DNA of 64,000 bases from Teredinibacter sp. KSP-S5-2 (lineage in GTDB: Bacteria; Pseudomonadota; Gammaproteobacteria; Pseudomonadales; Cellvibrionaceae), in assembly GCF_032773895.1 (NCBI RefSeq), contig NZ_CP120416.1:4555001-4619000 (forward strand), read 5' to 3'. Numbering within the stretch: position 1 is the first letter of the stretch; every line of letters starts with the position of its first letter. Position numbers and translations under genes: made by a program. Below are positions 1 through 64,000 of the stretch, one piece after another. Under the pieces are notes generated by a model, which was not told the origin of the DNA, made no database searches, and was given only the letters and a program-made list of their open reading frames with translations.

Positions 1-34
1 TAAAAACATTGAGCTCTTCAGGCGGCGACAAGTA

Positions 35-1084
35 ATGAGTTCAACGGACAATAATTGGCAGATGGCGGCGCAAGGAAAATGGCTGGAAAACGACAGCCGT
101 TTTATTCCTGCACATTGGTATCCCGCTCTACTTGTTGATCTGCTGGAAAGAAAAGGTGTAGACCCGAATAAAACACTCCGCAGTACTGGTATTTTTTACG
201 AAGACATTGCTCAGGGTTCGCTATTAACTTCTCCAGACCAATTCGACTGTATTATTGGTAACGCAAAAAAGCACTTTGCGGTAAAGGATCTAAGTTTTAT
301 TTTTGGTCATACAATCTATCCAGGCAATTTGTCTTCTTTATCCAATGCAATCATGCATTGCTCTAATCTGGAAGATTTTTTTGACCTCTTCGATAACTTT
401 TATTATGAATTGTGCCCTTATCTGAAACTAAAACCTGTGAAAATCGAGGGATATGTTGGGCTTGAGTTTCAGGACGCTTTTGGCGCAAGCCCTCATCGCA
501 AGTTTTTAATCGAAGCTTTTATGACAGCATGTAAATCCGTGATTCGATGGCTTGCTGGGCGAAGCTTCCCATGGCGCTTTGAGTTTGATTATGAACAGCC
601 AGGATACATCGAAGAGTATGAAGTTCATTTGTCTCACAAATTGTACTTTTCAAAACCTAAAACGATGTTTTTGGTGGAAGGCCCTTATCTAAATGAAAGC
701 TGGCCAAATTCATCCAGTGTTATCTATTCTCAAGCAATATCAGAATTTTTGCGCAGCGAAAAAAGATTAAAAAGTGAAAGCTTTGTCCGTCTGGTGACAG
801 AGTGTATTGAAGAGAATATTAAGACGCCGTTGGACTTGGAGAATACAGCTTCGACATTTGGCTTAAGTACCTCAACGTTTAAACGCAAGCTAAAGAAGCA
901 CGGGGTGAATTTTCAGAGACTGATTGATGACGTGAGAAGAAGTCGAGCCATTTATTTAATTCAACACGAAAAGTTAAATAATGAACAGCTCGCTAACTTC
1001 TTCGGTTTTCACGATTCAGCAAACTTTCGGCGATCGTTTAAGCGCTGGACCGGTAAGGTTCCTGGCGATTATAGAAATCAATAG
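35..1084 (+). CDS. AraC-family transcriptional regulator (OruR/ArgR-like architecture)
   Basis: A 349-residue protein. An N-terminal effector-sensing region (about residues 20-210) resembles the arabinose-binding-like domain of the OruR/VirS type of AraC proteins. The C-terminal AraC/XylS double helix-turn-helix spans about residues 245-348. The first HTH is visible around 'STFGLSTSTFKRKLKK' and the second around 'LANFFGFHDSANFRRSFKRW', ending in the typical 'G.VPGDYR' segment. The ATG lies 34 bases into the window, so the promoter is cut off. The next gene converges on it from the minus strand. The ligand and regulon cannot be read from the sequence. Family assignment is firm, target unknown. 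Confidence 0.9.
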   Translation: MSSTDNNWQMAAQGKWLENDSRFIPAHWYPALLVDLLERKGVDPNKTLRSTGIFYEDIAQGSLLTSPDQFDCIIGNAKKHFAVKDLSFIFGHTIYPGNLSSLSNAIMHCSNLEDFFDLFDNFYYELCPYLKLKPVKIEGYVGLEFQDAFGASPHRKFLIEAFMTACKSVIRWLAGRSFPWRFEFDYEQPGYIEEYEVHLSHKLYFSKPKTMFLVEGPYLNESWPNSSSVIYSQAISEFLRSEKRLKSESFVRLVTECIEENIKTPLDLENTASTFGLSTSTFKRKLKKHGVNFQRLIDDVRRSRAIYLIQHEKLNNEQLANFFGFHDSANFRRSFKRWTGKVPGDYRNQ

Positions 1085-1112
1085 TAGCAAGTCCTTATTC
1101 CATTCTATTTGA

Positions 1113-2135
1113 CTAATAATATATAACCAAAGGACCGTATTGATAAAAATCCATTTTAGGAAGTTCATTCTCTGGAAATATCATATACCCATTTAAATGA
1201 TTTACAATAACAGAGTAATCACCAATATTTTCAGCTTTAGCATATTTATGTCTTCTCAATGCATAAGTATTCGCATAGGTGATATTCATCATTTTATTTT
1301 TATTTTTAAATTCCTTTTTAGTTAACTCTACGTTTAACATCCTGTGGAACTGTTCTTCTACAGTTTGCATCCCTTCATTTATATATTTTTCAATATTTTC
1401 TTCTGTCCATTCAAACCTGACGGATGTTTTCTCAACTTCCATATACTCCATACTTTTTATTTTTTTTATTTTTTTCTGGTATTCAGGTTTTAGTTTGTAT
1501 TCTTTTTCAGGATTTTTTTTTACTAACTCATAGTACTCTTTTTCAAGATTACCTATCTCCAGAGTTTTTTCTTCCTCCGATATTTTTTTGTTATAAATAA
1601 TTCTTTGGGGAGATTGATAGGAGATAAAAAAACTTTTGGTTTTGGTTGACTTAGGATTTGGAAAGTACTCACCAGCCCAAACAACATAGAGAAGATTGTG
1701 ATCCCTAGTCATAAAAAATCTAGCTCTAAGGTTAAGGTGACTTACTCCTTTAAACCTTTTATTCTTAAATTCTCTTACTTCCGGTGTTTCCTCTGACCTT
1801 TCCCATTTATTATTCACTGTAATCCAATCGGCTTTATCTACAACACGAGTCACAGATTGAGAAAACAACGCAGGAAAATCTATATTTTTAGTTTTTTCTA
1901 GATAATGCTGGTTTACCTTAGTATATGATCTTTTTTTTATTTCTTTTAACGACGGCGTTCCGATCCAGTACGCCGGTGGTACTCTGGGCATTACAAAAAT
2001 GGTATTTTCGGTTGTATCTATGTATAGGTTTAAAGTTACGCCTTTATCTTTATCTTTTTGGCTAAAAAATTCGTCAAATGACAATGCATGTAGTGATATA
2101 AAAAAAAGAATTAACGACAGTACAACCCTAGACAT
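1113..2135 (-). CDS. Predicted secreted protein of unknown function, AT-rich
   Basis: A 340-residue protein starting with a hydrophobic signal peptide (about residues 1-19, ending near 'LHALS'), so export to the periplasm or outer membrane is likely. The rest is rich in Lys, Glu, Tyr and Asn, with a charged, probably helical stretch at about residues 185-230. I recognise no domain. The DNA is clearly more AT-rich than the par/mnm genes beside it, with long T/A runs. It sits between an AraC gene and parB, a position with no such gene in the usual par-mnm cluster. This suggests recent acquisition. A purine-rich GAAGAG lies about 8 bases before the ATG. Function unknown. Confidence 0.75.
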   Translation of the reverse strand: MSRVVLSLILFFISLHALSFDEFFSQKDKDKGVTLNLYIDTTENTIFVMPRVPPAYWIGTPSLKEIKKRSYTKVNQHYLEKTKNIDFPALFSQSVTRVVDKADWITVNNKWERSEETPEVREFKNKRFKGVSHLNLRARFFMTRDHNLLYVVWAGEYFPNPKSTKTKSFFISYQSPQRIIYNKKISEEEKTLEIGNLEKEYYELVKKNPEKEYKLKPEYQKKIKKIKSMEYMEVEKTSVRFEWTEENIEKYINEGMQTVEEQFHRMLNVELTKKEFKNKNKMMNITYANTYALRRHKYAKAENIGDYSVIVNHLNGYMIFPENELPKMDFYQYGPLVIYY

Positions 2136-2158
2136 GAATATCTCTTCAATAATTAAAC

Positions 2159-3082
2159 TTAGTCTTGTTGATACCCTAGATGATTCAGTATCCCATCCAA
2201 CTCATCCAGACTATTGTATTTAAGCACCAACTTTCCTTTACCTTTTGCGGTATGTTGAACAATTACCGGCACACCAACATGTTCACCAAGACCTTCTTCA
2301 AGGTGCTTCAAATCTGAAGTCACTGAAGGTTTCTCTTTACCCTGTTCTGCATTATGTGCCGACCGGGCTAAAGCTTCTGCCTGCCGAACAGATAGGCCTT
2401 TTGCCACGATTTGTCTGGCAACACTGCGTTGATGTTCTGGTTCTAATGTGAGTAAGCAACGTGCATGCCCCATTTCCAGATCACCATGTTCCAACATGGT
2501 TTTGATTTCGTCGCCCAAATTTAATAAGCGGAGTAGGTTGGTGACCGCAGTGCGGGATTTGCCAACCGCATCGGCAACCTGTTGTTGGGTCAGTTCAAAT
2601 TCATCTTGCAATCGCTTAAGCGCAACGGCCTCTTCCATGGGATTCAAATCTTCCCGTTGGATATTTTCAATAAGCGCCATTGCGATTGCGGTTTCGTCAG
2701 GTACATCCCGAATAACCGCGGGTATTTTGGCAATTCCAGCTAGCTGGGTTGCACGCCAACGACGCTCACCAGCAATAATTTCGTATTTGGTATGACCATC
2801 TTCTTTGCCAATGGGGCGTACCACTATAGGTTGCATCACGCCCTGGCTTTTGATGGATTCTGCCAACTCTTCCAGCGCTTCCTGGTCCATGTCCCGGCGG
2901 GGCTGGTATTTACCCCGTTGCATGTATTCAACTGGAATATCTTTTAGCACGCTGTCTTCAAGTACCGAAGCGTCAGCTGCGACTTCAGTGGCCGCTTTGA
3001 TCGCATCAACCGGGTCAGATCCTTTGTTTGCTCCGGTCAATAGTGCATCCAACCCTCGACCGAGCCCTTTTCTTTTTACCAT
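2159..3082 (-). CDS. parB: Chromosome partitioning protein ParB
   Basis: ParB (Spo0J family), 307 residues. It binds parS, loads as a CTP-dependent clamp, spreads along DNA and is moved by ParA to segregate origins. Visible features: an N-terminal 'KRKGLGRGLDALL' ParA-contact segment; the CTPase/ParB_N domain with 'YQPR' and the 'GERRWRA' box (about residues 105-112); the HTH around 'LTQQQVADAVGKSRTAVTNLL' (about 153-173); and a C-terminal dimerisation domain ending in 'GILNHLGY'. It lies just downstream of parA on the same strand. Two perfect parS sites are present in this window at 14983 and 15637. Confidence 0.97.
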   Translation of the reverse strand: MVKRKGLGRGLDALLTGANKGSDPVDAIKAATEVAADASVLEDSVLKDIPVEYMQRGKYQPRRDMDQEALEELAESIKSQGVMQPIVVRPIGKEDGHTKYEIIAGERRWRATQLAGIAKIPAVIRDVPDETAIAMALIENIQREDLNPMEEAVALKRLQDEFELTQQQVADAVGKSRTAVTNLLRLLNLGDEIKTMLEHGDLEMGHARCLLTLEPEHQRSVARQIVAKGLSVRQAEALARSAHNAEQGKEKPSVTSDLKHLEEGLGEHVGVPVIVQHTAKGKGKLVLKYNSLDELDGILNHLGYQQD

Positions 3083-3158
3083 TTTGAATCCTATAAGAGG
3101 AAAACTGTGAAATTATGACTTTAAAGGATAGTACCTGGAACCAGCAGGTACGACTCAA

Positions 3159-3965
3159 TTAGCTGGCTGTTGCCAGTTCTTGCATTGCGGCTTCATTCCG
3201 ACGAATGATTTCACCGGCCAGGGCAATGTAGGCCAACGCGCCTTTCGATTGGCGATCGTAAGTGATAACCGGTTGGCCAAAGCTGGGCGCTTCCGCCAAA
3301 CGCACATTACGTGGCACGCAGGTTCGATAAACACGATCACCAAAGTACTCAGCCAGCTGTGCTGACACTTCACCTGTCAGAGTATTGCGCGGATCGTACA
3401 TAGTACGAAGCAGGCCTTCAATCTTCAGATTAGGGTTGAGCACGCTTTGAATGGTGTTAATTGTGTTAACAAGCGCCGATAGACCTTCCAACGCATAGTA
3501 CTCACATTGCATAGGAATAATGACACCATCACAAGCCGTGAGCGCATTCACAGTCAGCATATTCAGCGATGGCGGGCAGTCGATCAATATATAATCAAAC
3601 TGTTCTCTTACTGTTTTTAGCACGCCAGCCAAACGGTGTTCTTTGTTGTCAATTGACAGCAATTCCACTTCGGCTGCGGTGAGATCCCCATTTGCGGGCA
3701 AGACAGCAAAGTGACCTTCAGGCGATTTTTCCAGGGCGTTTTCAATTCGGGTTAATCCGAGCAGAACGTCATATATGCTGTATTCGCAGTCGTTTTTGTC
3801 AATACCACTGCCCATGGTCGCATTCCCCTGAGGGTCCAGATCCACAAGCAAGACCTTTTTCTTGGTAGCAGCAAAAGACGCGGCAAGATTCACACAAGTT
3901 GTGGTTTTGCCCACTCCCCCTTTTTGATTTGCGATTGCGTATATTTTTCCCACAGCGTTGCCCAT
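3159..3965 (-). CDS. parA: Chromosome partitioning ATPase ParA (Soj)
   Basis: A 268-residue ParA-type P-loop ATPase. It forms ATP-dependent dimers on the nucleoid and works with ParB to pull replicated origins apart. The deviant Walker A 'KGGVGKTT' is at about residues 15-22, the Walker A' 'LVDLDPQGNAT' follows, and 'YILIDCPPSLN' is the Walker B region. The length is normal for the chromosomal family. It sits 76 bases upstream of parB and 11 bases after rsmG, so rsmG-parA-parB are probably co-transcribed, as in many bacteria. A second in-frame start a few residues later (before 'KIYAIANQ') is possible. Confidence 0.97.
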   Translation of the reverse strand: MGNAVGKIYAIANQKGGVGKTTTCVNLAASFAATKKKVLLVDLDPQGNATMGSGIDKNDCEYSIYDVLLGLTRIENALEKSPEGHFAVLPANGDLTAAEVELLSIDNKEHRLAGVLKTVREQFDYILIDCPPSLNMLTVNALTACDGVIIPMQCEYYALEGLSALVNTINTIQSVLNPNLKIEGLLRTMYDPRNTLTGEVSAQLAEYFGDRVYRTCVPRNVRLAEAPSFGQPVITYDRQSKGALAYIALAGEIIRRNEAAMQELATAS

Positions 3966-3976
3966 AACAATAAGTT

Positions 3977-4645
3977 TTATTGGATTTTTTCCTGCCGAAT
4001 CAAGACCATGTGTCGCTCGCCCTCTAAACCGGGAACATCGAGAGAGTGGCAGGTTTCGACGATATAGTGTTTCGCCAATACGCTCAACTCGTCTGTCGGG
4101 AACACACCTTTCATAGCCATAAAACGGCCTTCGGAGTTGAGCAGATGATGCGTAGCTTCCACCATATCGCTGAGACTGGCGAATGCCCGACTTAGTACGC
4201 CATCGTAGCCTGTTTCAGGGTTAAACGATTCTACTCGACGGTTTTCGACTTGAACATTCTCAAGTTGCAGTGCTTGTTTAACCTGAAACAAGAAACGCAT
4301 TTTTTTCCCCGCCGAATCCAGCAACGTGAAATGCTTATCGGGAAACACGATCGACAAGGGAATTCCCGGCAGTCCACCACCGGTGCCTACATCGATATAG
4401 CGGTTTCCGGGCAGTTTGGCCAGAATGTTAACAATACTCAAACTGTCCAACAGATGTTTTGTCAGCATCTGTTCCGGGTCACGGATGGCTGAAAGGTTGT
4501 AAGCCTTATTCCACTTTGCAAACAAGGAAAGATAGTCCACCAATTTGACTTGAGCTGCATCCGTTAGCTCAACGCCCATCGCTTCAGCCCCTCGGGTCAA
4601 AGCACGAACCAGCTGGTCGTATTGTATAGAACTTATCTCACCCAC
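3977..4645 (-). CDS. rsmG: 16S rRNA (guanine-N7) methyltransferase RsmG (GidB)
   Basis: A 222-residue SAM-dependent methyltransferase that makes m7G527 in 16S rRNA; loss gives low-level streptomycin resistance in other bacteria. The SAM-binding motif 'DVGTGGGLPGIPLSI' lies at about residues 82-96, followed by 'TLLDSAGKKMRFL'. The later 'VLSRAFASLSDM' matches the family's substrate segment. The length is typical (about 207-220). Its start touches the end of mnmG at base 4645, so the two genes are translationally adjacent, as in most gid operons. Confidence 0.96.
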   Translation of the reverse strand: MGEISSIQYDQLVRALTRGAEAMGVELTDAAQVKLVDYLSLFAKWNKAYNLSAIRDPEQMLTKHLLDSLSIVNILAKLPGNRYIDVGTGGGLPGIPLSIVFPDKHFTLLDSAGKKMRFLFQVKQALQLENVQVENRRVESFNPETGYDGVLSRAFASLSDMVEATHHLLNSEGRFMAMKGVFPTDELSVLAKHYIVETCHSLDVPGLEGERHMVLIRQEKIQ

Positions 4646-6564
4646 TAGTTAATAACTACCGACTCGGTTGAATTTTGCGTTAATGAAACGTTTTTCAGTA
4701 AACCGCGCTTCTTAAGGTAGATCAATATCAGAGAAATCGCTGCAGGTGTTACTCCGGGAATGCGCGAAGCCCTGGCTAATGTGCTAGGTCGAGCTTCACT
4801 TAACTTCTGTTTTAGCTCGTTTGATAACCCTTCGACCGAAGCATAGTCAAAGCTTTCGGGTATCGCGGTTTGTTCATGCTGACGTAATCGAGCGATCTCT
4901 TCGGATTGTCGGTCAATGTACCCGGAATATTTGGCTGCAATCTCTACTTGTTCTGCCACTTGTGGGTCTGAAACTACTTCGCCTTTCAACGAAGCAATGT
5001 CTTCATACCCAAGTTCGGGCCGCTTGAGCAAGTCCATCATCGAGTATTCCCGAGCCAACGGGGCGCTCAATTTAGGCTCGAGTTGTTTGGCTTGTTCGCT
5101 ATTGGCCTGGATCCAGGTGGATTTCATGCGCTGTGTTTCCAGCTCAACAGCTTCGCGTTTTTTACAGAAAGCCTGCCAACGCACATCATCAACTAAACCT
5201 AGTTCACGACCTTTTTCCGTTAACCGTGTATCTGCGTTGTCTTCCCGCAGCAATAAACGGTATTCCGCACGACTGGTAAACATTCGATAAGGTTCTTTCG
5301 TGCCGTTAGTGATCAAGTCATCAACCAATACCCCGATGTAGGCTTGATCTCTTTCCGGGCACCAGGGGTCTTTCTCTTTGACTTTCAGCGCGGCGTTAGT
5401 ACCCGCCAGCAAACCTTGTGCACCAGCCTCTTCGTACCCGGTTGTCCCATTAATCTGGCCAGCAAAGAATAAGCCCTCTATGACTTTGGTTTCCAAGCTG
5501 TACTGAAGGTCCCGAGGGTCAAAAAAGTCATACTCGATGGCGTATCCTGGTCGTGAGATATGCGCATTTTCGAAGCCTTTGATAGAACGGACAAACTGTA
5601 ACTGAATATCAAACGGCAAACTGGTGGAGATCCCGTTCGGATATAGCTCATGGGTGGTCAATCCTTCGGGCTCGATAAAAATCTGATGGCTTTCCTTATC
5701 GGCAAAACGATTGATTTTATCTTCGATGGAAGGGCAGTATCTTGGTCCAACGCCTTCGATAACACCAGTAAACATTGGAGAACGATCAAAACCGGTTCGA
5801 ATAATATCGTGGGTTTGCGTGTTGGTATGCGTAATCCAACAACAGGTCTGGCGCGGGTGATCGGCTACACTACCTAAAAAGGACATAACCGGAGTCGGGG
5901 TTTCTCCCCATTGTTCCTGCAGCTCATCGAAACATACTGAGCGAGCATCAATACGAGGTGGCGTACCGGTTTTCAACCGATCCACTCTCAACGGTAACTC
6001 ACGTAAACGGTCAGCCAATGCTATCGAAGGCGGGTCACCAGCTCTTCCCCCTGCATGATTTTCCAGCCCGATATGAATTCTGCCACCGAGGAAAGTCCCA
6101 GTTGTTAGTACCACAGCCGGGGCAAAAAATTTAACCCCCATTTGGCTGATTACGCCTTCAACTTTGCCACCTTCGACAATCAGGTCATCAGCGGCCTGCT
6201 GAAAAATAACCAGATTTTCCTGATTTTCCAATATACCGCGAACAGCTGCTTTGTATAACACCCGGTCGGCTTGTGCTCGAGTGGCTCTAACTGCAGGCCC
6301 TTTACGGCTATTTAAAACACGAAATTGAATACCGCCTTTATCTGTGGCGGTCGCCATTGCGCCTCCCAAAGCATCTATTTCTTTTACCAGATGGCTTTTG
6401 CCAATACCGCCTATGGCTGGATTACAACTCATTTGTCCAAGGGTTTCGATATTGTGGGTCAGAAGGAGTGTTTTACAGCCCATACGTGCGGCAGCCAGAC
6501 AGGCTTCCGTACCAGCGTGTCCACCACCGATAACAATGACATCAAACCGAGTAGGGTAAATCAT
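4645..6564 (-). CDS. mnmG: tRNA uridine-5-carboxymethylaminomethyl modification enzyme MnmG (GidA)
   Basis: A 639-residue FAD protein. With MnmE it installs the cmnm5 group on the wobble uridine of several tRNAs. The FAD-binding Rossmann motif '[19 protein letters not shown]' is at about residues 11-29. The family signature around '[21 protein letters not shown]' and the second FAD segment '[17 protein letters not shown]' (about 365-381) are present. A C-terminal MnmE-binding helical domain follows. It heads the minus-strand mnmG-rsmG-parA-parB cluster. Upstream is a 667-base intergenic region with DnaA boxes. The length equals the family norm. Confidence 0.98.
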
Positions 6565-6791
6565 AGAGAAAAATGCGTGCTCGCTAGGAGGATGAAATTA
6601 AGGGCGGCCATTATAGTGAGAGTTGGTCAAAAAAAGAACTGTATTTAAATAAATACTCTCTCGTGAGCCGGGTAGTTTACCAAGTTTATTGATGGTTGAT
6701 GTACTTAAAAAATATATAAGAAAAGTATATATGTGTGTGAATGTTATATAGAGGGATTATGTTTAATGTAAATATTAGGGGCGCGTTTTCC

Positions 6792-6800
6792 TGTGAATAA
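6792..6800 (-). promoter_or_regulatory. DnaA box (TTATTCACA on minus strand)
   Basis: The plus strand reads TGTGAATAA, the exact reverse complement of TTATTCACA, which fits the DnaA consensus TTATNCACA. It lies just after the AT-rich stretch upstream of mnmG. Confidence 0.6.
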
Positions 6801-7175
6801 GGTAATTAAACTTATTTAAATCAATAGGTTACAAGAATGATAACTTATGTAAACACAGTGATATTTACCGATGATAACCTTGTTTTAGGTTGTGTAAAAA
6901 AAGGCGGGTTATCCCCATCGGAAATTATGATCAAAAAACAGACTAAAACAGCACACCCTTTGTGACCAAGATATTTCACTTAGTTTACAGGTCCTACTCA
7001 CACCTTTTTCATTATCACTAATGCTATTTGTAAACTCTGTGGCAAAGCTGTTGAGAAAATGTAGTTATGCTGTTTTAAACCTTTTTGTTTTTGATGCTTT
7101 TTTGTTCTCAGGGGAAAAACTGTTAGACAGATGCGGAATTAGCTTGGGTTTTAATCTGAAAAAGCTGTGAATATA

Positions 7176-7184
7176 TGTGGATAA
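7176..7184 (-). promoter_or_regulatory. DnaA box (TTATCCACA on minus strand)
   Basis: The plus strand reads TGTGGATAA, the exact complement of the strongest DnaA box sequence. A one-mismatch box (TGTGAATAT) overlaps its left side at 7166-7174, so two DnaA molecules could sit in tandem just downstream of the mnmE stop. Confidence 0.6.
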
Positions 7185-7231
7185 GTTTTTCGAAGGGAGT
7201 ATCAATAAAAAAATGAAATGGAATTTAGGCA

Positions 7232-8608
7232 CTATTTACCAATGCAGAAACTGGAAAATATTTCTCCGAGTAGATCATCTGCGGTATAGGTACCAGTGAT
7301 AACTGACAGGCATTCTTGTGCCATGCGAAGGTCTTCGGCGAGTAATTCCCCTGCTGCGAAGGCTTGCAGTTGCTGTTCACCAGCTAAAAGAAATTCTTTG
7401 GCTTGTTGTAATGCGTCTATATGACGTCGACGGGCACTGAAACCACCCTCTGTTGTTCCCTCAAACCCCATGACTTGTTTTAAGTGTTGTTTGAGTTGGT
7501 CTAACCCGGTGCCGGTTTTGGCTGAGATTTCTATGTGTTGTAGCCGTTGTTCAATGTCGTCAAAGCGAGGCTGAGTTTGGTCGACTTTATTGAATATTAC
7601 GGTTAATTTCTGTTTAAGGCCTGAGTCTGAATTGGAAAAGAATTCCGGCCAGTGGGCTTTTACATCTGTTTGATCGGGGTCGGTGCTGTCAATCATTAAC
7701 AGGATGCGATCAGCTTCTGAAATCTCCTGCCAAGCCCTTTCTATTCCTATCTGCTCGACGTGATCGGGGCTGTCTCTTAAACCAGCTGTATCTACTATGT
7801 GCAGAGGCATGCCATCGATATGGATGTGTTCGCGCAGGACATCTCTTGTTGTACCTGCGATATCGGTCACTATCGCAATATCTTTTTCTGCCAAGGCATT
7901 TAGCAAACTGGACTTACCAGCGTTTGGGCGTCCGGCAATCACGACCTTCATGCCTTCACGCATTAATACACCTTGCTGTGCCTGGTGTAAGGTGGCATCA
8001 AGTTGTTGGATAGCATTAGCAAGACGCCCGGATACGACTCCGTCACTTAGGAAATCAATTTCTTCTTCCGGAAAATCGATGGCGGACTCTACATACATTC
8101 GCAACTCAATCAACTGTTGTTGAAGTTGATCTATTTTTGCGGAGAACTCGCCTTTCAAAGAATTCAGGGCCTGTTTGGCCGCTTGTTCCGAACTGGCGTT
8201 AATTAAATCGGCAATCGCTTCTGCCTGGGTCAGGTCGAGTTTGTCGTTAAGAAAAGCGCGCTCAGAAAACTCTCCTGGTCTGGCAAGTCGTGCACCAAGG
8301 GCGACAATTCTTTGTAGTAGTAAATCAAGAATTACCGGACCGCCATGGCCTTGAAGTTCAAATACGTCTTCACCGGTAAAGGAGTGGGGGTTTGGGAAAA
8401 AAATTGCAATCCCTTGATCGATAGGCTCATTTTGGCTATCAAAAAAAGGCGAGTAATGTGCGTAACGCGGTTCGGGGGTAAAGCCCAGTATTTCTTCTGC
8501 GATTATGAGGGCGTTGCCGCCTGATACACGAATAATACCAACGCCGCCGCGACCAGGGGCGGTCGCAACGGCGGCAATAGTATCTGAGCTGTTAGGGTTA
8601 GCCATCAC
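7232..8608 (-). CDS. mnmE: tRNA modification GTPase MnmE (TrmE)
   Basis: A 458-residue GTPase and partner of MnmG in wobble-uridine modification. Its N-terminal formyl-THF-binding domain covers about residues 1-120. The inserted Ras-like G domain has G1 '[12 protein letters not shown]' (about 225), G3 'DTAGLRDS' and G4 'NKVD'. The C-terminal helical domain ends with the invariant 'FCIGK', whose Cys is required for modification. Its start overlaps the last 11 bases of yidC. A second Met follows the first, so the start may be one codon later. It is the last gene of the rpmH-rnpA-yidD-yidC-mnmE run. Confidence 0.98.
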
Positions 8609-10286
8609 CTTGTTCTATTTTTTTGGTAATTATGTACTGCTGGGTCATAGATAGCAGGTTATTCACAACCCAGTATAGAACCAGACCAGCAGGGAACATC
8701 ATAAACAGGAATGTGAAAAATAATGGCATAAGCTGCATCATTTTTGCCTGCATGGGGTCGGGTGGTGGAGGGTTAAGTTTCTGCATAAAGAACATGGATG
8801 CGCCCATGATCAGCGGTAAGACATAGTAAGGGTCTTTCACACTTAGGTCATGAATCCAAAGCATAAATGGTGCGTGGCGCAGTTCCACACTTTCCATCAG
8901 TACCCAATAAAGCGCAATGAACACGGGCATAGGAAGTATCATTGGTAGACATCCACTGACCGGGTTAGCACCTTCTTTTTTATACAGTTTCATAAGTTCG
9001 GTGGACATTTTTTGTTTGTCTTCACCGTATCTTTCTTTTAACTCCTGCATTTGCGGTGCAATTTTTCTCATCTTCGCCATTGAGCGATAGCTCACTGCTG
9101 AAGGGTAGAAAAACAGTAACTTAATCATCATGGTTAGAATGATGATCGCAATACCCCAGTTTCCAACTAAGCCATGAATAATATCCAACAAGTGGAACAG
9201 CGGTTTAGCAATGAACCACAACCAGCTGAAGTCGATGGTGAGATCGAGGTAAGGGGATATTTCTTCCAGGGTTTTAATTGTTTTGGGACCAGCATAGAAG
9301 GATGACTTAATCACACCCTGGCTGTTTGGAGCCACTGTTGTTCTTTCTGAAGTAAAACCAAGCAGGTAAATATCTTTACCGCGTGCTTTTCTCAAGTTGT
9401 AGTGGTTTGTTGTTTCTGCATCTGGAATCCAGGCACTGATAAAGTAGTGCTGAACCATCGCGACCCAACCACCTGTATGTTCAAACTTAACCGGGTTTTC
9501 TTCGAGATCTTTAAATTTGTGCTTTTCGTAATGGGTTTCGGGTGTGGTAGTGGCCGCCCCCAAATATGGCTTCATCCCCATGGACGAGGTTTTGAAGGTG
9601 TGGCCATCGCGTTTGATCTGGCCGTAAAGAGCAGCAGACCAGTTTTTATCACTTCGGTTGTCGATGAGGTAGTCCACATCAATCAAATATGAGCCTTTAT
9701 TAAAGGTAAACCGCTTGGTCAGCGTTACATCACCCTGATCTAAAGTAAGGTCAACCATTAATGAATCTTTCGATTCCGCGAGTGCATATTCTTTTGCTGC
9801 AACGGAGAAAAGAGGGCGGCCGTCCCTTCCATCTGTACCATTTGGGCCTATCAAACCTGACTGAGCAACATAAACAGTGCTTTCATTACTATTAAGAAGA
9901 ATGAAAGGGTTATCCGCTTCATTAAGTTTTGCATAGTGTTGAAGTAGGGCCACTTTAACAATGTCGCCGCCCTTGGTATCAATAAGAACTTCCAGGGTGT
10001 CTGTCGTGACCCGAACCAATTGTGGTTGGACTTGTTCAACGACGGGAGCTTGTTCATCGGAACCCGGTTCGCTTGGTATATCCGAAGCATCTGAAGTGCG
10101 GGTATCAACTGGGTCGCTGAAGTCTGGTGTTTCAGGTGCGCTAGTCGTTTCTTGTTGTGAAGAAAGTGTGTCCTGATTTGACGTGAGTGCGGCGTTTTGT
10201 CTTTCTTGAAATTCATTCCAGCGAATGAACAGGAGAAAGCAGGTAACGACAATTGCACCAATCAGTATGTTACGTATCAAGTTCAT
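8598..10286 (-). CDS. yidC: Membrane protein insertase YidC (Oxa1 family)
   Basis: A 562-residue inner-membrane insertase that helps SecYEG and works alone for small membrane proteins. An N-terminal membrane anchor (about residues 5-22) is followed by a Ser/Thr/Glu-rich linker (about 30-90). A large periplasmic beta-supersandwich domain comes next. The conserved five-helix Oxa1 core starts at about residue 355 ('[21 protein letters not shown]'). The cytosolic loop '[11 protein letters not shown]' and the signature '[19 protein letters not shown]' are present. It lies between yidD and mnmE as in most gammaproteobacteria. Confidence 0.98.
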
Positions 10287-10309
10287 TGTTAGCGATAACC
10301 GTTTATCAT

Positions 10310-10597
10310 CTATGATTGTTGTTTGTTTTTGGGCATGGGTACAGGATCGTAGCCGCCCTTATGCCAGGGGTTACATTTCAGAATTCGAATGATGCTTAAT
10401 GTAAGACCTATAATGACGCCACGTTGCTGTATTGCTTGTTCAGCGTAACGAGAGCAAGTGGGTTCAAAGCGACACTGGTTTCCTAGCCAAGGGCTGAGCC
10501 AAAAACGATAAAAGCGGATAACAAGCAAAAACGGCAAAGCAGTTAACTTCGTTCGCTCTTTTTGTTCTCTGCGGCTTGTTTGGCAACACGTTTCCAT
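10310..10597 (-). CDS. yidD: Membrane protein insertion efficiency factor YidD
   Basis: A small membrane-associated protein found next to yidC. The family core '[30 protein letters not shown]' includes the conserved Cys residues, and '[13 protein letters not shown]' follows. From this ATG it has 95 residues and overlaps the end of rnpA by 55 bases. The family usually starts about seven residues before 'IRFY'. A TTG at 10537 would give that length and reduce the overlap, so the start is uncertain by about 20 codons. It is thought to assist YidC-dependent insertion. Confidence 0.9.
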
Positions 10598-11007
10598 AGC
10601 TTATCGAGCATCTTATGGAGTTTGAGGTTAGGTATTTGGTCTGCTCCCCGACGGGCGAGCACTATAGCATCTATTGGGGGGAGTTGTTGGTGTTTCAAAC
10701 GGAATGATTCGCGAACTATCCGTTTAAAGCGATTTCGATCAACCGCCAAGCGTAGGTTTTTCTTTGCGACCACTAACCCTAACCGGGCATAGCCTCTGTT
10801 ATTAGGTTTCGCAAGAATCAGGCAATAGCGATCCGACCCACGAAAAGGTGGATTATCGAATACGGGGGAGAAATCTGAAGCGTTGAGTAGACGTGACGCT
10901 TTGGGAAACTTAAAGCCGCTGATGGGAGTAGGTGCTTTCAACTGAGAGCCAGTCTCGATGATCGAGTCTGATTCTTGGGTTTTAGGTTGAAAATCCTTGC
11001 CGGACAC
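10543..11007 (-). CDS. rnpA: Ribonuclease P protein component RnpA
   Basis: The protein subunit of RNase P, which processes the 5' ends of tRNAs with the catalytic RNA. The family core runs from 'FPKASRLLNASDFSPVF' through the RNA-binding motif 'KKNLRLAVDRNRFKRIVRES' (the RNR motif is visible). At 154 residues it is longer than the usual 110-135, because about 33 polar residues precede the conserved start. No Met lies closer to the core, though GTG or TTG starts could exist. It is adjacent to rpmH, the standard arrangement. Confidence 0.95.
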   Translation of the reverse strand: MSGKDFQPKTQESDSIIETGSQLKAPTPISGFKFPKASRLLNASDFSPVFDNPPFRGSDRYCLILAKPNNRGYARLGLVVAKKNLRLAVDRNRFKRIVRESFRLKHQQLPPIDAIVLARRGADQIPNLKLHKMLDKLWKRVAKQAAENKKSERS

Positions 11008-11033
11008 TCCAGCGGCTCAAGCTATATAAGGTA

Positions 11034-11168
11034 TTAAGCGGAAAGACGTACGCGACCTTTAGCGCGACGACGAGCAAGTACCTTACGACCGTTTTTAGTT
11101 GCCATACGAGCACGGAAACCGTGAACACGCTTGCGTTTTAGGTTGCTTGGTTGAAATGTTCTTTTCAT
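11034..11168 (-). CDS. rpmH: Large-subunit ribosomal protein bL34
   Basis: A 44-residue basic protein that I translated by eye from the minus strand. It begins [17 protein letters not shown], has '[18 protein letters not shown]' in the middle and ends in 'VRLSA', so it is unmistakably bL34. It lies 26 bases before rnpA and is the first gene of the minus-strand rpmH-rnpA-yidD-yidC-mnmE cluster, divergent from dnaA. It has the normal length. Confidence 0.97.
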
Positions 11169-11419
11169 TTCCAAATTCCTGCAATTTGTTGCCAGTTAAA
11201 CGAGCGCATTCCTCTATAAATAGAGCACCTTAATAAAAGGGCGTACTACTTAGCGCCGTGAAGAGTACGAAGGACGCGCGATTCTATAGATATTCCTTAA
11301 GAAAATCAACGGTGAATCCGAACGGGAAGCAAGGATGATCTCGTCTTTTGTGGAGTTTTTGTTCGATATGTCTGAAGTTAACTTGTATTAAACAATTTCC
11401 TAATAGCTTATTAACAGGG

Positions 11420-11428
11420 TTATCCACA
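11420..11428 (+). promoter_or_regulatory. DnaA box (TTATCCACA)
   Basis: An exact match to the strong DnaA box TTATCCACA, about 310 bases upstream of dnaA. With the inverted box at 11567 it brackets an AT-rich segment. Confidence 0.65.
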
Positions 11429-11566
11429 AAAAGACTTGGTTTGGTAATATATTTCTATTCAAATGTTTTATTCATAAAAACGGCGCAAATAGTTAATATT
11501 TGTCGGTGCCGTAGGGCTATAGCCCAGATATTGCAAGGCATATAACAAAATTTTATTGAACATTCC

Positions 11567-11575
11567 TGTGGATAA
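11567..11575 (-). promoter_or_regulatory. DnaA box (TTATCCACA on minus strand)
   Basis: The plus strand reads TGTGGATAA, the exact complement of the strong box. It lies about 160 bases before the dnaA start, so it could act in initiation or in dnaA autorepression. Confidence 0.65.
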
Positions 11576-11737
11576 GATTTTGTTTTGGGAGTAAACTGGC
11601 CGGCCATTTTGGTTTTGCTACTAAACTTTTAAGAATGATGGCGCATAAAACAACATATTAAGTTTTTTTATGTTCTCTCCGTTTGTGCCTGTTCTACACT
11701 TAAAAACGCCGCGCTAATTTTGCTTTTTTTGGAGTGA

Positions 11738-13348
11738 ATGGAATTGCCTGAATCCACCTGGGAAACCTGTGTTTCCTATTTGCAATCAGAGCTGCCTGCC
11801 CAGCAGTTTAATACCTGGATACGCCCGCTAAGAGTCGATAACTCTAGCGAAACTGTGTTGCGCCTTGCTGCGCCGAATCGGTTTGTTTTGGATTGGGTAA
11901 ACGATAAATACTTATCGAGAATTCAGGAAATTGTTGACCAGCAATCCATGGAAGAGCATCGCACGGTCGAGTTAATGGTGGCTAATCGACAGAACACTAC
12001 TTCTGGTAATCATTTTCTGGCCAGGCCTATTGCCAATTCACTAGTAGAGACGAACCCTTTCCCTGCAGAGCCACAGCAACAGATTCAGGATCCGGTGGAT
12101 ACTCAATTTTCAACTGATGAGCCTGCTTTCTGCGGTATTAGTACAGAAAGACCTGTGTTAAAAAAACGAAAGAAGACTGAAGATGATTTTGAAGCGGGTG
12201 GCGTCTTTATTGATGGTGCTGTGTTATCTGATAATGGGGAAGACTTTAAAAATCAACCGCCTATGGGGCTCTTTAATCGCAAAGAACCTCGTACTGTAAA
12301 AGTTGAAACCGAAAGCGGCCCTCAACATAAGCACAACTTAAACCGAAATTTTATTTTTGAAAACTTTGTTGTTGGTAAGTCAAACCAGCTTGGTTTGGCT
12401 GCGGCAACGCAGGTGGCTGATAACCCGGGCGGATCGTACAACCCTCTATTTATATACGGTGGCGTGGGTTTGGGGAAAACCCACCTTATGCATGCTGTCG
12501 GGAATGAGCTGGTTAAACGCAAACCCGGAGCCAAAGTAGTGTATTTGCATTCGGAACGTTTTGTTGCCGATATGGTTAAGGCGTTGCAACTTAACGCAAT
12601 CAACGACTTTAAACGTTTTTACCGTTCCGTAGATGCGTTATTAATTGATGATATTCAGTTTTTCGCTGGTAAAGAGCGTTCCCAGGAGGAGTTTTTCCAT
12701 ACCTTTAATGCGCTACTGGAAGGTGGTCAACAAATTATCCTGACGTGTGATCGTTACCCTAAGGAAATTGATGGCCTGGAGGAGAGATTAAAATCTCGTT
12801 TTGGTTGGGGTCTGACCGTAGCTATTGAACCACCGGAATTGGAAACGCGTGTAGCAATTATAAAAAAGAAAGCGGAAGAGGTGGATGTTGTCTTACCAAA
12901 CGATGCCGCTTTTTTTATTGCCCAAAGAATTCGTTCGAATGTGCGAGAGCTTGAAGGTGCATTAAAGCGTGTAATTGCCAACGCGCAATTTACCGGCCGC
13001 TCCATTACTGTCGAATTAGTGAGAGAATCGCTAAAAGATCTACTTGCCCTGCAAGATCGTCTGGTAAGTATCGATAATATACAGCGCGTTGTCGCAGAGT
13101 ATTATAAAATCAAGGTTTCCGATCTGCATTCCAAGCGAAGAAGTCGTTCAGTTGCCAGGCCACGTCAGGTTGCTATGTATCTGGCAAAGGATTTAACACA
13201 TCACAGTTTGCCTGAAATAGGTGATGTTTTTGGGGGAAGGGATCATACGACAGTTCTCCACGCTTGCCGAAAAATAAAAGAACTTTTGGAATCGGACGCG
13301 GATATAAGAGAAGATGTAAAAAACTTGCTAAGAACGCTAACAACGTAA
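11738..13348 (+). CDS. dnaA: Chromosomal replication initiator DnaA
   Basis: A 536-residue AAA+ initiator that binds DnaA boxes, melts oriC and loads helicase. Domain I (DnaB/DiaA contact) is at about residues 1-85, and a long polar linker (domain II) runs to about 205. The AAA+ domain has Walker A '[15 protein letters not shown]' (about 240-254) and Walker B '[13 protein letters not shown]' (about 300). Domain IV has the DnaA signature around '[15 protein letters not shown]'. GGAG lies only three bases before the ATG, tight but usable. It heads dnaA-dnaN-recF-gyrB. The linker is longer than in E. coli (467 residues), which is common in Pseudomonas-like genera. Confidence 0.99.
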
Positions 13349-13400
13349 GTTTTTAACTATCGCGCTTGTCTTTTAAATTTGGATCTTAAGAGAAAACACA

Positions 13401-14504
13401 ATGAAATTTTCTGTTTCTAGAGAAGCAATCATTAAACCATTGCAATTGGTAGCGGGTGTGGTTGAACGCCGACAAACGTTACCTGTACTTTCAAACGTAT
13501 TGGTTGTTTTAGAGGGGAATCAATTATCTCTCACGGGTACCGATCTAGAAGTGGAAATTGTTGGTCGTATTCCGCTTGATGGAGATTACACTGCTGGAGA
13601 AATTACGGTCCCTGCTAAAAAGTTTGTGGATATTGTCAGATCTTTGCCCGATGGATCCAATATCGACTTTTCCCTTAAAGATCAAAAGGTTACGATCAAA
13701 TCAGGTCGTAGTCGCTTTACCCTTTCTACTCTTGCTGCCAGCGAGTTTCCTGCGGTTGAGCAGGGTGCACAGGACATGGTGTTTAGTTGTCCACAAAAAG
13801 AGGTTAAGCGCTTAATTGATCGAACTAGCTTTTCTATGGCCCAACAGGATGTTCGTTATTATTTGAACGGTATGTTGTGGGAGGTTCGGCCTGATGCTCT
13901 GCGTGTTGTAGCAACCGATGGACACCGCTTGGCAATGTGCACTAGGTCAGTCACTGTGGATGTTAAAGATACCCAGCAGGCAATATTGCCTCGTAAAGGT
14001 GTTATTGAGCTTTCGAGGTTGTTGAATGACTCGGAAGACACTGTGGAATTGGTTTTTGGTTCAACGCATATCCGCGCGGTCACTTCTGAATTCACATTCA
14101 CATCAAAGCTTGTTGATGGGAAATTTCCGGATTATGAGCGTGTGCTTCCTAAGGGCGGGGATAAGATCGTTATAGGCGACAGGGCTGAACTAAAGCAGGC
14201 GTTTGCTCGTACTGCAATCTTGTCCAATGAAAAGTATCGTGGTGTGAGGCTTAATTTGGAAACCGGGCAGCTTACTATTATTGCTAACAACCCGGAGCAG
14301 GAGGAGGCGGAGGATCAGGTAGCTGTGGATTACACTGGCGATTCGTTGGAAGTTGGTTTTAACGTGAGTTATCTACAGGATGTCGCCAACGTTTTATCTT
14401 CCGAAAAAATTCAATTAACGCTTTCCGATTCCAATAGCAGTGTTCTGTTAGAAGAACCTGAAAATTCGGATTCAGCTTATGTAGTAATGCCAATGAGACT
14501 GTAG
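13401..14504 (+). CDS. dnaN: DNA polymerase III beta subunit (sliding clamp)
   Basis: A 367-residue clamp subunit. Dimers form a ring that tethers polymerase III and other DNA enzymes to DNA. Three clamp folds are expected. The start 'MKFSVSREAIIKPLQLVAGVVERRQTLPVLSNVL' region, 'VVATDGHRLAMC' (about 173) and the C-terminal 'YVVMPMRL' (end of the clamp-ligand pocket) are all canonical. It lies 52 bases after dnaA and 57 bases before recF. The length is the family standard. Confidence 0.98.
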   Translation: MKFSVSREAIIKPLQLVAGVVERRQTLPVLSNVLVVLEGNQLSLTGTDLEVEIVGRIPLDGDYTAGEITVPAKKFVDIVRSLPDGSNIDFSLKDQKVTIKSGRSRFTLSTLAASEFPAVEQGAQDMVFSCPQKEVKRLIDRTSFSMAQQDVRYYLNGMLWEVRPDALRVVATDGHRLAMCTRSVTVDVKDTQQAILPRKGVIELSRLLNDSEDTVELVFGSTHIRAVTSEFTFTSKLVDGKFPDYERVLPKGGDKIVIGDRAELKQAFARTAILSNEKYRGVRLNLETGQLTIIANNPEQEEAEDQVAVDYTGDSLEVGFNVSYLQDVANVLSSEKIQLTLSDSNSSVLLEEPENSDSAYVVMPMRL

Positions 14505-14561
14505 TTTCATTGGTATTCTTCTATCTCTACTACTTCATTGTTAATAACGAGTTGATACGCA

Positions 14562-15695
14562 GTGCCCTATATATCAAGGCTTAGTATTACTCAGTTTCGA
14601 AATATCCTCAGCGCCGACATATCTCCCAGTCCCGACGTTAACTTTATATACGGCGAAAACGGGTCTGGGAAGACAAGTCTTTTGGAATCCATTAGCTACC
14701 TCGCTCACGGTCGTTCTTTCCGTACACGTAAATATCGGCAGTTGGTCGGTCGCAATTGTGACAGGTTTGTTCTTTATACCGATGTTGTCGAGCAGGACCA
14801 GAAAACCGGAGTGGGGATAGAGCGAGCTCAGAGAGGGGAAAGTAGAACCCGCGCTTCAGGTAGAGCGGTATCCAGTTCTGCAGAGTTGGCTTCGTTGTTA
14901 CCAATACTTGTGCTAAATACTCACTCTTTTGAATTGCTGGAAGGATCCCCCAAAATACGTCGTCAATACTTCGATTGGTTGGTGTTTCACGTGAAACATC
15001 GGTTTGGGCAGTGTTGGAAAGACTATACAAAATGCCTTAAGCAAAGGAATAGTTTGCTCCGATCTGGTAAAATTACCTACCAGAATTTGGAGCCCTGGGA
15101 CCAGGAGTTAACACGGTTATCCGAACAAATAAGGGAGCTTAGAGCGGATTGTTTACGGGGAGTTGAGGTAGCTTTTGCCGCGATTCTCAGTAGAGCTGCT
15201 TCAAGAGTTGGTGCTGGGTTTTCTAATGTTTCTGATATTCAGCTTGTTTATGATCACGGTTGGGATGACGCCAGTACCTTAACCTCGTTACTAGCCGACT
15301 CATTTGAGCGCGACAAAAAGCTGGGGTATACAAATATCGGCCCTCATAAGGCGCAGTTTAAGGTGATGTTGGGGAACGCAAACGCGATTGACTATCTATC
15401 GCGGGGCCAGCAGAAGGTCATCATAACTGCATTGTTTATGACATTGGCCCGGGTTTTTAAAGACGCTACCTTAAGGTCACCAGTTTTTCTATTGGACGAT
15501 CTACCGGCTGAGCTGGATGGATCTAATCGAAACCTGATTCAGGATTGGATTAGGGAAATGAATTCCCAAGTGTTTATTACCGGGATTGAGAAAAAGCAAC
15601 TTCTTGCCGGCTCGTGGTTAGAGAGGCAAGGTAAAGTGTTTCACGTGAAACATGGAACTATAACTGAAGAGCCTCAAGCGATAACTTCTGTTTGA
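14562..15695 (+). CDS. recF: DNA replication and repair protein RecF
   Basis: A 377-residue SMC-like ATPase that helps load RecA at gaps with RecO and RecR. Walker A 'GENGSGKTSLLESI' is at about residues 31-44. The ABC signature 'YLSRGQQKVIITALFM' (about 283) and Walker B 'PVFLLDDLPAELD' (about 312) are clear. The start is GTG. The coding sequence contains two exact parS palindromes, read as the repeated peptide 'VFHVKH' at about residues 140 and 358. Centromere function has thus been built into the gene. Confidence 0.97.
   Translation: MPYISRLSITQFRNILSADISPSPDVNFIYGENGSGKTSLLESISYLAHGRSFRTRKYRQLVGRNCDRFVLYTDVVEQDQKTGVGIERAQRGESRTRASGRAVSSSAELASLLPILVLNTHSFELLEGSPKIRRQYFDWLVFHVKHRFGQCWKDYTKCLKQRNSLLRSGKITYQNLEPWDQELTRLSEQIRELRADCLRGVEVAFAAILSRAASRVGAGFSNVSDIQLVYDHGWDDASTLTSLLADSFERDKKLGYTNIGPHKAQFKVMLGNANAIDYLSRGQQKVIITALFMTLARVFKDATLRSPVFLLDDLPAELDGSNRNLIQDWIREMNSQVFITGIEKKQLLAGSWLERQGKVFHVKHGTITEEPQAITSV
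14983..14998. promoter_or_regulatory. parS site 1 (ParB-binding centromere)
   Basis: The 16-base perfect palindrome TGTTTCACGTGAAACA is identical to the canonical chromosomal parS. It is inside recF and lies close to the candidate origins, as expected for ParB loading. Confidence 0.93.
15637..15652. promoter_or_regulatory. parS site 2 (ParB-binding centromere)
   Basis: A second identical 16-base parS palindrome, 654 bases from the first and also inside recF, in the same reading frame so that both encode FHVKH. I found no other full match in the window. Confidence 0.93.
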
Positions 15696-15698
15696 TGA

Positions 15699-18176
<2,478 letters not shown>

Positions 18177-18190
18177 TTAAGACCAATATT

Positions 18191-18224
18191 AAACCTCTGT
18201 CCGCTTATTATCAGGGCAGAGGTT
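18191..18224 (+). terminator. Rho-independent terminator after gyrB
   Basis: An inverted repeat of 12 bases with one mismatch (AAACCTCTGTCC ... GGGCAGAGGTTT) is followed by a T-rich tract. It ends the dnaA-dnaN-recF-gyrB unit. From here to 18480 I see no further gene or structure. Confidence 0.8.
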
Positions 18225-18481
18225 TTCTGGCTTTTTACTACTCTTCTCTCCTTTCTTTAAAATTCAAACTGTCGAACTGTAAGTAAAGTACGTCTTCCGC
18301 AGGCTTGCTATCCCATCGCTTAATACTCGGATATACTCGTTAGAATTGCTAACCGCGAGTCCACAATTGCCGAGCAAAAGTGTTTGTAGGGTGTGTGATT
18401 ACTTACTTAGTCTGAAATCAAAATCCTATTTTGGTTGGGTGACGAATTGTATCTCTTTTTTTAATATCAATCATAAAAACT

Positions 18482-18527
18482 ACTACATGTAATTTTATTG
18501 ACGGTATTACATGTAATAAACTATATT
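18482..18527 (+). promoter_or_regulatory. Promoter with twin palindromic operator for the psp/flotillin block
   Basis: A good sigma-70-like promoter: TTGACG at 18498-18503, an 18-base spacer and TATATT at 18522-18527. Two copies of a 12-base palindromic motif, ACTACATGTAAT at 18482-18493 and ATTACATGTAAT at 18506-18517, lie 24 bases apart. The second sits between -35 and -10. That layout suits repression. The first gene of the block has a ribbon-helix-helix-like N-terminus and is the obvious candidate regulator. I saw no sigma-54 promoter of the enterobacterial psp type. Confidence 0.65.
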
Positions 18528-18533
18528 TGCCCT

Positions 18534-19169
18534 ATGAAAGCAAAATCCTCAGCACATTACCAACGAGAGTATCGGAAAAGACTTCGAGAACAAGGGTTAG
18601 TGAAAAAGGAAGTCTGGATCCTTCCAGAAAATTCTGGACGGCTCGCTGAATATGAAAAGCATTTAAGGCTTCGAGGCGACACCGTCGCTTCAAAAGGAGA
18701 GATAAGCATGAGTAACAGCAAAAAAGAGAGCAGCTGGAATACAAGTAGTTTGTATGACTCTCTAAAGGAAACTGAGTTGTTTGCCAGTGGTTTGGCTGCG
18801 ATTGAACTAATAGATGGTGTCGAGCCAGCGATACATATCACAATGAAAGAATACGGCGACCTGCCTATTTTCCTGACCGTTTCGGGTGACCAGATTATTG
18901 CTGAATCCGTTCTTTGGTCTGTGTCGGAGGTAAAAGATGTTGCAGGGTTTAATGAAGCGATTTTGAGAACACACAAATACTTCCCCCTCTCCACAATTTG
19001 CCTTGATCAGATGGGCTCAAACGGTGACTACTATCAGATGTTTGGGGCGCTGAGTTCGACCTCGCTAATACAAAACGTAGTATTTGAAATTGAAGTGTTG
19101 GCAAGTAATGTTATTCAGGCGACGGAAGCTTATGGCGAGTTTCTGAACATTTCCGTTGAAGCGAGCTAA
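18534..19169 (+). CDS. RHH-like DNA-binding domain fused to DUF2170 (YjfI family)
   Basis: A 211-residue protein. Residues 1 to about 50 (with 'YQREYRKRLREQGLVKKEVWILPE') resemble ribbon-helix-helix DNA-binding proteins. The remainder resembles the DUF2170/YjfI domain, which in E. coli is a stand-alone protein encoded just before the PspA paralogue YjfJ. The ATG at 18534 sits only about seven bases after the -10 box and has no Shine-Dalgarno sequence, so the transcript may be leaderless. An internal ATG at 18708 has a strong ribosome site and would give the DUF2170 domain alone (about 153 residues). Likely role: autoregulator and PspA partner, by inference from domain and neighbours. Confidence 0.8.
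   Translation: MKAKSSAHYQREYRKRLREQGLVKKEVWILPENSGRLAEYEKHLRLRGDTVASKGEISMSNSKKESSWNTSSLYDSLKETELFASGLAAIELIDGVEPAIHITMKEYGDLPIFLTVSGDQIIAESVLWSVSEVKDVAGFNEAILRTHKYFPLSTICLDQMGSNGDYYQMFGALSSTSLIQNVVFEIEVLASNVIQATEAYGEFLNISVEAS
18694..18710 (+). promoter_or_regulatory. Internal ribosome-binding site and restart codon in the DUF2170 gene
   Basis: AAGGAGA is followed after seven bases by an in-frame ATG at 18708, beginning 'MSNSKKES'. This falls exactly between the RHH-like part and the DUF2170 part. A separate DUF2170-only product is therefore plausible. Confidence 0.5.
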
Positions 19170-19183
19170 GCAGGAGTAGACAA

Positions 19184-19867
19184 ATGAATATTTGGTCAAA
19201 AATGATGACCGCGTTACGCGGTGGGGTAAACGAAGCTGGTGAGGCAATTGTTGATAGCCAAGCCCTAAGAATCCTTGATCAAGAAATCCGGGAATCATCG
19301 GAAGAGTTGAATCAATCAAAAGATAGCCTGGCGGAAATATTAGCTCGGCAAAAAGTGGCGGAAGAAAAATGTGCGCAATTGGAACTGCAAATAAAAGAAC
19401 ATGAAGGCTATGCGATTAAAGCACTGGATAAGGGGGATGAAGGGTTAGCAAGAGAAGTCGCGGAAAAAATCGCAGATCTTGAAAACCAACATACTCAGGA
19501 ACAGGAGGCCGCAAAAGGCTTTGAACAGAGTGTGGCATCTCTTCGACAAGCTATAAAGCAAGCAGAACAAAACCTGAAGCGCATTAAACAACAGGTTGAT
19601 ACCGTTAAAGCGACAGAAAATGTGCAACGTGCCCAAGCTGCGGTGGCGGAGCGTCATAGTGGATCGCAATCCAAAATGCGAACAGCGATGGATTCGCTGG
19701 AACGTATCAAGGAAAGACAAGCATTAAAATCTGCACAAATGTCTGCAGCAAAAGAAATAGCAGAAGAGACGTCAGAAACATCACTTCAATCGAAACTTGA
19801 AAAAGCTGGAATTGCATCCAGCGGAAAAAGTGCCGACGATATACTTGATAGGTTGAAGAAAAAATAA
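19184..19867 (+). CDS. pspA: PspA/IM30 (ESCRT-III-like) membrane-stress protein
   Basis: A 227-residue, mostly coiled-coil PspA/Vipp1 family protein. Such proteins polymerise on damaged or stressed membranes and stabilise or remodel them. The N-terminal amphipathic start 'MNIWSKMMTALRGG' and the following 'ALRILDQEIRESSEEL' fit the family. Long heptad-rich helices cover about residues 25-190, and the tail ends 'SADDILDRLKKK'. It resembles the YjfJ branch more than the sigma-54-controlled PspA of E. coli, since pspB, pspC and pspF are absent. GCAGGAG stands just before the ATG, 14 bases after the DUF2170 gene. Confidence 0.92.
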   Translation: MNIWSKMMTALRGGVNEAGEAIVDSQALRILDQEIRESSEELNQSKDSLAEILARQKVAEEKCAQLELQIKEHEGYAIKALDKGDEGLAREVAEKIADLENQHTQEQEAAKGFEQSVASLRQAIKQAEQNLKRIKQQVDTVKATENVQRAQAAVAERHSGSQSKMRTAMDSLERIKERQALKSAQMSAAKEIAEETSETSLQSKLEKAGIASSGKSADDILDRLKKK

Positions 19868-19926
19868 ATGCTGTTAACAGATGTTAATTAACAACATATA
19901 AAAATCAGCAATATGGAGGGTGGGGT

Positions 19927-20616
19927 ATGTTTGCGATCTTTTTTATGGAGGATATGGATCCGTTTTATCAGAATATCTCATCCTTCCCTACCGTAATTTT
20001 TACGTTCTTTCTCGCCATCACAGTTCTCTATTGGCTGATAGCTGTATTGGGTTTTATTGATATCGATATTCTCGATTTCGACCTTCCTGAGGCTGATGGT
20101 CTTGAAATCGAAGGCGAAGGTTTTTCCAACCCGGATGTTTTAGCCGGGCTTATGTTACGCTTTGGCCTTCAGGGAGTTCCTGTAACAGTTATCATATCTT
20201 TTATCTCACTGCTTGGTTGGATATTCTCCTACTATATTGTCCACTTTTTACTTGGGTTTGTACCTGAAGGAGCCTTGCGTTTTCTGGCAGGAATCCCGGT
20301 TTTATTGTTTAGTTTATATGTGGCCGTAATGATTACAGCCGTATTGATTAAACCTCTACGTCCCTTGTTTAAAAAAGCCCAGCAACAAACTGTGAAACAT
20401 GTACTTGGACAAACCGCAATTGTTAGAACTTCGAAAGTAGACTCGGAGTTTGGCGAAGCGACCTTGGAAGATGGTGGAGCTGGTTTGATTTTGAAGGTAC
20501 GAACAACCGGGGGCGAAGAATTTGTCAAAGGTGATCGAGTGGTTTTACTGGAACATCTGAAAGACAAAAATACCTTTCGAGTTATCTCGGAAAAAGAGTT
20601 TTTAGGAAACAAATAG
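19927..20616 (+). CDS. yqiJ: YqiJ-like inner-membrane protein with C-terminal OB-fold (NfeD-related)
   Basis: A 229-residue membrane protein. One hydrophobic helix lies at about residues 18-45. Two more are at about 75-140 ('GVPVTVIISFISLLGWIFSYYIV', 'LAGIPVLLFSLYVAVMITAVLI'). A C-terminal soluble beta-rich domain at about 155-229 ('VLGQTAIVRTSKVDSEFGEATL') resembles the OB-fold of NfeD/YqiJ proteins. YqiJ is the usual partner of the flotillin YqiK, and here the flotillin gene follows 37 bases later. The ribosome site GGAGG is strong. It probably anchors or modulates the flotillin scaffold. Confidence 0.87.
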   Translation: MFAIFFMEDMDPFYQNISSFPTVIFTFFLAITVLYWLIAVLGFIDIDILDFDLPEADGLEIEGEGFSNPDVLAGLMLRFGLQGVPVTVIISFISLLGWIFSYYIVHFLLGFVPEGALRFLAGIPVLLFSLYVAVMITAVLIKPLRPLFKKAQQQTVKHVLGQTAIVRTSKVDSEFGEATLEDGGAGLILKVRTTGGEEFVKGDRVVLLEHLKDKNTFRVISEKEFLGNK

Positions 20617-20653
20617 CAAAATTAAATTTAATTAGGATATGGGGTAAACAGCT

Positions 20654-22618
20654 ATGGCTGATCTATCGGTTCTTATGCCAGTTGCAATTGGCATTGGTAT
20701 TGTTTTTATCATTCTTATGGGATTTGCTGCATTATTTAAAGCGTTCTATGTCAAGGTTGAGCAAGGGACGGCTTTAATTGTTAATGATATGTCCCCAAGG
20801 CCCAAAGTACATTTCACTGGGGCTTTGGTCTATCCCATTATCTATAAAAAGGAACTAATGAAGATCTCTTTGATTACCCTGGAGGTTGACCGAAGAGGAA
20901 AAGATGGTTTGATTTGTGCCGACAACATGCGCGCTGACATTACCGTTGCATTTTATCTGCGTGTGAATGAGACAGCTGAAGATGTGTTAAAAGTCGCCAA
21001 ATCGATAGGCGCAGATAGAGCCTCAGATAAAGGCGCAGTAAATGAACTTTTTAACGCAAAGTTTTCGGAAGCATTGAAAACGGTGGGTAAACAAATTGAG
21101 TTTGTTAAGCTGTTTGAAGATCGTTTGGAGTTTCGTGAGAAGATTATTCGAGTTATTGGTGAAGACCTAAATGGCTACGTGTTGGAAGATGTGGCGATTG
21201 ACTACCTGGAACAAACGCCAAAAGCTTCCCTGGATCCAAGTAATATCCTCGATGCTGAAGGTATTAAGAAAATTACTGAGTTAACAGCGGAACAGAATGT
21301 TCGCACCAATATTCTGGAAAGAGATGAAGAGCTGGCGATTAAAAAGAAAAATGTTGAAACGGTAGAAGCAATGTTGGAGCTTGAAAGACAACAAGCAGAT
21401 GCCGAAGCAAAGCAAGAAAGAGAAATCGCGACAATTCGGGCTAGGGAAGAAGCCGAAACTAAAAAAGTACAAGAGGAAGAGCGACTTAAAGCTGAAACGG
21501 CAACGATTCAAGCAGATCAGGACTTAGCTGTTCAAACAGAAAACCAGAAGCGCGAAATTGAAGTTGCTGAGCAAAATCGTCAGAGAGCCGTTGTTATTGA
21601 AGTGGAAAAAGTAACACGCGCGAGAGACCTGGAGATCGTTGCCAGAGAGCGTGAAGTTGAGTTACAACGAATTGAAGCAGAAAAAGCGGTTGAGATTGAG
21701 AGAAAAGAAATTGCCAATGTTATCCGCGAACGTGTTGCCGTTGACAAAACAGTTGCGATAGAAGAAGAGCGTATTAAAGAAGTAAGAGAAGTGTCCGAAG
21801 CGGACCGGGCTAAGCAGACACAAGTTCTTGCTGCAGAAGCCGAGGCTGACGAAGAGAAAGTTAAGCAAGTAAAAGCCGCAGAAGCGGAAGAGCTGTCAGC
21901 TAAACATAAGGCTGTGGAAATCACTACGCTTGCCCAGGCTAACCTGGAAGCGGCAGCCAAAGAAGCAGATGCGAAGAAAAAACTTGCGGAAGGTATTCAA
22001 GCCGAACGTGCAGCACCTGGTTTAGCGGATGCGAAAGTCCAAGAAGCCAGAGCAGATGCACTTGAAAAAGAAGGTATTGCGGAAGCGAATGTGATTAGAG
22101 CGAAAGGTCAAGCCGAAGCCGATGCTCACCTGGGTACAGGTAAGGCTGAAGCCGAAGTGATTGCTGCGAAAGGTGATTCGGAAGCGAAAGCTGCAAAAGA
22201 AATTGGTATGGCCAATGCCGATGTTACACGTGAGCACTTTAAAGCCGAGGCAGACGGCCTGGTTGATAAGTTTAATGCCATGAACAGCATGAGTGCAGAT
22301 GCTCGAGCGCATGAAGAATATCGTATGGGTCTTGAAACGGCACTGAAAGAAGCGTTGGCTTCCATCGATGCGGGTAAAGATATTGCCAGAGAAAATGCTG
22401 AAGTACTTGCAGTAGCATTACAGAAAGCGAAGATTGATATTGTGGGTGGTGAAGATCACTTCTTCAATAACTTTGCTAAATCTCTCTCTATTGGTAAAGC
22501 CGTGGATGGCCTGGCAGATAAGAGCTCAACCATATCCGCCCTTATTGATCGCGTTATTTCCGGAAAACCTATCATCCCAAACCTATCCGCTACGGATAAA
22601 GAAGAAGACAAAGCGTAA
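20654..22618 (+). CDS. yqiK: Flotillin-like SPFH protein (YqiK family)
   Basis: A 654-residue flotillin. An N-terminal membrane helix (about residues 7-30) is followed by an SPFH domain (about 35-200, 'VEQGTALIVNDMSP'). A very long charged coiled coil rich in Ala, Glu, Lys and Arg runs from about 220 to 560. Flotillins oligomerise into membrane microdomains that organise lipids and protein complexes. It is about 100 residues longer than the 553-residue E. coli YqiK. The YqiJ-YqiK pair is conserved in many bacteria; its fusion into a PspA operon with a giant ATPase is the notable point. A GC-rich hairpin follows the gene. Confidence 0.92.
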   Translation: MADLSVLMPVAIGIGIVFIILMGFAALFKAFYVKVEQGTALIVNDMSPRPKVHFTGALVYPIIYKKELMKISLITLEVDRRGKDGLICADNMRADITVAFYLRVNETAEDVLKVAKSIGADRASDKGAVNELFNAKFSEALKTVGKQIEFVKLFEDRLEFREKIIRVIGEDLNGYVLEDVAIDYLEQTPKASLDPSNILDAEGIKKITELTAEQNVRTNILERDEELAIKKKNVETVEAMLELERQQADAEAKQEREIATIRAREEAETKKVQEEERLKAETATIQADQDLAVQTENQKREIEVAEQNRQRAVVIEVEKVTRARDLEIVAREREVELQRIEAEKAVEIERKEIANVIRERVAVDKTVAIEEERIKEVREVSEADRAKQTQVLAAEAEADEEKVKQVKAAEAEELSAKHKAVEITTLAQANLEAAAKEADAKKKLAEGIQAERAAPGLADAKVQEARADALEKEGIAEANVIRAKGQAEADAHLGTGKAEAEVIAAKGDSEAKAAKEIGMANADVTREHFKAEADGLVDKFNAMNSMSADARAHEEYRMGLETALKEALASIDAGKDIARENAEVLAVALQKAKIDIVGGEDHFFNNFAKSLSIGKAVDGLADKSSTISALIDRVISGKPIIPNLSATDKEEDKA

Positions 22619-22637
22619 GTGCGAGCAAATAAAAAAA

Positions 22638-22652
22638 GGGGCCATAGGCCCC
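22638..22652 (+). terminator. Hairpin between flotillin and giant ATPase genes (attenuator-like)
   Basis: A perfect GGGGCC-ATA-GGCCCC hairpin is preceded by an A run and followed by CTTCTTATAT. It lies in the 69-base gap before the ATPase gene. It lacks a clean U tract, so it may be a partial terminator or RNA-stability element that lowers expression of the distal genes. Function inferred. Confidence 0.55.
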
Positions 22653-22687
22653 GCTTCTTATATGTGATTTTTGCGTAGGGTAGTGAT

Positions 22688-25600
22688 ATGGAACAGCGGG
22701 ATGAAACCGGTAAAGCTTCGGATGCGGTGGATAGCGCCGTTGCCGAAGGTGGTGCCTATGAGATTATTCGAAAGCGATTAGAAACTCAGGGACAAACACT
22801 TTCCAACAAAGCCAATGAGCTAAATGCGGCGCGCTTAGGCGAGTTTGGCAGCGCTGACATGGAAGTGAAAGCCAGGGTACGAGTACGAACAGAAAACAAT
22901 TGTATTGCAAGAGATATTGTTCAGGTTAGTGATTACTTGCTTTTTGGCTACAACGTTTTTCTGGGCCTTAAAAAGGAAACAAGAGTTGAAGATGTTTTTG
23001 CTCTGTTTAATTTACAAGAGCAGGACGGAAGTTTTGACATTGTTCAGGTACCTATCAGCGGCACATTCCTGTCACAAAGCGGTTTTGTTAACGATTTTGA
23101 AGAACTGTATCGCTACTACAAGCACACCAAATTAACCCAGCTTACAATTAAAGACGGAAAGCTACTGGCCGCTTTTCAAATTGGTGAGCGACCAGAAGAT
23201 ATACGGGTATTTCGTTGGTCCGTTTCTGCTGATGGAAAACAGCTTAAATATATAGATAATCGCGGCGAACGCGATATTCAACTTCCGCCAAAGTATGATT
23301 TTGAATGGATTGAAACAACGCGTGAAAATACCGTAAATGGGCGCCATGCTCACGTCAATATTCTCGATACGGTATTTGTTGAAACTATTGGTGGGGACCT
23401 TACCGTTAAGGTCGAAAATAACACGGAGGATGGTCTCGGTATCTATCGGGAGCCGGTAGAAGACAAAACCCAATCTCTGGATGATGCACACATTGCTTAT
23501 GCCGCGATTGGTGATTTAATTTTGTTACGCATTCGCCCCTATAGAGAAGAGCAATACCGTTACCTTATTTTTAACACATTGACGCAAGATGTGCTGAGAG
23601 TCGATGCAATTGGTCAGTCCTGTGTCCAATTACCGGAAGATCATGGTTTGGTTTTCCCCGGCGGGTACTACTTACAAACCGGTGAGTATAAAAAGTTTGA
23701 CGACGATGCCGCCGGCCTGATGTTTAAACGTTCTATCCGCTCTCCAAACGGAGAAGATGTTCTCTATGTTTTCTATGAACCAGTTGAAGGTGTGGTTGGT
23801 TTGTTCGCCTACAACATCATCGAGAAAAAACTTCAAAATCCAATATACGGTAACGGTTATGCCCTGGCTGAAAATGGTCAACTAGTCATTTTTTCTGCGG
23901 AAGCTGAACCCACGCGTGTGCACCCGATGCAGGTTTGGCAAACACCTTATCAAAGTGCAGAATTTGCCAGTAAAGCGCCAGCCAGTCAGACGTTTTATGG
24001 AAAAATTGGTAACGCAGAACTAGTGCGTGGTGTGTCTGATTTATACAGTATCTGTCGGATGATCAGTAATCAGTCGGTTTCATTGCGTCTTTATGAAGAA
24101 CTCAGCAAGGCCGCCAAAAAAATATTTGATGATCACTACTGGATAGGGGATACGGACACTAAAGAGATTGCCTCATTAATAAAGGAAGTAGCCGCAACTT
24201 CTGAACTGGTTATTGATGAATTTGAAAAAGTAGAAAGTATTCGCCAGCAATCGGCAAAAACAATGCTGGATGCCGAACGGGAACAGGAATCCCTAATTCA
24301 ATCGGTGCGCCCGGATAATTGGCAAACTGCCGAAGAATATGTTGAAGCCTTGGGCAGGCTACGGCGTCAACGAGGACATCTAACAACCATAAAAGATTAC
24401 CGATACATCGATTTATCTCGTGTCGAGGAATTAGAGAAACAACTACAGGATGTTGAGGAGTCTCTATCCCGGAAAACAGTTGATTTCCTGTCGGATGAAA
24501 AAGCGTTAGATCCCTATCTCGAAAAAATCGAGGTTTTAAATAAAGAAGTTGAAGAGGCAACGACTAACGCAACCTTGCAGCCTTTAATCGAATCAATTGA
24601 GCAAACAGCCTTTGGCCTGGATCTACTCTCTGAATTAATGGGAACGCTTCAAGTTGATGATGCGACGGTTAGAACGCGTATTATTGACGCGATCTCATTG
24701 GTGTATTCCAAACTTAACCAGAGTAAAGCGAACGCCAAGCACAAGCAAAAAAATCTGGGCTCGGAAGAAGCGAAAGCGCAATTCGGTGCGCAGTTTAAGT
24801 TATTTTCCCAAAGTATTACCAACGCCCTGGGCTTGGCGTCGACACCAGAGAAGTGTGACGAACAGCTCTCGCGCCTTTTAGTTCAACTCGAAGAACTGGA
24901 AAGTCAGTTTAGCGATTTCGATCAATTCCTCGCTGACATTATGGAGAAGCGCGAGGAAGTCTATGAGTCTTTTGAAAGCCATAAACAACAACTATTGGAT
25001 GAGCGTCAACGCAAGGCACAGTCTTTAAGTGATGCTGCTTCTCGCATATTGGCCAGTATTGAAAAGCGTTCGCTAAAATTTACCGCCGCAGATCAACTCA
25101 ATACCTATTTTGCCTCGGACGCGTTGGTACTGAAAATCAAAGAACTGGTCGAACAATTGCGCAGTTTGGATAGTGCAGTGAAAGCGGATGATATTGAATC
25201 ACGCTTTAAAGGCATTAAGGAACAGGCTCTACGTTCTTTAAGAGATAAAACCGATATTTTTGAACAGGGCGGCAATGTAATTAAATTGGGTCCTCGACAT
25301 AAATTCTCGGTAAACACTCAGGAATTGGATCTGACTATTATTCCCCGTGATGGCGAATTGAATCTCCATTTAACAGGGACAACTTTTTATGAACCGATTA
25401 AAGATGACGAGTTGCAAAGCACACGCGAATACTGGGATATATCTCTGGAATCAGAAACGCCCAAAGTGTACCGAGCTGAATACCTTGCCTCTTTAATCAT
25501 TGAGTCCGCAGAAAAGCAGCGTGATGGACTTTCCATTGATGCTTTGAATCAGGGGCTATTAGATGAAGCAATACTGAGCAAACTGGTAAAGGAATTTGCG

Positions 25601-27979
25601 GCTCCTCGATACAAAGAGGGTTATGAAAAAGGCGTCCACGATCACGATGCCGTTTTATTATTAAATGAATTACTACCCGCGATAGATCGAGCGGATCTAC
25701 TTCGGTTTGATCCGTTAAGTCGCGGTCTTGCGCAGATATTCTGGGCGAACATAAAAAGCTTGGCGAAAAACAAACCGCAACAAGCTGAGCGCGCGTCATT
25801 GTCATTTACCACCTGGCCCGAACGAGCGCAATCTGCAGCACAGATGCAATCATTTTTCTCCAGCACAGAAGCCGTAGAATTACTCGCTGATGAGGTCAGG
25901 CATGCACTTACCGACTTTATTCAGCAACATCCAATACCGGTGACGGAACTGGATATTCGTCGTGCTGCTGATTACCTCGTTGCAGAGCTTAGTCGTGAAC
26001 GTATTGAGTTCATTGGTAGCAAATATGCTACGCAACTTGTTGAAGAGCTTAAGCGCTCGATGGATGACGGTAGTTGGCGTCGCTACCAAATGGCATTGGA
26101 AAAAATGGTTGGCTGGCCAGCAGAGCGTTGGAATTTATCAGTTGCATGGTTGCAGGCTTTGACGGAAAAGAAAAACTTAGGGAACCTGGCTCGCTACATT
26201 CCTGAAGCAGTTGCTCTTATCAATGCGGATGAACGTCTGGAAAGGCGCTTTACTGAAGTTGACCTTGAGTTAACTATTGACGGCCTTTTAGGGGATCACC
26301 CGACTATTGAAAATCGTCAATTACGTTTTTCTCTGGATTCCTATTTGCTACGTATGGAGAATCACCGTTTTGAAGTGGTGCCTGCATACCACCGCTATTT
26401 AAAGCTGCGCCAGGAAGCGATCAGTAACAATCGTGAAGCATTACGTCTGGAGGAGTTTAAACCTCGTCCGCTCAGTTCCTTTGTTCGGAACCGTTTGATT
26501 AACGAATCTTATCTTCCCCTTATTGGTGACAACCTCGCGAAACAAATGGGAACCATCGGTGAGAACAAGCGTACAGATCTCATGGGCTTGTTGATGATGA
26601 TTTCTCCGCCCGGCTACGGTAAAACGACATTAATGGAGTATGTTGCCAATCGGTTGGGATTAATTTTTATGAAAATTAATTGCCCATCTTTGGGTCATGA
26701 TGTGCTGTCCCTTGATCCCGAGCAGGCTCCTAATGCAACCGCCAGGCAAGAGTTGGATAAGTTAAACCTGGCTCTGGAAATGGGTAACAATGTTATGTTG
26801 TATCTGGATGATATCCAGCATACTCACCCGGAATTCTTACAGAAATTTATTTCCCTATGTGATGGTACTCGTCGAATTGAGGGTGTATGGAAAGGCAAGA
26901 CTAAAACCTACGACATGCGTGGGCGTAAGTTCTGTGTCGTCATGGCCGGTAACCCTTACACCGAATCAGGAGAGGCGTTCAAAATTCCCGATATGTTAGC
27001 CAACCGGGCGGACATCTATAATCTCGGTGATATTCTCGGTGGTATGGATGAACAGTTTGCGCTGAGTTACATTGAAAATGCGCTTACCTCCAACCCCGTA
27101 CTTGCGCCATTGGCAGTCCGGGAAATGTCGGATGTCTATAAGTTAATTGATATGGCCAAAGGGGCAAACATTGCGACCACGGATTTAAGTTATGCCTACA
27201 GTGGTGCGGAAATAAATGAAATTACTGAAATCCTGAAGAAAATGTTTGTTGTGCAGGATGTAATCCTAAAAATAAATCAACAGTATATTGCTTCGGCTGC
27301 ACAAAACGATAAATACCGAACTGAGCCTCCGTTCAAGTTACAGGGTAGTTACCGTAACATGAATAAAATGACGGAAAAAATCTCGGCAGTCATGAATGAG
27401 CAGGAGCTAATGCAGATGATTGCCGACCACTACGTTGGTGAGGCACAGCTGTTAACAACTGGTGCGGAAGACAACCTGCTTAAACTGGCTGAACTCAGAG
27501 GCAATATGAGCGAAGAGCAGAAGGCTAGATGGGACCAGATTAAAAAAGACTTCCTGCGCAACAAGGCAATGGGTGGAGACGATGCAGATACGGGTGGCAA
27601 AGTCGTTGCGCAATTGGCCGACCTCGTTAGTGGTGTTCAGTCCCTGTCGGATATAGCCGCACATGCTGCAGCCTCGCCCTCGAAAGAAGGTGATAAAACT
27701 GCCGCTGCGTTGATGGTAATGATCGACAGACTCTCCGAAGTTCTGCAGAAGTCCAAACCTTCTATTAAAGTGGTGAACGAACCTGTTCCTGGAATCGACA
27801 AAATCCTCACGGTTTTAGCAGAAACTATTGAGCACAGTATTTTTCCATTGGTACGCAGTATGGATAAAAAACTGGAGATTGATTTAAGAACACACGAAAA
27901 AATGAAAGATATCTCCCGCCAATTACGAACTCTGGAAGCACAGGTGATTGGTAAAACGGATAAGGGCTCTGCAAGCTAG
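22688..27979 (+). CDS. Giant AAA+ ATPase, 'DNA repair ATPase' type (DUF3686-like N-terminus)
   Basis: A 1763-residue protein. An N-terminal beta-rich region (about 50-430) resembles the DUF3686 module of proteins annotated as DNA repair ATPases. A helical coiled-coil region spans about 480-880. The AAA+ module has Walker A 'PPGYGKTTLMEY' (about 1306-1317) and Walker B 'VMLYLDDIQ' (about 1367-1375), then 'VVMAGNPYTESG' (sensor region). A helical tail follows. No signal peptide or membrane helix is evident, so it is cytosolic. The database name is not proof of a DNA role: beside PspA and flotillin it could remodel membrane scaffolds. The function is uncertain; ATPase activity is well supported. 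Confidence 0.85.
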   Translation: MEQRDETGKASDAVDSAVAEGGAYEIIRKRLETQGQTLSNKANELNAARLGEFGSADMEVKARVRVRTENNCIARDIVQVSDYLLFGYNVFLGLKKETRVEDVFALFNLQEQDGSFDIVQVPISGTFLSQSGFVNDFEELYRYYKHTKLTQLTIKDGKLLAAFQIGERPEDIRVFRWSVSADGKQLKYIDNRGERDIQLPPKYDFEWIETTRENTVNGRHAHVNILDTVFVETIGGDLTVKVENNTEDGLGIYREPVEDKTQSLDDAHIAYAAIGDLILLRIRPYREEQYRYLIFNTLTQDVLRVDAIGQSCVQLPEDHGLVFPGGYYLQTGEYKKFDDDAAGLMFKRSIRSPNGEDVLYVFYEPVEGVVGLFAYNIIEKKLQNPIYGNGYALAENGQLVIFSAEAEPTRVHPMQVWQTPYQSAEFASKAPASQTFYGKIGNAELVRGVSDLYSICRMISNQSVSLRLYEELSKAAKKIFDDHYWIGDTDTKEIASLIKEVAATSELVIDEFEKVESIRQQSAKTMLDAEREQESLIQSVRPDNWQTAEEYVEALGRLRRQRGHLTTIKDYRYIDLSRVEELEKQLQDVEESLSRKTVDFLSDEKALDPYLEKIEVLNKEVEEATTNATLQPLIESIEQTAFGLDLLSELMGTLQVDDATVRTRIIDAISLVYSKLNQSKANAKHKQKNLGSEEAKAQFGAQFKLFSQSITNALGLASTPEKCDEQLSRLLVQLEELESQFSDFDQFLADIMEKREEVYESFESHKQQLLDERQRKAQSLSDAASRILASIEKRSLKFTAADQLNTYFASDALVLKIKELVEQLRSLDSAVKADDIESRFKGIKEQALRSLRDKTDIFEQGGNVIKLGPRHKFSVNTQELDLTIIPRDGELNLHLTGTTFYEPIKDDELQSTREYWDISLESETPKVYRAEYLASLIIESAEKQRDGLSIDALNQGLLDEAILSKLVKEFAAPRYKEGYEKGVHDHDAVLLLNELLPAIDRADLLRFDPLSRGLAQIFWANIKSLAKNKPQQAERASLSFTTWPERAQSAAQMQSFFSSTEAVELLADEVRHALTDFIQQHPIPVTELDIRRAADYLVAELSRERIEFIGSKYATQLVEELKRSMDDGSWRRYQMALEKMVGWPAERWNLSVAWLQALTEKKNLGNLARYIPEAVALINADERLERRFTEVDLELTIDGLLGDHPTIENRQLRFSLDSYLLRMENHRFEVVPAYHRYLKLRQEAISNNREALRLEEFKPRPLSSFVRNRLINESYLPLIGDNLAKQMGTIGENKRTDLMGLLMMISPPGYGKTTLMEYVANRLGLIFMKINCPSLGHDVLSLDPEQAPNATARQELDKLNLALEMGNNVMLYLDDIQHTHPEFLQKFISLCDGTRRIEGVWKGKTKTYDMRGRKFCVVMAGNPYTESGEAFKIPDMLANRADIYNLGDILGGMDEQFALSYIENALTSNPVLAPLAVREMSDVYKLIDMAKGANIATTDLSYAYSGAEINEITEILKKMFVVQDVILKINQQYIASAAQNDKYRTEPPFKLQGSYRNMNKMTEKISAVMNEQELMQMIADHYVGEAQLLTTGAEDNLLKLAELRGNMSEEQKARWDQIKKDFLRNKAMGGDDADTGGKVVAQLADLVSGVQSLSDIAAHAAASPSKEGDKTAAALMVMIDRLSEVLQKSKPSIKVVNEPVPGIDKILTVLAETIEHSIFPLVRSMDKKLEIDLRTHEKMKDISRQLRTLEAQVIGKTDKGSAS

Positions 27980-27988
27980 TTTTTAGTG

Positions 27989-28558
27989 ATGGTGGGGTCT
28001 TTTTGGTTACGTATTAAAATAATTATTGGCCTGGTGTGTGTTTTGGTTGGTGTGCATATTGCCAATGTAATGCTCGAAGGGCAGCTGCAGTATTTTGGTA
28101 TTCTTCCTCGTCACTGGGGAACCTGGTATCACATATTTACGTCGCCTTTTATTCATCAAAGCTATGGCCATCTGATAAACAACATAATAGGTCTGAGTAT
28201 CTTCAGCGCAATATGTCTATTGCGTCCCGTACGTTATTTTGTGATAGCCAGTTTTTTCATCATTGTGGTAGCGGGTGTTTTGGTTTGGCTGTTTGGAAGG
28301 CCCGCCATTCATATAGGAGCAAGCGGCTGGATTTTTGGTTTATGGAGCTTATCGATAATGACAGCCTGGTTTGATCGAAGCTTCAAAAATCTTTGTATTG
28401 CTGTATTTGTTGTCTTTCTTTACGGTGGAATGATTTACGGCATTTTGCCAACCCGACCAGGGGTTTCTTACGAAGCCCATTTGTTTGGTTGTGTGGCAGG
28501 TATTCTTTTTGCGGCAATGGCCGCTAAATCTCCTCGTTTTAAAAGGGCACTGCGGTGA
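27989..28558 (+). CDS. Rhomboid-family intramembrane serine protease
   Basis: A 189-residue membrane protein, essentially the six-helix rhomboid core. The segment 'FIHQSYGHLINN' gives the conserved His/Asn region, 'GASGWIFG' carries the catalytic Ser (about residue 112) and 'EAHLFGCVAG' the catalytic His (about 163). A GTG immediately upstream (27986) is an alternative start. It begins nine bases after the ATPase stop and overlaps the next gene by four bases, so the genes are translationally coupled. A rhomboid beside PspA/flotillin could cleave membrane proteins during stress. Its substrate is unknown. Confidence 0.9.
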   Translation: MVGSFWLRIKIIIGLVCVLVGVHIANVMLEGQLQYFGILPRHWGTWYHIFTSPFIHQSYGHLINNIIGLSIFSAICLLRPVRYFVIASFFIIVVAGVLVWLFGRPAIHIGASGWIFGLWSLSIMTAWFDRSFKNLCIAVFVVFLYGGMIYGILPTRPGVSYEAHLFGCVAGILFAAMAAKSPRFKRALR

Positions 28559-29394
28559 TAAGTGTTATAAAAAAAATTCTGGGGAAATTTTTTCCCCCAA
28601 AGCCTAAGGCCAGTGATGTTGTATGGCAGCAACGCTGGAGCGATATTCTGCAGAAAAAAGTTGCATTTTATCGAGTACTGAATGCGCAGGATAAAGCGCT
28701 ATTTCACCAACGTGTACTGTTGTTCTTGGAAACTACGGCGATTGAAGCAGGGCAGTTTGAAGTGACAGAAGAGGATGCATTGCTGGTCGCAGCAAGTGCA
28801 ATTATCCCCGTTTGGGGGTTTCCTAATTGGCACTACTTTAATCTTAAAGCCGTGTACCTTTTACCCTCCTCATTTAATGATCAATTTGAGTGTGGTAAGC
28901 CTGACTCTAATATTTCCGGTATGGTGGGTACGGGTCCATTTACGGGGAAAATGGCATTGAGTCGTCCTCATCTATATGAAGGATTTGAAAACAGCCGTGA
29001 TAAACAAAATGTTGGTATTCATGAATTTGTGCACTTGGTCGATATGGCCGATGGTGATTGTGATGGCTTTCCTGAGCGACTGAAGGAATTTCAGTTTTCG
29101 ATTCCATGGTTTGATCTGGTTGAGAAAAAGATTGAAGAAATTGACTCCAACAAAAGCAATATCCGGGATTACGGCGCAACCAATAGAGCGGAATTTCTGG
29201 CTGTTGCTTCAGAATATTTCTTTGAAAGGCCGAGAATGCTTCAGGAAAAACACCCGAAGCTTTTTGCAGCTTTAACTGAATTCTATAAGCAGGATGTTAT
29301 GGCCATTGCTGAAGATGTCCGAGTTAGAAAGAACAGCCCCTGTCCGTGCGGAAGTGGGAAAAAATATAAACGTTGTTGTTTACCAAAAGAGTAA
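28555..29394 (+). CDS. MtfA-like (M90) zinc metallopeptidase with C-terminal SEC-C motif
   Basis: A 279-residue protein. The core resembles the MtfA/M90 peptidases: the zinc motif 'HEFVH' (HExxH, about residues 157-161) is followed by 'LVDMADGDCDG', and a more distal 'NRAEFLAVASEYFFE' supplies the third acidic ligand. The last 20 residues contain the SEC-C zinc motif 'CPCGSGKKYKRCC', also found at the end of SecA. It starts with GTG overlapping the rhomboid gene. MtfA itself binds the Mlc repressor in E. coli, but here the fused SEC-C tail suggests a protein- or ribosome-binding role. Activity is predicted; the target is unknown. Confidence 0.85.
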   Translation: MISVIKKILGKFFPPKPKASDVVWQQRWSDILQKKVAFYRVLNAQDKALFHQRVLLFLETTAIEAGQFEVTEEDALLVAASAIIPVWGFPNWHYFNLKAVYLLPSSFNDQFECGKPDSNISGMVGTGPFTGKMALSRPHLYEGFENSRDKQNVGIHEFVHLVDMADGDCDGFPERLKEFQFSIPWFDLVEKKIEEIDSNKSNIRDYGATNRAEFLAVASEYFFERPRMLQEKHPKLFAALTEFYKQDVMAIAEDVRVRKNSPCPCGSGKKYKRCCLPKE

Positions 29395-29409
29395 AAGTAA
29401 GGAGTCAGT

Positions 29410-29943
29410 ATGGATTGTCCACAGTGTAAAGGTTACCAGCTTGAACCCAGTGAATTGGAAGTTGGGCTAATCGCTTGTCGTTGTGCAAAATGTGAAGGTG
29501 CATTGCTGCCCCTAATGAATTATCGATACTGGAATGACAACAACTTGAATGTTGAGTCAGAGCCTTCAACCACCACAATGGTAGAAGACAACACCCAGGC
29601 AAAGCTCTGTCCAAAATGCCAGCGCATGATGACAAAGTTCAAGATAAGTGCTGAATCAGGAAATAAAATAGAACTATGTACCGGTTGTGATGAAGCCTGG
29701 TTAGATAAAGGCGAGTGGCAATTGCTTAAATCCCTTGATGTACAAAATAAGCTACCCAGTATTTTTACTGACGCTTGGCAAAGAAATATTCGACTTAAAC
29801 AACAGGAGAAAAGCTTAAATAGCCACTATGAGGAAAAGCTGGGTACAGAAGCTTTTGAAAAGATATGCAACTTCAAAGAGTGGATGGAAAAGCAACCGGA
29901 TAGAGGCGAGATTATTCAATACCTAATTACTAAAGTGCAGTAA
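29410..29943 (+). CDS. Double zinc-ribbon (zf-TFIIB-like) protein
   Basis: A 177-residue soluble protein with two CxxC...CxxC modules. One is at the N-terminus ('MDCPQCKG' ... 'CRCAKCEGALL', about residues 2-32) and one at about 73-100 ('LCPKCQRMM' ... 'ELCTGCDEAWLDKGEW'). The latter matches the zf-TFIIB pattern in which a C-x-x-C pair is followed by W-x-D-x-G-E. The rest is charged helix. It follows the peptidase gene by 15 bases with an AAGGAG ribosome site. Such proteins may sense metal or bind nucleic acid or protein; nothing more specific is visible. Confidence 0.8.
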   Translation: MDCPQCKGYQLEPSELEVGLIACRCAKCEGALLPLMNYRYWNDNNLNVESEPSTTTMVEDNTQAKLCPKCQRMMTKFKISAESGNKIELCTGCDEAWLDKGEWQLLKSLDVQNKLPSIFTDAWQRNIRLKQQEKSLNSHYEEKLGTEAFEKICNFKEWMEKQPDRGEIIQYLITKVQ

Positions 29944-29974
29944 TTGTTTTAATAAGTCAAAAAGGAACAACACA

Positions 29975-30211
29975 GTGAGCGAAAATAGAGATTATCTAGA
30001 AATGTCCTTTCACTCGATTAATTGCTTTGCTGACGGCGAGCTTTGCGTTGATGAACTGAACCAAATTGTCGATATCGCATTAAAGGACGGTGTGGTAGAC
30101 GAGAATGAAAAACGCATATTGAGAAACATTATTGGTCGGTTGAACGAAGATGAACTTCAAGGTGATTTACTGGACAGGGTCAATCAGTTACGAACAGACT
30201 TAAAGCTCTAA
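29975..30211 (+). CDS. Small acidic TerB-like helical protein
   Basis: A 78-residue protein starting with GTG, with AAAAGGAACAA before it. The sequence 'ALKDGVVDENEKRILRNIIGRL' resembles the metal-binding helical repeat of TerB/DjlA proteins ('DG.i...E...l'), but only a single repeat is present. TerB proteins occur in stress systems tied to membranes and metal. It is the last gene of the block that starts at 18534. The assignment is tentative because of the small size. Confidence 0.6.
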   Translation: MSENRDYLEMSFHSINCFADGELCVDELNQIVDIALKDGVVDENEKRILRNIIGRLNEDELQGDLLDRVNQLRTDLKL

Positions 30212-30290
30212 CCAAATTATGTACTGGTTGGGGGGAAATCTGGCTCCGATAATTTGATATGTAGTAGCTCCAACTCAATCTGACAGACGG

Positions 30291-30893
30291 CTATCGACAC
30301 AAAGCCAAAGGCACCGAAGAAAGGCCAAATCCCTCGGATAGATCAATAGCGTGAATGGATTTCACTTTTTCTATCTGTTTTTGAATTGGATCGATCAGAG
30401 ATGTCGGAAGCAATGTGTATCTGTCTTTCTGTCCTTTTCCCCGAAAAACAAAAAGTGATTTATTGTCAAAGTCGATGTCTTTAATTCTGAGTCTCAGCGC
30501 CTCATTCACTCTTAGTCCGCAACCATAAAGGATCGCAGTAATAAGCCAATACTTACCTGATAAGCAAGAAAGGACTCCATTGACTTCCGAGTGAGATAAC
30601 ACCGTGGGTAAATTTCTTGGGCGTTTCGCATACCCATAATTTAATCCTTCAATCTCCTGGTTTATAACATGCCGATACATGAACACGAGGGCACATAGGG
30701 CTTGGTTTTGAGTGGCGGCTAAATAGTTAAAAAACCGTTCAATTTCTGCATTCCCCATATCTTTAGGATGCTTCTTGTTGTGGAAATGAATAAAAAATCG
30801 AACCCAGTAAAGATACGTTTTTTCGGTTTTCAAACTGTAATGGCGGGTACGTAGTTCAGTTCGAATAAGCTCAAGAAAGGGAGAGGGTTTCAT
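30291..30893 (-). pseudogene. intI: Broken integron integrase (IntI)
   Basis: The reading frame matches the N-terminal and middle part of integron tyrosine recombinases: 'LRTRHYSLKTEKTYLYWVRFFIHFH', 'HPKDMG', 'TQNQAL', then the catalytic Arg in 'GCGLRVNEALRLRIKDIDF', and 'KGQKDRYTLLP'. About eight residues that normally precede 'TQNQAL' are missing. The frame stops after 'LALCR', and the decayed continuation ('PSVRLSWSYY') is still readable beyond the stop to about 30240. The C-terminal His/Arg/Tyr catalytic residues are gone. It cannot be active, so cassette movement would need an integrase in trans. Orientation, divergent from the cassettes, is typical of integrons. Confidence 0.88.
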
Positions 30894-31223
30894 AATCGTT
30901 TCAATCCATTGATATGTATATATATACAGTTATATTGAAAAATAGACATTTTTTCAAGAATGGGGTCTAATGAGAAACGAAAATGAATTCTGTGTTTTTC
31001 CAGGCGTTAGAAAGTAAGTTGTTGAAAACCAAGGAAAAACTGTCTCCTCATTGAGTGCATAGAAGACCCGGAAAGGTCTGTTATGTACTCAGGCAGCTTT
31101 TCTCCGGCCAATAGCCTTCCTCAACCTAGCTTTCAGCTTGTTAACACATTGAATTTAAATAAGAAATTTTATGGGTGAGAATCGTTCTTATCCGGGTATA
31201 TACGGAATTCCGTATAACATACT
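30894..31223. other. intI/array leader region with probable attI and an inverted repeat
   Basis: 330 bases between the integrase remnant and the first repeat. It has AGGCGTTAG at about 31002-31010, an attC-like core. An imperfect stem at 31053-31090 has inner arms AGACC/GGTCT. A palindrome TACGGAATTCCGTA lies at 31201-31214, followed by ATAACATACTG immediately before repeat copy A. Removing copy A would join ...ACATACTG to TTATGC, giving a plausible attI core GTTATGC. The cassette promoter should be here or in intI; I cannot place it with confidence. Confidence 0.5.
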
Positions 31224-31431
31224 GATACACGGCCTCGCTCGCTGCGCGACCTCGGCCATGTATCGGGTCGGTGCTCAATTTTTTGTCGCAGATAGTTGTC
31301 CGCGCAGTGCGATTAATTGAAAAAGAATTAATTTTAAACTAAGAAGTGGTTGGCGAGAATAGGCGAGCGCGTCCGCCTATCAATCTGCTCCAAAAGTTCA
31401 CCCCTGCGGGGCGACATTGAGCACCGACCCG
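31224..31431 (+). repeat. 208-bp attC-targeting repeat, copy A (at probable attI)
   Basis: It runs from GATACACGGCC to GAGCACCGACCCG. A left hairpin pairs 31224-31234 with 31254-31264 (one mismatch). A long-range 15-base perfect inverted repeat pairs 31264-31278 with 31417-31431. A small hairpin around CCCCTGCGGGG lies near the right end. The right end is followed by TTATGC. No open frame of note is inside, but the last bases read 'LSTDP' into the following cassette gene. Confidence 0.9.
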
Positions 31432-31440
31432 TTATGCACT

Positions 31441-31755
31441 ATGTTGAATATGGAAATGATCAAGCAAATATTAATTGTTAATTGGCAGGCGTTGCTTATA
31501 GCTTTTGTATCCGTATTCATTCTGTTTAAAGCTAATATTCGGAATCGTGCAGTGGCGATTGTAGGTTTGGTTCTAATAGGCTTAACTGGTGTCATAGGGG
31601 TAGCAGGAGTAATGGTATCAGAGCTATATTGGCCAGCCCATTTTAGTAGCACAATTATTGGTATATACAGCTTGGTAAATATTGCTTCAGCGTTTAATAG
31701 CATCGGGTTAATACTAGTGGTTTATTGTCTATACAAGCAGGGTGCCAATGCATAA
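31441..31755 (+). CDS. Cassette gene 1: small membrane protein, unknown function
   Basis: About 104 residues from the ATG at 31441 (a TTG inside the repeat at 31417 would add eight). Three hydrophobic helices are visible: about 'ILIVNWQALLIAFVSVFIL', 'AIVGLVLIGLTGVIGVAGVM' and 'NSIGLILVVYCLY'. It is an inner-membrane protein with no domain I recognise. It lies between repeat copy A and attC1, and its stop codon overlaps the R'' core of that site, as is usual for cassette genes. Confidence 0.6.
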   Translation: MLNMEMIKQILIVNWQALLIAFVSVFILFKANIRNRAVAIVGLVLIGLTGVIGVAGVMVSELYWPAHFSSTIIGIYSLVNIASAFNSIGLILVVYCLYKQGANA

Positions 31756-31844
31756 CAAGTGTATGTTGCACCAGCCACTGCGTGGCTTGGACAGTTTTTC
31801 GCTCGTTCCTCGCTACAAAACTGCCGCCAATACAAGCGTTATAG
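31753..31844 (+). other. attC site 1 (intact)
   Basis: It begins TAACAAG and ends AAGCGTTATAG. Inner arms GGACAGTTTT/AAAACTGCC can pair, and the outer arms TGTAT/ATACA pair imperfectly. The layout and length (about 92 bases) fit an integron recombination site. The R' core is uninterrupted here, unlike most other sites in this array. Confidence 0.75.
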
Positions 31845-31862
31845 CCTTCAAAAGAATTAGAT

Positions 31863-32393
31863 ATGTTATTAAACGAATTACGAAAATTTAAACTCAAAAA
31901 AGAACTAATTACTCTTCGTAGAGATTGTGGAGATGACGATATCACAGGTGAAGTAATAGACGTAAATGAAAATTATGTTGTCTTTATTTTGTGGACTGAT
32001 GACGGGTTATACGATGGCACTACTGTTTTTGAAATTGATCAAATTAATGAAGTGCTTTGGGGGAATAGAGAGCATGAGTCTATAAAATTACTGGTAGAAA
32101 AATTCGGAAAACGACCCGTATTTGAATTCGAATCCATAGAGTTTGAGAAAGTAGTATTAGAGGCATTTTCAAAATATAAACATTTGTCTATCTATCATGA
32201 ACATGGCGAAGATAGCTTTGATATTTGTAGCTTAGATGAAGTTGATGAATATTGGCTCAAAATTCTTACGTATGGACCAATGAAAACATTATCAAGACTT
32301 GGTAAGATAATAAAATCTGAAAATATCTTAAGGTTTACTATCGATTCACCATATCAAAATAATATTGTTTCTTTACATAGTCATGAGCTATAA
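31863..32393 (+). CDS. Cassette gene 2: hypothetical cytosolic protein
   Basis: A 176-residue acidic protein with no signal peptide or membrane helix. The N-terminal part (about 25-65, 'DITGEVIDVNENYVVFILWTDDG' and 'VFEIDQINEVLWG') looks like a small SH3/Sm-like beta barrel. The C-terminal part is mixed helical and charged. AT-rich, as is common in cassettes. I cannot assign a function. The stop overlaps the start of attC2. Confidence 0.6.
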   Translation: MLLNELRKFKLKKELITLRRDCGDDDITGEVIDVNENYVVFILWTDDGLYDGTTVFEIDQINEVLWGNREHESIKLLVEKFGKRPVFEFESIEFEKVVLEAFSKYKHLSIYHEHGEDSFDICSLDEVDEYWLKILTYGPMKTLSRLGKIIKSENILRFTIDSPYQNNIVSLHSHEL

Positions 32394-32484
32394 CAAATAG
32401 CTCAAATGGACGTTTTTTACGTCGCTTGTTTTGTGCTTTAATAGCACAAAACAATCAACTATAAAAACGCCCCTTAGCTAGGCG
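32391..32484 (+). other. attC site 2, R' core interrupted by repeat copy B
   Basis: It begins TAACAAATAGCTC and the paired arm reads TTAGCTAGGCG. GGACGTTTTT pairs with AAAAACGCC, and an inner TTTTGTGC/GCACAAAA hairpin is visible. The expected GTTATGTG is split: the G is at 32484 and TTATGTG resumes at 32663, after repeat copy B. Deleting the repeat restores GGCGTTATGTG, a textbook attC end. Confidence 0.78.
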
Positions 32485-32662
32485 ATACACGGCCTCGCTC
32501 GCTGCTCAATTTTTTGTCGCAGATAATTGTTCGCGCAGTGCCATTAATTGAGAGAGAATTAATTTTAAACTAAGAAGTGGTTGGCGAGAATAAGCGAGCG
32601 CGTCCGCCTATCAATCTGCTCCAAAAGTTCACTCCTGCGGGGTGACATTGAGCACCGACCCG
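32484..32662 (+). repeat. 208-bp attC-targeting repeat, copy B (deleted form, 179 bp)
   Basis: Same ends as the other copies but lacking 29 bases that include the left hairpin's second arm and the left part of the long inverted repeat. The junction joins GCTGC to TCAATT, which fits a deletion between two short TGC repeats. It occupies the G/TT point of attC2. Confidence 0.88.
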
Positions 32663-32680
32663 TTATGTGTGGTTAATCTG

Positions 32681-33091
32681 ATGGATATTGCAATCTTTCC
32701 AAAAGAAGTTGTCGGCACTGTGATGCATGAGGGGATTGAATTTTCATCCTGTACTTTTATCGAAATCTTTTTAGATGGAGCTTCATTCTGTGAGATAGAA
32801 GATTTCGAAGGTGGTGTGGTTGTTTGGGATGAGCTGAAGAAGTCTGCAGTTGATTCGGGTAAATATCTAATCTTTACCTGTTATTGCGGTATCCCCGAAG
32901 ATGGCGGTTGGGACTTCATAAATGTAACTCACCTAGACAATGAAATTATTTGGGAATTTGATAGGGTTTCTTGTAGAAAAATTGTGTTCAATAAGGCTGA
33001 CTACATTAGTCAAATAAATGATTGTGGTGCTTTGCTAAGGCTGGAAAGTTATCCACTTGCAATGCCAGTTTCTCGTATTCCTTATTATTAA
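32681..33091 (+). CDS. Cassette gene 3: hypothetical protein
   Basis: About 136 residues from the ATG at 32681; an upstream GTG inside the repeat (32642) would add 13. It is an acidic soluble protein with Cys residues at 'SCTFIEIF', 'TCYCGIPEDGGW' and 'SCRKIVF'. No domain is recognised. The attC that should follow begins with CATAAC at 33101 but is split by an insertion sequence. Confidence 0.6.
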   Translation: MDIAIFPKEVVGTVMHEGIEFSSCTFIEIFLDGASFCEIEDFEGGVVVWDELKKSAVDSGKYLIFTCYCGIPEDGGWDFINVTHLDNEIIWEFDRVSCRKIVFNKADYISQINDCGALLRLESYPLAMPVSRIPYY

Positions 33092-33106
33092 AACTAGGCA
33101 CATAAC

Positions 33107-33555
33107 ACCTATATGACCGAACCTGTCAAAGATCAATAGGAACCCAAAACGCTCGCCCACATAGCAAGAGTTAATAAAAATAATTCGACCACTGACAATC
33201 ATTTCCCATTTGGATTGATGACTGTACCAAACACCTATTGAGAGTCCGCGCCTAAGTTTTCTTAGGCGTGCTTTGGCTTTGCCAAAGCGCTACTAGAAAC
33301 ATATTGGTTACCCTTAATCTGGCGGTTCAAAAAATCGGGCTTGCATAGGCATCCAGTTATACACTTGCTCAGATAAGGGGCAGTCAAATTCATTGTCAGG
33401 AGAGTAGCGTGTCCTGTCTAATCAAGGCAGAAGGGGTTGGCTTATATCAATCAGGCAAACAACAAGCTCAAGGCTTAAACAGATGATTTTGCCTCTGGAT
33501 TTTTAAGCACTACACCACCAGTTATACACACAAGCTCAGACACGCTACTCAAAAC
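33107..33555 (-). ncRNA. Non-coding end of the IS: candidate bridge RNA region
   Basis: 449 bases downstream of the transposase without a gene. Two adjacent perfect hairpins, CGCCTAAG-TTTT-CTTAGGCG (33249-33268) and GCTTTGGC-TTT-GCCAAAGC (33270-33288), are visible. IS110-family elements encode a bridge RNA that guides target choice; in the IS1111 group it lies in this downstream end. The RNA itself is inferred, not seen. Confidence 0.45.
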
Positions 33556-34602
33556 CTATGCTGTTCGAAAGAAATAGTTCATATCAAACACATCGTTTCG
33601 TTTCATCATAAAGTAAACGGCACGTCCAAGTTTATGTGCGAGAATAGAAAGCGCTTTTCCCTTGCCAAATTTCTTCGTTAATTTGTCCAAATACTTTTTC
33701 GCAGGATCGTTGCCTCGAATAAATAATGCCGCCGCTTCTGAAAAGGCCCATTTTAAGTGGCCATTACCTATTCTCGAACCCGAGGTGCCTAGTTTTTTAC
33801 CCGCTGACTCTTTGCTGCACTTGACTAACCGAGAGTAAGAACAAAAGGTTTGTACCGTTGGGAATCGGTCAATAGAAAGCACTTCATACATAATGGTGAG
33901 GGCTAACACATCACCAATGCCAGGTACGGTTTTTAACCGATACAGCATTCTTCCATCATAGTGTTTTGCATGTTTAATAATGTAGTTTTCCAGTCGGTTA
34001 ATTTGATCATGAATATGATCCATAACGGCGATATCCGTTTCCACATTAAGTCGAACCGATGGGTTTTGAAAATGATCGGCGATGCCTTCACGGTTGCCTT
34101 TGTGAACAATATTCTTCTCAAAGGGCGTTAAGTTGTACTGGTAATTGGTGATGGAGATATGACTTTGAATTTCACTCTTAATCCGTACCAAATGCGCACG
34201 TCGGCGCATCAAGTCCCGAATAGGACGAAGTTCGGCTGGATAGGCATAGGCGAGCGGGAAGTCACCTCCACGCATAATACGGGCGATTTTCTCAGAATCC
34301 TTTTTGTCGTTCTTGGTTTTACCACCGTGTATGCAGCGCATATACAGAGCGTGCCCCAGAATAAACTCAATGCCTTCTTTGGCACATAAATCAGCTAACC
34401 AATACCAGGAAAACATACACTCAACACCGACAACGATATCGTTTCTGTAAGGGGAGAGAAGCTTAAGAAATGTCTTGCCATGAGTTGGTATGTTCTTATG
34501 AATCAATATGTTAGCATCGGAATCAAGAATACAGACATACATGGTTTTGGTATGCAAATCGATTCCACAGTAATATTGGTGGGATTTGGTATAAAATCTC
34601 AT
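33556..34602 (-). CDS. IS110/IS1111-family DEDD recombinase (transposase)
   Basis: A 348-residue protein. The N-terminal RuvC-like DEDD domain shows 'YYCGIDLHTKTMYVCI' (first Asp, about residue 15), 'VVGVECMFSWYW' (Glu, about 60) and 'KNDKKDSEKIA' (two Asp, about 98-102). The C-terminal Tnp domain has 'LKTVPGIGDVLALTIMYEV' and the serine region 'LGTSGSRIGNGHLKWAFSEAA' (about 270-290). The length and motifs are complete, so it may be active. Confidence 0.92.
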   Translation of the reverse strand: MRFYTKSHQYYCGIDLHTKTMYVCILDSDANILIHKNIPTHGKTFLKLLSPYRNDIVVGVECMFSWYWLADLCAKEGIEFILGHALYMRCIHGGKTKNDKKDSEKIARIMRGGDFPLAYAYPAELRPIRDLMRRRAHLVRIKSEIQSHISITNYQYNLTPFEKNIVHKGNREGIADHFQNPSVRLNVETDIAVMDHIHDQINRLENYIIKHAKHYDGRMLYRLKTVPGIGDVLALTIMYEVLSIDRFPTVQTFCSYSRLVKCSKESAGKKLGTSGSRIGNGHLKWAFSEAAALFIRGNDPAKKYLDKLTKKFGKGKALSILAHKLGRAVYFMMKRNDVFDMNYFFRTA

Positions 34603-34697
34603 GTGATGGTCTCCTTCTTTGAGAACTTACTTTTGGCGATTTAAGTTTAGAAGGTACCCCCGTTGGTATCTTTAGGAGGAGGTCATCAATAAGTATC

Positions 34698-34744
34698 AAG
34701 TTTGTCCACCCGACACTTTGGCCATAGTGCGGGTGACAAAAGCG
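34698..34744 (+). other. attC site 3, 3' part (split by both the IS and repeat copy C)
   Basis: TTTGTCCACCCGACACT pairs with AGTGCGGGTGACAAA with two unpaired bases, an attC-like imperfect stem with extrahelical bases. Its R'' half is 1.6 kb away at 33101 because of the IS, and its R' half (TTACATG) resumes at 34952 after repeat copy C. Both cores of one attC are therefore occupied. Confidence 0.72.
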
Positions 34745-34951
34745 ATACACGGCCTCGCTCGCTGCGCGACCTCGGCCATGTATCGGGTCGGTGCTCAATT
34801 TTTTGTCGCAGACAGTTGTCCGCGCAGCGCGATTAATTGAGAGAGAATTAATTTTAAACTAAGAAGTGGTTGGCGAGAATAGGCGAGCGCGTCCGCCTAT
34901 CAATCTGCTCCAAAAGTTCACCCCTGCGGGGTGACATTGAGCACCGACCCG
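34744..34951 (+). repeat. 208-bp attC-targeting repeat, copy C
   Basis: Full length, with the same two inverted repeats as copy A and few substitutions. Removing it joins AAAAGCG to TTACATG, restoring the R' core of attC3. Confidence 0.9.
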
Positions 34952-34967
34952 TTACATGTAGTCAGCT

Positions 34968-35516
34968 ATGGATGAATTTATTTCAATAATACAGTTTCAT
35001 ACAGCCATACCATTTGGGTACTTGTTATTTTCATTGCTTTGGTTAAGCGTTGTTGTATGGGCATTAAAAAATATTGTTAGTACTCTATGGTCAAGGCGTT
35101 TACGCGGGTCAAAGATATATATTGCCGGGTGCTTGCTAGTCGTTGCCGTCGGGTATGCCTATGCAAGTATTAGATATTCAGAAAATATTAATATGAATCC
35201 ATTTTTTAAAGAGTCTGCCTTAGTTGGCGAGTGGAATTGTGGTAGCTCTAAATTGGTTCTTAAGCCCGATGGTATAGCTACTATTAATCTTAGTGATTCT
35301 TTACTCGCAAGGTTGGGTATAGATAATGGTGACGGGTATTGGAGAAAAGAAGGAGATTTTAATCTGGTATTGGGCAGTGCTGCGGTTAATTTTGATTCAA
35401 AGAATGGGATGCTCCGAGTAATTCAATATGCAGAAAAATATCGTTTAATAATCGAAGATTACGAAGATCCAGACATGTGGGATGGTAGTCTTGGTTTTAA
35501 ACAGAAAAACATGTAA
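34968..35516 (+). CDS. Cassette gene 4: membrane-anchored protein with lipocalin-like C-terminus
   Basis: A 182-residue protein. Two N-terminal hydrophobic helices (about 15-38 and 51-66) are followed by an extracytoplasmic domain beginning 'LVGEWNCGSSKLVLKPDGIATI'. That pattern (G-x-W, K-L-x-L-x-x-D-G) resembles small lipocalin-like beta barrels. No specific family is recognised. The stop codon overlaps the R'' of attC4, so it is a typical cassette gene. Confidence 0.65.
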   Translation: MDEFISIIQFHTAIPFGYLLFSLLWLSVVVWALKNIVSTLWSRRLRGSKIYIAGCLLVVAVGYAYASIRYSENINMNPFFKESALVGEWNCGSSKLVLKPDGIATINLSDSLLARLGIDNGDGYWRKEGDFNLVLGSAAVNFDSKNGMLRVIQYAEKYRLIIEDYEDPDMWDGSLGFKQKNM

Positions 35517-35624
35517 CAAATTGCTGCACGCGGACACATACTGCTACGCTCGTTTTTGTGTCTGTCGCTGCGCTCCAATTTTACACAAAAACGCTCTCCG
35601 CAGTATGTGCCGGTGAGCAAGGCG
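35513..35624 (+). other. attC site 4, R' core interrupted by repeat copy D
   Basis: It begins GTAACAAATTGCT. Arms CACATACTGC and GCAGTATGTG pair perfectly and TTGCT pairs with AGCAA, with a central ACGCTCGTTTTTGTG/CACAAAAACG region. The site ends GGCG at 35624 and TTAACAC resumes at 35832 after the repeat. Removing the repeat gives GGCGTTAACA. Confidence 0.8.
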
Positions 35625-35831
35625 ATACACGGCCTCGCTCGCTGCGCGACCTCGGCCATGTATCGGGTCGGTGCTCAAGTTTTTGTCGCAGATGGTTGTC
35701 CGCGCAGTGCTATAAATTGAGTAGGAATTAATTTTAAATTATGAAGTGGTTGGCATGAATAGGCGAGCGCGTCCGCCTATCAATCTGCTCCAAAAGTTCA
35801 CCCCTGCGGGGTGACATTGAGCACCGACCCG
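35624..35831 (+). repeat. 208-bp attC-targeting repeat, copy D
   Basis: Full length and the most diverged copy, with several substitutions in the middle (e.g. GAGTAGGAATTAAT, AAATTATG). Both terminal inverted-repeat arms are conserved. It sits at the G/TT point of attC4. Confidence 0.9.
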
Positions 35832-35849
35832 TTAACACTCACAATTGAT

Positions 35850-36206
35850 ATGAAACGAATAGATAATTTTGCGTTGGCAACGATTGGCTTGATTTCTCTT
35901 TTATTCTCAATTTTACAAGTGAAATTTGGCCTTCAGGAGATGGATGTATCCCCACAAACTGACGCACTATGGATGTTCATCTTTGCCTTATTGGTTGCTG
36001 TATGGGCTACTAAAGAGCCTAAGCAAAAAGAATTCTCAGCACCATTTGAGTTTGGTGCGTTTTTATACTTCGTTTGGCCTATTGTTTTGCCATATTACTT
36101 GGTTAAAACTAGGGGACTAGAGGGAGTAGTTTTATTTTTTGGGTTTGTAGCCTTATATTACATCCCATTTATATCAGGCTTGTTGGCTTATGTGTTCTAT
36201 ACGTAA
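35850..36206 (+). CDS. Cassette gene 5: small membrane protein, unknown function
   Basis: About 118 residues from the ATG at 35850; a GTG in the repeat at 35811 would add 13. Probable helices are at about 6-27 ('FALATIGLISLLFSILQV'), 38-52 ('ALWMFIFALLVAVWA'), 66-84 and 92-115. No domain recognised. It is followed by attC5. Confidence 0.6.
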   Translation: MKRIDNFALATIGLISLLFSILQVKFGLQEMDVSPQTDALWMFIFALLVAVWATKEPKQKEFSAPFEFGAFLYFVWPIVLPYYLVKTRGLEGVVLFFGFVALYYIPFISGLLAYVFYT

Positions 36207-36213
36207 GTCGCGT

Positions 36214-36299
36214 GTTAACAAGTCAATTATGTCGCAGCCTGCGGCTGCTGGGACGCCAAAAAGCTGCGCTTTTCGCCGCCCCATATTGAGTCGTTAGTT
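36214..36299 (+). other. attC site 5 (intact)
   Basis: It begins GTTAACAAGTCAATTATG and ends CATATTGAGTCGTTAG. TCAATTATG pairs with CATATTGA with one extra base. Inner GGGACGCC region and AAAAGCTGCGCTTTT hairpin are present. R' is GTTAGTT, close to GTTRRRY, and it carries no insert. Confidence 0.75.
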
Positions 36300-36319
36300 T
36301 CCAGTTACAGAATCGAGAA

Positions 36320-36643
36320 ATGTTCGGCATATTTAAGAAAAAGGAAGTTGGGTGGCCATTCGATCAGCCAAAAAATTGTGCTGTATTTACAATTCGGCAG
36401 ATCATAGAAGATAAAGCTCCTATTCAAATTGTGTATCACGACCTAGAAGATGGTAGTTGGCAATTTTTGAGTAACATTGAATATACAATTGCGGATGTAA
36501 AGCTAGTTGGCCTAGAAGAAATTGCGAAAATAGATCTAACAGTATTTGAGGTTGCTAAGATTGATCCTGGCTACCATGCTTGGAGAAATAACATCGGTGA
36601 TAAATGGACTATTGCAAAAACTCCTGCTGATACAGAAGAGTAA
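36320..36643 (+). CDS. Cassette gene 6: DUF2185/Imm33-like protein
   Basis: A 107-residue soluble protein. 'CAVFTIRQII', 'VYHDLEDGSWQFLS', 'VGLEEIAKIDLTVFEVAKIDPGYHAWR' and the tail 'DKWTIAKTP' fit the DUF2185 family pattern, some of whose members are called immunity proteins (Imm33). No toxin gene is adjacent. It is the last cassette of the array. Assignment from memory of the family pattern, moderate confidence. Confidence 0.6.
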   Translation: MFGIFKKKEVGWPFDQPKNCAVFTIRQIIEDKAPIQIVYHDLEDGSWQFLSNIEYTIADVKLVGLEEIAKIDLTVFEVAKIDPGYHAWRNNIGDKWTIAKTPADTEE

Positions 36644-36644
36644 A

Positions 36645-36660
36645 CTAACAAGTGGCTGTG
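36645..36660 (+). other. Partial attC (5' core only) ending the array
   Basis: CTAACAAGTGGCTGTGG follows the stop of the last cassette gene and looks like an R''-L'' half. I find no matching R' half before the next gene, so the array end has been cut by a deletion or rearrangement. Confidence 0.5.
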
Positions 36661-37223
36661 GTGTTTGAAATAGACTGAGATTGCCGAGCCTCCAATATCC
36701 GCTTCTGAATATCCGATTCTTCGATTCCGAGTTCGGCCAAGAGTCCGCTTGGCACTTTGCCGACTGTCAGATTATGTTCGAACCTGATACAAAAAGAGTC
36801 AGATAAAGTCTGAGCCAATACATCTGATAAACGGTAGGAGGGTTCTCTACCGTTTATCGTTATTCAATAGTATTTAAGGTAATTAAGAAAAACGCTTTTT
36901 ATATTTATTAGTATCACCAATTGGTACGTATTTACTCCGCCTTCTTCCCCGCTGTGTGGTTATAAGCAAAACATATAGCCTTATATTTCCCGGGCGTAAA
37001 AACGATAATTTTATGCCTACTAAAGGCTTGAACCACTCTCGCAAAACTGCACTTGGTCACCCATACTCAATATGACTCAGTCACCTATCGTGGCTTTGCA
37101 TCATATCGACAACTGCTTACCCCCTGTTGTCGAGGCTGGAAAAAGCGTCTATGCTGCATAACAGCATCATGAAAATCCAGGGTTGAAAGCACTTATCAAG
37201 CTTTGCCCTCTAAGGAGTTGATC
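36661..37223. other. Intergenic region after the integron array
   Basis: About 560 bases with no credible gene. A perfect 12-base inverted repeat GATAAACGGTAG / CTACCGTTTATC at 36826-36858 with a nine-base loop is the only clear structure; it may be a terminator, though the T tract is weak. The rest probably holds the promoter of the acetoacetyl-CoA synthetase gene. Confidence 0.5.
36826..36858. terminator. Strong inverted repeat downstream of the array
   Basis: Twelve perfectly paired bases around a nine-base loop, followed by GTTATTC. It could terminate transcription from the cassette array or from a lost gene. Confidence 0.5.
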
Positions 37224-39152
37224 ATGCTCTGGCAACCTTCGAAAGAACGTATTCACGCTTCCCAAATGTATCGGTTCATGCATTTTGTTAATGATCATGT
37301 ATCGCCGCTTGCCGAATTGGATTACCCACATCTATACAGTTTTTCCATTAACAAGCCCAATGCATTTTGGCGCAGTCTGTTTGAGTTTTTTCACGTGGCG
37401 CATTCCGGAATTCTTGAACCGGTAAATACCGACGCCGGATTCGAAACCTATGGCTGGTTCCCAAATACCAAACTCAACTTTGCTGAAAACTTGTTAGCAA
37501 AAGGTGCTACAGACAATGTTGCCTTAACATCGATAACTGAAAGCGGTGCGAATCGCAAAGTAACTTACGGTGATTTGCGAGAGCTTGTTGGTTGTGTGAG
37601 TGAGCATCTGACAGGCTTTATTCAGCCAGAAGAAGTGGTTGCCTGTTATATGCCAAATACTTTGGAAACCGTCGTTTCCATGTTGGCGACTACCGCGATT
37701 GGTGGTGTGTTCACATCAACAAGTTGTGATTTTGGTGTCGATGCCGTGGTAGACCGGTTTGAACAAACGGCACCCAGTGTGCTCATTGCTGTGGTTAAAT
37801 ATGAATATAACGGTAAACAGATTGATCAGCTGGAAAAAATACAACAGATTGTAAAACGGCTCCCCACATTAAAAAACGTTGTACTCGTGGACTATTTATC
37901 TCCAGGTAAAAGTATTGATGTTAAAGGCATCGCCAATGCCGTTAGTTGGAATGATGTTGTAAAAAACAAAACTACTCAGCCAAAATATGTAGCGCGTAAT
38001 TTCTCTGACCCGCTATACATCATGTATTCATCCGGTACGACCGGTAAGCCAAAGTGTATTGTGCATTCCGTTGGCGGAACCTTACTGCAACATATTAAAG
38101 AATTGGGCTTACACAGCGATTTTGGCGAAAACAAAACGCTATTTTTCTACACAACCTGTGGTTGGATGATGTGGAACTGGATGGTTTCCGGGTTATTTTT
38201 TGGTGGAACAATAGTTTTGTATGAAGGTGCACCGGCCTACCCGAACACAACGGCGTTTTTGAAAAATATAGAAAATGAAGAGGTATCCATCTTCGGTACC
38301 TCACCCAGGTTTTTAAAAACGCTACAAACCAGTAATACCTCCTTATCGAATATTGACTTCAGTAGTCTGCAAACTATTTTATCCACCGGATCACCGCTGT
38401 TACCGGAGCAGTTTGATTTTGTCTACAACAGCATTAAGTCAGATATTCAATTATCGAGCATCTCCGGTGGCACAGATATTCAAGGATGTTTCTTCCTCGG
38501 CAACCCCATGCTACCGGTCTATTCTGGTGAACTTCAGAGTGCGGGCCTGGGTATGGAAGTTGTGTGTGTGGACAATAACGGCGATGAAGTTGAAGAAGGC
38601 GAATTAATTTGTCGGCATAGTTTTCCTTCCCGTCCTATCCGGTTTTTGAATGATCCTGATGGCGAGAAATTAAAAGACACCTATTTTTCCTATATCGATA
38701 ATGTTTGGTACCACGGGGACTACATTCAAACCACCGAGCATGGTGGTGCCATTTTTCTGGGACGAAGCGATGCGACATTAAACCCTGGCGGGGTTCGTAT
38801 TGGTACAGCGGATATTTATCGGCAACTTGAGAAGTTGAATTATATTGACGACGCAGTATGCATTGGCAAACAAAAAGCGGGTGATATTGATATCTGGCTA
38901 TTTGTCAAAATGAAAGACAACGGCGTGTTAGGCGAAAATCAACTTGCGGAAATCAAGCAAGAGATAAAGGACAACACCTCACCCCGGCATGTGCCGAAAA
39001 AAATAGTGGCTGTGCAGGATATTCCCTACACAAGTTCGGGAAAGAAAATGGAAATGGTGGTGAGCAGGATTATTAATGGACAGGCTATCAACAATCAAAA
39101 TGCTGTAGCCAATCCACAATGCTTGCAGGAGTACCACGATATGGTCTCTTAA
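37224..39152 (+). CDS. Acetoacetyl-CoA synthetase
   Basis: About 642 residues from the ATG at 37224, chosen because AAGGAG lies seven bases before it. An ANL-superfamily ligase that activates acetoacetate with ATP and CoA, allowing ketone-body and polyhydroxybutyrate breakdown products to be used. The acyl-CoA synthetase N-terminal domain ('YSFSINKPNAFWRSLFEF') is followed by the AMP-binding motif 'YIMYSSGTTGKPKCIVHS' (about residue 270), then 'SGGTDIQGCF', 'HGDYIQTTEHGG' and the C-terminal catalytic Lys in 'YTSSGKKMEM'. Its length and lack of an acetyl-CoA-synthetase insert favour the acetoacetate branch. It converges with the next gene and overlaps it by four bases. Confidence 0.9.
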   Translation: MLWQPSKERIHASQMYRFMHFVNDHVSPLAELDYPHLYSFSINKPNAFWRSLFEFFHVAHSGILEPVNTDAGFETYGWFPNTKLNFAENLLAKGATDNVALTSITESGANRKVTYGDLRELVGCVSEHLTGFIQPEEVVACYMPNTLETVVSMLATTAIGGVFTSTSCDFGVDAVVDRFEQTAPSVLIAVVKYEYNGKQIDQLEKIQQIVKRLPTLKNVVLVDYLSPGKSIDVKGIANAVSWNDVVKNKTTQPKYVARNFSDPLYIMYSSGTTGKPKCIVHSVGGTLLQHIKELGLHSDFGENKTLFFYTTCGWMMWNWMVSGLFFGGTIVLYEGAPAYPNTTAFLKNIENEEVSIFGTSPRFLKTLQTSNTSLSNIDFSSLQTILSTGSPLLPEQFDFVYNSIKSDIQLSSISGGTDIQGCFFLGNPMLPVYSGELQSAGLGMEVVCVDNNGDEVEEGELICRHSFPSRPIRFLNDPDGEKLKDTYFSYIDNVWYHGDYIQTTEHGGAIFLGRSDATLNPGGVRIGTADIYRQLEKLNYIDDAVCIGKQKAGDIDIWLFVKMKDNGVLGENQLAEIKQEIKDNTSPRHVPKKIVAVQDIPYTSSGKKMEMVVSRIINGQAINNQNAVANPQCLQEYHDMVS

Positions 39153-39562
39153 TTGTCCACATCATCGACGTCGATTTGCCCAGAAAGTCGACGGCGTATA
39201 TGAGACCAGGACATACCTATGGCCAGTTTTAGGGCGAGCAGTACTTCCATTATCCATACTAATGCAGACACATTTTGCGGTTTAAGCAAGCCTAAATCAT
39301 AAAAGATCCAAATGATAGTCGCAAACAATGCGCCGATAAGTCCAAGCCCGATCATTCCGAGGGAGCGAAATGTTGCGCGAATATAAATTGCCCAGCCGAT
39401 TGTAAGCGTAATCGCTGCCAGGGCTAACCAGGGCGTGAGTTTGGGTAAGCTTTGGGTCAACCAATGAAAATAGGAGTAACCGCTGGGGTTAAACGTTGCC
39501 ATGACTAAAACCAGGGCAAAAAGAAAGCGAATACCAAAACGTTGCCAATCAAACTGCTTCAT
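39149..39562 (-). CDS. Small membrane protein (DUF6524-like)
   Basis: A 137-residue protein with four predicted membrane helices (about 8-25, 40-60, 68-88, 98-118) and an acidic tail 'QIDVDDVDN'. It begins 'MKQFDWQRFGIRFLFALVLVMATFNPSGYSY', a pattern I associate with the DUF6524 family. Function unknown. It is on the same strand as the downstream plsC-gmhB-glyS run. Confidence 0.7.
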   Translation of the reverse strand: MKQFDWQRFGIRFLFALVLVMATFNPSGYSYFHWLTQSLPKLTPWLALAAITLTIGWAIYIRATFRSLGMIGLGLIGALFATIIWIFYDLGLLKPQNVSALVWIMEVLLALKLAIGMSWSHIRRRLSGQIDVDDVDN

Positions 39563-39566
39563 CTAT

Positions 39567-40307
39567 TTATTCTCCAATTTCTTGTGGTAAACGCGCCATC
39601 TGATCTTCTATCCAGGCTTCAGCCTCGGCGGTTACCTGTTTACTGTTCTTACCTTCCGTAGAAATCGGTTCGCCGACGATCACTTGGATAACGCCGGGAT
39701 ACTTTCGAAACTTTTCTTCCGCCGGCCAGCAAATACCGGAGTTCATAGCCACGGGAATAACATCGCAACCTGCTGTACAGGCGATATCAGCACCACTTCG
39801 TGCGTATTTTCCTTTTTCTTTAAGCTTCATCCGTGTGCCTTCAGGAAAAATAATGACGTTAAAGCCTTCGGCAATCCGTTTGGTGCCTTCCGATTTGACT
39901 TGTCTTAATGCATTTTTCGGGTCGCTGCGATCAATCGCAATGGGGTAGAGAGCACGTAAACCCCAGCCAAAGAAAGGAATATCAAGCAGCTCTTTTTTTA
40001 ATATTGTGGAAGCCGGCCAAAACGAACCCTGCAGGAATAAGGTTTCCCAGGTACTTTGGTGTTTTGATAACACCACGGCCGGTTGGGTTTTTGTTCGAAG
40101 AATATTTTCCATTCCGTGAATCTGATAACGGACGCCGCAAATAACTTTCACCAGGAAAACAATAAAGTGTGTCCAACTGACAATAATACGATGGCGGGCT
40201 TTTGCCGGTAGAAGCCAGGTAAACACCGAGATAGTCCCGTATGTCACGGTGGTGCAAAAATAGATAACGGCAAAAATAGAAGAACGAAAATAAAGCACTA
40301 GTGGCAC
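39567..40307 (-). CDS. plsC: 1-acyl-sn-glycerol-3-phosphate acyltransferase (PlsC-like)
   Basis: A 246-residue acyltransferase that makes phosphatidic acid from lysophosphatidate. An N-terminal membrane helix (about 9-30) is followed by motif I 'SKHQSTWETLF' (the His-x4-acidic motif is present as HQSTWE), motif III 'FPEGTRMKLKEKGKYARSG' and motif IV 'VIPVAMNSG'. It lies four bases after gmhB. The same acyltransferase-gmhB-glyS order is found near oriC in pseudomonads. Confidence 0.88.
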   Translation of the reverse strand: MPLVLYFRSSIFAVIYFCTTVTYGTISVFTWLLPAKARHRIIVSWTHFIVFLVKVICGVRYQIHGMENILRTKTQPAVVLSKHQSTWETLFLQGSFWPASTILKKELLDIPFFGWGLRALYPIAIDRSDPKNALRQVKSEGTKRIAEGFNVIIFPEGTRMKLKEKGKYARSGADIACTAGCDVIPVAMNSGICWPAEEKFRKYPGVIQVIVGEPISTEGKNSKQVTAEAEAWIEDQMARLPQEIGE

Positions 40308-40311
40308 CCAG

Positions 40312-40875
40312 TTAGTCGTTAATTAGGTAATAAGCAAAATCGGATAACCGATCAAATATTTTCACTGCCTGCAATCTTGGATCCTGCGCTATTGCGTTGG
40401 GTAACGCCTGCTCCGTTTTTTCTCCTTTCCCTGATCGAACCAGGATTGGTTGACAGTTTTTGGCAAGTGCTAGTTGTAGATCTTTTAATGAGTCACCAAC
40501 CAGATAGCAGCCGGCAACATTAATCTGTTTATCTTGTTCTAATTGGTCGATCAGGCCGGTTCTGGGTTTACGACAGCTACAGTTGTCGTCTGGCCCATGG
40601 GGGCAAAAATAAATTGCCTCTATTTGTCCGCCGCATTCCTCAACCAGCCGGCACATCTTGTTGTGCATTGCAGATAAGGTTGCGAGAGAAAAATATCCTC
40701 TGGCCAAACCTGACTGGTTGGTAATGACGGCAACTTTATAACCCTGTCGGGTTAACTGGGCGATGGCTTCTATACTCCCGGGAACAGGCACCCATTCCTC
40801 AGGAGATTTAATATATGCATCGGAATCGTGATTTATTACACCATCCCGATCCAGTAGTAGCCACTGCTTGTCCAT
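40312..40875 (-). CDS. gmhB: D-glycero-beta-D-manno-heptose-1,7-bisphosphate 7-phosphatase
   Basis: A 187-residue HAD-superfamily phosphatase of the ADP-heptose pathway that feeds lipopolysaccharide core synthesis. The DxD nucleophile motif is 'LLLDRDGVINHDSD' (Asp at about 8 and 10). The zinc-binding loop 'CPHGPDDNCSCRKP' (about 95-108) is typical of GmhB. The family signature 'VGDSLKDLQLA' is present. It sits three bases after glyS. Confidence 0.93.
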   Translation of the reverse strand: MDKQWLLLDRDGVINHDSDAYIKSPEEWVPVPGSIEAIAQLTRQGYKVAVITNQSGLARGYFSLATLSAMHNKMCRLVEECGGQIEAIYFCPHGPDDNCSCRKPRTGLIDQLEQDKQINVAGCYLVGDSLKDLQLALAKNCQPILVRSGKGEKTEQALPNAIAQDPRLQAVKIFDRLSDFAYYLIND

Positions 40876-40878
40876 TCC

Positions 40879-42954
40879 CTATTTTTTTACATCCAGATAA
40901 GAAATGTCTGCGACTTCGAGGAACAACGCACGAAGTTGGCCGAGTAACGCTAAACGATTATTCTTAAGCGATTCATCGTCTGCCATAACCATTACATTGT
41001 CGAAGAAATTATCTACAGGTTGCTGGAGCGCTGCCAAAGCTGAAAGTGCTTTGGTGTAATCCCCGGCAGCAAATATCGGGCTGACTTCATCCTGCAAACG
41101 CTTTAATTCGGAGGCCAGTTGTTTCTCGGCATCTTCCTGTAAAAGTGCCTCATCCACGTGTTGAGCAATTTCCTGGTCCTGTTTATTCAGGATATTAGAT
41201 ACACGCTTATTCGCTGCGGCCAAAGCGGGTGCTTCTTTGAGTTGTTTAAACTCGGCAACCGCATGAACGCGCTTGTTAATATCGACAGGCACAGAAAGCT
41301 GCTTCGCATGGACTGCCTGGAATACTTCAGCAGGGTAATCTTCTTCGTACCATGCGCGGAAGCGTTCCAACATGTAGTTGAGTACATCATTCACTACGGT
41401 TTGCGCTTTATCCAAACCGGTGAAGTGAGTGGCTGCTTGAGTAATTAATTCCTCAAGATCCAGGGCGTAACCTTTTTCCACCAGAATACGTAAAGCACCA
41501 AGGGAAGCGCGTCGTAACGCAAATGGGTCTTTCGAACCTGTTGGGATCTGACCGATACCAAATATGCCGGTGATGGTATCCAGGCGATCTGCCAGTGCAA
41601 TAATGGCACCGGTCGTCGTTTCGGGTAGATCGTCCCCGGCAAACTTAGGCATGTATTGCTCAACAATTGCCTGGGCAACTTCGGCATCTTCGCCGTCATT
41701 TAGCGCGTAGTGATAACCGGCAATGCCTTGCATGTCTGGAAATTCATAAACCATGCTGCTGACCAAGTCGGATTTACACAACTCAGCTGCGCGGGCAACT
41801 TTATCTGAGTTGGCTTCGGCGATTTTTTCAGCGATAAACAATGCGAGTTTTTTGATTCGTTCTGTTTTATCAAAAATGGTTCCCAGTTGTGCCTGAAAGA
41901 CAACATTTTTAAGACGTTCGCGCTGGGCAACTAAATTGGTTTTCTTATCGGTTTCAAAGAAAAACGCTGCATCGGCAAGGCGAGGGCGAATCACTCGTTC
42001 GTTACCTTCAATCACTTCACGCGCGTCTGCGCTATCGAGATTAGCAACGGTAATAAAATTGGGTAGCAACTTGCCATTGGCATCGACAACATGAAAATAC
42101 TTTTGATGTTCTTTCATGGAAGAAATCAACGCTTCGGCGGGTACCTGCAAAAACTCTTCATCGAAGTTACCAGCAAGAGGAACTGGCCACTCAACCAGCG
42201 CAGTCACTTCATCCAACAGGTCTTCACTAATTACTGCTTCGCCTTCTAGTGACTCCGCACACTGTTTAACTTGTTCGACGATGACATTTTGTCGCTCAGA
42301 AAAGTCAGCGATTACTTTGCCGGTATCTTTCAATAAGGATTCGTATTCGTCCGGCGTGGATACTTCGATTTGCTGATTAAAGTGAAAACGATGGCCGAAA
42401 GTTTTATTTGAAGACTGTGTATCGAGAATGTTTTCGTTTAATACGGTGTCGCCAAACAAAATAAGTGACCAGTGTACAGGTCGAACAAACTCCGATCGCG
42501 ATGCACCCCAGCGCATGCGCTTTTTAATAGGCAAATTATCCAATGAGGTTCGAATAATATCGCCAATCAATGATTCGGTTTTCTCTCCGCCTGCGGATTT
42601 GGCAAAAAACAGTTTATCAACTTTGCCATCGCTTTTAGCAACAAGAGCGGATACATCGATGCCACTCTTTTTGGCAAATGCTTCAGCAGCTTTGGTGGGT
42701 TTACCGGCATCGTCAAAAGCGATGTTAGCGGGTGGCCCCCAGACAGCCACTTCTTCGACCGGTGTTTTTTCATCGAGACCTTTAATTAATACCGCTAACC
42801 TGCGTGGTGTCGCGAAGCTTTTTACTTCGCCGAATTGTAGTTTAGCTGTGGTCAGGCCGTTTTCTATACCGCTGGTAAACGCTTCCGAAAGGGCTTTAAG
42901 CGAGGTCGGTGGTAGCTCTTCTGTACCAATTTCTATAAGCAGATCTTTGGACAT
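40879..42954 (-). CDS. glyS: Glycyl-tRNA synthetase beta subunit
   Basis: A 691-residue beta chain of the bacterial alpha2-beta2 glycyl-tRNA synthetase. It begins '[20 protein letters not shown]', which is diagnostic. It includes the HD-like core ('LADRLDTITGIFGIGQIPTGSKDPFALRRA') and a C-terminal anticodon-binding DALR-type domain. Its start overlaps the glyQ stop by one base, so the subunits are made in a coupled way. Confidence 0.98.
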   Translation of the reverse strand: MSKDLLIEIGTEELPPTSLKALSEAFTSGIENGLTTAKLQFGEVKSFATPRRLAVLIKGLDEKTPVEEVAVWGPPANIAFDDAGKPTKAAEAFAKKSGIDVSALVAKSDGKVDKLFFAKSAGGEKTESLIGDIIRTSLDNLPIKKRMRWGASRSEFVRPVHWSLILFGDTVLNENILDTQSSNKTFGHRFHFNQQIEVSTPDEYESLLKDTGKVIADFSERQNVIVEQVKQCAESLEGEAVISEDLLDEVTALVEWPVPLAGNFDEEFLQVPAEALISSMKEHQKYFHVVDANGKLLPNFITVANLDSADAREVIEGNERVIRPRLADAAFFFETDKKTNLVAQRERLKNVVFQAQLGTIFDKTERIKKLALFIAEKIAEANSDKVARAAELCKSDLVSSMVYEFPDMQGIAGYHYALNDGEDAEVAQAIVEQYMPKFAGDDLPETTTGAIIALADRLDTITGIFGIGQIPTGSKDPFALRRASLGALRILVEKGYALDLEELITQAATHFTGLDKAQTVVNDVLNYMLERFRAWYEEDYPAEVFQAVHAKQLSVPVDINKRVHAVAEFKQLKEAPALAAANKRVSNILNKQDQEIAQHVDEALLQEDAEKQLASELKRLQDEVSPIFAAGDYTKALSALAALQQPVDNFFDNVMVMADDESLKNNRLALLGQLRALFLEVADISYLDVKK

Positions 42955-43919
42955 TACTGCGCTCCTTTTTCAGCGGCGTTTTCTTCTTGGGCTTTCTTTG
43001 TTACTTCCTCTCGCAGTTTTTCCGGTGCGAGTGGGAAGCCCAACTTCAAGCGCGCATTGAAATAGGCTTGAGCTACGCTACGTGCCAGAGTTCGAACACG
43101 TAAAATAAAGCGTTGTCTCTCGGTAACGGATATCGCTTGTCTGGCATCGAGCAGGTTGAACGCATGGGAAGCTTTCATCACCATTTCGTATGCTGGTAGT
43201 GGCAAGCCTTTCTCGATCAGAGCGTTGCATTCGGATTCACACACATCAAAGGTGTGGAATAGAAACTCAACATTGGCGTGATTAAAGTTGAAGTCGGACA
43301 TTTCGACTTCGTTTTGATGGAACACATCGCCATAGGTCACGATCGAGCCGTCTGGCGCATGGGTCCAAACCAAATCGTAAATTGAGCTTTTGTTTTGCAG
43401 GTACATGGCGATACGTTCCAGGCCGTAGGTGATCTCACCGGTCACCGGATAGCATTCAAGGCCGCCAACCTGTTGGAAATAGGTAAACTGGGTCACTTCC
43501 ATACCGTTCAGCCAGACTTCCCAGCCCAAGCCCCATGCACCAAGGGTGGGGGATTCCCAGTTGTCTTCTACAAAACGGATATCGTGGATACCGGTATCGA
43601 TACCCAAGTACTCTAGAGAGCCAAGATACAGATCTTGTATGTTGGATGGAGAAGGCTTAAGCACAACCTGGAACTGATAGTAGTGCTGCAAACGGTTGGG
43701 GTTTTCGCCATAACGACCATCGGTAGGACGGCGACAAGGCTGGACATAGGCGCTATTCCAGGTTTCTGGACCGATAGCCCGTAAAAAAGTCGCTGGGTGG
43801 AAGGTGCCTGCGCCCACTTCAAGGTCGAGTGGTTGGAGAATAACGCAGCCTTTTTCTGCCCAGTATTCCTGCAGCGCAAGAATCAGGCCCTGAAATGTTG
43901 AAACATCGGGGTTCGACAC
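42954..43919 (-). CDS. glyQ: Glycyl-tRNA synthetase alpha subunit
   Basis: A 321-residue catalytic alpha subunit. The start '[35 protein letters not shown]' and the motif 2 region '[28 protein letters not shown]' are canonical. The C-terminal tail beyond about residue 300 ('[18 protein letters not shown]') is slightly longer than usual. It heads glyQ-glyS-gmhB-plsC and is divergent from the LpxL-like acyltransferase gene. Confidence 0.98.
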
Positions 43920-44141
43920 AGTTCTGTCTCTCTAGGATTAGTTTTTATATGAATAAGAAGCCCGCAATTATAGCGGTTGCGCTTCCTATGTACCAAGGCC
44001 AGATCGTGACAAAAAGGCTTTACGCTGACTGAGAGCAACATGAATTTCCAGGAATCCTTTGAGTTATGCACTAAATTTGGCAAAATAGGCCCTTATTCAG
44101 CGTACTTTTCTGCTTTTCTTACCCGTCACCAACGGCATTCC

Positions 44142-45029
44142 ATGAAAACAATCAAATCCAGGCTCGTTCTTATCCTTCTTAAATCACTTGGCTTGCTTCC
44201 GTTATCTGTTGCGAGGGCGATAGGCAGTTTGGTTGGTCGTATTATGTGGTTAAGTCAGGATCGTAATTGCAAGGTGACCCTACGTAACCTGGAGCTGTGT
44301 TATCCGGATATGAGCGAGGAAGAGCGGGTAAAGATGGCAAAGGTGTCGTTGAGGGAAAGTAGTAAGGTGTTTTTTGAATCCCTTGTGGTGTATCGCCGCA
44401 GCCCGCAATGGCTGGAAAGCAAGATCGTTGCTGTATACGGGCAGGAGCTGATCGAAAAGGCTTTGAGTGAGGATAAAGGACTCATTTTTCTTGGCCCCCA
44501 CCTGGGCAACTGGGAAGTGATCGGGCAAAAAGTTTCGCAGCTTGGCCAGCTGACCGCCCTGTATATGCCGCCGAAACACACCTACCTTGAAGAGTTTGTA
44601 CTGGATGCCAGAGAGAAGCAGGGTGGAATCTTCTTACCTGCAACCATAAAAGGGGTTGCCGGTTTGGTGAAGGCGCTGAAGAAAAAGGAGATTGTCGGCA
44701 TTCTGCCCGATCAGGTCCCCGATATGGGTTGGGTTTTTGCACCGTTTTTTGGTGTGAGGGCAGGCACCATGACATTGGTACATGGGCTGTTGTCCAAGGT
44801 GCCTTGCAATGTGATCAGTTGCGTGGCCATTCGCTGTAAGGCTGGGTTCGAAATCCACTATGTTGCGGTTCCCGAAGAAATTTACAGCGACGACCAGCAA
44901 ACCAGTGTGGCGGCGTTAAACCAAGCCGTTGAGCGTTGTGTTCAACTAAAACCTGAGCAGTACCAGTGGGAATACAAACGTTTTAAAGCGCGAAAAGACT
45001 TTAATGAACCCTGTTTGTATTGGGATTAA
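44142..45029 (+). CDS. Lipid A biosynthesis acyltransferase (LpxL/HtrB family)
   Basis: About 295 residues from the ATG at 44142, where family similarity begins ('MKTIKSRLVLILLKSLGLLPL'); an upstream ATG at 44040 would add 34 residues without family support. The catalytic motif 'GPHLGNWEVIG' (HxxxxE type) and 'LPDQVPDMGWVFAPFFG' are characteristic. It transfers a secondary acyl chain to Kdo2-lipid IVA or a related precursor. The position next to glyQ matches the acyltransferase beside glyQS in pseudomonads. Confidence 0.88.
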   Translation: MKTIKSRLVLILLKSLGLLPLSVARAIGSLVGRIMWLSQDRNCKVTLRNLELCYPDMSEEERVKMAKVSLRESSKVFFESLVVYRRSPQWLESKIVAVYGQELIEKALSEDKGLIFLGPHLGNWEVIGQKVSQLGQLTALYMPPKHTYLEEFVLDAREKQGGIFLPATIKGVAGLVKALKKKEIVGILPDQVPDMGWVFAPFFGVRAGTMTLVHGLLSKVPCNVISCVAIRCKAGFEIHYVAVPEEIYSDDQQTSVAALNQAVERCVQLKPEQYQWEYKRFKARKDFNEPCLYWD

Positions 45030-45201
45030 GCGATACGAACAAGAAGCGTGATTTAATTCAAAATCTGCTGCGGTCTTATTTTCTAAAATCCAATGACTGG
45101 CCCATAGTCAATATACGCCCTGTGCACTTGCCAAGGTGGCCTTTTTCGCTCAGGCTGTGGGTTGCACTGTCAGGTGGGCTTGTGACTCTGGATGCCGTGA
45201 A

Positions 45202-46662
45202 ATGATAATAATTCCTACTGAAAAATCCTTTGATTGGAAGCATGCCCCAATCGCCCTGTTTACCATTGTGTTGTTGAACATTTTCTTTTTCTTTTCCTAC
45301 CAAATGGATGATCAAAAGAAAATCACTGAAGCCCTGGTTGATTATCAGCGTTTTGAGTTCTTCCAGCATGAATGGACCCTATATCAAGAGTATCTAAAAG
45401 CCTCTGATCAAATGGATACTCTGGAAGACTCCCAATTCATGTATGAAGACGATGAAGTTGAGGCTTTGAGTGTCTCCATGCTAATGGATTTTGAGTTTTA
45501 CGAATACCTGCGTGACCACTCGGAACGGTTTTTCCTGCTTGCCAAAATGAATGAATTCAAAGCGCGGGAATGGAGCATCGAGCGGCGGGCAATCCACAAT
45601 AAGATGAAGCAGGTCAGCTCCATTGCCCATGGTTTAATTCCAAAGGAAATCGGTGTTTTTGATTTAGTTAGTCACCAGTTTTTGCATGGCGACTTAATGC
45701 ATCTGGTCGGCAATATGTTTTTCCTTGTTGTCTGCGGCTTTGCTGTCGAAGCGGCAATTGGTTCACTTAAATTTACGGGTTTCTATTTACTGTCCGGTAT
45801 TGTTGGCGGCCTCTCCCATTGTCTGGTTGATTTGCAAAGCACTGTCCCTCTTATTGGCGCCTCCGGTGCAATATCCGGTGTGATGGCCATGTATCTGGCC
45901 GTTTTTAGATTAAAGAAAATTGAATTCTTTTATTGGATATTTGCTTTTGTTGGTTATTTTAAAGCACCGGCGCTGCTTATTTTGCCTGTATACATTGGCA
46001 TGGAGTTATTTAACTATTTTGCCTACCCAGATTCGAATGTTGCTTTTATGGCCCACACTGGCGGGTTTATTGCCGGGGCGGCAGCAATAGCGATTACTTT
46101 GAAGCTCCAACCTTTATCAACGGCGTTGAATCAGGAGTATGTCGAGCAAGACACCACCATCGACCCGGCAAAAGAGAAACTGGCAAAGATATACAGCGCA
46201 ATCGATAGTTACAGTTTCAGTACGGCGTTGGGTTTACTTAATCAGTATCTTGAAGAAGAAAAAAATACCTTTGATCTGCAATTCTTAAAATATACCTTGT
46301 GTAAGTTAACCGGTAGTGAGCAACTGACTCAAAGCCTTATTGAGTTGTTCAGTAATAAACGTTATACCGAGGAACAACTGCACAAGTTGTCATTGTTGTG
46401 GCGAGAATACGCAGATGTACGTGAAGAGTTGGATGATGATCACGCAATGAACATTGCGCTCAATATGGTGAGTCATAATATGCTTGAGTTAGCGGAAGGG
46501 ATATTCAGCAAAATTTATCGTGACAATAAAACTCATACTCAACTTGGCGTGCTTGCCAAAAAACTCGCTTTGATTTATGGCGAGCAAAATAACCACAATA
46601 AACAGCTTCATTTTAATCAGATTGCGGAACAATTAATCGGAGGAAATAATGGACAGCTGTAA
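45202..46662 (+). CDS. Rhomboid-family membrane protease with helical C-terminal extension
   Basis: About 486 residues from the ATG at 45202, which lies just before the first membrane helix; the open frame extends 22 codons further upstream. After helix 1 (about 18-34) comes a soluble insert, then the rhomboid core with 'HQFLHGDLMHLVGNMFFL', 'GASGAISGVMAMYLA' (catalytic Ser) and 'AHTGGFIAGAAAIA' (catalytic His). The C-terminal 160 residues are helical and TPR-like. The gene overlaps the next one by 14 bases, so they probably act together. Confidence 0.87.
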   Translation: MIIIPTEKSFDWKHAPIALFTIVLLNIFFFFSYQMDDQKKITEALVDYQRFEFFQHEWTLYQEYLKASDQMDTLEDSQFMYEDDEVEALSVSMLMDFEFYEYLRDHSERFFLLAKMNEFKAREWSIERRAIHNKMKQVSSIAHGLIPKEIGVFDLVSHQFLHGDLMHLVGNMFFLVVCGFAVEAAIGSLKFTGFYLLSGIVGGLSHCLVDLQSTVPLIGASGAISGVMAMYLAVFRLKKIEFFYWIFAFVGYFKAPALLILPVYIGMELFNYFAYPDSNVAFMAHTGGFIAGAAAIAITLKLQPLSTALNQEYVEQDTTIDPAKEKLAKIYSAIDSYSFSTALGLLNQYLEEEKNTFDLQFLKYTLCKLTGSEQLTQSLIELFSNKRYTEEQLHKLSLLWREYADVREELDDDHAMNIALNMVSHNMLELAEGIFSKIYRDNKTHTQLGVLAKKLALIYGEQNNHNKQLHFNQIAEQLIGGNNGQL

Positions 46663-48151
46663 ATATCATCCTCTGACACCCGCAACGTTTTTTTGCCATA
46701 AATGCAAAATTAATGCATGTGATGCCTGTGTGGATACCGGCAATGTCTATAGTGATCCAAAATGCTTTATCTGCGGTAAGGAGATGGAGAGCCTGGGGGC
46801 AATGAATTACGCGGTACCCTTCTGGCGTCGTTTGGAAGAGACATTTCGTTACCCTTTTAATATACAAACTGGTTCTTTAATTATTATTACCGGCATACTG
46901 ACTGGCATTATCAGTTTCTTGCCTGGATTAATCGCTGTCATTGTGTCGTTTATTATCAGTGCGGCTCTGGTTAAGTACTCTTTTGACTGTCTGGAGCGAA
47001 CTTCCCGCGGAGATTTTACCCCACCACAATTAATAGATTCTTTGGAAGGTGGGCGGTTATTACTGCTGCAACTGGTGGTATTGATTATTCTTGTCACCGT
47101 CGCGGCTTTGTTTGCTATCAGCTTTTTGGGTAGTTTTATCGGTGGGATAATTGCATTTCTGTTGTTTGTGTCTTTGCCAGCTATGACCATTTCTCTGGCG
47201 ATTGAAGAAAATCTGCTTGAAGCATTAAACCCAGTGAAAACCTACTCCATGATTACCGCGATAGGTTTACCTTACGGCTTATTGCTGGGTTTCTTAATGA
47301 TTATGATGGGGTCATTGGAAGTTATTTCACAACTGTTCTCTATGGTGGAACCTGTCTCAGCCAGAATCCTGCAATCCTGCGCAGCGAATTATTACTGGGT
47401 GGTGGCCTTTCATATGATGGGCTATATGATTTTCGAAAACCAAAAGCACCTGGGCTTTTCTGCGAGAGAGTCTGATAATCAGGGGAACGCCAATAGAGGT
47501 GAACACGAAAACATTGCGGCAAATATTAGTGTCTACATAAAAGAAGGGATGCTTGATCAGGCATTCAAAAAATTTGAAGAGTTGATTAACAAATTTCCCA
47601 ATAACCAATCTTATCAGGATGATTTTTTTGAACTACTGGTTAAAAGTGGCAATAAAAAAACCTTAACCAGGTATTCAACGTTTTACCTTCGAGCCATCGC
47701 CAACGGCCCTATGCCAGAAAAACTGGGTATTGCATATAAGCGAATAGCACAAGTCATTCCAAATTACCTGCCTAGCTCACCGAGTCTGAGAGTGACTTTA
47801 GCCAAGGTGTTTTTTCAACGTGGGGAAGATAAAATCGCCATCGCTCAATTAAATGGACTGCATAAAGAATTTCCCGATTATGAATACTTGGCTGATGCCT
47901 ATCAGCTGTTAGCGGATATTTTGGCTAAACAACCGAGAATGCAGGACAAAGCAAAAGAGTGCCAGCAGTTTGCCACCAAGCTTAAGCGGAAAAAACAACA
48001 GGAAGAGGAAGAACGTAAGCGCCAGAAAACGGTGAAGACTAAAAAGGTTATCGATTCGTCGTTCGAAAACCTGCGTAACAGCTTGTCCAACGACAGTAAT
48101 AAAGGGGCATCACTCAGTGGCTTTGGCTTGGTGCCGAAAGACGAGGAATAA
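46649..48151 (+). CDS. Membrane protein with N-terminal B-box-like zinc finger and TPR-like tail
   Basis: A 500-residue protein. The N-terminus 'CKYHPLTPATFFCHKCKINACDACV' ... 'CFICGKEM' (about 4-46) is a B-box-like zinc-binding segment. Five or six membrane helices follow at about 70-270. The soluble C-terminal half has helical repeats (about 290-440) and a highly charged stretch 'KRKKQQEEEERKRQKTVKTKK'. It overlaps the upstream rhomboid gene. Together they look like a protease and adaptor pair; the function is not known to me. Confidence 0.75.
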   Translation: MDSCKYHPLTPATFFCHKCKINACDACVDTGNVYSDPKCFICGKEMESLGAMNYAVPFWRRLEETFRYPFNIQTGSLIIITGILTGIISFLPGLIAVIVSFIISAALVKYSFDCLERTSRGDFTPPQLIDSLEGGRLLLLQLVVLIILVTVAALFAISFLGSFIGGIIAFLLFVSLPAMTISLAIEENLLEALNPVKTYSMITAIGLPYGLLLGFLMIMMGSLEVISQLFSMVEPVSARILQSCAANYYWVVAFHMMGYMIFENQKHLGFSARESDNQGNANRGEHENIAANISVYIKEGMLDQAFKKFEELINKFPNNQSYQDDFFELLVKSGNKKTLTRYSTFYLRAIANGPMPEKLGIAYKRIAQVIPNYLPSSPSLRVTLAKVFFQRGEDKIAIAQLNGLHKEFPDYEYLADAYQLLADILAKQPRMQDKAKECQQFATKLKRKKQQEEEERKRQKTVKTKKVIDSSFENLRNSLSNDSNKGASLSGFGLVPKDEE

Positions 48152-48163
48152 ATTTAGAGAGTA

Positions 48164-49612
48164 CTATTTACGCCAGAAGGCCGGAGTAAACAAAACCAAC
48201 AATGTAAACACTTCTAACCGGCCAAGTAACATAGCGAAACATAACACCCATTTGGCGGTTGAGTTGATGTTGCCATAATGGGTGGATACTTCACCTAAGC
48301 CCGGGCCGAGGTTATTGATACAGGCACCGATGGCAGTAAACGCCGTCACGAAATCCAGGCCTGTGGCCAATAACACGACGCACATTGTCAAATACGACAC
48401 CACGTATACGGCAAAAAACCCCCACACCGCTTCAACAATCCGATCTGAAACTGATTTGGTACCAATCTTGATGGGAATAATCGCATTGGGGTGAATAAGG
48501 CGATAAATTTCGCGCATCCCTTGTTTAATCATAAGCAGTACGCGAATCATCTTGATACCGCCACCAGTCGATCCAGCACAGCCCCCCATAAAGGCAAACA
48601 TAAAGATCAAGAAAGGTAAAAAGCTAGGCCAGATAGAAAAGTCAGTTACTGCAAAGCCGGTTGTGGTCAGGATCGAAATTAATTCGAAGCTACCTTTAAT
48701 TAATGCCTCTTCTACCGGGTAGATATTTGTTGTCAATAAATAGCCGACACAAATAACCAGGCCTATGCCAATCATTGAAACATAGAATTTAAATTCCGGG
48801 TCTTTGAGGTAATGGGTTATGCCTTTGTCCCGCCAGGCAAAAAAGTGCAGCGCAAAGTTTACGCCGGATAACACCATAAAAAACATGCACACCAGATAGG
48901 TGCGAGAGTCGTTAAAGAAGCCCATGCTGGCATCGTGGGTCGAGAAGCCGCCAATCGCCACGGTGGAAAAAGAATGGGTTATCGCGTCGAAAGGAGTCAT
49001 CCCGGTCAGCCAGTATCCGAAGGCGCAGGCTATGGTTAGGCTGAGGTAAATGAAAAACAAGGCTTTTGCCGTTTCGGTAATCCTCGGTGTGAGCTTGCTG
49101 TCTTTCACCGGGCCGGGTGTTTCGGCGCGATATAACTGCATACCACCAATGCCCAGCATTGGGAGAACGGCTACTGCGATAACGATAATCCCGATGCCGC
49201 CAAGCCACTGGAGTTGCTGACGATAAAATAAAATTGAACGGGGAAGATAGTCGAGCCCCGTGAGTACGGTTGCTCCGGTTGTGGTTAACCCTGAAAGAGA
49301 TTCAAACATCGCATCAACCACGGACAGTTGAGTGGCTTCAGCAAGTAATAACGGCAGCGAACCGAAGAGTGCGAGCACCGTCCAAAAAAGAGACGTGACT
49401 AGAAAGCCGTCCCGAGTACGAAGTTCCTGCTTAATTTTATATACCGGCAGCCAAGCCAGCATGCCGGTAACAAAGGTGATAGCAAAGGCGATAACAAAAC
49501 TGTCCACCGCGCCATCGTCATACCAAAGGGAAACCAGAATGGGTGGAGCCAGGGTCAGGCTAAAAAGTGTTAGCAGAATTCCGAGAACTTTAAAGATAAC
49601 AGCGAAATGCAT
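48164..49612 (-). CDS. trkH: Trk-type potassium uptake channel subunit TrkH
   Basis: A 482-residue membrane channel with four repeated M1-P-M2 units. Selectivity-filter segments 'SGLTTTGATVLTG', 'STVAIGGFSTHDAS', 'ILTTTGFAVTDFS' and 'IGACINNLGPGLG' are visible. The loop 'AGSTGGGIKMIRVL' contacts the gate. It is downstream of trkA with a 33-base gap, forming a complete Trk potassium uptake system. Confidence 0.96.
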   Translation of the reverse strand: MHFAVIFKVLGILLTLFSLTLAPPILVSLWYDDGAVDSFVIAFAITFVTGMLAWLPVYKIKQELRTRDGFLVTSLFWTVLALFGSLPLLLAEATQLSVVDAMFESLSGLTTTGATVLTGLDYLPRSILFYRQQLQWLGGIGIIVIAVAVLPMLGIGGMQLYRAETPGPVKDSKLTPRITETAKALFFIYLSLTIACAFGYWLTGMTPFDAITHSFSTVAIGGFSTHDASMGFFNDSRTYLVCMFFMVLSGVNFALHFFAWRDKGITHYLKDPEFKFYVSMIGIGLVICVGYLLTTNIYPVEEALIKGSFELISILTTTGFAVTDFSIWPSFLPFLIFMFAFMGGCAGSTGGGIKMIRVLLMIKQGMREIYRLIHPNAIIPIKIGTKSVSDRIVEAVWGFFAVYVVSYLTMCVVLLATGLDFVTAFTAIGACINNLGPGLGEVSTHYGNINSTAKWVLCFAMLLGRLEVFTLLVLFTPAFWRK

Positions 49613-49645
49613 AGTGAACTGGCGCCCTGCGTTTTCTGAGCTCGG

Positions 49646-51118
49646 TTAGAAGAAAGTAAAGCCTACCTGGAACAGGCGCTCGATATCAGAAATAAACTTC
49701 TTGTTAATTACGAATAGAATCACATGGTCACCGGATTCAATAACGATATCGTCGTGAGCAATAATAACTTCGCGTTTTGGTGCTTCGCGAGTTGGAGCGC
49801 TGTTACGAATTCCCATCGCCAATTCAGGTGAACGCAGGATTTCGTTGGTGAGACTTTCAGGTGCTTCCTGAACTTCACGGACAATTGCGCCAATGGTTGC
49901 ACCTTCGGGCAGGTCGATATCCTCAATGGCCCGACCCACTACCTTCGAGGTTTTTTCATCGCCGTGTGCAATAACTTCAATGGCTTCGGCCGCACCCCGG
50001 CGAAGTGAGTGAACATTCACTATATCACCACGCCTTACATGGGTTAACAGGCTGCCGATTGTGGCCTGCTGCGGAGAGATCGCGATATCAATCTCGCCGC
50101 CTTGCACTAAATCGACATAGGCTGGATTACTGATTAACGTCAGCACTTTATGTGCACCCATCCGTTTGGCCAGCAGCGAGGACATAATATTGGCCTCGTC
50201 GGAGTTGGTTACCGCGAGGAATACATCAGTATCTTCAATATTTTCTTCCGCCAGTAAGTCCTGATCCGAGGCGCTGCCGTTAAGCACGGTCACATGATCC
50301 AGATGCTCAGATAAAAAGTCTGAGCGTTCACTGTTTAGCTCAATGACTTTAACGGAATAATCTTTTTCCAGACTTTTGGCGAGCTGAAAGCCAATATTGC
50401 CACCACCTGCGATAATAATGCGCTTATAAGGGCGGTCTAAGCGGCGCAGCTCTTTTACAACTGCGCGAATATCTTCCTTGGCGGCCAGGAAGAACACCTC
50501 ATCGTCGGCTTCAATCGCAGTCGAGCCAGTGGGCACAATCGCGCGATTGCGTCGGTAAATTGCGGCGACTCGTGTCTCCACCTTGGGGATATGCTTACGA
50601 ATATAACGCAGCTGTTGGCCCACTAGCGGCCCGCCGTAATAGGCCTTAACGGCAACCAGCTGTACCAAACCTCCTGCAAAATCGAGTACTTGCAGCGCGC
50701 CGGGTTGTTGTACCAAGCGGTATAGGTAATCGGACACCAGTTTTTCCGGACTGATAATCAGGTCAACCGGAATGGCGTCACGACGGAACAGTCCCTCGCA
50801 AGTTGCGTAAGACTGGGAACGAATTCGAGCGATTTTGGTGGGGGTGCGGAATAAGCTGTGAGCGATCTGGCAGGCAACCATATTGATTTCATCGTTACCT
50901 GTTACAGCAATCAGCATGTCTGCATCTTCGATTCCTGCTTTTACCAGAATCTCCGGGTTGGATGCGTGGCCAGAAACCACGCCCAGGTCGAACCTGTCAC
51001 GCAGCTCGCGGAGCTGAAGTTCCCGTGTGTCTACCACGGTGATATCGTTTGCTTCACTGGAAAGGTGGGCTGCTAAAGTGCCACCAACCCGACCTGCACC
51101 TAAGATTATAATTTTCAT
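49646..51118 (-). CDS. trkA: Trk potassium uptake regulator TrkA
   Basis: A 490-residue cytosolic NAD-binding gating subunit of the Trk channel. Two RCK_N Rossmann modules begin '[19 protein letters not shown]' and '[19 protein letters not shown]' (about 235), each followed by a TrkA_C domain. It is about 30 residues longer than E. coli TrkA (458). The extra residues lie in the second C-terminal domain ('[19 protein letters not shown]'). Partner of the adjacent TrkH. Confidence 0.97.
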
Positions 51119-51158
51119 TAATCGTAACTTTGCTTTTCAGCCGGTTTATTTAATCGTA

Positions 51159-52496
51159 TTACTCGTCTTTCTGTATGCGCGCGTAATAAAAACCGTCATA
51201 TCCTTGGTTTTTGGGAAATAACTGTCGGCCATAAGGTCGTTTTATTCCCCATGCTTGATTATCGTCGAAAGCTAGCTCTTTAGCGTTTGTCGTTTGTGTT
51301 AAAAAACGCTCGATGAGTTTTTCGTTTTCCTGTGGGAGTATGGAACATGTTGCATACAGTAAAATTCCCCCGGGTTTTAACACCCCCCACATTGCTTCTA
51401 TCAAGGAAAATTGTAGCTCGGCAAGCTTATCAAGATCGTCAGGCCGGCGCAGCAGTTTTATATCCGGATGCCGGCGGATAACGCCGGTAGCAGAGCAGGG
51501 TGCGTCTAATAACACTCGGTCAAAAGGTACTTTATCCCACCACGAATCGAGATCCAGTGCGTTAGCACAAATTAATTGGTGATTAAGATCCCCAAGTTGT
51601 AAGCGGCTGATGTTCTCTTTTACCCTGCTTAATCGCGCTTCTTCCAAATCAATAGAAACCAATTCACTTATTTCCGAGCAGTGTTCCAGAATATGGGTGG
51701 ACTTTCCGCCCGGTGCGCAACAGGCATCCAGTACTCTGTTTTGTGGCTGGAGTTGGAGTAGTGGAGCACTGAGTTGGGCTGCCTCGTTTTGAACGCTGAA
51801 GAAGCCCTGGTCGTAACCGGGAAGTGATTTTATGTCTTGCTTGCTATCTATACGTATACAAGTATGCGAATACTTACTTTCCGAGTAGCTTACATCACGT
51901 GATGAAAGTGCTTCCAGGTAAGACTCTCGTGTAGTTTCCCGCAAATTTATTCGTATATGGATAGGGGGTTGCTGATTGTTGGCTTCCAATATTTGTTGCC
52001 AATGATCCGGCCAGCTCTTTTTAAGCTTGCCAATTAGCCACGCCGGATGATTGTAGATCGCTTCAAGATTTTCTTGTTGCTGCTCTACCTGTTCTTCTGG
52101 CTCGTGGGTACGTGTGGCCTGCCGAAGGACGCCGTTGACCAGCGCCTTGGCCCAGGTTTTTTTGAGCTTTGTGCTGGCGTTAACGGTCTCAGAAATAACT
52201 GCATGGTCAGGCACCCGCATGTTGAGCAACTGATGTAGACCTATAAGCAATAACGCTTTTACGTCAGCATCTTTGTTGCGTAACGGTTTGCCAAGCAGTT
52301 GGCTGAGTTGTGAGTCGAGAAGATAGTAGTTACGCAGTGTTCCGAAGCATAGCTCCTGAAATAAACTGCGTTCATTTTCCGCAATTTTGGTGCGATTAGT
52401 TTCGAACGTGCTGCTAAGAGAGGCACTTTGTCGCAATACTGGTGCCAGTGTTTTTGCCGCTATTGCTCGAACATTCACAGATTTGTGGTTACTCAA
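51159..52496 (-). CDS. rsmB: 16S rRNA (cytosine967-C5) methyltransferase RsmB (Sun)
   Basis: A 445-residue m5C methyltransferase. An N-terminal NusB-like domain (about 1-140) precedes the SAM domain with 'DACCAPGGKSTHILEHC' (about 255). The two catalytic cysteines lie in 'LDAPCSATGVIRRHPDIK' and 'LLYATCSILPQENE'. It follows fmt by three bases, the usual def-fmt-rsmB-trkA order. Confidence 0.97.
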   Translation of the reverse strand: MSNHKSVNVRAIAAKTLAPVLRQSASLSSTFETNRTKIAENERSLFQELCFGTLRNYYLLDSQLSQLLGKPLRNKDADVKALLLIGLHQLLNMRVPDHAVISETVNASTKLKKTWAKALVNGVLRQATRTHEPEEQVEQQQENLEAIYNHPAWLIGKLKKSWPDHWQQILEANNQQPPIHIRINLRETTRESYLEALSSRDVSYSESKYSHTCIRIDSKQDIKSLPGYDQGFFSVQNEAAQLSAPLLQLQPQNRVLDACCAPGGKSTHILEHCSEISELVSIDLEEARLSRVKENISRLQLGDLNHQLICANALDLDSWWDKVPFDRVLLDAPCSATGVIRRHPDIKLLRRPDDLDKLAELQFSLIEAMWGVLKPGGILLYATCSILPQENEKLIERFLTQTTNAKELAFDDNQAWGIKRPYGRQLFPKNQGYDGFYYARIQKDE

Positions 52497-52499
52497 CCG

Positions 52500-53468
52500 C
52501 TATTGCCCCAAATGAGAATGTTGTTGTAACAGCGACGAGAAGCCATTAAGAAATTGCTCAACTTCCATCGATTTTTTGCCGGGAAGTTGCAGTTCCAGGA
52601 GTCGAACGCTGCCACTACCGCATTGCACCTCAATGCTGCCCTCACGAATCGCAACTTTACCTGGGTCGGATTTGCCAGTTGTATCTGCAATCAGCGCCGC
52701 CCTTTGAATTCGCAAACGCTCGCCACCCAAAGTGGTGTAACAAACTGGAAAGGGGTTAAAGGCGCGGATCTTCCGTTCAATTTCGGGTGCGGGCAGAGAC
52801 CAATCAATCTCTGCTTCGGATTTTTCTATTTTTCGGGCGTATTGGAATTCGGTGTTCTCATATTCATCGGACTGTTTTTCTCCAATGACTTTTCCTTGAG
52901 ATAACTGTTCAAGGCAAGTGAGTAGGGCTTGAGGCCCCAACTCTGCGAGGCGCTGGTATAAGTCCCCACTGGTGTCAGTTGGAGAAATATCGCACTCGGC
53001 TTTTAATAGCATGTCACCGGTATCCAGGCCTATGTCCATTTGCATGATGGTGACACCGGTTTTTGTGTCTCCGTATTGAACGGCTCTTTGGATTGGGGCG
53101 GCGCCCCGCCATTTTGGAAGCAGCGAGCCGTGAACATTGAAGCAGCCAAATTTGGGGGTGTCTAACACGGCTTGAGGTAGAAGCAGTCCATAGGCCACGA
53201 CAATCATCAAATCCGGGTTAAGTTGCTTTAATTCTGCCTGCGCTTCTTCGGTTTTCAGAGATTCTGGCTGGAAAACCGGAATGCTGTGTTCCTCTGCCAG
53301 CTGCTTAACCGGGCTGGGTGTGAGTTTTTTTCCCCGACCAGCAGGGCGATCCGGTTGTGTGTATACGGCGAGAATATTATGCGGTGATTGCAGCAAGGCT
53401 TCGAGGTGCTTAGCTGCAAAATCTGGTGTACCCGCAAAAACAATATTGAGAGGTTGTGTGTGGCTCAT
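52500..53468 (-). CDS. fmt: Methionyl-tRNA formyltransferase
   Basis: A 322-residue enzyme that formylates initiator Met-tRNA. 'NIVFAGTPDFAAKHLEALL' starts the Rossmann domain. The active-site loop 'FNVHGSLLPKWRGAAPIQRA' (about 108) and 'TGVTIMQMDIGLDTGDML' are diagnostic. A C-terminal OB-fold domain binds tRNA. It lies 24 bases after def. Confidence 0.98.
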   Translation of the reverse strand: MSHTQPLNIVFAGTPDFAAKHLEALLQSPHNILAVYTQPDRPAGRGKKLTPSPVKQLAEEHSIPVFQPESLKTEEAQAELKQLNPDLMIVVAYGLLLPQAVLDTPKFGCFNVHGSLLPKWRGAAPIQRAVQYGDTKTGVTIMQMDIGLDTGDMLLKAECDISPTDTSGDLYQRLAELGPQALLTCLEQLSQGKVIGEKQSDEYENTEFQYARKIEKSEAEIDWSLPAPEIERKIRAFNPFPVCYTTLGGERLRIQRAALIADTTGKSDPGKVAIREGSIEVQCGSGSVRLLELQLPGKKSMEVEQFLNGFSSLLQQHSHLGQ

Positions 53469-53492
53469 TAAATGGTTTTTACCGAAGTTAGA

Positions 53493-54002
53493 TTATTTTT
53501 CCGCTAATTTATGCTGTTTTTCCAGCTTTTTGCGAATACGTGAACGCTTCATGTTGGACAGGTAATCCACAAAAAGCTTTCCGTCCAGGTGATCGGCCTC
53601 GTGCTGAATGCACACGGCCAGAAGCCCTTCTGGTTCGATTGTGAAAGTCTCTCCGTTGCGGTTGAGAGCAGTGACCCGCACATGCCTTGGACGAGTAACC
53701 TCTTCGTAGAATCCTGGCACGGACAAACAACCTTCTTCATAATCGAACAGGGTTTCGTCCAAAATTTCTATTTTGGGGTTGATGAATACCAGGGGCTCGG
53801 ATTTATCCTCGCTGGTATCAATGACCACCACACGTTTATGAACATTCACTTGTGTGGCGGCCAGTCCGACGCCGGGGGCGTCGTACATGGTTTCAAACAT
53901 GTCATCAATCAGCTGGCGAATGGAATCGTCAACTTCAGTAACAGGTTGCGCGACATTACGTAACCTGGGGTCGGGAAATTCAAGTATCTTGAGTATGGCC
54001 AT
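53493..54002 (-). CDS. def: Peptide deformylase
   Basis: A 169-residue metalloenzyme that removes the N-formyl group from new proteins. Motif 1 '[10 protein letters not shown]' (about 45), motif 2 'EEGCLSVPG' (metal Cys) and motif 3 '[12 protein letters not shown]' (HExxH-type, written H-E-A-D-H) are all intact. First gene of def-fmt-rsmB-trkA-trkH and divergent from the LysM gene. Confidence 0.98.
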
Positions 54003-54201
54003 GGGGGAAATCTAATAATGTGACTAATTTATCTCGATTGTGGGACAAACTTATAGTAACTAGCTAAGTATCGCTGCTAACATTATGATCATACAGCAGT
54101 TATACTAAATCTCTTAGGCGAGTTACAGGCCGCCAGCAACTGGTTTCTAAGCTATTATAACGGTTATAGGTCGCTAGGCCGAACTGAACAGGACCCAAGC
54201 A

Positions 54202-55227
54202 ATGAAAAATCTCCTAACAGGCATTGTTGCTTTCACCCTTTCATCCATAGTGTTGGCTAGTGAGCCACAACTAAAAAGTGATGTTCCAGATAACTATACG
54301 GTGATCAAAGGAGATACACTTTGGGATATTTCCGGAAGATTCCTTCAAAACCCGTGGATGTGGCCAGAAATCTGGCATGTGAACACTCAGATAGAAAACC
54401 CTCACCTTATCTACCCTGGAGACGTTATTCGTCTTATCTATCTTGAAGGGCAACCCCGATTGACCCTGACCCGTGCCGATGGTGGCAGAACCTATAAGCT
54501 GAGCCCGCAGGTGCGTGAGCTTACTGCCGAAGAAGCTATCGAGACGATTCCACTTGATAAGATCAACAGCTTTTTATCCAAAAGTCGGGTAGTTGGCAAA
54601 CGTGATTTGGAAAGAGCACCGTATATTCTATCCGGAGCCGATGAGCACCTGGTTGTGGGTGCCGGCGATCAGGCCTATGCCAGAGGGACTTTCGAGGAAA
54701 CCTACACGGTGTATGGCGTTTACCGTGGTGGTGACAAATACATAGACCCAGAGACCAAAGAGTTTTTGGGGGTGCAGGCGTTTGATATTGGTACAGGTAC
54801 TCTGGTTTCCGTTGAAGGCGAAATCGGCACACTGGATATCACGCGAACAACTGAAGAAATTCGTATAGGCGACCGCTTGTTACGTCAGGAAGAGCGTCCA
54901 ATCGATTCTACTTTTTATCCATCTCCTCCCGCTGAAGACATTAAAGGTGTGATCCTTGCGGTAGAAGGTGGTGTAAGCCAAGTGGGTAAAATGGACGTCG
55001 TGGTCATAAACCGTGGTGAGCGTGAGGGGATGGTGCCTGGTAACGTTTTGGCTGTGTACAAGCGTGGTGGCAAAATCCGTGACCGCGTTTCCGGTGATAC
55101 CGTTAAACTCCCAGATGAGCGTGCGGGTTTAATGATGGTGTTTAAAACCTTTGAAAAAGTAAGCTTTGGTTTGGTTCTTGAAGCTAAGCAAGGCTTAAAA
55201 GTAGGTGACTTGATTCAAAACCCGTAG
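54202..55227 (+). CDS. Secreted LysM-domain protein
   Basis: A 341-residue exported protein. Signal peptide at about 1-19 ('LLTGIVAFTLSSIVLA'). One LysM domain is at about 32-82 ('YTVIKGDTLWDISGRFLQNPWMWPEIWHVN'), so it binds peptidoglycan. The remaining 250 residues are beta-rich with no enzyme motif seen. A LysM gene divergent from def and followed by dprA is conserved in Pseudomonas-like genomes. A possible cell-wall sensor or organiser; the role is not established here. Confidence 0.9.
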   Translation: MKNLLTGIVAFTLSSIVLASEPQLKSDVPDNYTVIKGDTLWDISGRFLQNPWMWPEIWHVNTQIENPHLIYPGDVIRLIYLEGQPRLTLTRADGGRTYKLSPQVRELTAEEAIETIPLDKINSFLSKSRVVGKRDLERAPYILSGADEHLVVGAGDQAYARGTFEETYTVYGVYRGGDKYIDPETKEFLGVQAFDIGTGTLVSVEGEIGTLDITRTTEEIRIGDRLLRQEERPIDSTFYPSPPAEDIKGVILAVEGGVSQVGKMDVVVINRGEREGMVPGNVLAVYKRGGKIRDRVSGDTVKLPDERAGLMMVFKTFEKVSFGLVLEAKQGLKVGDLIQNP

Positions 55228-55379
55228 GGCTTGCCTGCTGGGAATGAAGGCCACATGGATGTGGGTAAGGTAAGCCTGGGGCTGCCTTTCAATTATTCAC
55301 TCGACTTTTCCAATGCATCGATAGATACTCAAATACTGATGTTCATATCACTAACAGTATGATGTTCAAGGACGACACA

Positions 55380-56564
55380 ATGCTATCCCCTCTCGAATTA
55401 CAACTCTTCTTCAGCAGGCTACCGTCTGTTGGCACAGCAACCTACTGGAAGGTACTTGATCATGTCCCTGGCTTGAGTGCTTTTTTTGAGCTTTCACGAG
55501 ACAAACTGGAAGTGCTTATCCCGCAGGAAGCAGTTGATGCGGTTGAGGAATTTCAGCGGCTAGGTAAGGCTTCGAGTACTTTTAAGCAGATCGAAGCGGA
55601 TCTTGAATGGGCGGATAAGCTCAACGCAAAACTCATAGACTCCAGCAGTGAGCATTACCCTGAGTTATTGCGGGAAACAAAAAAACCACCTCCATTATTG
55701 TATGTTCTGGGTGATCCCAGTTGCCTTTCCTTCCCCCAGATTGCAGTCGTTGGCACCCGCAACCCCACTCCGGGTGGGCAGAGTAGCGCTTTTGAGTTTG
55801 CAGCCGAGCTGGCAAAACATGGTTTTACCATTACCAGCGGTTTGGCGCTGGGTATTGATACTGCCGCTCACACTGGTGCAGTTAGCGTCAATGGTCGAAC
55901 AATTGCTGTACTGGGAACTGGTGTGGATAAAATCTACCCTGCCAGAAACCGGGAGCTTGTGCAGCGCATCATTGAAAACGGTGGGGCGGTTATCAGTGAA
56001 TTCCCATTGGGTACTGAGGCTCTTCCTCAGAACTTTCCTCAACGAAATCGGGTGATCAGCGGTTTGAGCTATGGCACTTTAGTGATTGAAGCTGCGGTGA
56101 AAAGCGGTTCGCTGATTACGGCCAGGTATGCGGTACAACAGGATCGAGAAGTGTTTGCCTTGCCCGGTTCTGTTCATAATCCGCTTAGTCGGGGTTGTCA
56201 TCAGCTGATTAAAGAAGGGGCAAAACTGGTAGAAACAGCAATGGATGTGACCAGCGAGTTAAAGGGGTTTTTGTCCATGAGCTGGGAGCAAACTGGACGG
56301 ATGAGTGACTCGGTGGACTCCGATATTGTCGGGCAGCTCGTCACTAATGAGTCAGAAGATGTCGTACTTCAGCATTTAGGCTACGAAACCACCTCTATCG
56401 ATACATTGGTAGAGAGAACAGGTTTGTCCGTGGGCGATGTGATGTCAGCGCTGCTCACTATGGAGTTGAAAGGCTTTGTGGTAAATACTGGAGCGGGCTA
56501 TACGCGGCTTGAACAGTCGCAGGGGTTTATCAACTCGATGATTAAAAATGGTAAGCAAGGGTAG
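55380..56564 (+). CDS. dprA: DNA processing protein DprA (Smf)
   Basis: About 394 residues from the ATG at 55380 ('MLSPLELQLFF'); an ATG 21 bases upstream is an alternative. DprA protects incoming single-stranded DNA and loads RecA in natural transformation. The Rossmann-like core has 'VVGTRNPTPGG', 'TITSGLALGIDTAAHTGAV', 'AVLGTGVDKIYPARN' and 'RNRVISGLSYGTLVIEA'. A winged-helix DprA C-terminal domain covers about 330-380. A hairpin terminator overlaps its stop. Confidence 0.95.
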   Translation: MLSPLELQLFFSRLPSVGTATYWKVLDHVPGLSAFFELSRDKLEVLIPQEAVDAVEEFQRLGKASSTFKQIEADLEWADKLNAKLIDSSSEHYPELLRETKKPPPLLYVLGDPSCLSFPQIAVVGTRNPTPGGQSSAFEFAAELAKHGFTITSGLALGIDTAAHTGAVSVNGRTIAVLGTGVDKIYPARNRELVQRIIENGGAVISEFPLGTEALPQNFPQRNRVISGLSYGTLVIEAAVKSGSLITARYAVQQDREVFALPGSVHNPLSRGCHQLIKEGAKLVETAMDVTSELKGFLSMSWEQTGRMSDSVDSDIVGQLVTNESEDVVLQHLGYETTSIDTLVERTGLSVGDVMSALLTMELKGFVVNTGAGYTRLEQSQGFINSMIKNGKQG

Positions 56565-56583
56565 GTCTAAGCCCTTGTTTTTG
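56553..56583 (+). terminator. Rho-independent terminator at the end of dprA
   Basis: AAGCAAGGG pairs with CCCTTGTTT across a ten-base loop, followed by TTTTTG. The stem includes the dprA stop codon region. Confidence 0.65.
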
Positions 56584-56816
56584 AACTGGTTACATATTTC
56601 ACCAGAGGTTATTTGGTCAGGGCTATTGAATCTGATTGCTCCCTCTTCTTTCCATCATCTAGCAAAAACCTAGCAATCTGGCGGCGCAAATTTTCGATAT
56701 AACAGATAAGATAACGCACCAAAGCGGGTAATTTCGGTGTTAAGAAGCTTTGACGCGATATTAGCCAAAAAAACACTTCCTCAAGTAAACTGATTAAAAG
56801 CATATATAGAAACGAT

Positions 56817-57380
56817 ATGGATTGGCGCTGGCACCCTCGTATTCAACAATGTGCGCTGCGAATACTTCGTGGTGATGTAATAGCATATCCTACTGAAGCT
56901 GTGTGGGGTTTGGGGTGTGATCCTTTTAATCAACATGCAGTCGAAAAAATTCTTCGGCTTAAGCAGCGGCATGTCGATAAAGGTTTGATTCTCGTTGCTG
57001 GTGAGATTGAACAGCTGTCATTTCTTTTGGACGGCATAAACTCCGAACAACGTGCCCAACTTGAACAGTCCTGGCCCGGCCATATTACCTGGTTGATTCC
57101 CCATAAAAATCGCGTACCGGATTTTGTTTCAGGCCAATTTGATAGTGTTGCGGTGAGAGTAAGTACTCACCCAATAATTCAATCTTTGTGTAAATTAGTT
57201 GATGGGCCTATCGTGTCGACGTCAGCTAACCCCCAAGGGTTGCCGCCAGCCCGATCACAAATGGCAGCAAGACGATACTTCGGTAAAGAAAACCTGTATT
57301 TTAGTCCGGGCAATGTGGGCAAGAATGCATCTCCATCGGTGATTAAGGACTTACTCACCGGACGTATAATCCGCGCATAA
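56817..57380 (+). CDS. tsaC: L-threonylcarbamoyladenylate synthase (TsaC/Sua5-YrdC family)
   Basis: A 187-residue YrdC-domain enzyme. It makes threonylcarbamoyl-AMP from Thr, bicarbonate and ATP for the t6A37 modification of ANN-decoding tRNAs. 'LRGDVIAYPTEAVWGLGCDPFN' (about 17-38), 'KRHVDKGLILVAG'-like lysine region and 'DGPIVSTSANPQGLPPA' are family motifs. The size matches TsaC rather than the longer Sua5. It lies just before hemF as in pseudomonads. Confidence 0.93.
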   Translation: MDWRWHPRIQQCALRILRGDVIAYPTEAVWGLGCDPFNQHAVEKILRLKQRHVDKGLILVAGEIEQLSFLLDGINSEQRAQLEQSWPGHITWLIPHKNRVPDFVSGQFDSVAVRVSTHPIIQSLCKLVDGPIVSTSANPQGLPPARSQMAARRYFGKENLYFSPGNVGKNASPSVIKDLLTGRIIRA

Positions 57381-58309
<929 letters not shown>

Positions 58310-58310
<1 letters not shown>

Positions 58311-59140
58311 TGACCGAACAAACGAAAGACCGTTATTGTGTTTTTGGTAATCCCATTGCTCATTCCAAGTCGCCGGTTATCCATTCTCTCTTTGCCGAAC
58401 AAACACAGCAGCAACTCTCCTATGACAAGCAAGTAGTCGATATTGACGGTTTTAATCAGGCAGCAAACGACTTTTTTGCATCCGGGGGAAAGGGCTTAAA
58501 TATCACCGTGCCTTTTAAACACGATGCTTACCAATTTGCACAGGTGCTGACCGAACGGGCAAAAACAGCGGGGGCAGTGAATACACTGGCGCTACAAGAT
58601 GATGGCACCATTCTGGGGGATAACACCGATGGCATTGGTATGGTGTCAGACATTGTGGACCGAATGGGATGGCCGATTCAGGCGCAGCGGGTACTGATTC
58701 TGGGGGCGGGGGGTGCCGTTCGCGGTGTGCTTCTACCGGTGCTGGAGCAACATCCAATGAGTGTTACTGTGGCCAACAGGACAGCTGAAAAAGCGCGAGT
58801 ATTGGAAGAGGAGTTTAAACCTTACGGGCATATTCGTGGCTGTGGCTACGATGAACTTGATGGCCTGCAATTTGATCTCGTTATTAACGGTACATCGGCC
58901 AGTCTATCCGGGGATTTACCGCCGATTCCCGCTGAGGTTTTGGCCAATAACGCCAAGGCTTACGACATGATGTATGGCAATGAGCCGACCCCGTTTTTAC
59001 AATGGGCGAAGCAACATGGTGCTGATGAGATCGCAGATGGACTGGGAATGCTAGTTGGACAAGCTGCAGAATCGTTTTATATTTGGCGTCACTGTCGGCC
59101 AGATGTGCAGCCCGTTATCAATCAACTAAGGCAAATTTAG
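58310..59140 (+). CDS. aroE: Shikimate dehydrogenase
   Basis: About 276 residues from the ATG that overlaps the hemF stop. It reduces 3-dehydroshikimate to shikimate with NADPH. The substrate motif 'NPIAHSKSPVIH' (about 12-23), the catalytic Lys in 'GLNITVPFKHDA' (about 70) and the NADP loop 'ILGAGGAVRGVLLPVL' (about 130) are visible. hemF-aroE is a familiar pair in this group. Confidence 0.97.
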
Positions 59141-59226
59141 CCAAGAAGTGTGCGTGATTCTACGGTAGATGTCGTCGAATGCGGTTAAGGTAACTATCTA
59201 AAAGATGTAATCAAAAGGAATACAAT

Positions 59227-59592
59227 GTGTACGAAATTACGGTAGAGCGAGGAATCAGCCAGGGCACGTTAACATTTACTGGTCCGAACAAAAGCGTGCA
59301 AACCAAGTGTTATTGGAACCTCAGTAAAAAAATTCCTGCGGGCGTCTATACCGGTTGTTCTGCGACCACAATGGCACGCAAAAAGAATTCCGCCGGAAAA
59401 CCAAGAGAGGCCGTGTTTATCCCCAATGTAGTTGGTTTTTCCGGTATCTTCATTCACATGGGTAAACCGCCCTATGAAAAATGGTCAGACGGCTGTGTCG
59501 TGATTGAGGAAACCAAAATTATTGAAATCTACAATGCCATCACCCCGAAAGATGGCCGCAATGTAAAAGTAACTATTACGGATAAGTCGTGA
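59227..59592 (+). CDS. L,D-transpeptidase-like / DUF5675-like small protein
   Basis: A 121-residue protein starting with GTG (AAAAGGAA precedes it). 'FSGIFIHMGKPPYEKWSDGCVVI' resembles the catalytic His-Gly...Ser-x-Gly-Cys motif of YkuD/DUF5675-like folds. 'FTGPNKSVQTKCYW' fits the N-terminal strand pair. There is no signal peptide. It overlaps the next gene by four bases, a lipoprotein. It may be a phage-type or effector-associated wall-active protein; the specific role is unknown. Confidence 0.65.
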   Translation: MYEITVERGISQGTLTFTGPNKSVQTKCYWNLSKKIPAGVYTGCSATTMARKKNSAGKPREAVFIPNVVGFSGIFIHMGKPPYEKWSDGCVVIEETKIIEIYNAITPKDGRNVKVTITDKS

Positions 59593-60137
59593 AAATAGCT
59601 GCCCTCGTTTTACCTCTGCTCCTTGTTGCTTGTTCAACGCAAGCTGATCGGCCTCCTGTCTCAGGCGAAGATTTACTCCTTTCCTCTCTACTGGACATCA
59701 ACCGGTCACGGTATGTCTATAAAGATCCAAAGGGAAATGAAATGTTTGATGAACTTCAGCATTTTAAAGCCCTGGAAAGGTTTTACATAGAAAACATAGA
59801 GCTGGAAAAAGATAAGAGCGAACTAACGGACAAGCAAATAAAGGTACTGTTTTTCTTTGCCTACTATGCTCAGCATAAACGTGCGGCAATCTTTCAGGAA
59901 TATCTGGCAGCAGACCTGATGACGGTCTTTCAGAAACAAGAAGGCGATTTTCTGAGTACGTTGGCGGATCAGCCTTATTTGATCTCGCCCGTGTGTGAAC
60001 GATTAAATGCGTATTTTGGCTTCGAAGGCCAGCATATGGATGATAAACAGCCTTTCCTGAAACAAAAATCAGAAAATATAAAAATTCAGCTCGGAAAACA
60101 TGCCAAGGCCTGTTTAAGTCAGTTTAATCCTGCCTGA
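59589..60137 (+). CDS. Predicted lipoprotein, unknown function
   Basis: A 182-residue protein with a lipoprotein signal ('ALVLPLLLVACSTQ', lipobox LVAC with Cys at about 15). It is mostly helical and charged afterwards. It starts at a GTG overlapping the stop of the transpeptidase-like gene, so the pair is probably co-translated. One possibility is an immunity or partner protein for that gene product, by position only. Confidence 0.6.
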   Translation: MKIAALVLPLLLVACSTQADRPPVSGEDLLLSSLLDINRSRYVYKDPKGNEMFDELQHFKALERFYIENIELEKDKSELTDKQIKVLFFFAYYAQHKRAAIFQEYLAADLMTVFQKQEGDFLSTLADQPYLISPVCERLNAYFGFEGQHMDDKQPFLKQKSENIKIQLGKHAKACLSQFNPA

Positions 60138-60150
60138 TTCGGATTAACCA

Positions 60151-61008
60151 TCACGGGTTCTCATCACGCAGATTCCCTGATCGGGATTTGAGAAAACGCT
60201 GTAGATACTGGCCAGGTGTAATGTTCATCACACGTTTAAACTGGCGCGAAAAATGCGACTGATCATAGTAGCCAGCGGACAGTGCCACTTGGCTGAGATC
60301 CTCAGGCTTTTGCCGAATTGTTTTCAACGCGGTGTTAAAGCGTTGGATATCCAAATACTCCTTAATAGACATCCCTAAACTGCTCTTAAAACGCCTTTCC
60401 AGTGAGCGTTGGCTTAACCCTGTATGCGAATCAATGAGTTTGGAAATTTTGCCGGAATAGTTTGCCCTAAGTTTTGATAGCAAGGGGCGAAGGGCAACAT
60501 CTGAATAGTTGAACCGGCAAATAAGCGAATACAGCCAGTTTTCAATCAATACTATTTGTTTTATCCGACACGATGCTAGTGTTAGTTCAGTCAACAACTG
60601 TTCCGTGTCGGGGTAGATAGAAGATGTATCGACCAACCCCTTCCTGAGTTCGCATACTGGCAGTGGAAAGCATCGTTTGAATTCACCAGGGAAAAATCGA
60701 ATACCAAAAACTTTGCAGTTTGACGGGAGTTGGATTTTTTGTGATTGAACAAAAGTGCTATCAAAATAGACGCCTTGTTTCAGTTGTTCGTTATCAACCC
60801 ATATTGGAGAGCCGATATTGATGATGATGCCCAGACCACCGTTGGGCGTCAGATACTGAGTAAACCCTGTATTGGAGGATGTTCCTCCACAATACCAAAT
60901 ATGTTGAATGGATTGTGACAGTGATGGTAATGGCAGATACAGTTTAAGCCCGAAGTCGTTAACGGGCAGGATTTCTGGCTGGGCTGTACTCAGTGGGTTA
61001 CGCTTCAT
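60151..61008 (-). CDS. AraC-family transcriptional regulator
   Basis: A 285-residue protein. The N-terminal part (about 15-170) resembles the sensor domain (DUF6597 type) of small AraC regulators. The C-terminal double HTH is at about 185-278, with 'HTGLSQRSLERRFKSSLGMSIKEYLDIQRF' and 'LSQVALSAGYYDQSHFSRQFKRVMNITPGQYLQRF'. It is divergent from the thioredoxin-like gene at 61090, which it may regulate. The ligand is unknown. Confidence 0.9.
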   Translation of the reverse strand: MKRNPLSTAQPEILPVNDFGLKLYLPLPSLSQSIQHIWYCGGTSSNTGFTQYLTPNGGLGIIINIGSPIWVDNEQLKQGVYFDSTFVQSQKIQLPSNCKVFGIRFFPGEFKRCFPLPVCELRKGLVDTSSIYPDTEQLLTELTLASCRIKQIVLIENWLYSLICRFNYSDVALRPLLSKLRANYSGKISKLIDSHTGLSQRSLERRFKSSLGMSIKEYLDIQRFNTALKTIRQKPEDLSQVALSAGYYDQSHFSRQFKRVMNITPGQYLQRFLKSRSGNLRDENP

Positions 61009-61089
61009 GTCGATTTTTTACAATACATAAAAACAATTGTTTTGCATAGTTCACTATTCTAACAATACCTTGGCGAAGGAGAATTCTAG

Positions 61090-62007
61090 ATGAGACTTAA
61101 AAAGTTATTAAACCGTTTGGTATTAATGACCTTAGTTATCTGCTTGGTTAATCAGGTTTATGCAGAAAAACTGGATGTGCCGCTAAAGACCTTGAACAAT
61201 GAGCGGATTAACCTGAAAGATTATAAGACAGAGAAACCGCTTTACATAAAGCTCTGGGCAACCTGGTGCCAGGAGTGCATTAAACAAATGCCCCATTATG
61301 TTGAAGCGTACAAACAGTATCACGACAAAATCGATTTCCTTAGTATCAATCTGGACATTAATGATGATCTCCAGGCTGTACAGGAAATAATCAAGCAATA
61401 TCAGTTGTCGATGCCAGTAGTGAAAGATCACAATAGTGCATTTACGACGGCGTTTGATGCTGTGTTTACGCCTTTTCACGTGTTGATAAATCGCGATGGT
61501 ACTGTAGTGCATAAAGGTTTTGAGGCATCGGAAGCGTTAGACAAAAAAATTGCATTGCTTGCCAAAAAAGACATTGATGCTGCAGAAGGTTCGGTGGCAA
61601 AAAAAACCACAAAACCAGAAGTTATCCAGGAGCAGGGAAAACGTGTGTTGTTTTTTACAATGGCATGGTGTGACTGGTACCTTCAGGAAACCCGGCCAGA
61701 AGTATCCAAAAACTGTGTCGATGGCCAAGAAATGGTGAATTCGTTGTACGCAAAAACACAAAACGAAAATTGGCAAATCCTGATCAATCGAATTTGGACT
61801 AAACAAGAAGATATCGACGCTTACCAAAAGAAATATACTATTGCAGCGCCAATGAAAATGGACACTGAAAACACGCTATTTCAGCATTACAAAATTAAAG
61901 TGGCACCGACATTGATCGTATTGGACGATGGAATTGAGAAGTTGAGAGTCACACAGTTTGCCGATAAAAAACAGGTAGAAAAAATGGTTCAGGCGGCGTT
62001 GAAATAA
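61090..62007 (+). CDS. Periplasmic thioredoxin/TlpA-like protein with second Trx-like region
   Basis: A 305-residue exported protein. Signal peptide at about 1-25 (ending 'QVYAEK'). A TlpA-like thioredoxin domain at about 27-160 has the redox motif 'WCQEC' and 'TPFHVLINRDG' (cis-Pro loop replaced by a T-P pair). The C-terminal 140 residues ('VLFFTMAWCDWYLQETRP' ... 'KVAPTLIVLDDG') look like a second, degenerate thioredoxin fold with only one Cys in the active-site position. The tandem arrangement is unusual. Likely a disulfide reductase in the periplasm. Confidence 0.8.
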   Translation: MRLKKLLNRLVLMTLVICLVNQVYAEKLDVPLKTLNNERINLKDYKTEKPLYIKLWATWCQECIKQMPHYVEAYKQYHDKIDFLSINLDINDDLQAVQEIIKQYQLSMPVVKDHNSAFTTAFDAVFTPFHVLINRDGTVVHKGFEASEALDKKIALLAKKDIDAAEGSVAKKTTKPEVIQEQGKRVLFFTMAWCDWYLQETRPEVSKNCVDGQEMVNSLYAKTQNENWQILINRIWTKQEDIDAYQKKYTIAAPMKMDTENTLFQHYKIKVAPTLIVLDDGIEKLRVTQFADKKQVEKMVQAALK

Positions 62008-62132
62008 CCGTTTTTGTAGCGGGTTGAAACACCGATTTGCGTTTTTTGAGTATGGTTTCAACCCTCCATCTGACTTACCATCAGTAGAATCTATCCGCCA
62101 AATAGCGTTCTTATTATCTACTGGGTGTCATA

Positions 62133-63008
62133 ATGGCTTTAGCTCAAAGCTTATATCAATTTTATTCTCTTCCTGGTCCCAATACGGAGTTAACTTTATT
62201 TCAGCAGGACACTAAACCAGTTAACGGAATCGAAGCTCTGTGCGACCTGGTCAATAATATTGTGCTGATAGACTTTTGGCACAATATGAGAATTACCAAG
62301 CTCAATCCTTCCAGGGAAAGTGACCTTAGCCTGCGCAGTATTCATGAAAAACTGGCTAACTTTCACAAACTGAACACCAGTGATCTTCAACAGGAAAGGG
62401 TAGATCAAGAAAAAATCCTGGGTAACTGTCGGGACACATCATTATTACTCTGTGCGTTTCTTAGATATCACGGCGTGCCCGCACGAGTTCGGTCCGGATT
62501 CGCCACATTCTTTAGTAAAAAGAAAAAATTTGACCATTGGCTATGCGAGTATTGGCAAGAAGAGGAACAACGGTGGGTGAAAGTCGACACATGGATGTAT
62601 CAAATTATCTGCAATAAACACCGACTAAATTTTATATTTCGATTTCTGCTCAATCGTTTGAAATACAACCCTCTGGATGTGGAAAGTAAAGATTTTATAT
62701 CGGGGGGTGAGGCGTGGTTAAATTGTTACATCAAAGGTGAAAACCCAAAGCATTATGGTACCTATGAAAAAGAGTTAAACGGTGATTGGTTCGTTCGTGA
62801 CAATATGCTCCGAGATTTGTTTTGTCTAAATAAACTGGAGATTTTGCCGTGGGACACTGAAGAAATACAGGGTGGAAAAGACAAGCCGGTGGAGGATGAG
62901 GACGTCAATGAATTAAACCAACTTGCTGAATTAGTATCGACTCCAGATCAGCATTTTGCGGATATCAGCGCATATTTTAAAACGCATTTTCCTGGTATTG
63001 AAATATAA
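62133..63008 (+). CDS. Transglutaminase-like (cysteine protease fold) protein
   Basis: A 291-residue soluble protein. The catalytic triad of the transglutaminase-like superfamily is recognisable: Cys in 'GNCRDTSLLLCAFLRYHGVPARVR' (about residue 92), His in 'FDHWLCEYW' and Asp in 'WVKVDTWMY'. The C-terminal 140 residues are less familiar. The substrate is unknown; bacterial members include amidases and peptidases. It stands alone between the thioredoxin-like gene and the carbonic anhydrase gene. Confidence 0.8.
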   Translation: MALAQSLYQFYSLPGPNTELTLFQQDTKPVNGIEALCDLVNNIVLIDFWHNMRITKLNPSRESDLSLRSIHEKLANFHKLNTSDLQQERVDQEKILGNCRDTSLLLCAFLRYHGVPARVRSGFATFFSKKKKFDHWLCEYWQEEEQRWVKVDTWMYQIICNKHRLNFIFRFLLNRLKYNPLDVESKDFISGGEAWLNCYIKGENPKHYGTYEKELNGDWFVRDNMLRDLFCLNKLEILPWDTEEIQGGKDKPVEDEDVNELNQLAELVSTPDQHFADISAYFKTHFPGIEI

Positions 63009-63079
63009 GAGAAATCCCTTCTTAGTGTTCTGATCTGTATATTCAAACTCAGGCTTGCTCAAGAGTTTGAATTGGCTGA

Positions 63080-63625
63080 TCAATCATCAGCCAGGTATTC
63101 ATTTTTTAATTTCACGTAGTTTTGTGCTGAATAAGTGAAAAACGTTTTTTCCTCGGGCTTTAATGGTCGAGCTTTTTTGCAGGGGCTACCGACATACAAA
63201 AAGCCGCTTTCCAGGGTTTTACCCGGTGGAACCAGAGTTCCTGCACCGATAACAACCTCGTCTTCAACGATCGCGCCGTCTAATACGGTCGAGCCAATAC
63301 CGACCAGGACTCGATTACCTATAGTGCAACCATGTAAACATGCGCCGTGGCCAATAGTGACATCTTCACCAATATGTAGTGGATAACCATCGGGGTTATA
63401 GTTGCTGGCGTGGGTAATGTGCAGCACGGCGTTATCCTGCACGCTGGTTCTAGCGCCCACTCGAATTTTATGCATATCACCACGGATGACGGCGCAAGGC
63501 CAAACGGATACATCGTCGCCGAGTACCACATCGCCAATGACGACGCCGGCTTCATCTATGTATACTCGGTCACCAAGTTGTGGCTGAACCCCTTTATAGG
63601 CTCGGATAGCCTTGCTTTCTGACAT
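63080..63625 (-). CDS. Gamma-class carbonic anhydrase family protein (YrdA/CaiE-like)
   Basis: About 181 residues from the ATG at 63625, chosen because GGAGG lies just upstream; the longer open frame has no support. A left-handed beta-helix of hexapeptide repeats is visible ('VVIGDVVLGDDVSVWPCAVIRGD', 'VTIGHGACLHGCTIGNRVLVG'). The metal-binding His residues appear in 'VLHITHAS' and 'GHGACLHGC'. It may bind zinc or iron and hydrate CO2, but many YrdA proteins lack activity. It is divergent from prlC, as in pseudomonads. Confidence 0.9.
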   Translation of the reverse strand: MSESKAIRAYKGVQPQLGDRVYIDEAGVVIGDVVLGDDVSVWPCAVIRGDMHKIRVGARTSVQDNAVLHITHASNYNPDGYPLHIGEDVTIGHGACLHGCTIGNRVLVGIGSTVLDGAIVEDEVVIGAGTLVPPGKTLESGFLYVGSPCKKARPLKPEEKTFFTYSAQNYVKLKNEYLADD

Positions 63626-63695
63626 TTTTGCCTCCATAACTACACCAAGTAGTAATAATACCCAAATACTGACTAAAAGGTTGCAGAGAAGTTCT

Positions 63696-64000
63696 ATGAA
63701 TTCGACCAATCCTCTTCTGGCTGGTGCCAGCTTACCGGAATTCTCCCGCATAAAAACTGAGCATATCGTTCCGGCGATAAAAACATTAATTGAACAATCG
63801 GAAAAAAACCTGGAGCAGTTGTTGAATGATCTCAATGATGGCCAGGTAACTTGGGAAAATCTGGTGAGCCCCATCGAAGAGTGGGACGATAACTTAGAGA
63901 AGGCCTGGTCGCCGGTAAGCCTGCTTAATGCGGTGATGAATTCTGATGACTTACGGACAGCCTACGAAGAAGCGGAGCAACTTCTTACCGCTTACAATAC
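63696..64000 (+). CDS. prlC: Oligopeptidase A (PrlC), 5' part only
   Basis: The window ends inside this gene. The 101 residues read by eye begin 'MNSTNPLLAGASLPEFSRI' and continue 'EHIVPAIKTLIEQSEKNLEQLL' and 'TWENLVSPIEEWDDNLEKAWSPVSLLNAVMN', matching the N-terminal helical domain of M3 oligopeptidase A. The zinc motif HExxH lies beyond the edge. It degrades signal peptides and other peptides in the cytosol. Its position beside the carbonic anhydrase gene supports the call. Confidence 0.9.
   Translation, partial: MNSTNPLLAGASLPEFSRIKTEHIVPAIKTLIEQSEKNLEQLLNDLNDGQVTWENLVSPIEEWDDNLEKAWSPVSLLNAVMNSDDLRTAYEEAEQLLTAYN

What the first reader, a model, noticed from the sequence alone, without database searches (positions are those of the whole stretch)
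18534..30211. Nine-gene PspA-flotillin-giant ATPase-double protease operon
Seen: nine same-strand genes with short gaps or overlaps encode an RHH-DUF2170 protein, PspA, YqiJ-like and YqiK-like proteins, a 1763-residue AAA+ ATPase, a rhomboid, an HExxH/SEC-C peptidase, a zinc-ribbon protein and a TerB-like protein. Known: PspA polymerises on stressed membranes, flotillins scaffold membrane domains, and YjfI-YjfJ and YqiJ-YqiK are conserved pairs. Inference: this is an integrated membrane-repair or envelope-defence machine in which the ATPase acts on the PspA/flotillin scaffold and the two proteases clear damaged proteins. A role against phage is possible but nothing here proves it.
Basis: partly seen in the sequence, partly recalled or inferred. 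Interest (0 to 1): 0.85.

Follow-up and report, generated by a model that had tools for sequence, protein, structure and literature searches.

The report
Self-regulated bac-type membrane-stress operon with proteases
Nine neighbouring bacterial genes form a variant of a known but little-understood membrane-stress operon (bac/PspA type); new here are a conserved DNA switch by which its first protein probably shuts the operon off, and the repeated company of a rhomboid membrane protease.

Summary
The nine genes are real and correctly placed. Genes 1-5 (DUF2170, PspA, YqiJ-like, YqiK-like, propeller/coiled-coil/AAA+ giant) are the published P. aeruginosa bac operon (bacA-E) and the CesT/Tir-PspA-band7-AAA+ class of Ravi et al. 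2024, so the core is not new. The families travel together far beyond close relatives: of 93 distinct ATPase loci with adequate flanks, YqiJ and YqiK homologues lie near in 92, PspA 64, DUF2170 62, rhomboid 32, Zn-ribbon 31, PLD 24, TerB-like 22, M90 peptidase only 2. The "double protease" set is a local variant; rhomboid and Zn-ribbon are recurrent accessories.

New: the ~45-residue N-domain of the DUF2170 protein, outside the solved BacA fragment, goes with a pair of TTACATGTAA-type palindromes in the promoter (58 of 60 distinct upstreams; shuffles 0.12; 0 of 23 for DUF2170 proteins without the domain), nearly unique genome-wide. In a second Pseudomonadaceae clade the palindrome changes with the domain, and those operons run DUF2170-PspA(-rhomboid). 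The -10 box ends 6-7 nt before the ATG, predicting a leaderless mRNA. I read this as an autorepressor that ties PspA status to transcription of a membrane-repair/proteostasis module. DNA binding, polarity of the signal and function in this organism are untested.

The parts
18483..18492 (.). distal operator, CTACATGTAA
   Evidence: coordinates; conserved pair in 58 of 60 distinct upstreams
18498..18503 (+). predicted -35, TTGACG
18507..18516 (.). proximal operator, TTACATGTAA, inside the -35/-10 spacer
18522..18527 (+). predicted -10, TATATT, ending 6 nt before the ATG (leaderless mRNA predicted)
18534..19169 (+). gene A: BacA-type protein, N-terminal putative DNA-binding domain (residues ~1-46) + CesT-like DUF2170 domain; the upstream TTG start at 18498 would run through the promoter
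   Evidence: PF09938 170.7 bits; NCBIfam BacA NF050185 302.5 vs cut-off 300; AF2 model matches PDB 8q8o
19184..19867 (+). gene B: PspA/IM30 (ESCRT-III-like)
   Evidence: PF04012 158.4 bits
19927..20616 (+). gene C: YqiJ-like membrane protein
   Evidence: orthologue L091 hits YqiJ_N 23.4 vs 23; near the ATPase in 92 of 93 loci
20654..22618 (+). gene D: YqiK-like SPFH/flotillin-type protein
   Evidence: orthologue L156 hits Band_7 38.9 vs 23.6; alignment A4 50-78% identity to the window protein
22638..22652 (+). hairpin GGGGCC-ATA-GGCCCC in the D-E gap (terminator-like on both strands in the scan)
22688..27979 (+). gene E: 1763-aa ATPase, N-terminal beta-rich (propeller) DUF3686, DUF7902, AAA+ with Walker A GYGKTT and Walker-B-like LYLDD
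   Evidence: motifs invariant in 15 of 15 aligned; AF2 of residues 1-600
27986..28558 (+). gene F: rhomboid, GASG serine motif and downstream histidine
   Evidence: PF01694 68.7 vs 22.6; GxSG plus H motif in 22 of 22 F proteins checked
28555..29394 (+). gene G: M90 (MtfA-like) HExxH metallopeptidase with C-terminal SEC-C
   Evidence: PF06167 195.9, SEC-C 34.1; MtfA structures matched
29410..29943 (+). gene H: Zn-ribbon protein
   Evidence: PF13453 33.5; near the ATPase in 31 of 93 loci
29975..30211 (+). gene I: small TerB-like/EF-hand-like protein, last gene
   Evidence: sub-threshold PF05099; near the ATPase in 22 of 93 loci

Best explanation
This is a bac-type Psp operon: a PspA (ESCRT-III-like) membrane-binding protein, an SPFH/flotillin-type scaffold with its YqiJ-like partner, and a large propeller-coiled-coil-AAA+ ATPase, preceded by a regulator and followed by an accessory cassette (rhomboid, M90 peptidase, Zn-ribbon, TerB-like). 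Proposed mechanism: (1) the N-domain of the DUF2170 protein binds two palindromes that flank the -35 and fill the -35/-10 spacer, and keeps the sigma70-like promoter off; (2) its CesT-like domain binds PspA, so the state of PspA decides whether the repressor stays on DNA; (3) on membrane damage the operon is derepressed from a leaderless transcript; (4) PspA coats the damaged membrane, YqiJ/YqiK organise the site, the ATPase remodels or recycles the polymer, and the rhomboid (with M90 here, PLD in many relatives) removes damaged or orphan membrane components. Shown here by comparison: gene content, linkage, operator-domain association and covariation, promoter layout. Published in P. aeruginosa: co-transcription of six genes, rise of BacB-F in a bacA mutant, predicted BacA-BacB contact. 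Inferred: direct DNA binding, signal polarity, what the ATPase and the proteases act on.
For: Core and co-occurrence. Same order A-B-C-D-E in a genome whose BacA is 99% identical to PDB 8q8o, there followed by PLD. Operator: at least two ACATGT cores within 150 bp in 58 of 60 distinct domain-bearing upstreams, shuffles mean 0.12, max 2 in 200; 10 of 12 new ones in an order-wide sample, 12 of 12 with at least one; 27 of 27 distinct in Pseudomonadaceae, one of them (L209) the same genome as L173. Controls: pair in 0 of 8 and 0 of 15 DUF2170 proteins lacking the domain; 0 of 91 upstream of gene C. Near-unique: in 33 genomes scanned whole (of 39 ATPase-bearing family genomes) the twin site was found in 28, with only three places away from the operon. 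Covariation in a second clade: 16 of 16 with one domain type have TCACGCGTGA, 0 of 20 others do, 18 of those 20 have T[CT]ACATGT[AG]A. Layout: proximal site 24-28 nt before ATG in 54 of 60; of these 54, TAnnnT at the expected place in 47 and a -10-to-ATG gap of 6-7 nt in 49. Literature: RT-PCR operon and 6- to 13.5-fold rise of BacB-F in the bacA mutant (PMC10948618 Results); BacA-BacB AF2 interaction probability 0.981 (PMC13092808 passage); PA3728-PA3732 up in phage infection (PMC12041424 passage).
Against: No binding or expression experiment on this organism. The N-domain is not a recognised RHH; AF2 gives helix-extended-helix at pLDDT 58-77 per block, monomer only. PMC10948618 proposes a sigma54 site for P. 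aeruginosa bacA, and a GG-N10-GC match lies near the L202 operators, so the sigma70 reading may not be the only promoter. Stress response is not uniform: PA3729 and PA3732 fall at elevated temperature (PMC4957987) and PA3730/PA3731 move in opposite directions with copper (PMC6444534). The PspA-BacA link is a prediction plus an unpublished remark. Related genomes are not independent, so k-of-n counts overstate the number of evolutionary events. Exceptions: L066 has no ACATGT core (it has an inverted TTACAGGTAA/TTACCTGTAA pair); L236 and L242 show no perfect site; six of 60 have another layout.
Confidence: 0.66

Rival explanations
1. An ordinary bac/Psp operon with unrelated housekeeping genes downstream: rhomboid-to-TerB genes are neighbours by chance or by terminator read-through.
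For: The last four genes are absent from many loci: 34 of 93 have neither F, P, G, H nor I near (19 CDE+, 15 ABCDE+, not counting rarer core types); P. aeruginosa-like L272 has only PLD. M90 is near in only 2.
Against: Rhomboid near in 32, Zn-ribbon in 31, PLD in 24, TerB-like in 22 of 93 loci, mostly same strand; none of rhomboid, Zn-ribbon, TerB-like in 563,780 far bases. Rhomboid follows PspA on the same strand in 26 of 40 second-clade DUF2170-PspA operons. Gaps here are -4 to +31 bp from E to I.
Confidence: 0.15
2. The palindrome pair is bound by another regulator, and the N-domain of the DUF2170 protein does something else (for example RNA or protein binding).
For: No direct binding data; the N-domain has no fold assignment and only sub-threshold MazE-like similarity.
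Against: Site and domain come and go together (58 of 60 against 0 of 8 and 0 of 15), the site sits at the domain's own gene and almost nowhere else in 33 genomes, and it changes with the domain (16 of 16 against 0 of 20). bacA disruption raises the operon's products (PMC10948618).
Confidence: 0.17
3. A dedicated anti-phage defence system.
For: PA3728-PA3732 were up in all phage-infected samples of one study (PMC12041424); distribution is patchy (39 of 144 family genomes).
Against: PADLOC matches only coiled-coil regions of PspA and the SEC-C tail of the M90 protein, none for the ATPase or rhomboid; the published bacA/bacB phenotypes are biofilm, swarming and rhamnolipid (PMC10948618); Psp proteins respond to envelope insult generally (established knowledge).
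Confidence: 0.08

Closest known systems
P. aeruginosa bac operon bacABCDEF (PA3732-PA3728 and next gene; PMC10948618, PMC2587700 listing only)
   Same: Same first five genes in the same order; gene A passes the NCBIfam BacA cut-off, 302.5 vs 300; same twin operator and -10 spacing (L202).
   Different: Sixth gene there is a PLD-family protein; here rhomboid, M90, Zn-ribbon and TerB-like genes follow. The paper proposes sigma54 and, in the passages seen, has no operator, no N-domain and no 'ribbon' or 'DNA-binding' wording; the crystallised part is 139 residues.
CesT/Tir-PspA operons with band-7/flotillin, YqiJ/YuaF and beta-propeller AAA+ (Ravi et al. 2024, PMC11237479, passages only)
   Same: Same core and the PLD accessory are described.
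   Different: 'rhomboid', 'TerB', 'MtfA' do not occur in its main text and RHH occurs once, for a different operon group; supplements not seen. No operator named in the passages seen.
Classical pspF-pspABC
   Same: PspA family protein at the membrane.
   Different: No PspF/PspB/PspC here. The same genome has a second PspA elsewhere beside ORFs that look like PspF, PspB and PspC by eye. Regulation here looks like a repressor, not PspF/sigma54 activation.
Mitochondrial SPY complex: SLP2 (SPFH), PARL (rhomboid), YME1L (AAA+ metalloprotease) (PMC6210556 passage)
   Same: Same kinds of parts: SPFH scaffold, rhomboid, AAA+ ATPase and, in two loci, a separate zinc metallopeptidase. Works-like comparison only.
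   Different: The AAA+ here is an unrelated architecture without a fused protease; PspA and propeller have no counterpart; no complex shown.
Bacterial rhomboid quality control of orphan membrane proteins (GlpG/Rhom7, PMC7232013 passages)
   Same: Suggests what the rhomboid may do.
   Different: 'PspA' does not occur in that text; no operon link.

Membership tests
BacA / bac operon | gene A above NCBIfam NF050185 cut-off | tested here: met
   302.5 vs 300 bits
BacA / bac operon | gene order bacA-B-C-D-E | tested here: met
   L272 against the window
BacA / bac operon | sixth gene bacF (PLD-like) | tested here: not met
   no PLD hit near in the window; M90 occupies the slot
BacA / bac operon | co-transcription and BacA-dependent repression | not testable with these tools
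   published for P. aeruginosa only
Classical Psp (pspFABC) | PspA equivalog TIGR02977 | tested here: not met
   20 vs 242.95 bits, though PF04012 is met
Classical Psp (pspFABC) | PspF, PspB, PspC adjacent | tested here: not met
   none of these families reported for the genes scanned
SPFH / flotillin | Band_7 domain in gene D | tested here: inconclusive
   no hit in the window protein; one of five orthologues scanned above cut-off; FloT NF058507 15.9 vs 700
Ribbon-helix-helix regulator | recognisable RHH domain in gene A | tested here: inconclusive
   no RHH hit; sub-threshold MazE-like in 6 of 6; AF2 helix-extended-helix
Rhomboid protease | PF01694 and Ser/His catalytic motifs | tested here: met
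   68.7 vs 22.6; GxSG and H motif in 22 of 22; rhombosortase TIGR03902 not met, 37.5 vs 84
M90 peptidase (MtfA family) | PF06167 and HExxH | tested here: met
   195.9 vs 26.2; HExxH in 2 of 2; MtfA equivalog NF011939 not met, 50.2 vs 400
TerB | PF05099 above cut-off in gene I | tested here: not met
   15.9 vs 24.4
Known anti-phage systems (PADLOC) | match covering a system's core protein | tested here: not met
SPY-like complex (works like) | physical assembly of SPFH, rhomboid and AAA+ proteins | not testable with these tools
   only genetic linkage shown

The most novel reading that the evidence does not exclude
BacA-type proteins are one-component Psp sensors: a CesT-like domain reads the state of PspA and a fused small DNA-binding domain of a new kind controls a leaderless, twin-operator promoter, with an operator code that evolves with the domain. 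The operon they govern builds a bacterial counterpart of the mitochondrial SPY assembly, an SPFH scaffold with rhomboid, AAA+ ATPase and interchangeable hydrolase (PLD or metallopeptidase), coupled to an ESCRT-III-like PspA coat for membrane repair and protein clearance.
Probability: 0.3. Interest if true: 0.8.

Novelty: new variant of a known kind. Interest (0 to 1): 0.58.

Why it matters
Psp proteins are widespread, but how PspA systems without PspF are switched is open. The operator/N-domain pairing gives a directly testable answer for a large set of proteobacterial operons, including one linked to P. aeruginosa biofilm. The repeated PspA-rhomboid linkage, in two operon types, suggests that intramembrane proteolysis is part of PspA-based membrane repair, and the PLD/M90 swap points to an interchangeable effector slot.

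Tried and rejected
Anti-phage island: PADLOC gave only coiled-coil and SEC-C matches; not adopted. 'Two-protease machine' as a general design: rejected, M90 is next to the ATPase in 2 of 93 loci and 2 of 39 ATPase-bearing family genomes. 'RHH': not confirmed. TerB-PLD fusion: the first ~90 residues of PLD proteins against the TerB-like profile gave hhalign probability 33%, controls 0.1-1.7%; suggestive only. First operator scan of the own genome found nothing because my pattern demanded a T where the window has C; a mended pattern found it once. My first automatic -10 search was greedy and gave mixed gaps; a fixed-offset version was used, which is a choice made after seeing the sequences. L066 first looked like operator-domain covariation, but L183 and L185 carry the same ACAGGT/ACCTGT variant with ordinary domains, so I do not count it. 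Sub-threshold matches (for example Pfam ATLF to the M90 protein, 15.3 vs 27.4) were not pursued. PDB sequence searches with ATPase and YqiK alignments found nothing. Foldseek of ATPase residues 1-600 finds beta-propeller entries at E down to 8e-6 but TM no higher than 0.24 by query among the rows shown, so the propeller rests mainly on Ravi et al. and on the strand pattern. Rows dropped before counts: one search dropped 8 identical upstreams, L067 (domain frame broken in that assembly; one search shows ACATGT cores 142-189 nt upstream), L133 and L108; one search merged loci with identical ATPase stretches and used 93 of 117; L121's TerB-like hit is a doubtful overlapping ORF.
Full report
What is there. 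Nine same-strand genes fill 18534-30211 with gaps of -4 to +69 bp. In order: DUF2170 (A), PspA (B), YqiJ-like (C), YqiK-like SPFH (D), a 1763-residue DUF3686/DUF7902/AAA+ ATPase (E), rhomboid (F), M90 peptidase with SEC-C (G), Zn-ribbon (H), small TerB-like (I). gyrB lies upstream and a convergent, truncated integron integrase downstream. The 5.03-Mb genome has a second PspA elsewhere, beside ORFs that look like PspF, PspB and PspC by eye.

The core is known. Ravi et al. 2024 (passages) describe CesT/Tir(DUF2170)-PspA operons with band-7/flotillin, YqiJ/YuaF and a beta-propeller/coiled-coil AAA+, sometimes with a PLD-family enzyme. The P. aeruginosa bac cluster is the same thing: gene A passes the NCBIfam BacA cut-off, and a genome whose BacA is 99% identical to PDB 8q8o has A-B-C-D-E followed by PLD. 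In P. aeruginosa six bac genes are co-transcribed and BacB-F rise 6- to 13.5-fold in a bacA mutant (PMC10948618); PA3728-PA3732 rose in all phage-infected samples of one study (PMC12041424 passage). Not all published responses fit a general stress operon: PA3729 and PA3732 fall at elevated temperature, and PA3730 and PA3731 move in opposite directions with copper. PA3728 is listed as mutated in three cystic-fibrosis studies (PMC8190622 passage).

Do the families travel together? DUF3686 occurs in 10 of 369 class genomes and 39 of 144 family genomes, 17 of 32 genera. After merging identical ATPases, 117 loci remained, 93 with at least 5 kb upstream and 3 kb downstream. Near the ATPase: C 92, D 92, B 64, A 62, F 32 (27 downstream on the same strand), H 31, PLD 24, I 22, G 2. 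In 563,780 far bases of the same loci A was found in 2 loci, B, PLD and G in 1 each, F, H and I in none. The profiles were trained on 47 of these loci plus the window, and the loci are phylogenetically clustered. M90 is present in 94 of 143 family genomes but beside the ATPase only in the window's genome and G483. In several Cellvibrio-type loci PLD sits exactly where M90 sits here, between rhomboid and Zn-ribbon.

The regulator and its operator. Gene A begins with about 45 residues (KSSAHYQREYRKRLREQGLVKKEVWILPEN...) that are more conserved than most of the DUF2170 part and lie outside the solved fragment (8q8o matches window residues 67-205; 139 residues crystallised). Upstream of genes with this domain lies a pair, sometimes three or more, of TTACATGTAA-like palindromes. 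At least two ACATGT cores within 150 bp occur in 58 of 60 distinct upstreams (shuffles: mean 0.12, maximum 2 in 200); one core in 59. New samples agreed: 10 of 12 with two, 12 of 12 with one, and 27 of 27 in Pseudomonadaceae (L209 there is the same genome as L173). DUF2170 proteins without the domain have a pair in 0 of 8 and 0 of 15, and gene C upstreams in 0 of 91. In 33 whole genomes the twin site occurs in 28; three places lie away from the operon, with no shared gene content seen. Among 293 genomes of the order it occurs in 15, at gene A in eight of them.

The palindrome follows the domain. Pseudomonadaceae carry a second DUF2170 clade. Of 40 such loci read, PspA follows in 40 and a rhomboid on the same strand in 26. 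Thirty-six have a domain my pattern recognises: 16 of 16 of the KQMR[AG]GL...KHETWVLPEN type have TCACGCGTGA (13 as a pair); of the other 20, none does and 18 have T[CT]ACATGT[AG]A. The search there was limited to this palindrome shape, and close relatives mean few independent events.

Promoter layout. In 54 of the 60 the proximal site begins 24-28 nt before the ATG. There, a TAnnnT box sits 4-6 nt after the site in 47, and it ends 6-7 nt before the ATG in 49 of 54, with TTGAC-like -35 boxes 16-18 nt upstream. The operator thus fills the spacer, and the transcript should start at or next to the ATG. In the window: sites 18483-18492 and 18507-18516, -35 at 18498, -10 at 18522, ATG at 18534. PMC10948618 proposes a sigma54 site instead; a GG-N10-GC match lies near the operators of L202, so both may exist.

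Structure. AF2 of gene A (31 sequences, mean pLDDT 82.8) matches 8q8o over the CesT part (TM by target 0.94-0.96); the N-domain is helix-extended-helix at lower confidence and had no match of its own among the rows shown. Pfam sees only sub-threshold MazE-like similarity. The ATPase's residues 1-600 model as beta-rich (mean pLDDT 78.1) with weak matches to propeller proteins. Walker A GYGKTT and LYLDD are invariant in 15 aligned ATPases.

Mechanism proposed. BacA-type protein represses its own operon through its N-domain and senses PspA through its CesT-like domain; the BacA-BacB contact is predicted at 0.981 in PMC13092808 (passage). Whether PspA acts as co-repressor or pulls BacA off DNA is open. 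Once made, PspA coats damaged membrane, YqiJ/YqiK organise it, the ATPase remodels it, and rhomboid plus M90 or PLD clear damaged components. The parts list resembles the mitochondrial SPY complex, SLP2-PARL-YME1L (PMC6210556 passage), as a works-like comparison. 'Rhomboid' is absent from the Ravi main text, and five papers hold both 'rhomboid' and 'phage shock protein' (of these only PMC7232013 was opened, where 'PspA' does not occur). Searches for DUF3686 (0 papers), DUF2170 (3) and TTACATGTAA (18, of which 15 listed, none with a bacterial Psp title) showed no report of the operator.

Noticed in passing
window 30291-30893 (-): Truncated integron integrase, 200 aa covering positions 1-202 of 315 of TIGR02249 (206.3 vs cut-off 265), directly after the operon.
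   Followed up: partly
window 22638-22652: Strong GGGGCC-ATA-GGCCCC hairpin between the YqiK-like and ATPase genes, a possible attenuator or processing site.
   Followed up: no
L001 (G000:C1:4769641-4773291): Second PspA in the same genome, with neighbours that look like PspF, PspB and PspC by eye: two PspA systems in one cell.
   Followed up: partly
L232-L271: Second DUF2170 clade in Pseudomonadaceae forming DUF2170-PspA operons, 26 of 40 with a rhomboid after PspA.
   Followed up: yes
L087, L088, L043: A mechanosensitive-channel-like gene (PF00924 21.3 vs 20.2 in L087) follows the TerB-like gene; L043 also has a trypsin-like protease and a protein with weak TY-Chap1 similarity before the Zn-ribbon gene.
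   Followed up: partly
ATPase residues 1371-1375: The Walker-B-like motif is LYLDD, not the usual DE, invariant in 15 aligned ATPases; effect on hydrolysis unknown (the DE expectation is recalled).
   Followed up: no
L054: Divergent arrangement with C-D-E on one strand and DUF2170-PspA plus Zn-ribbon and rhomboid genes on the other, linking the same families in another layout.
   Followed up: no
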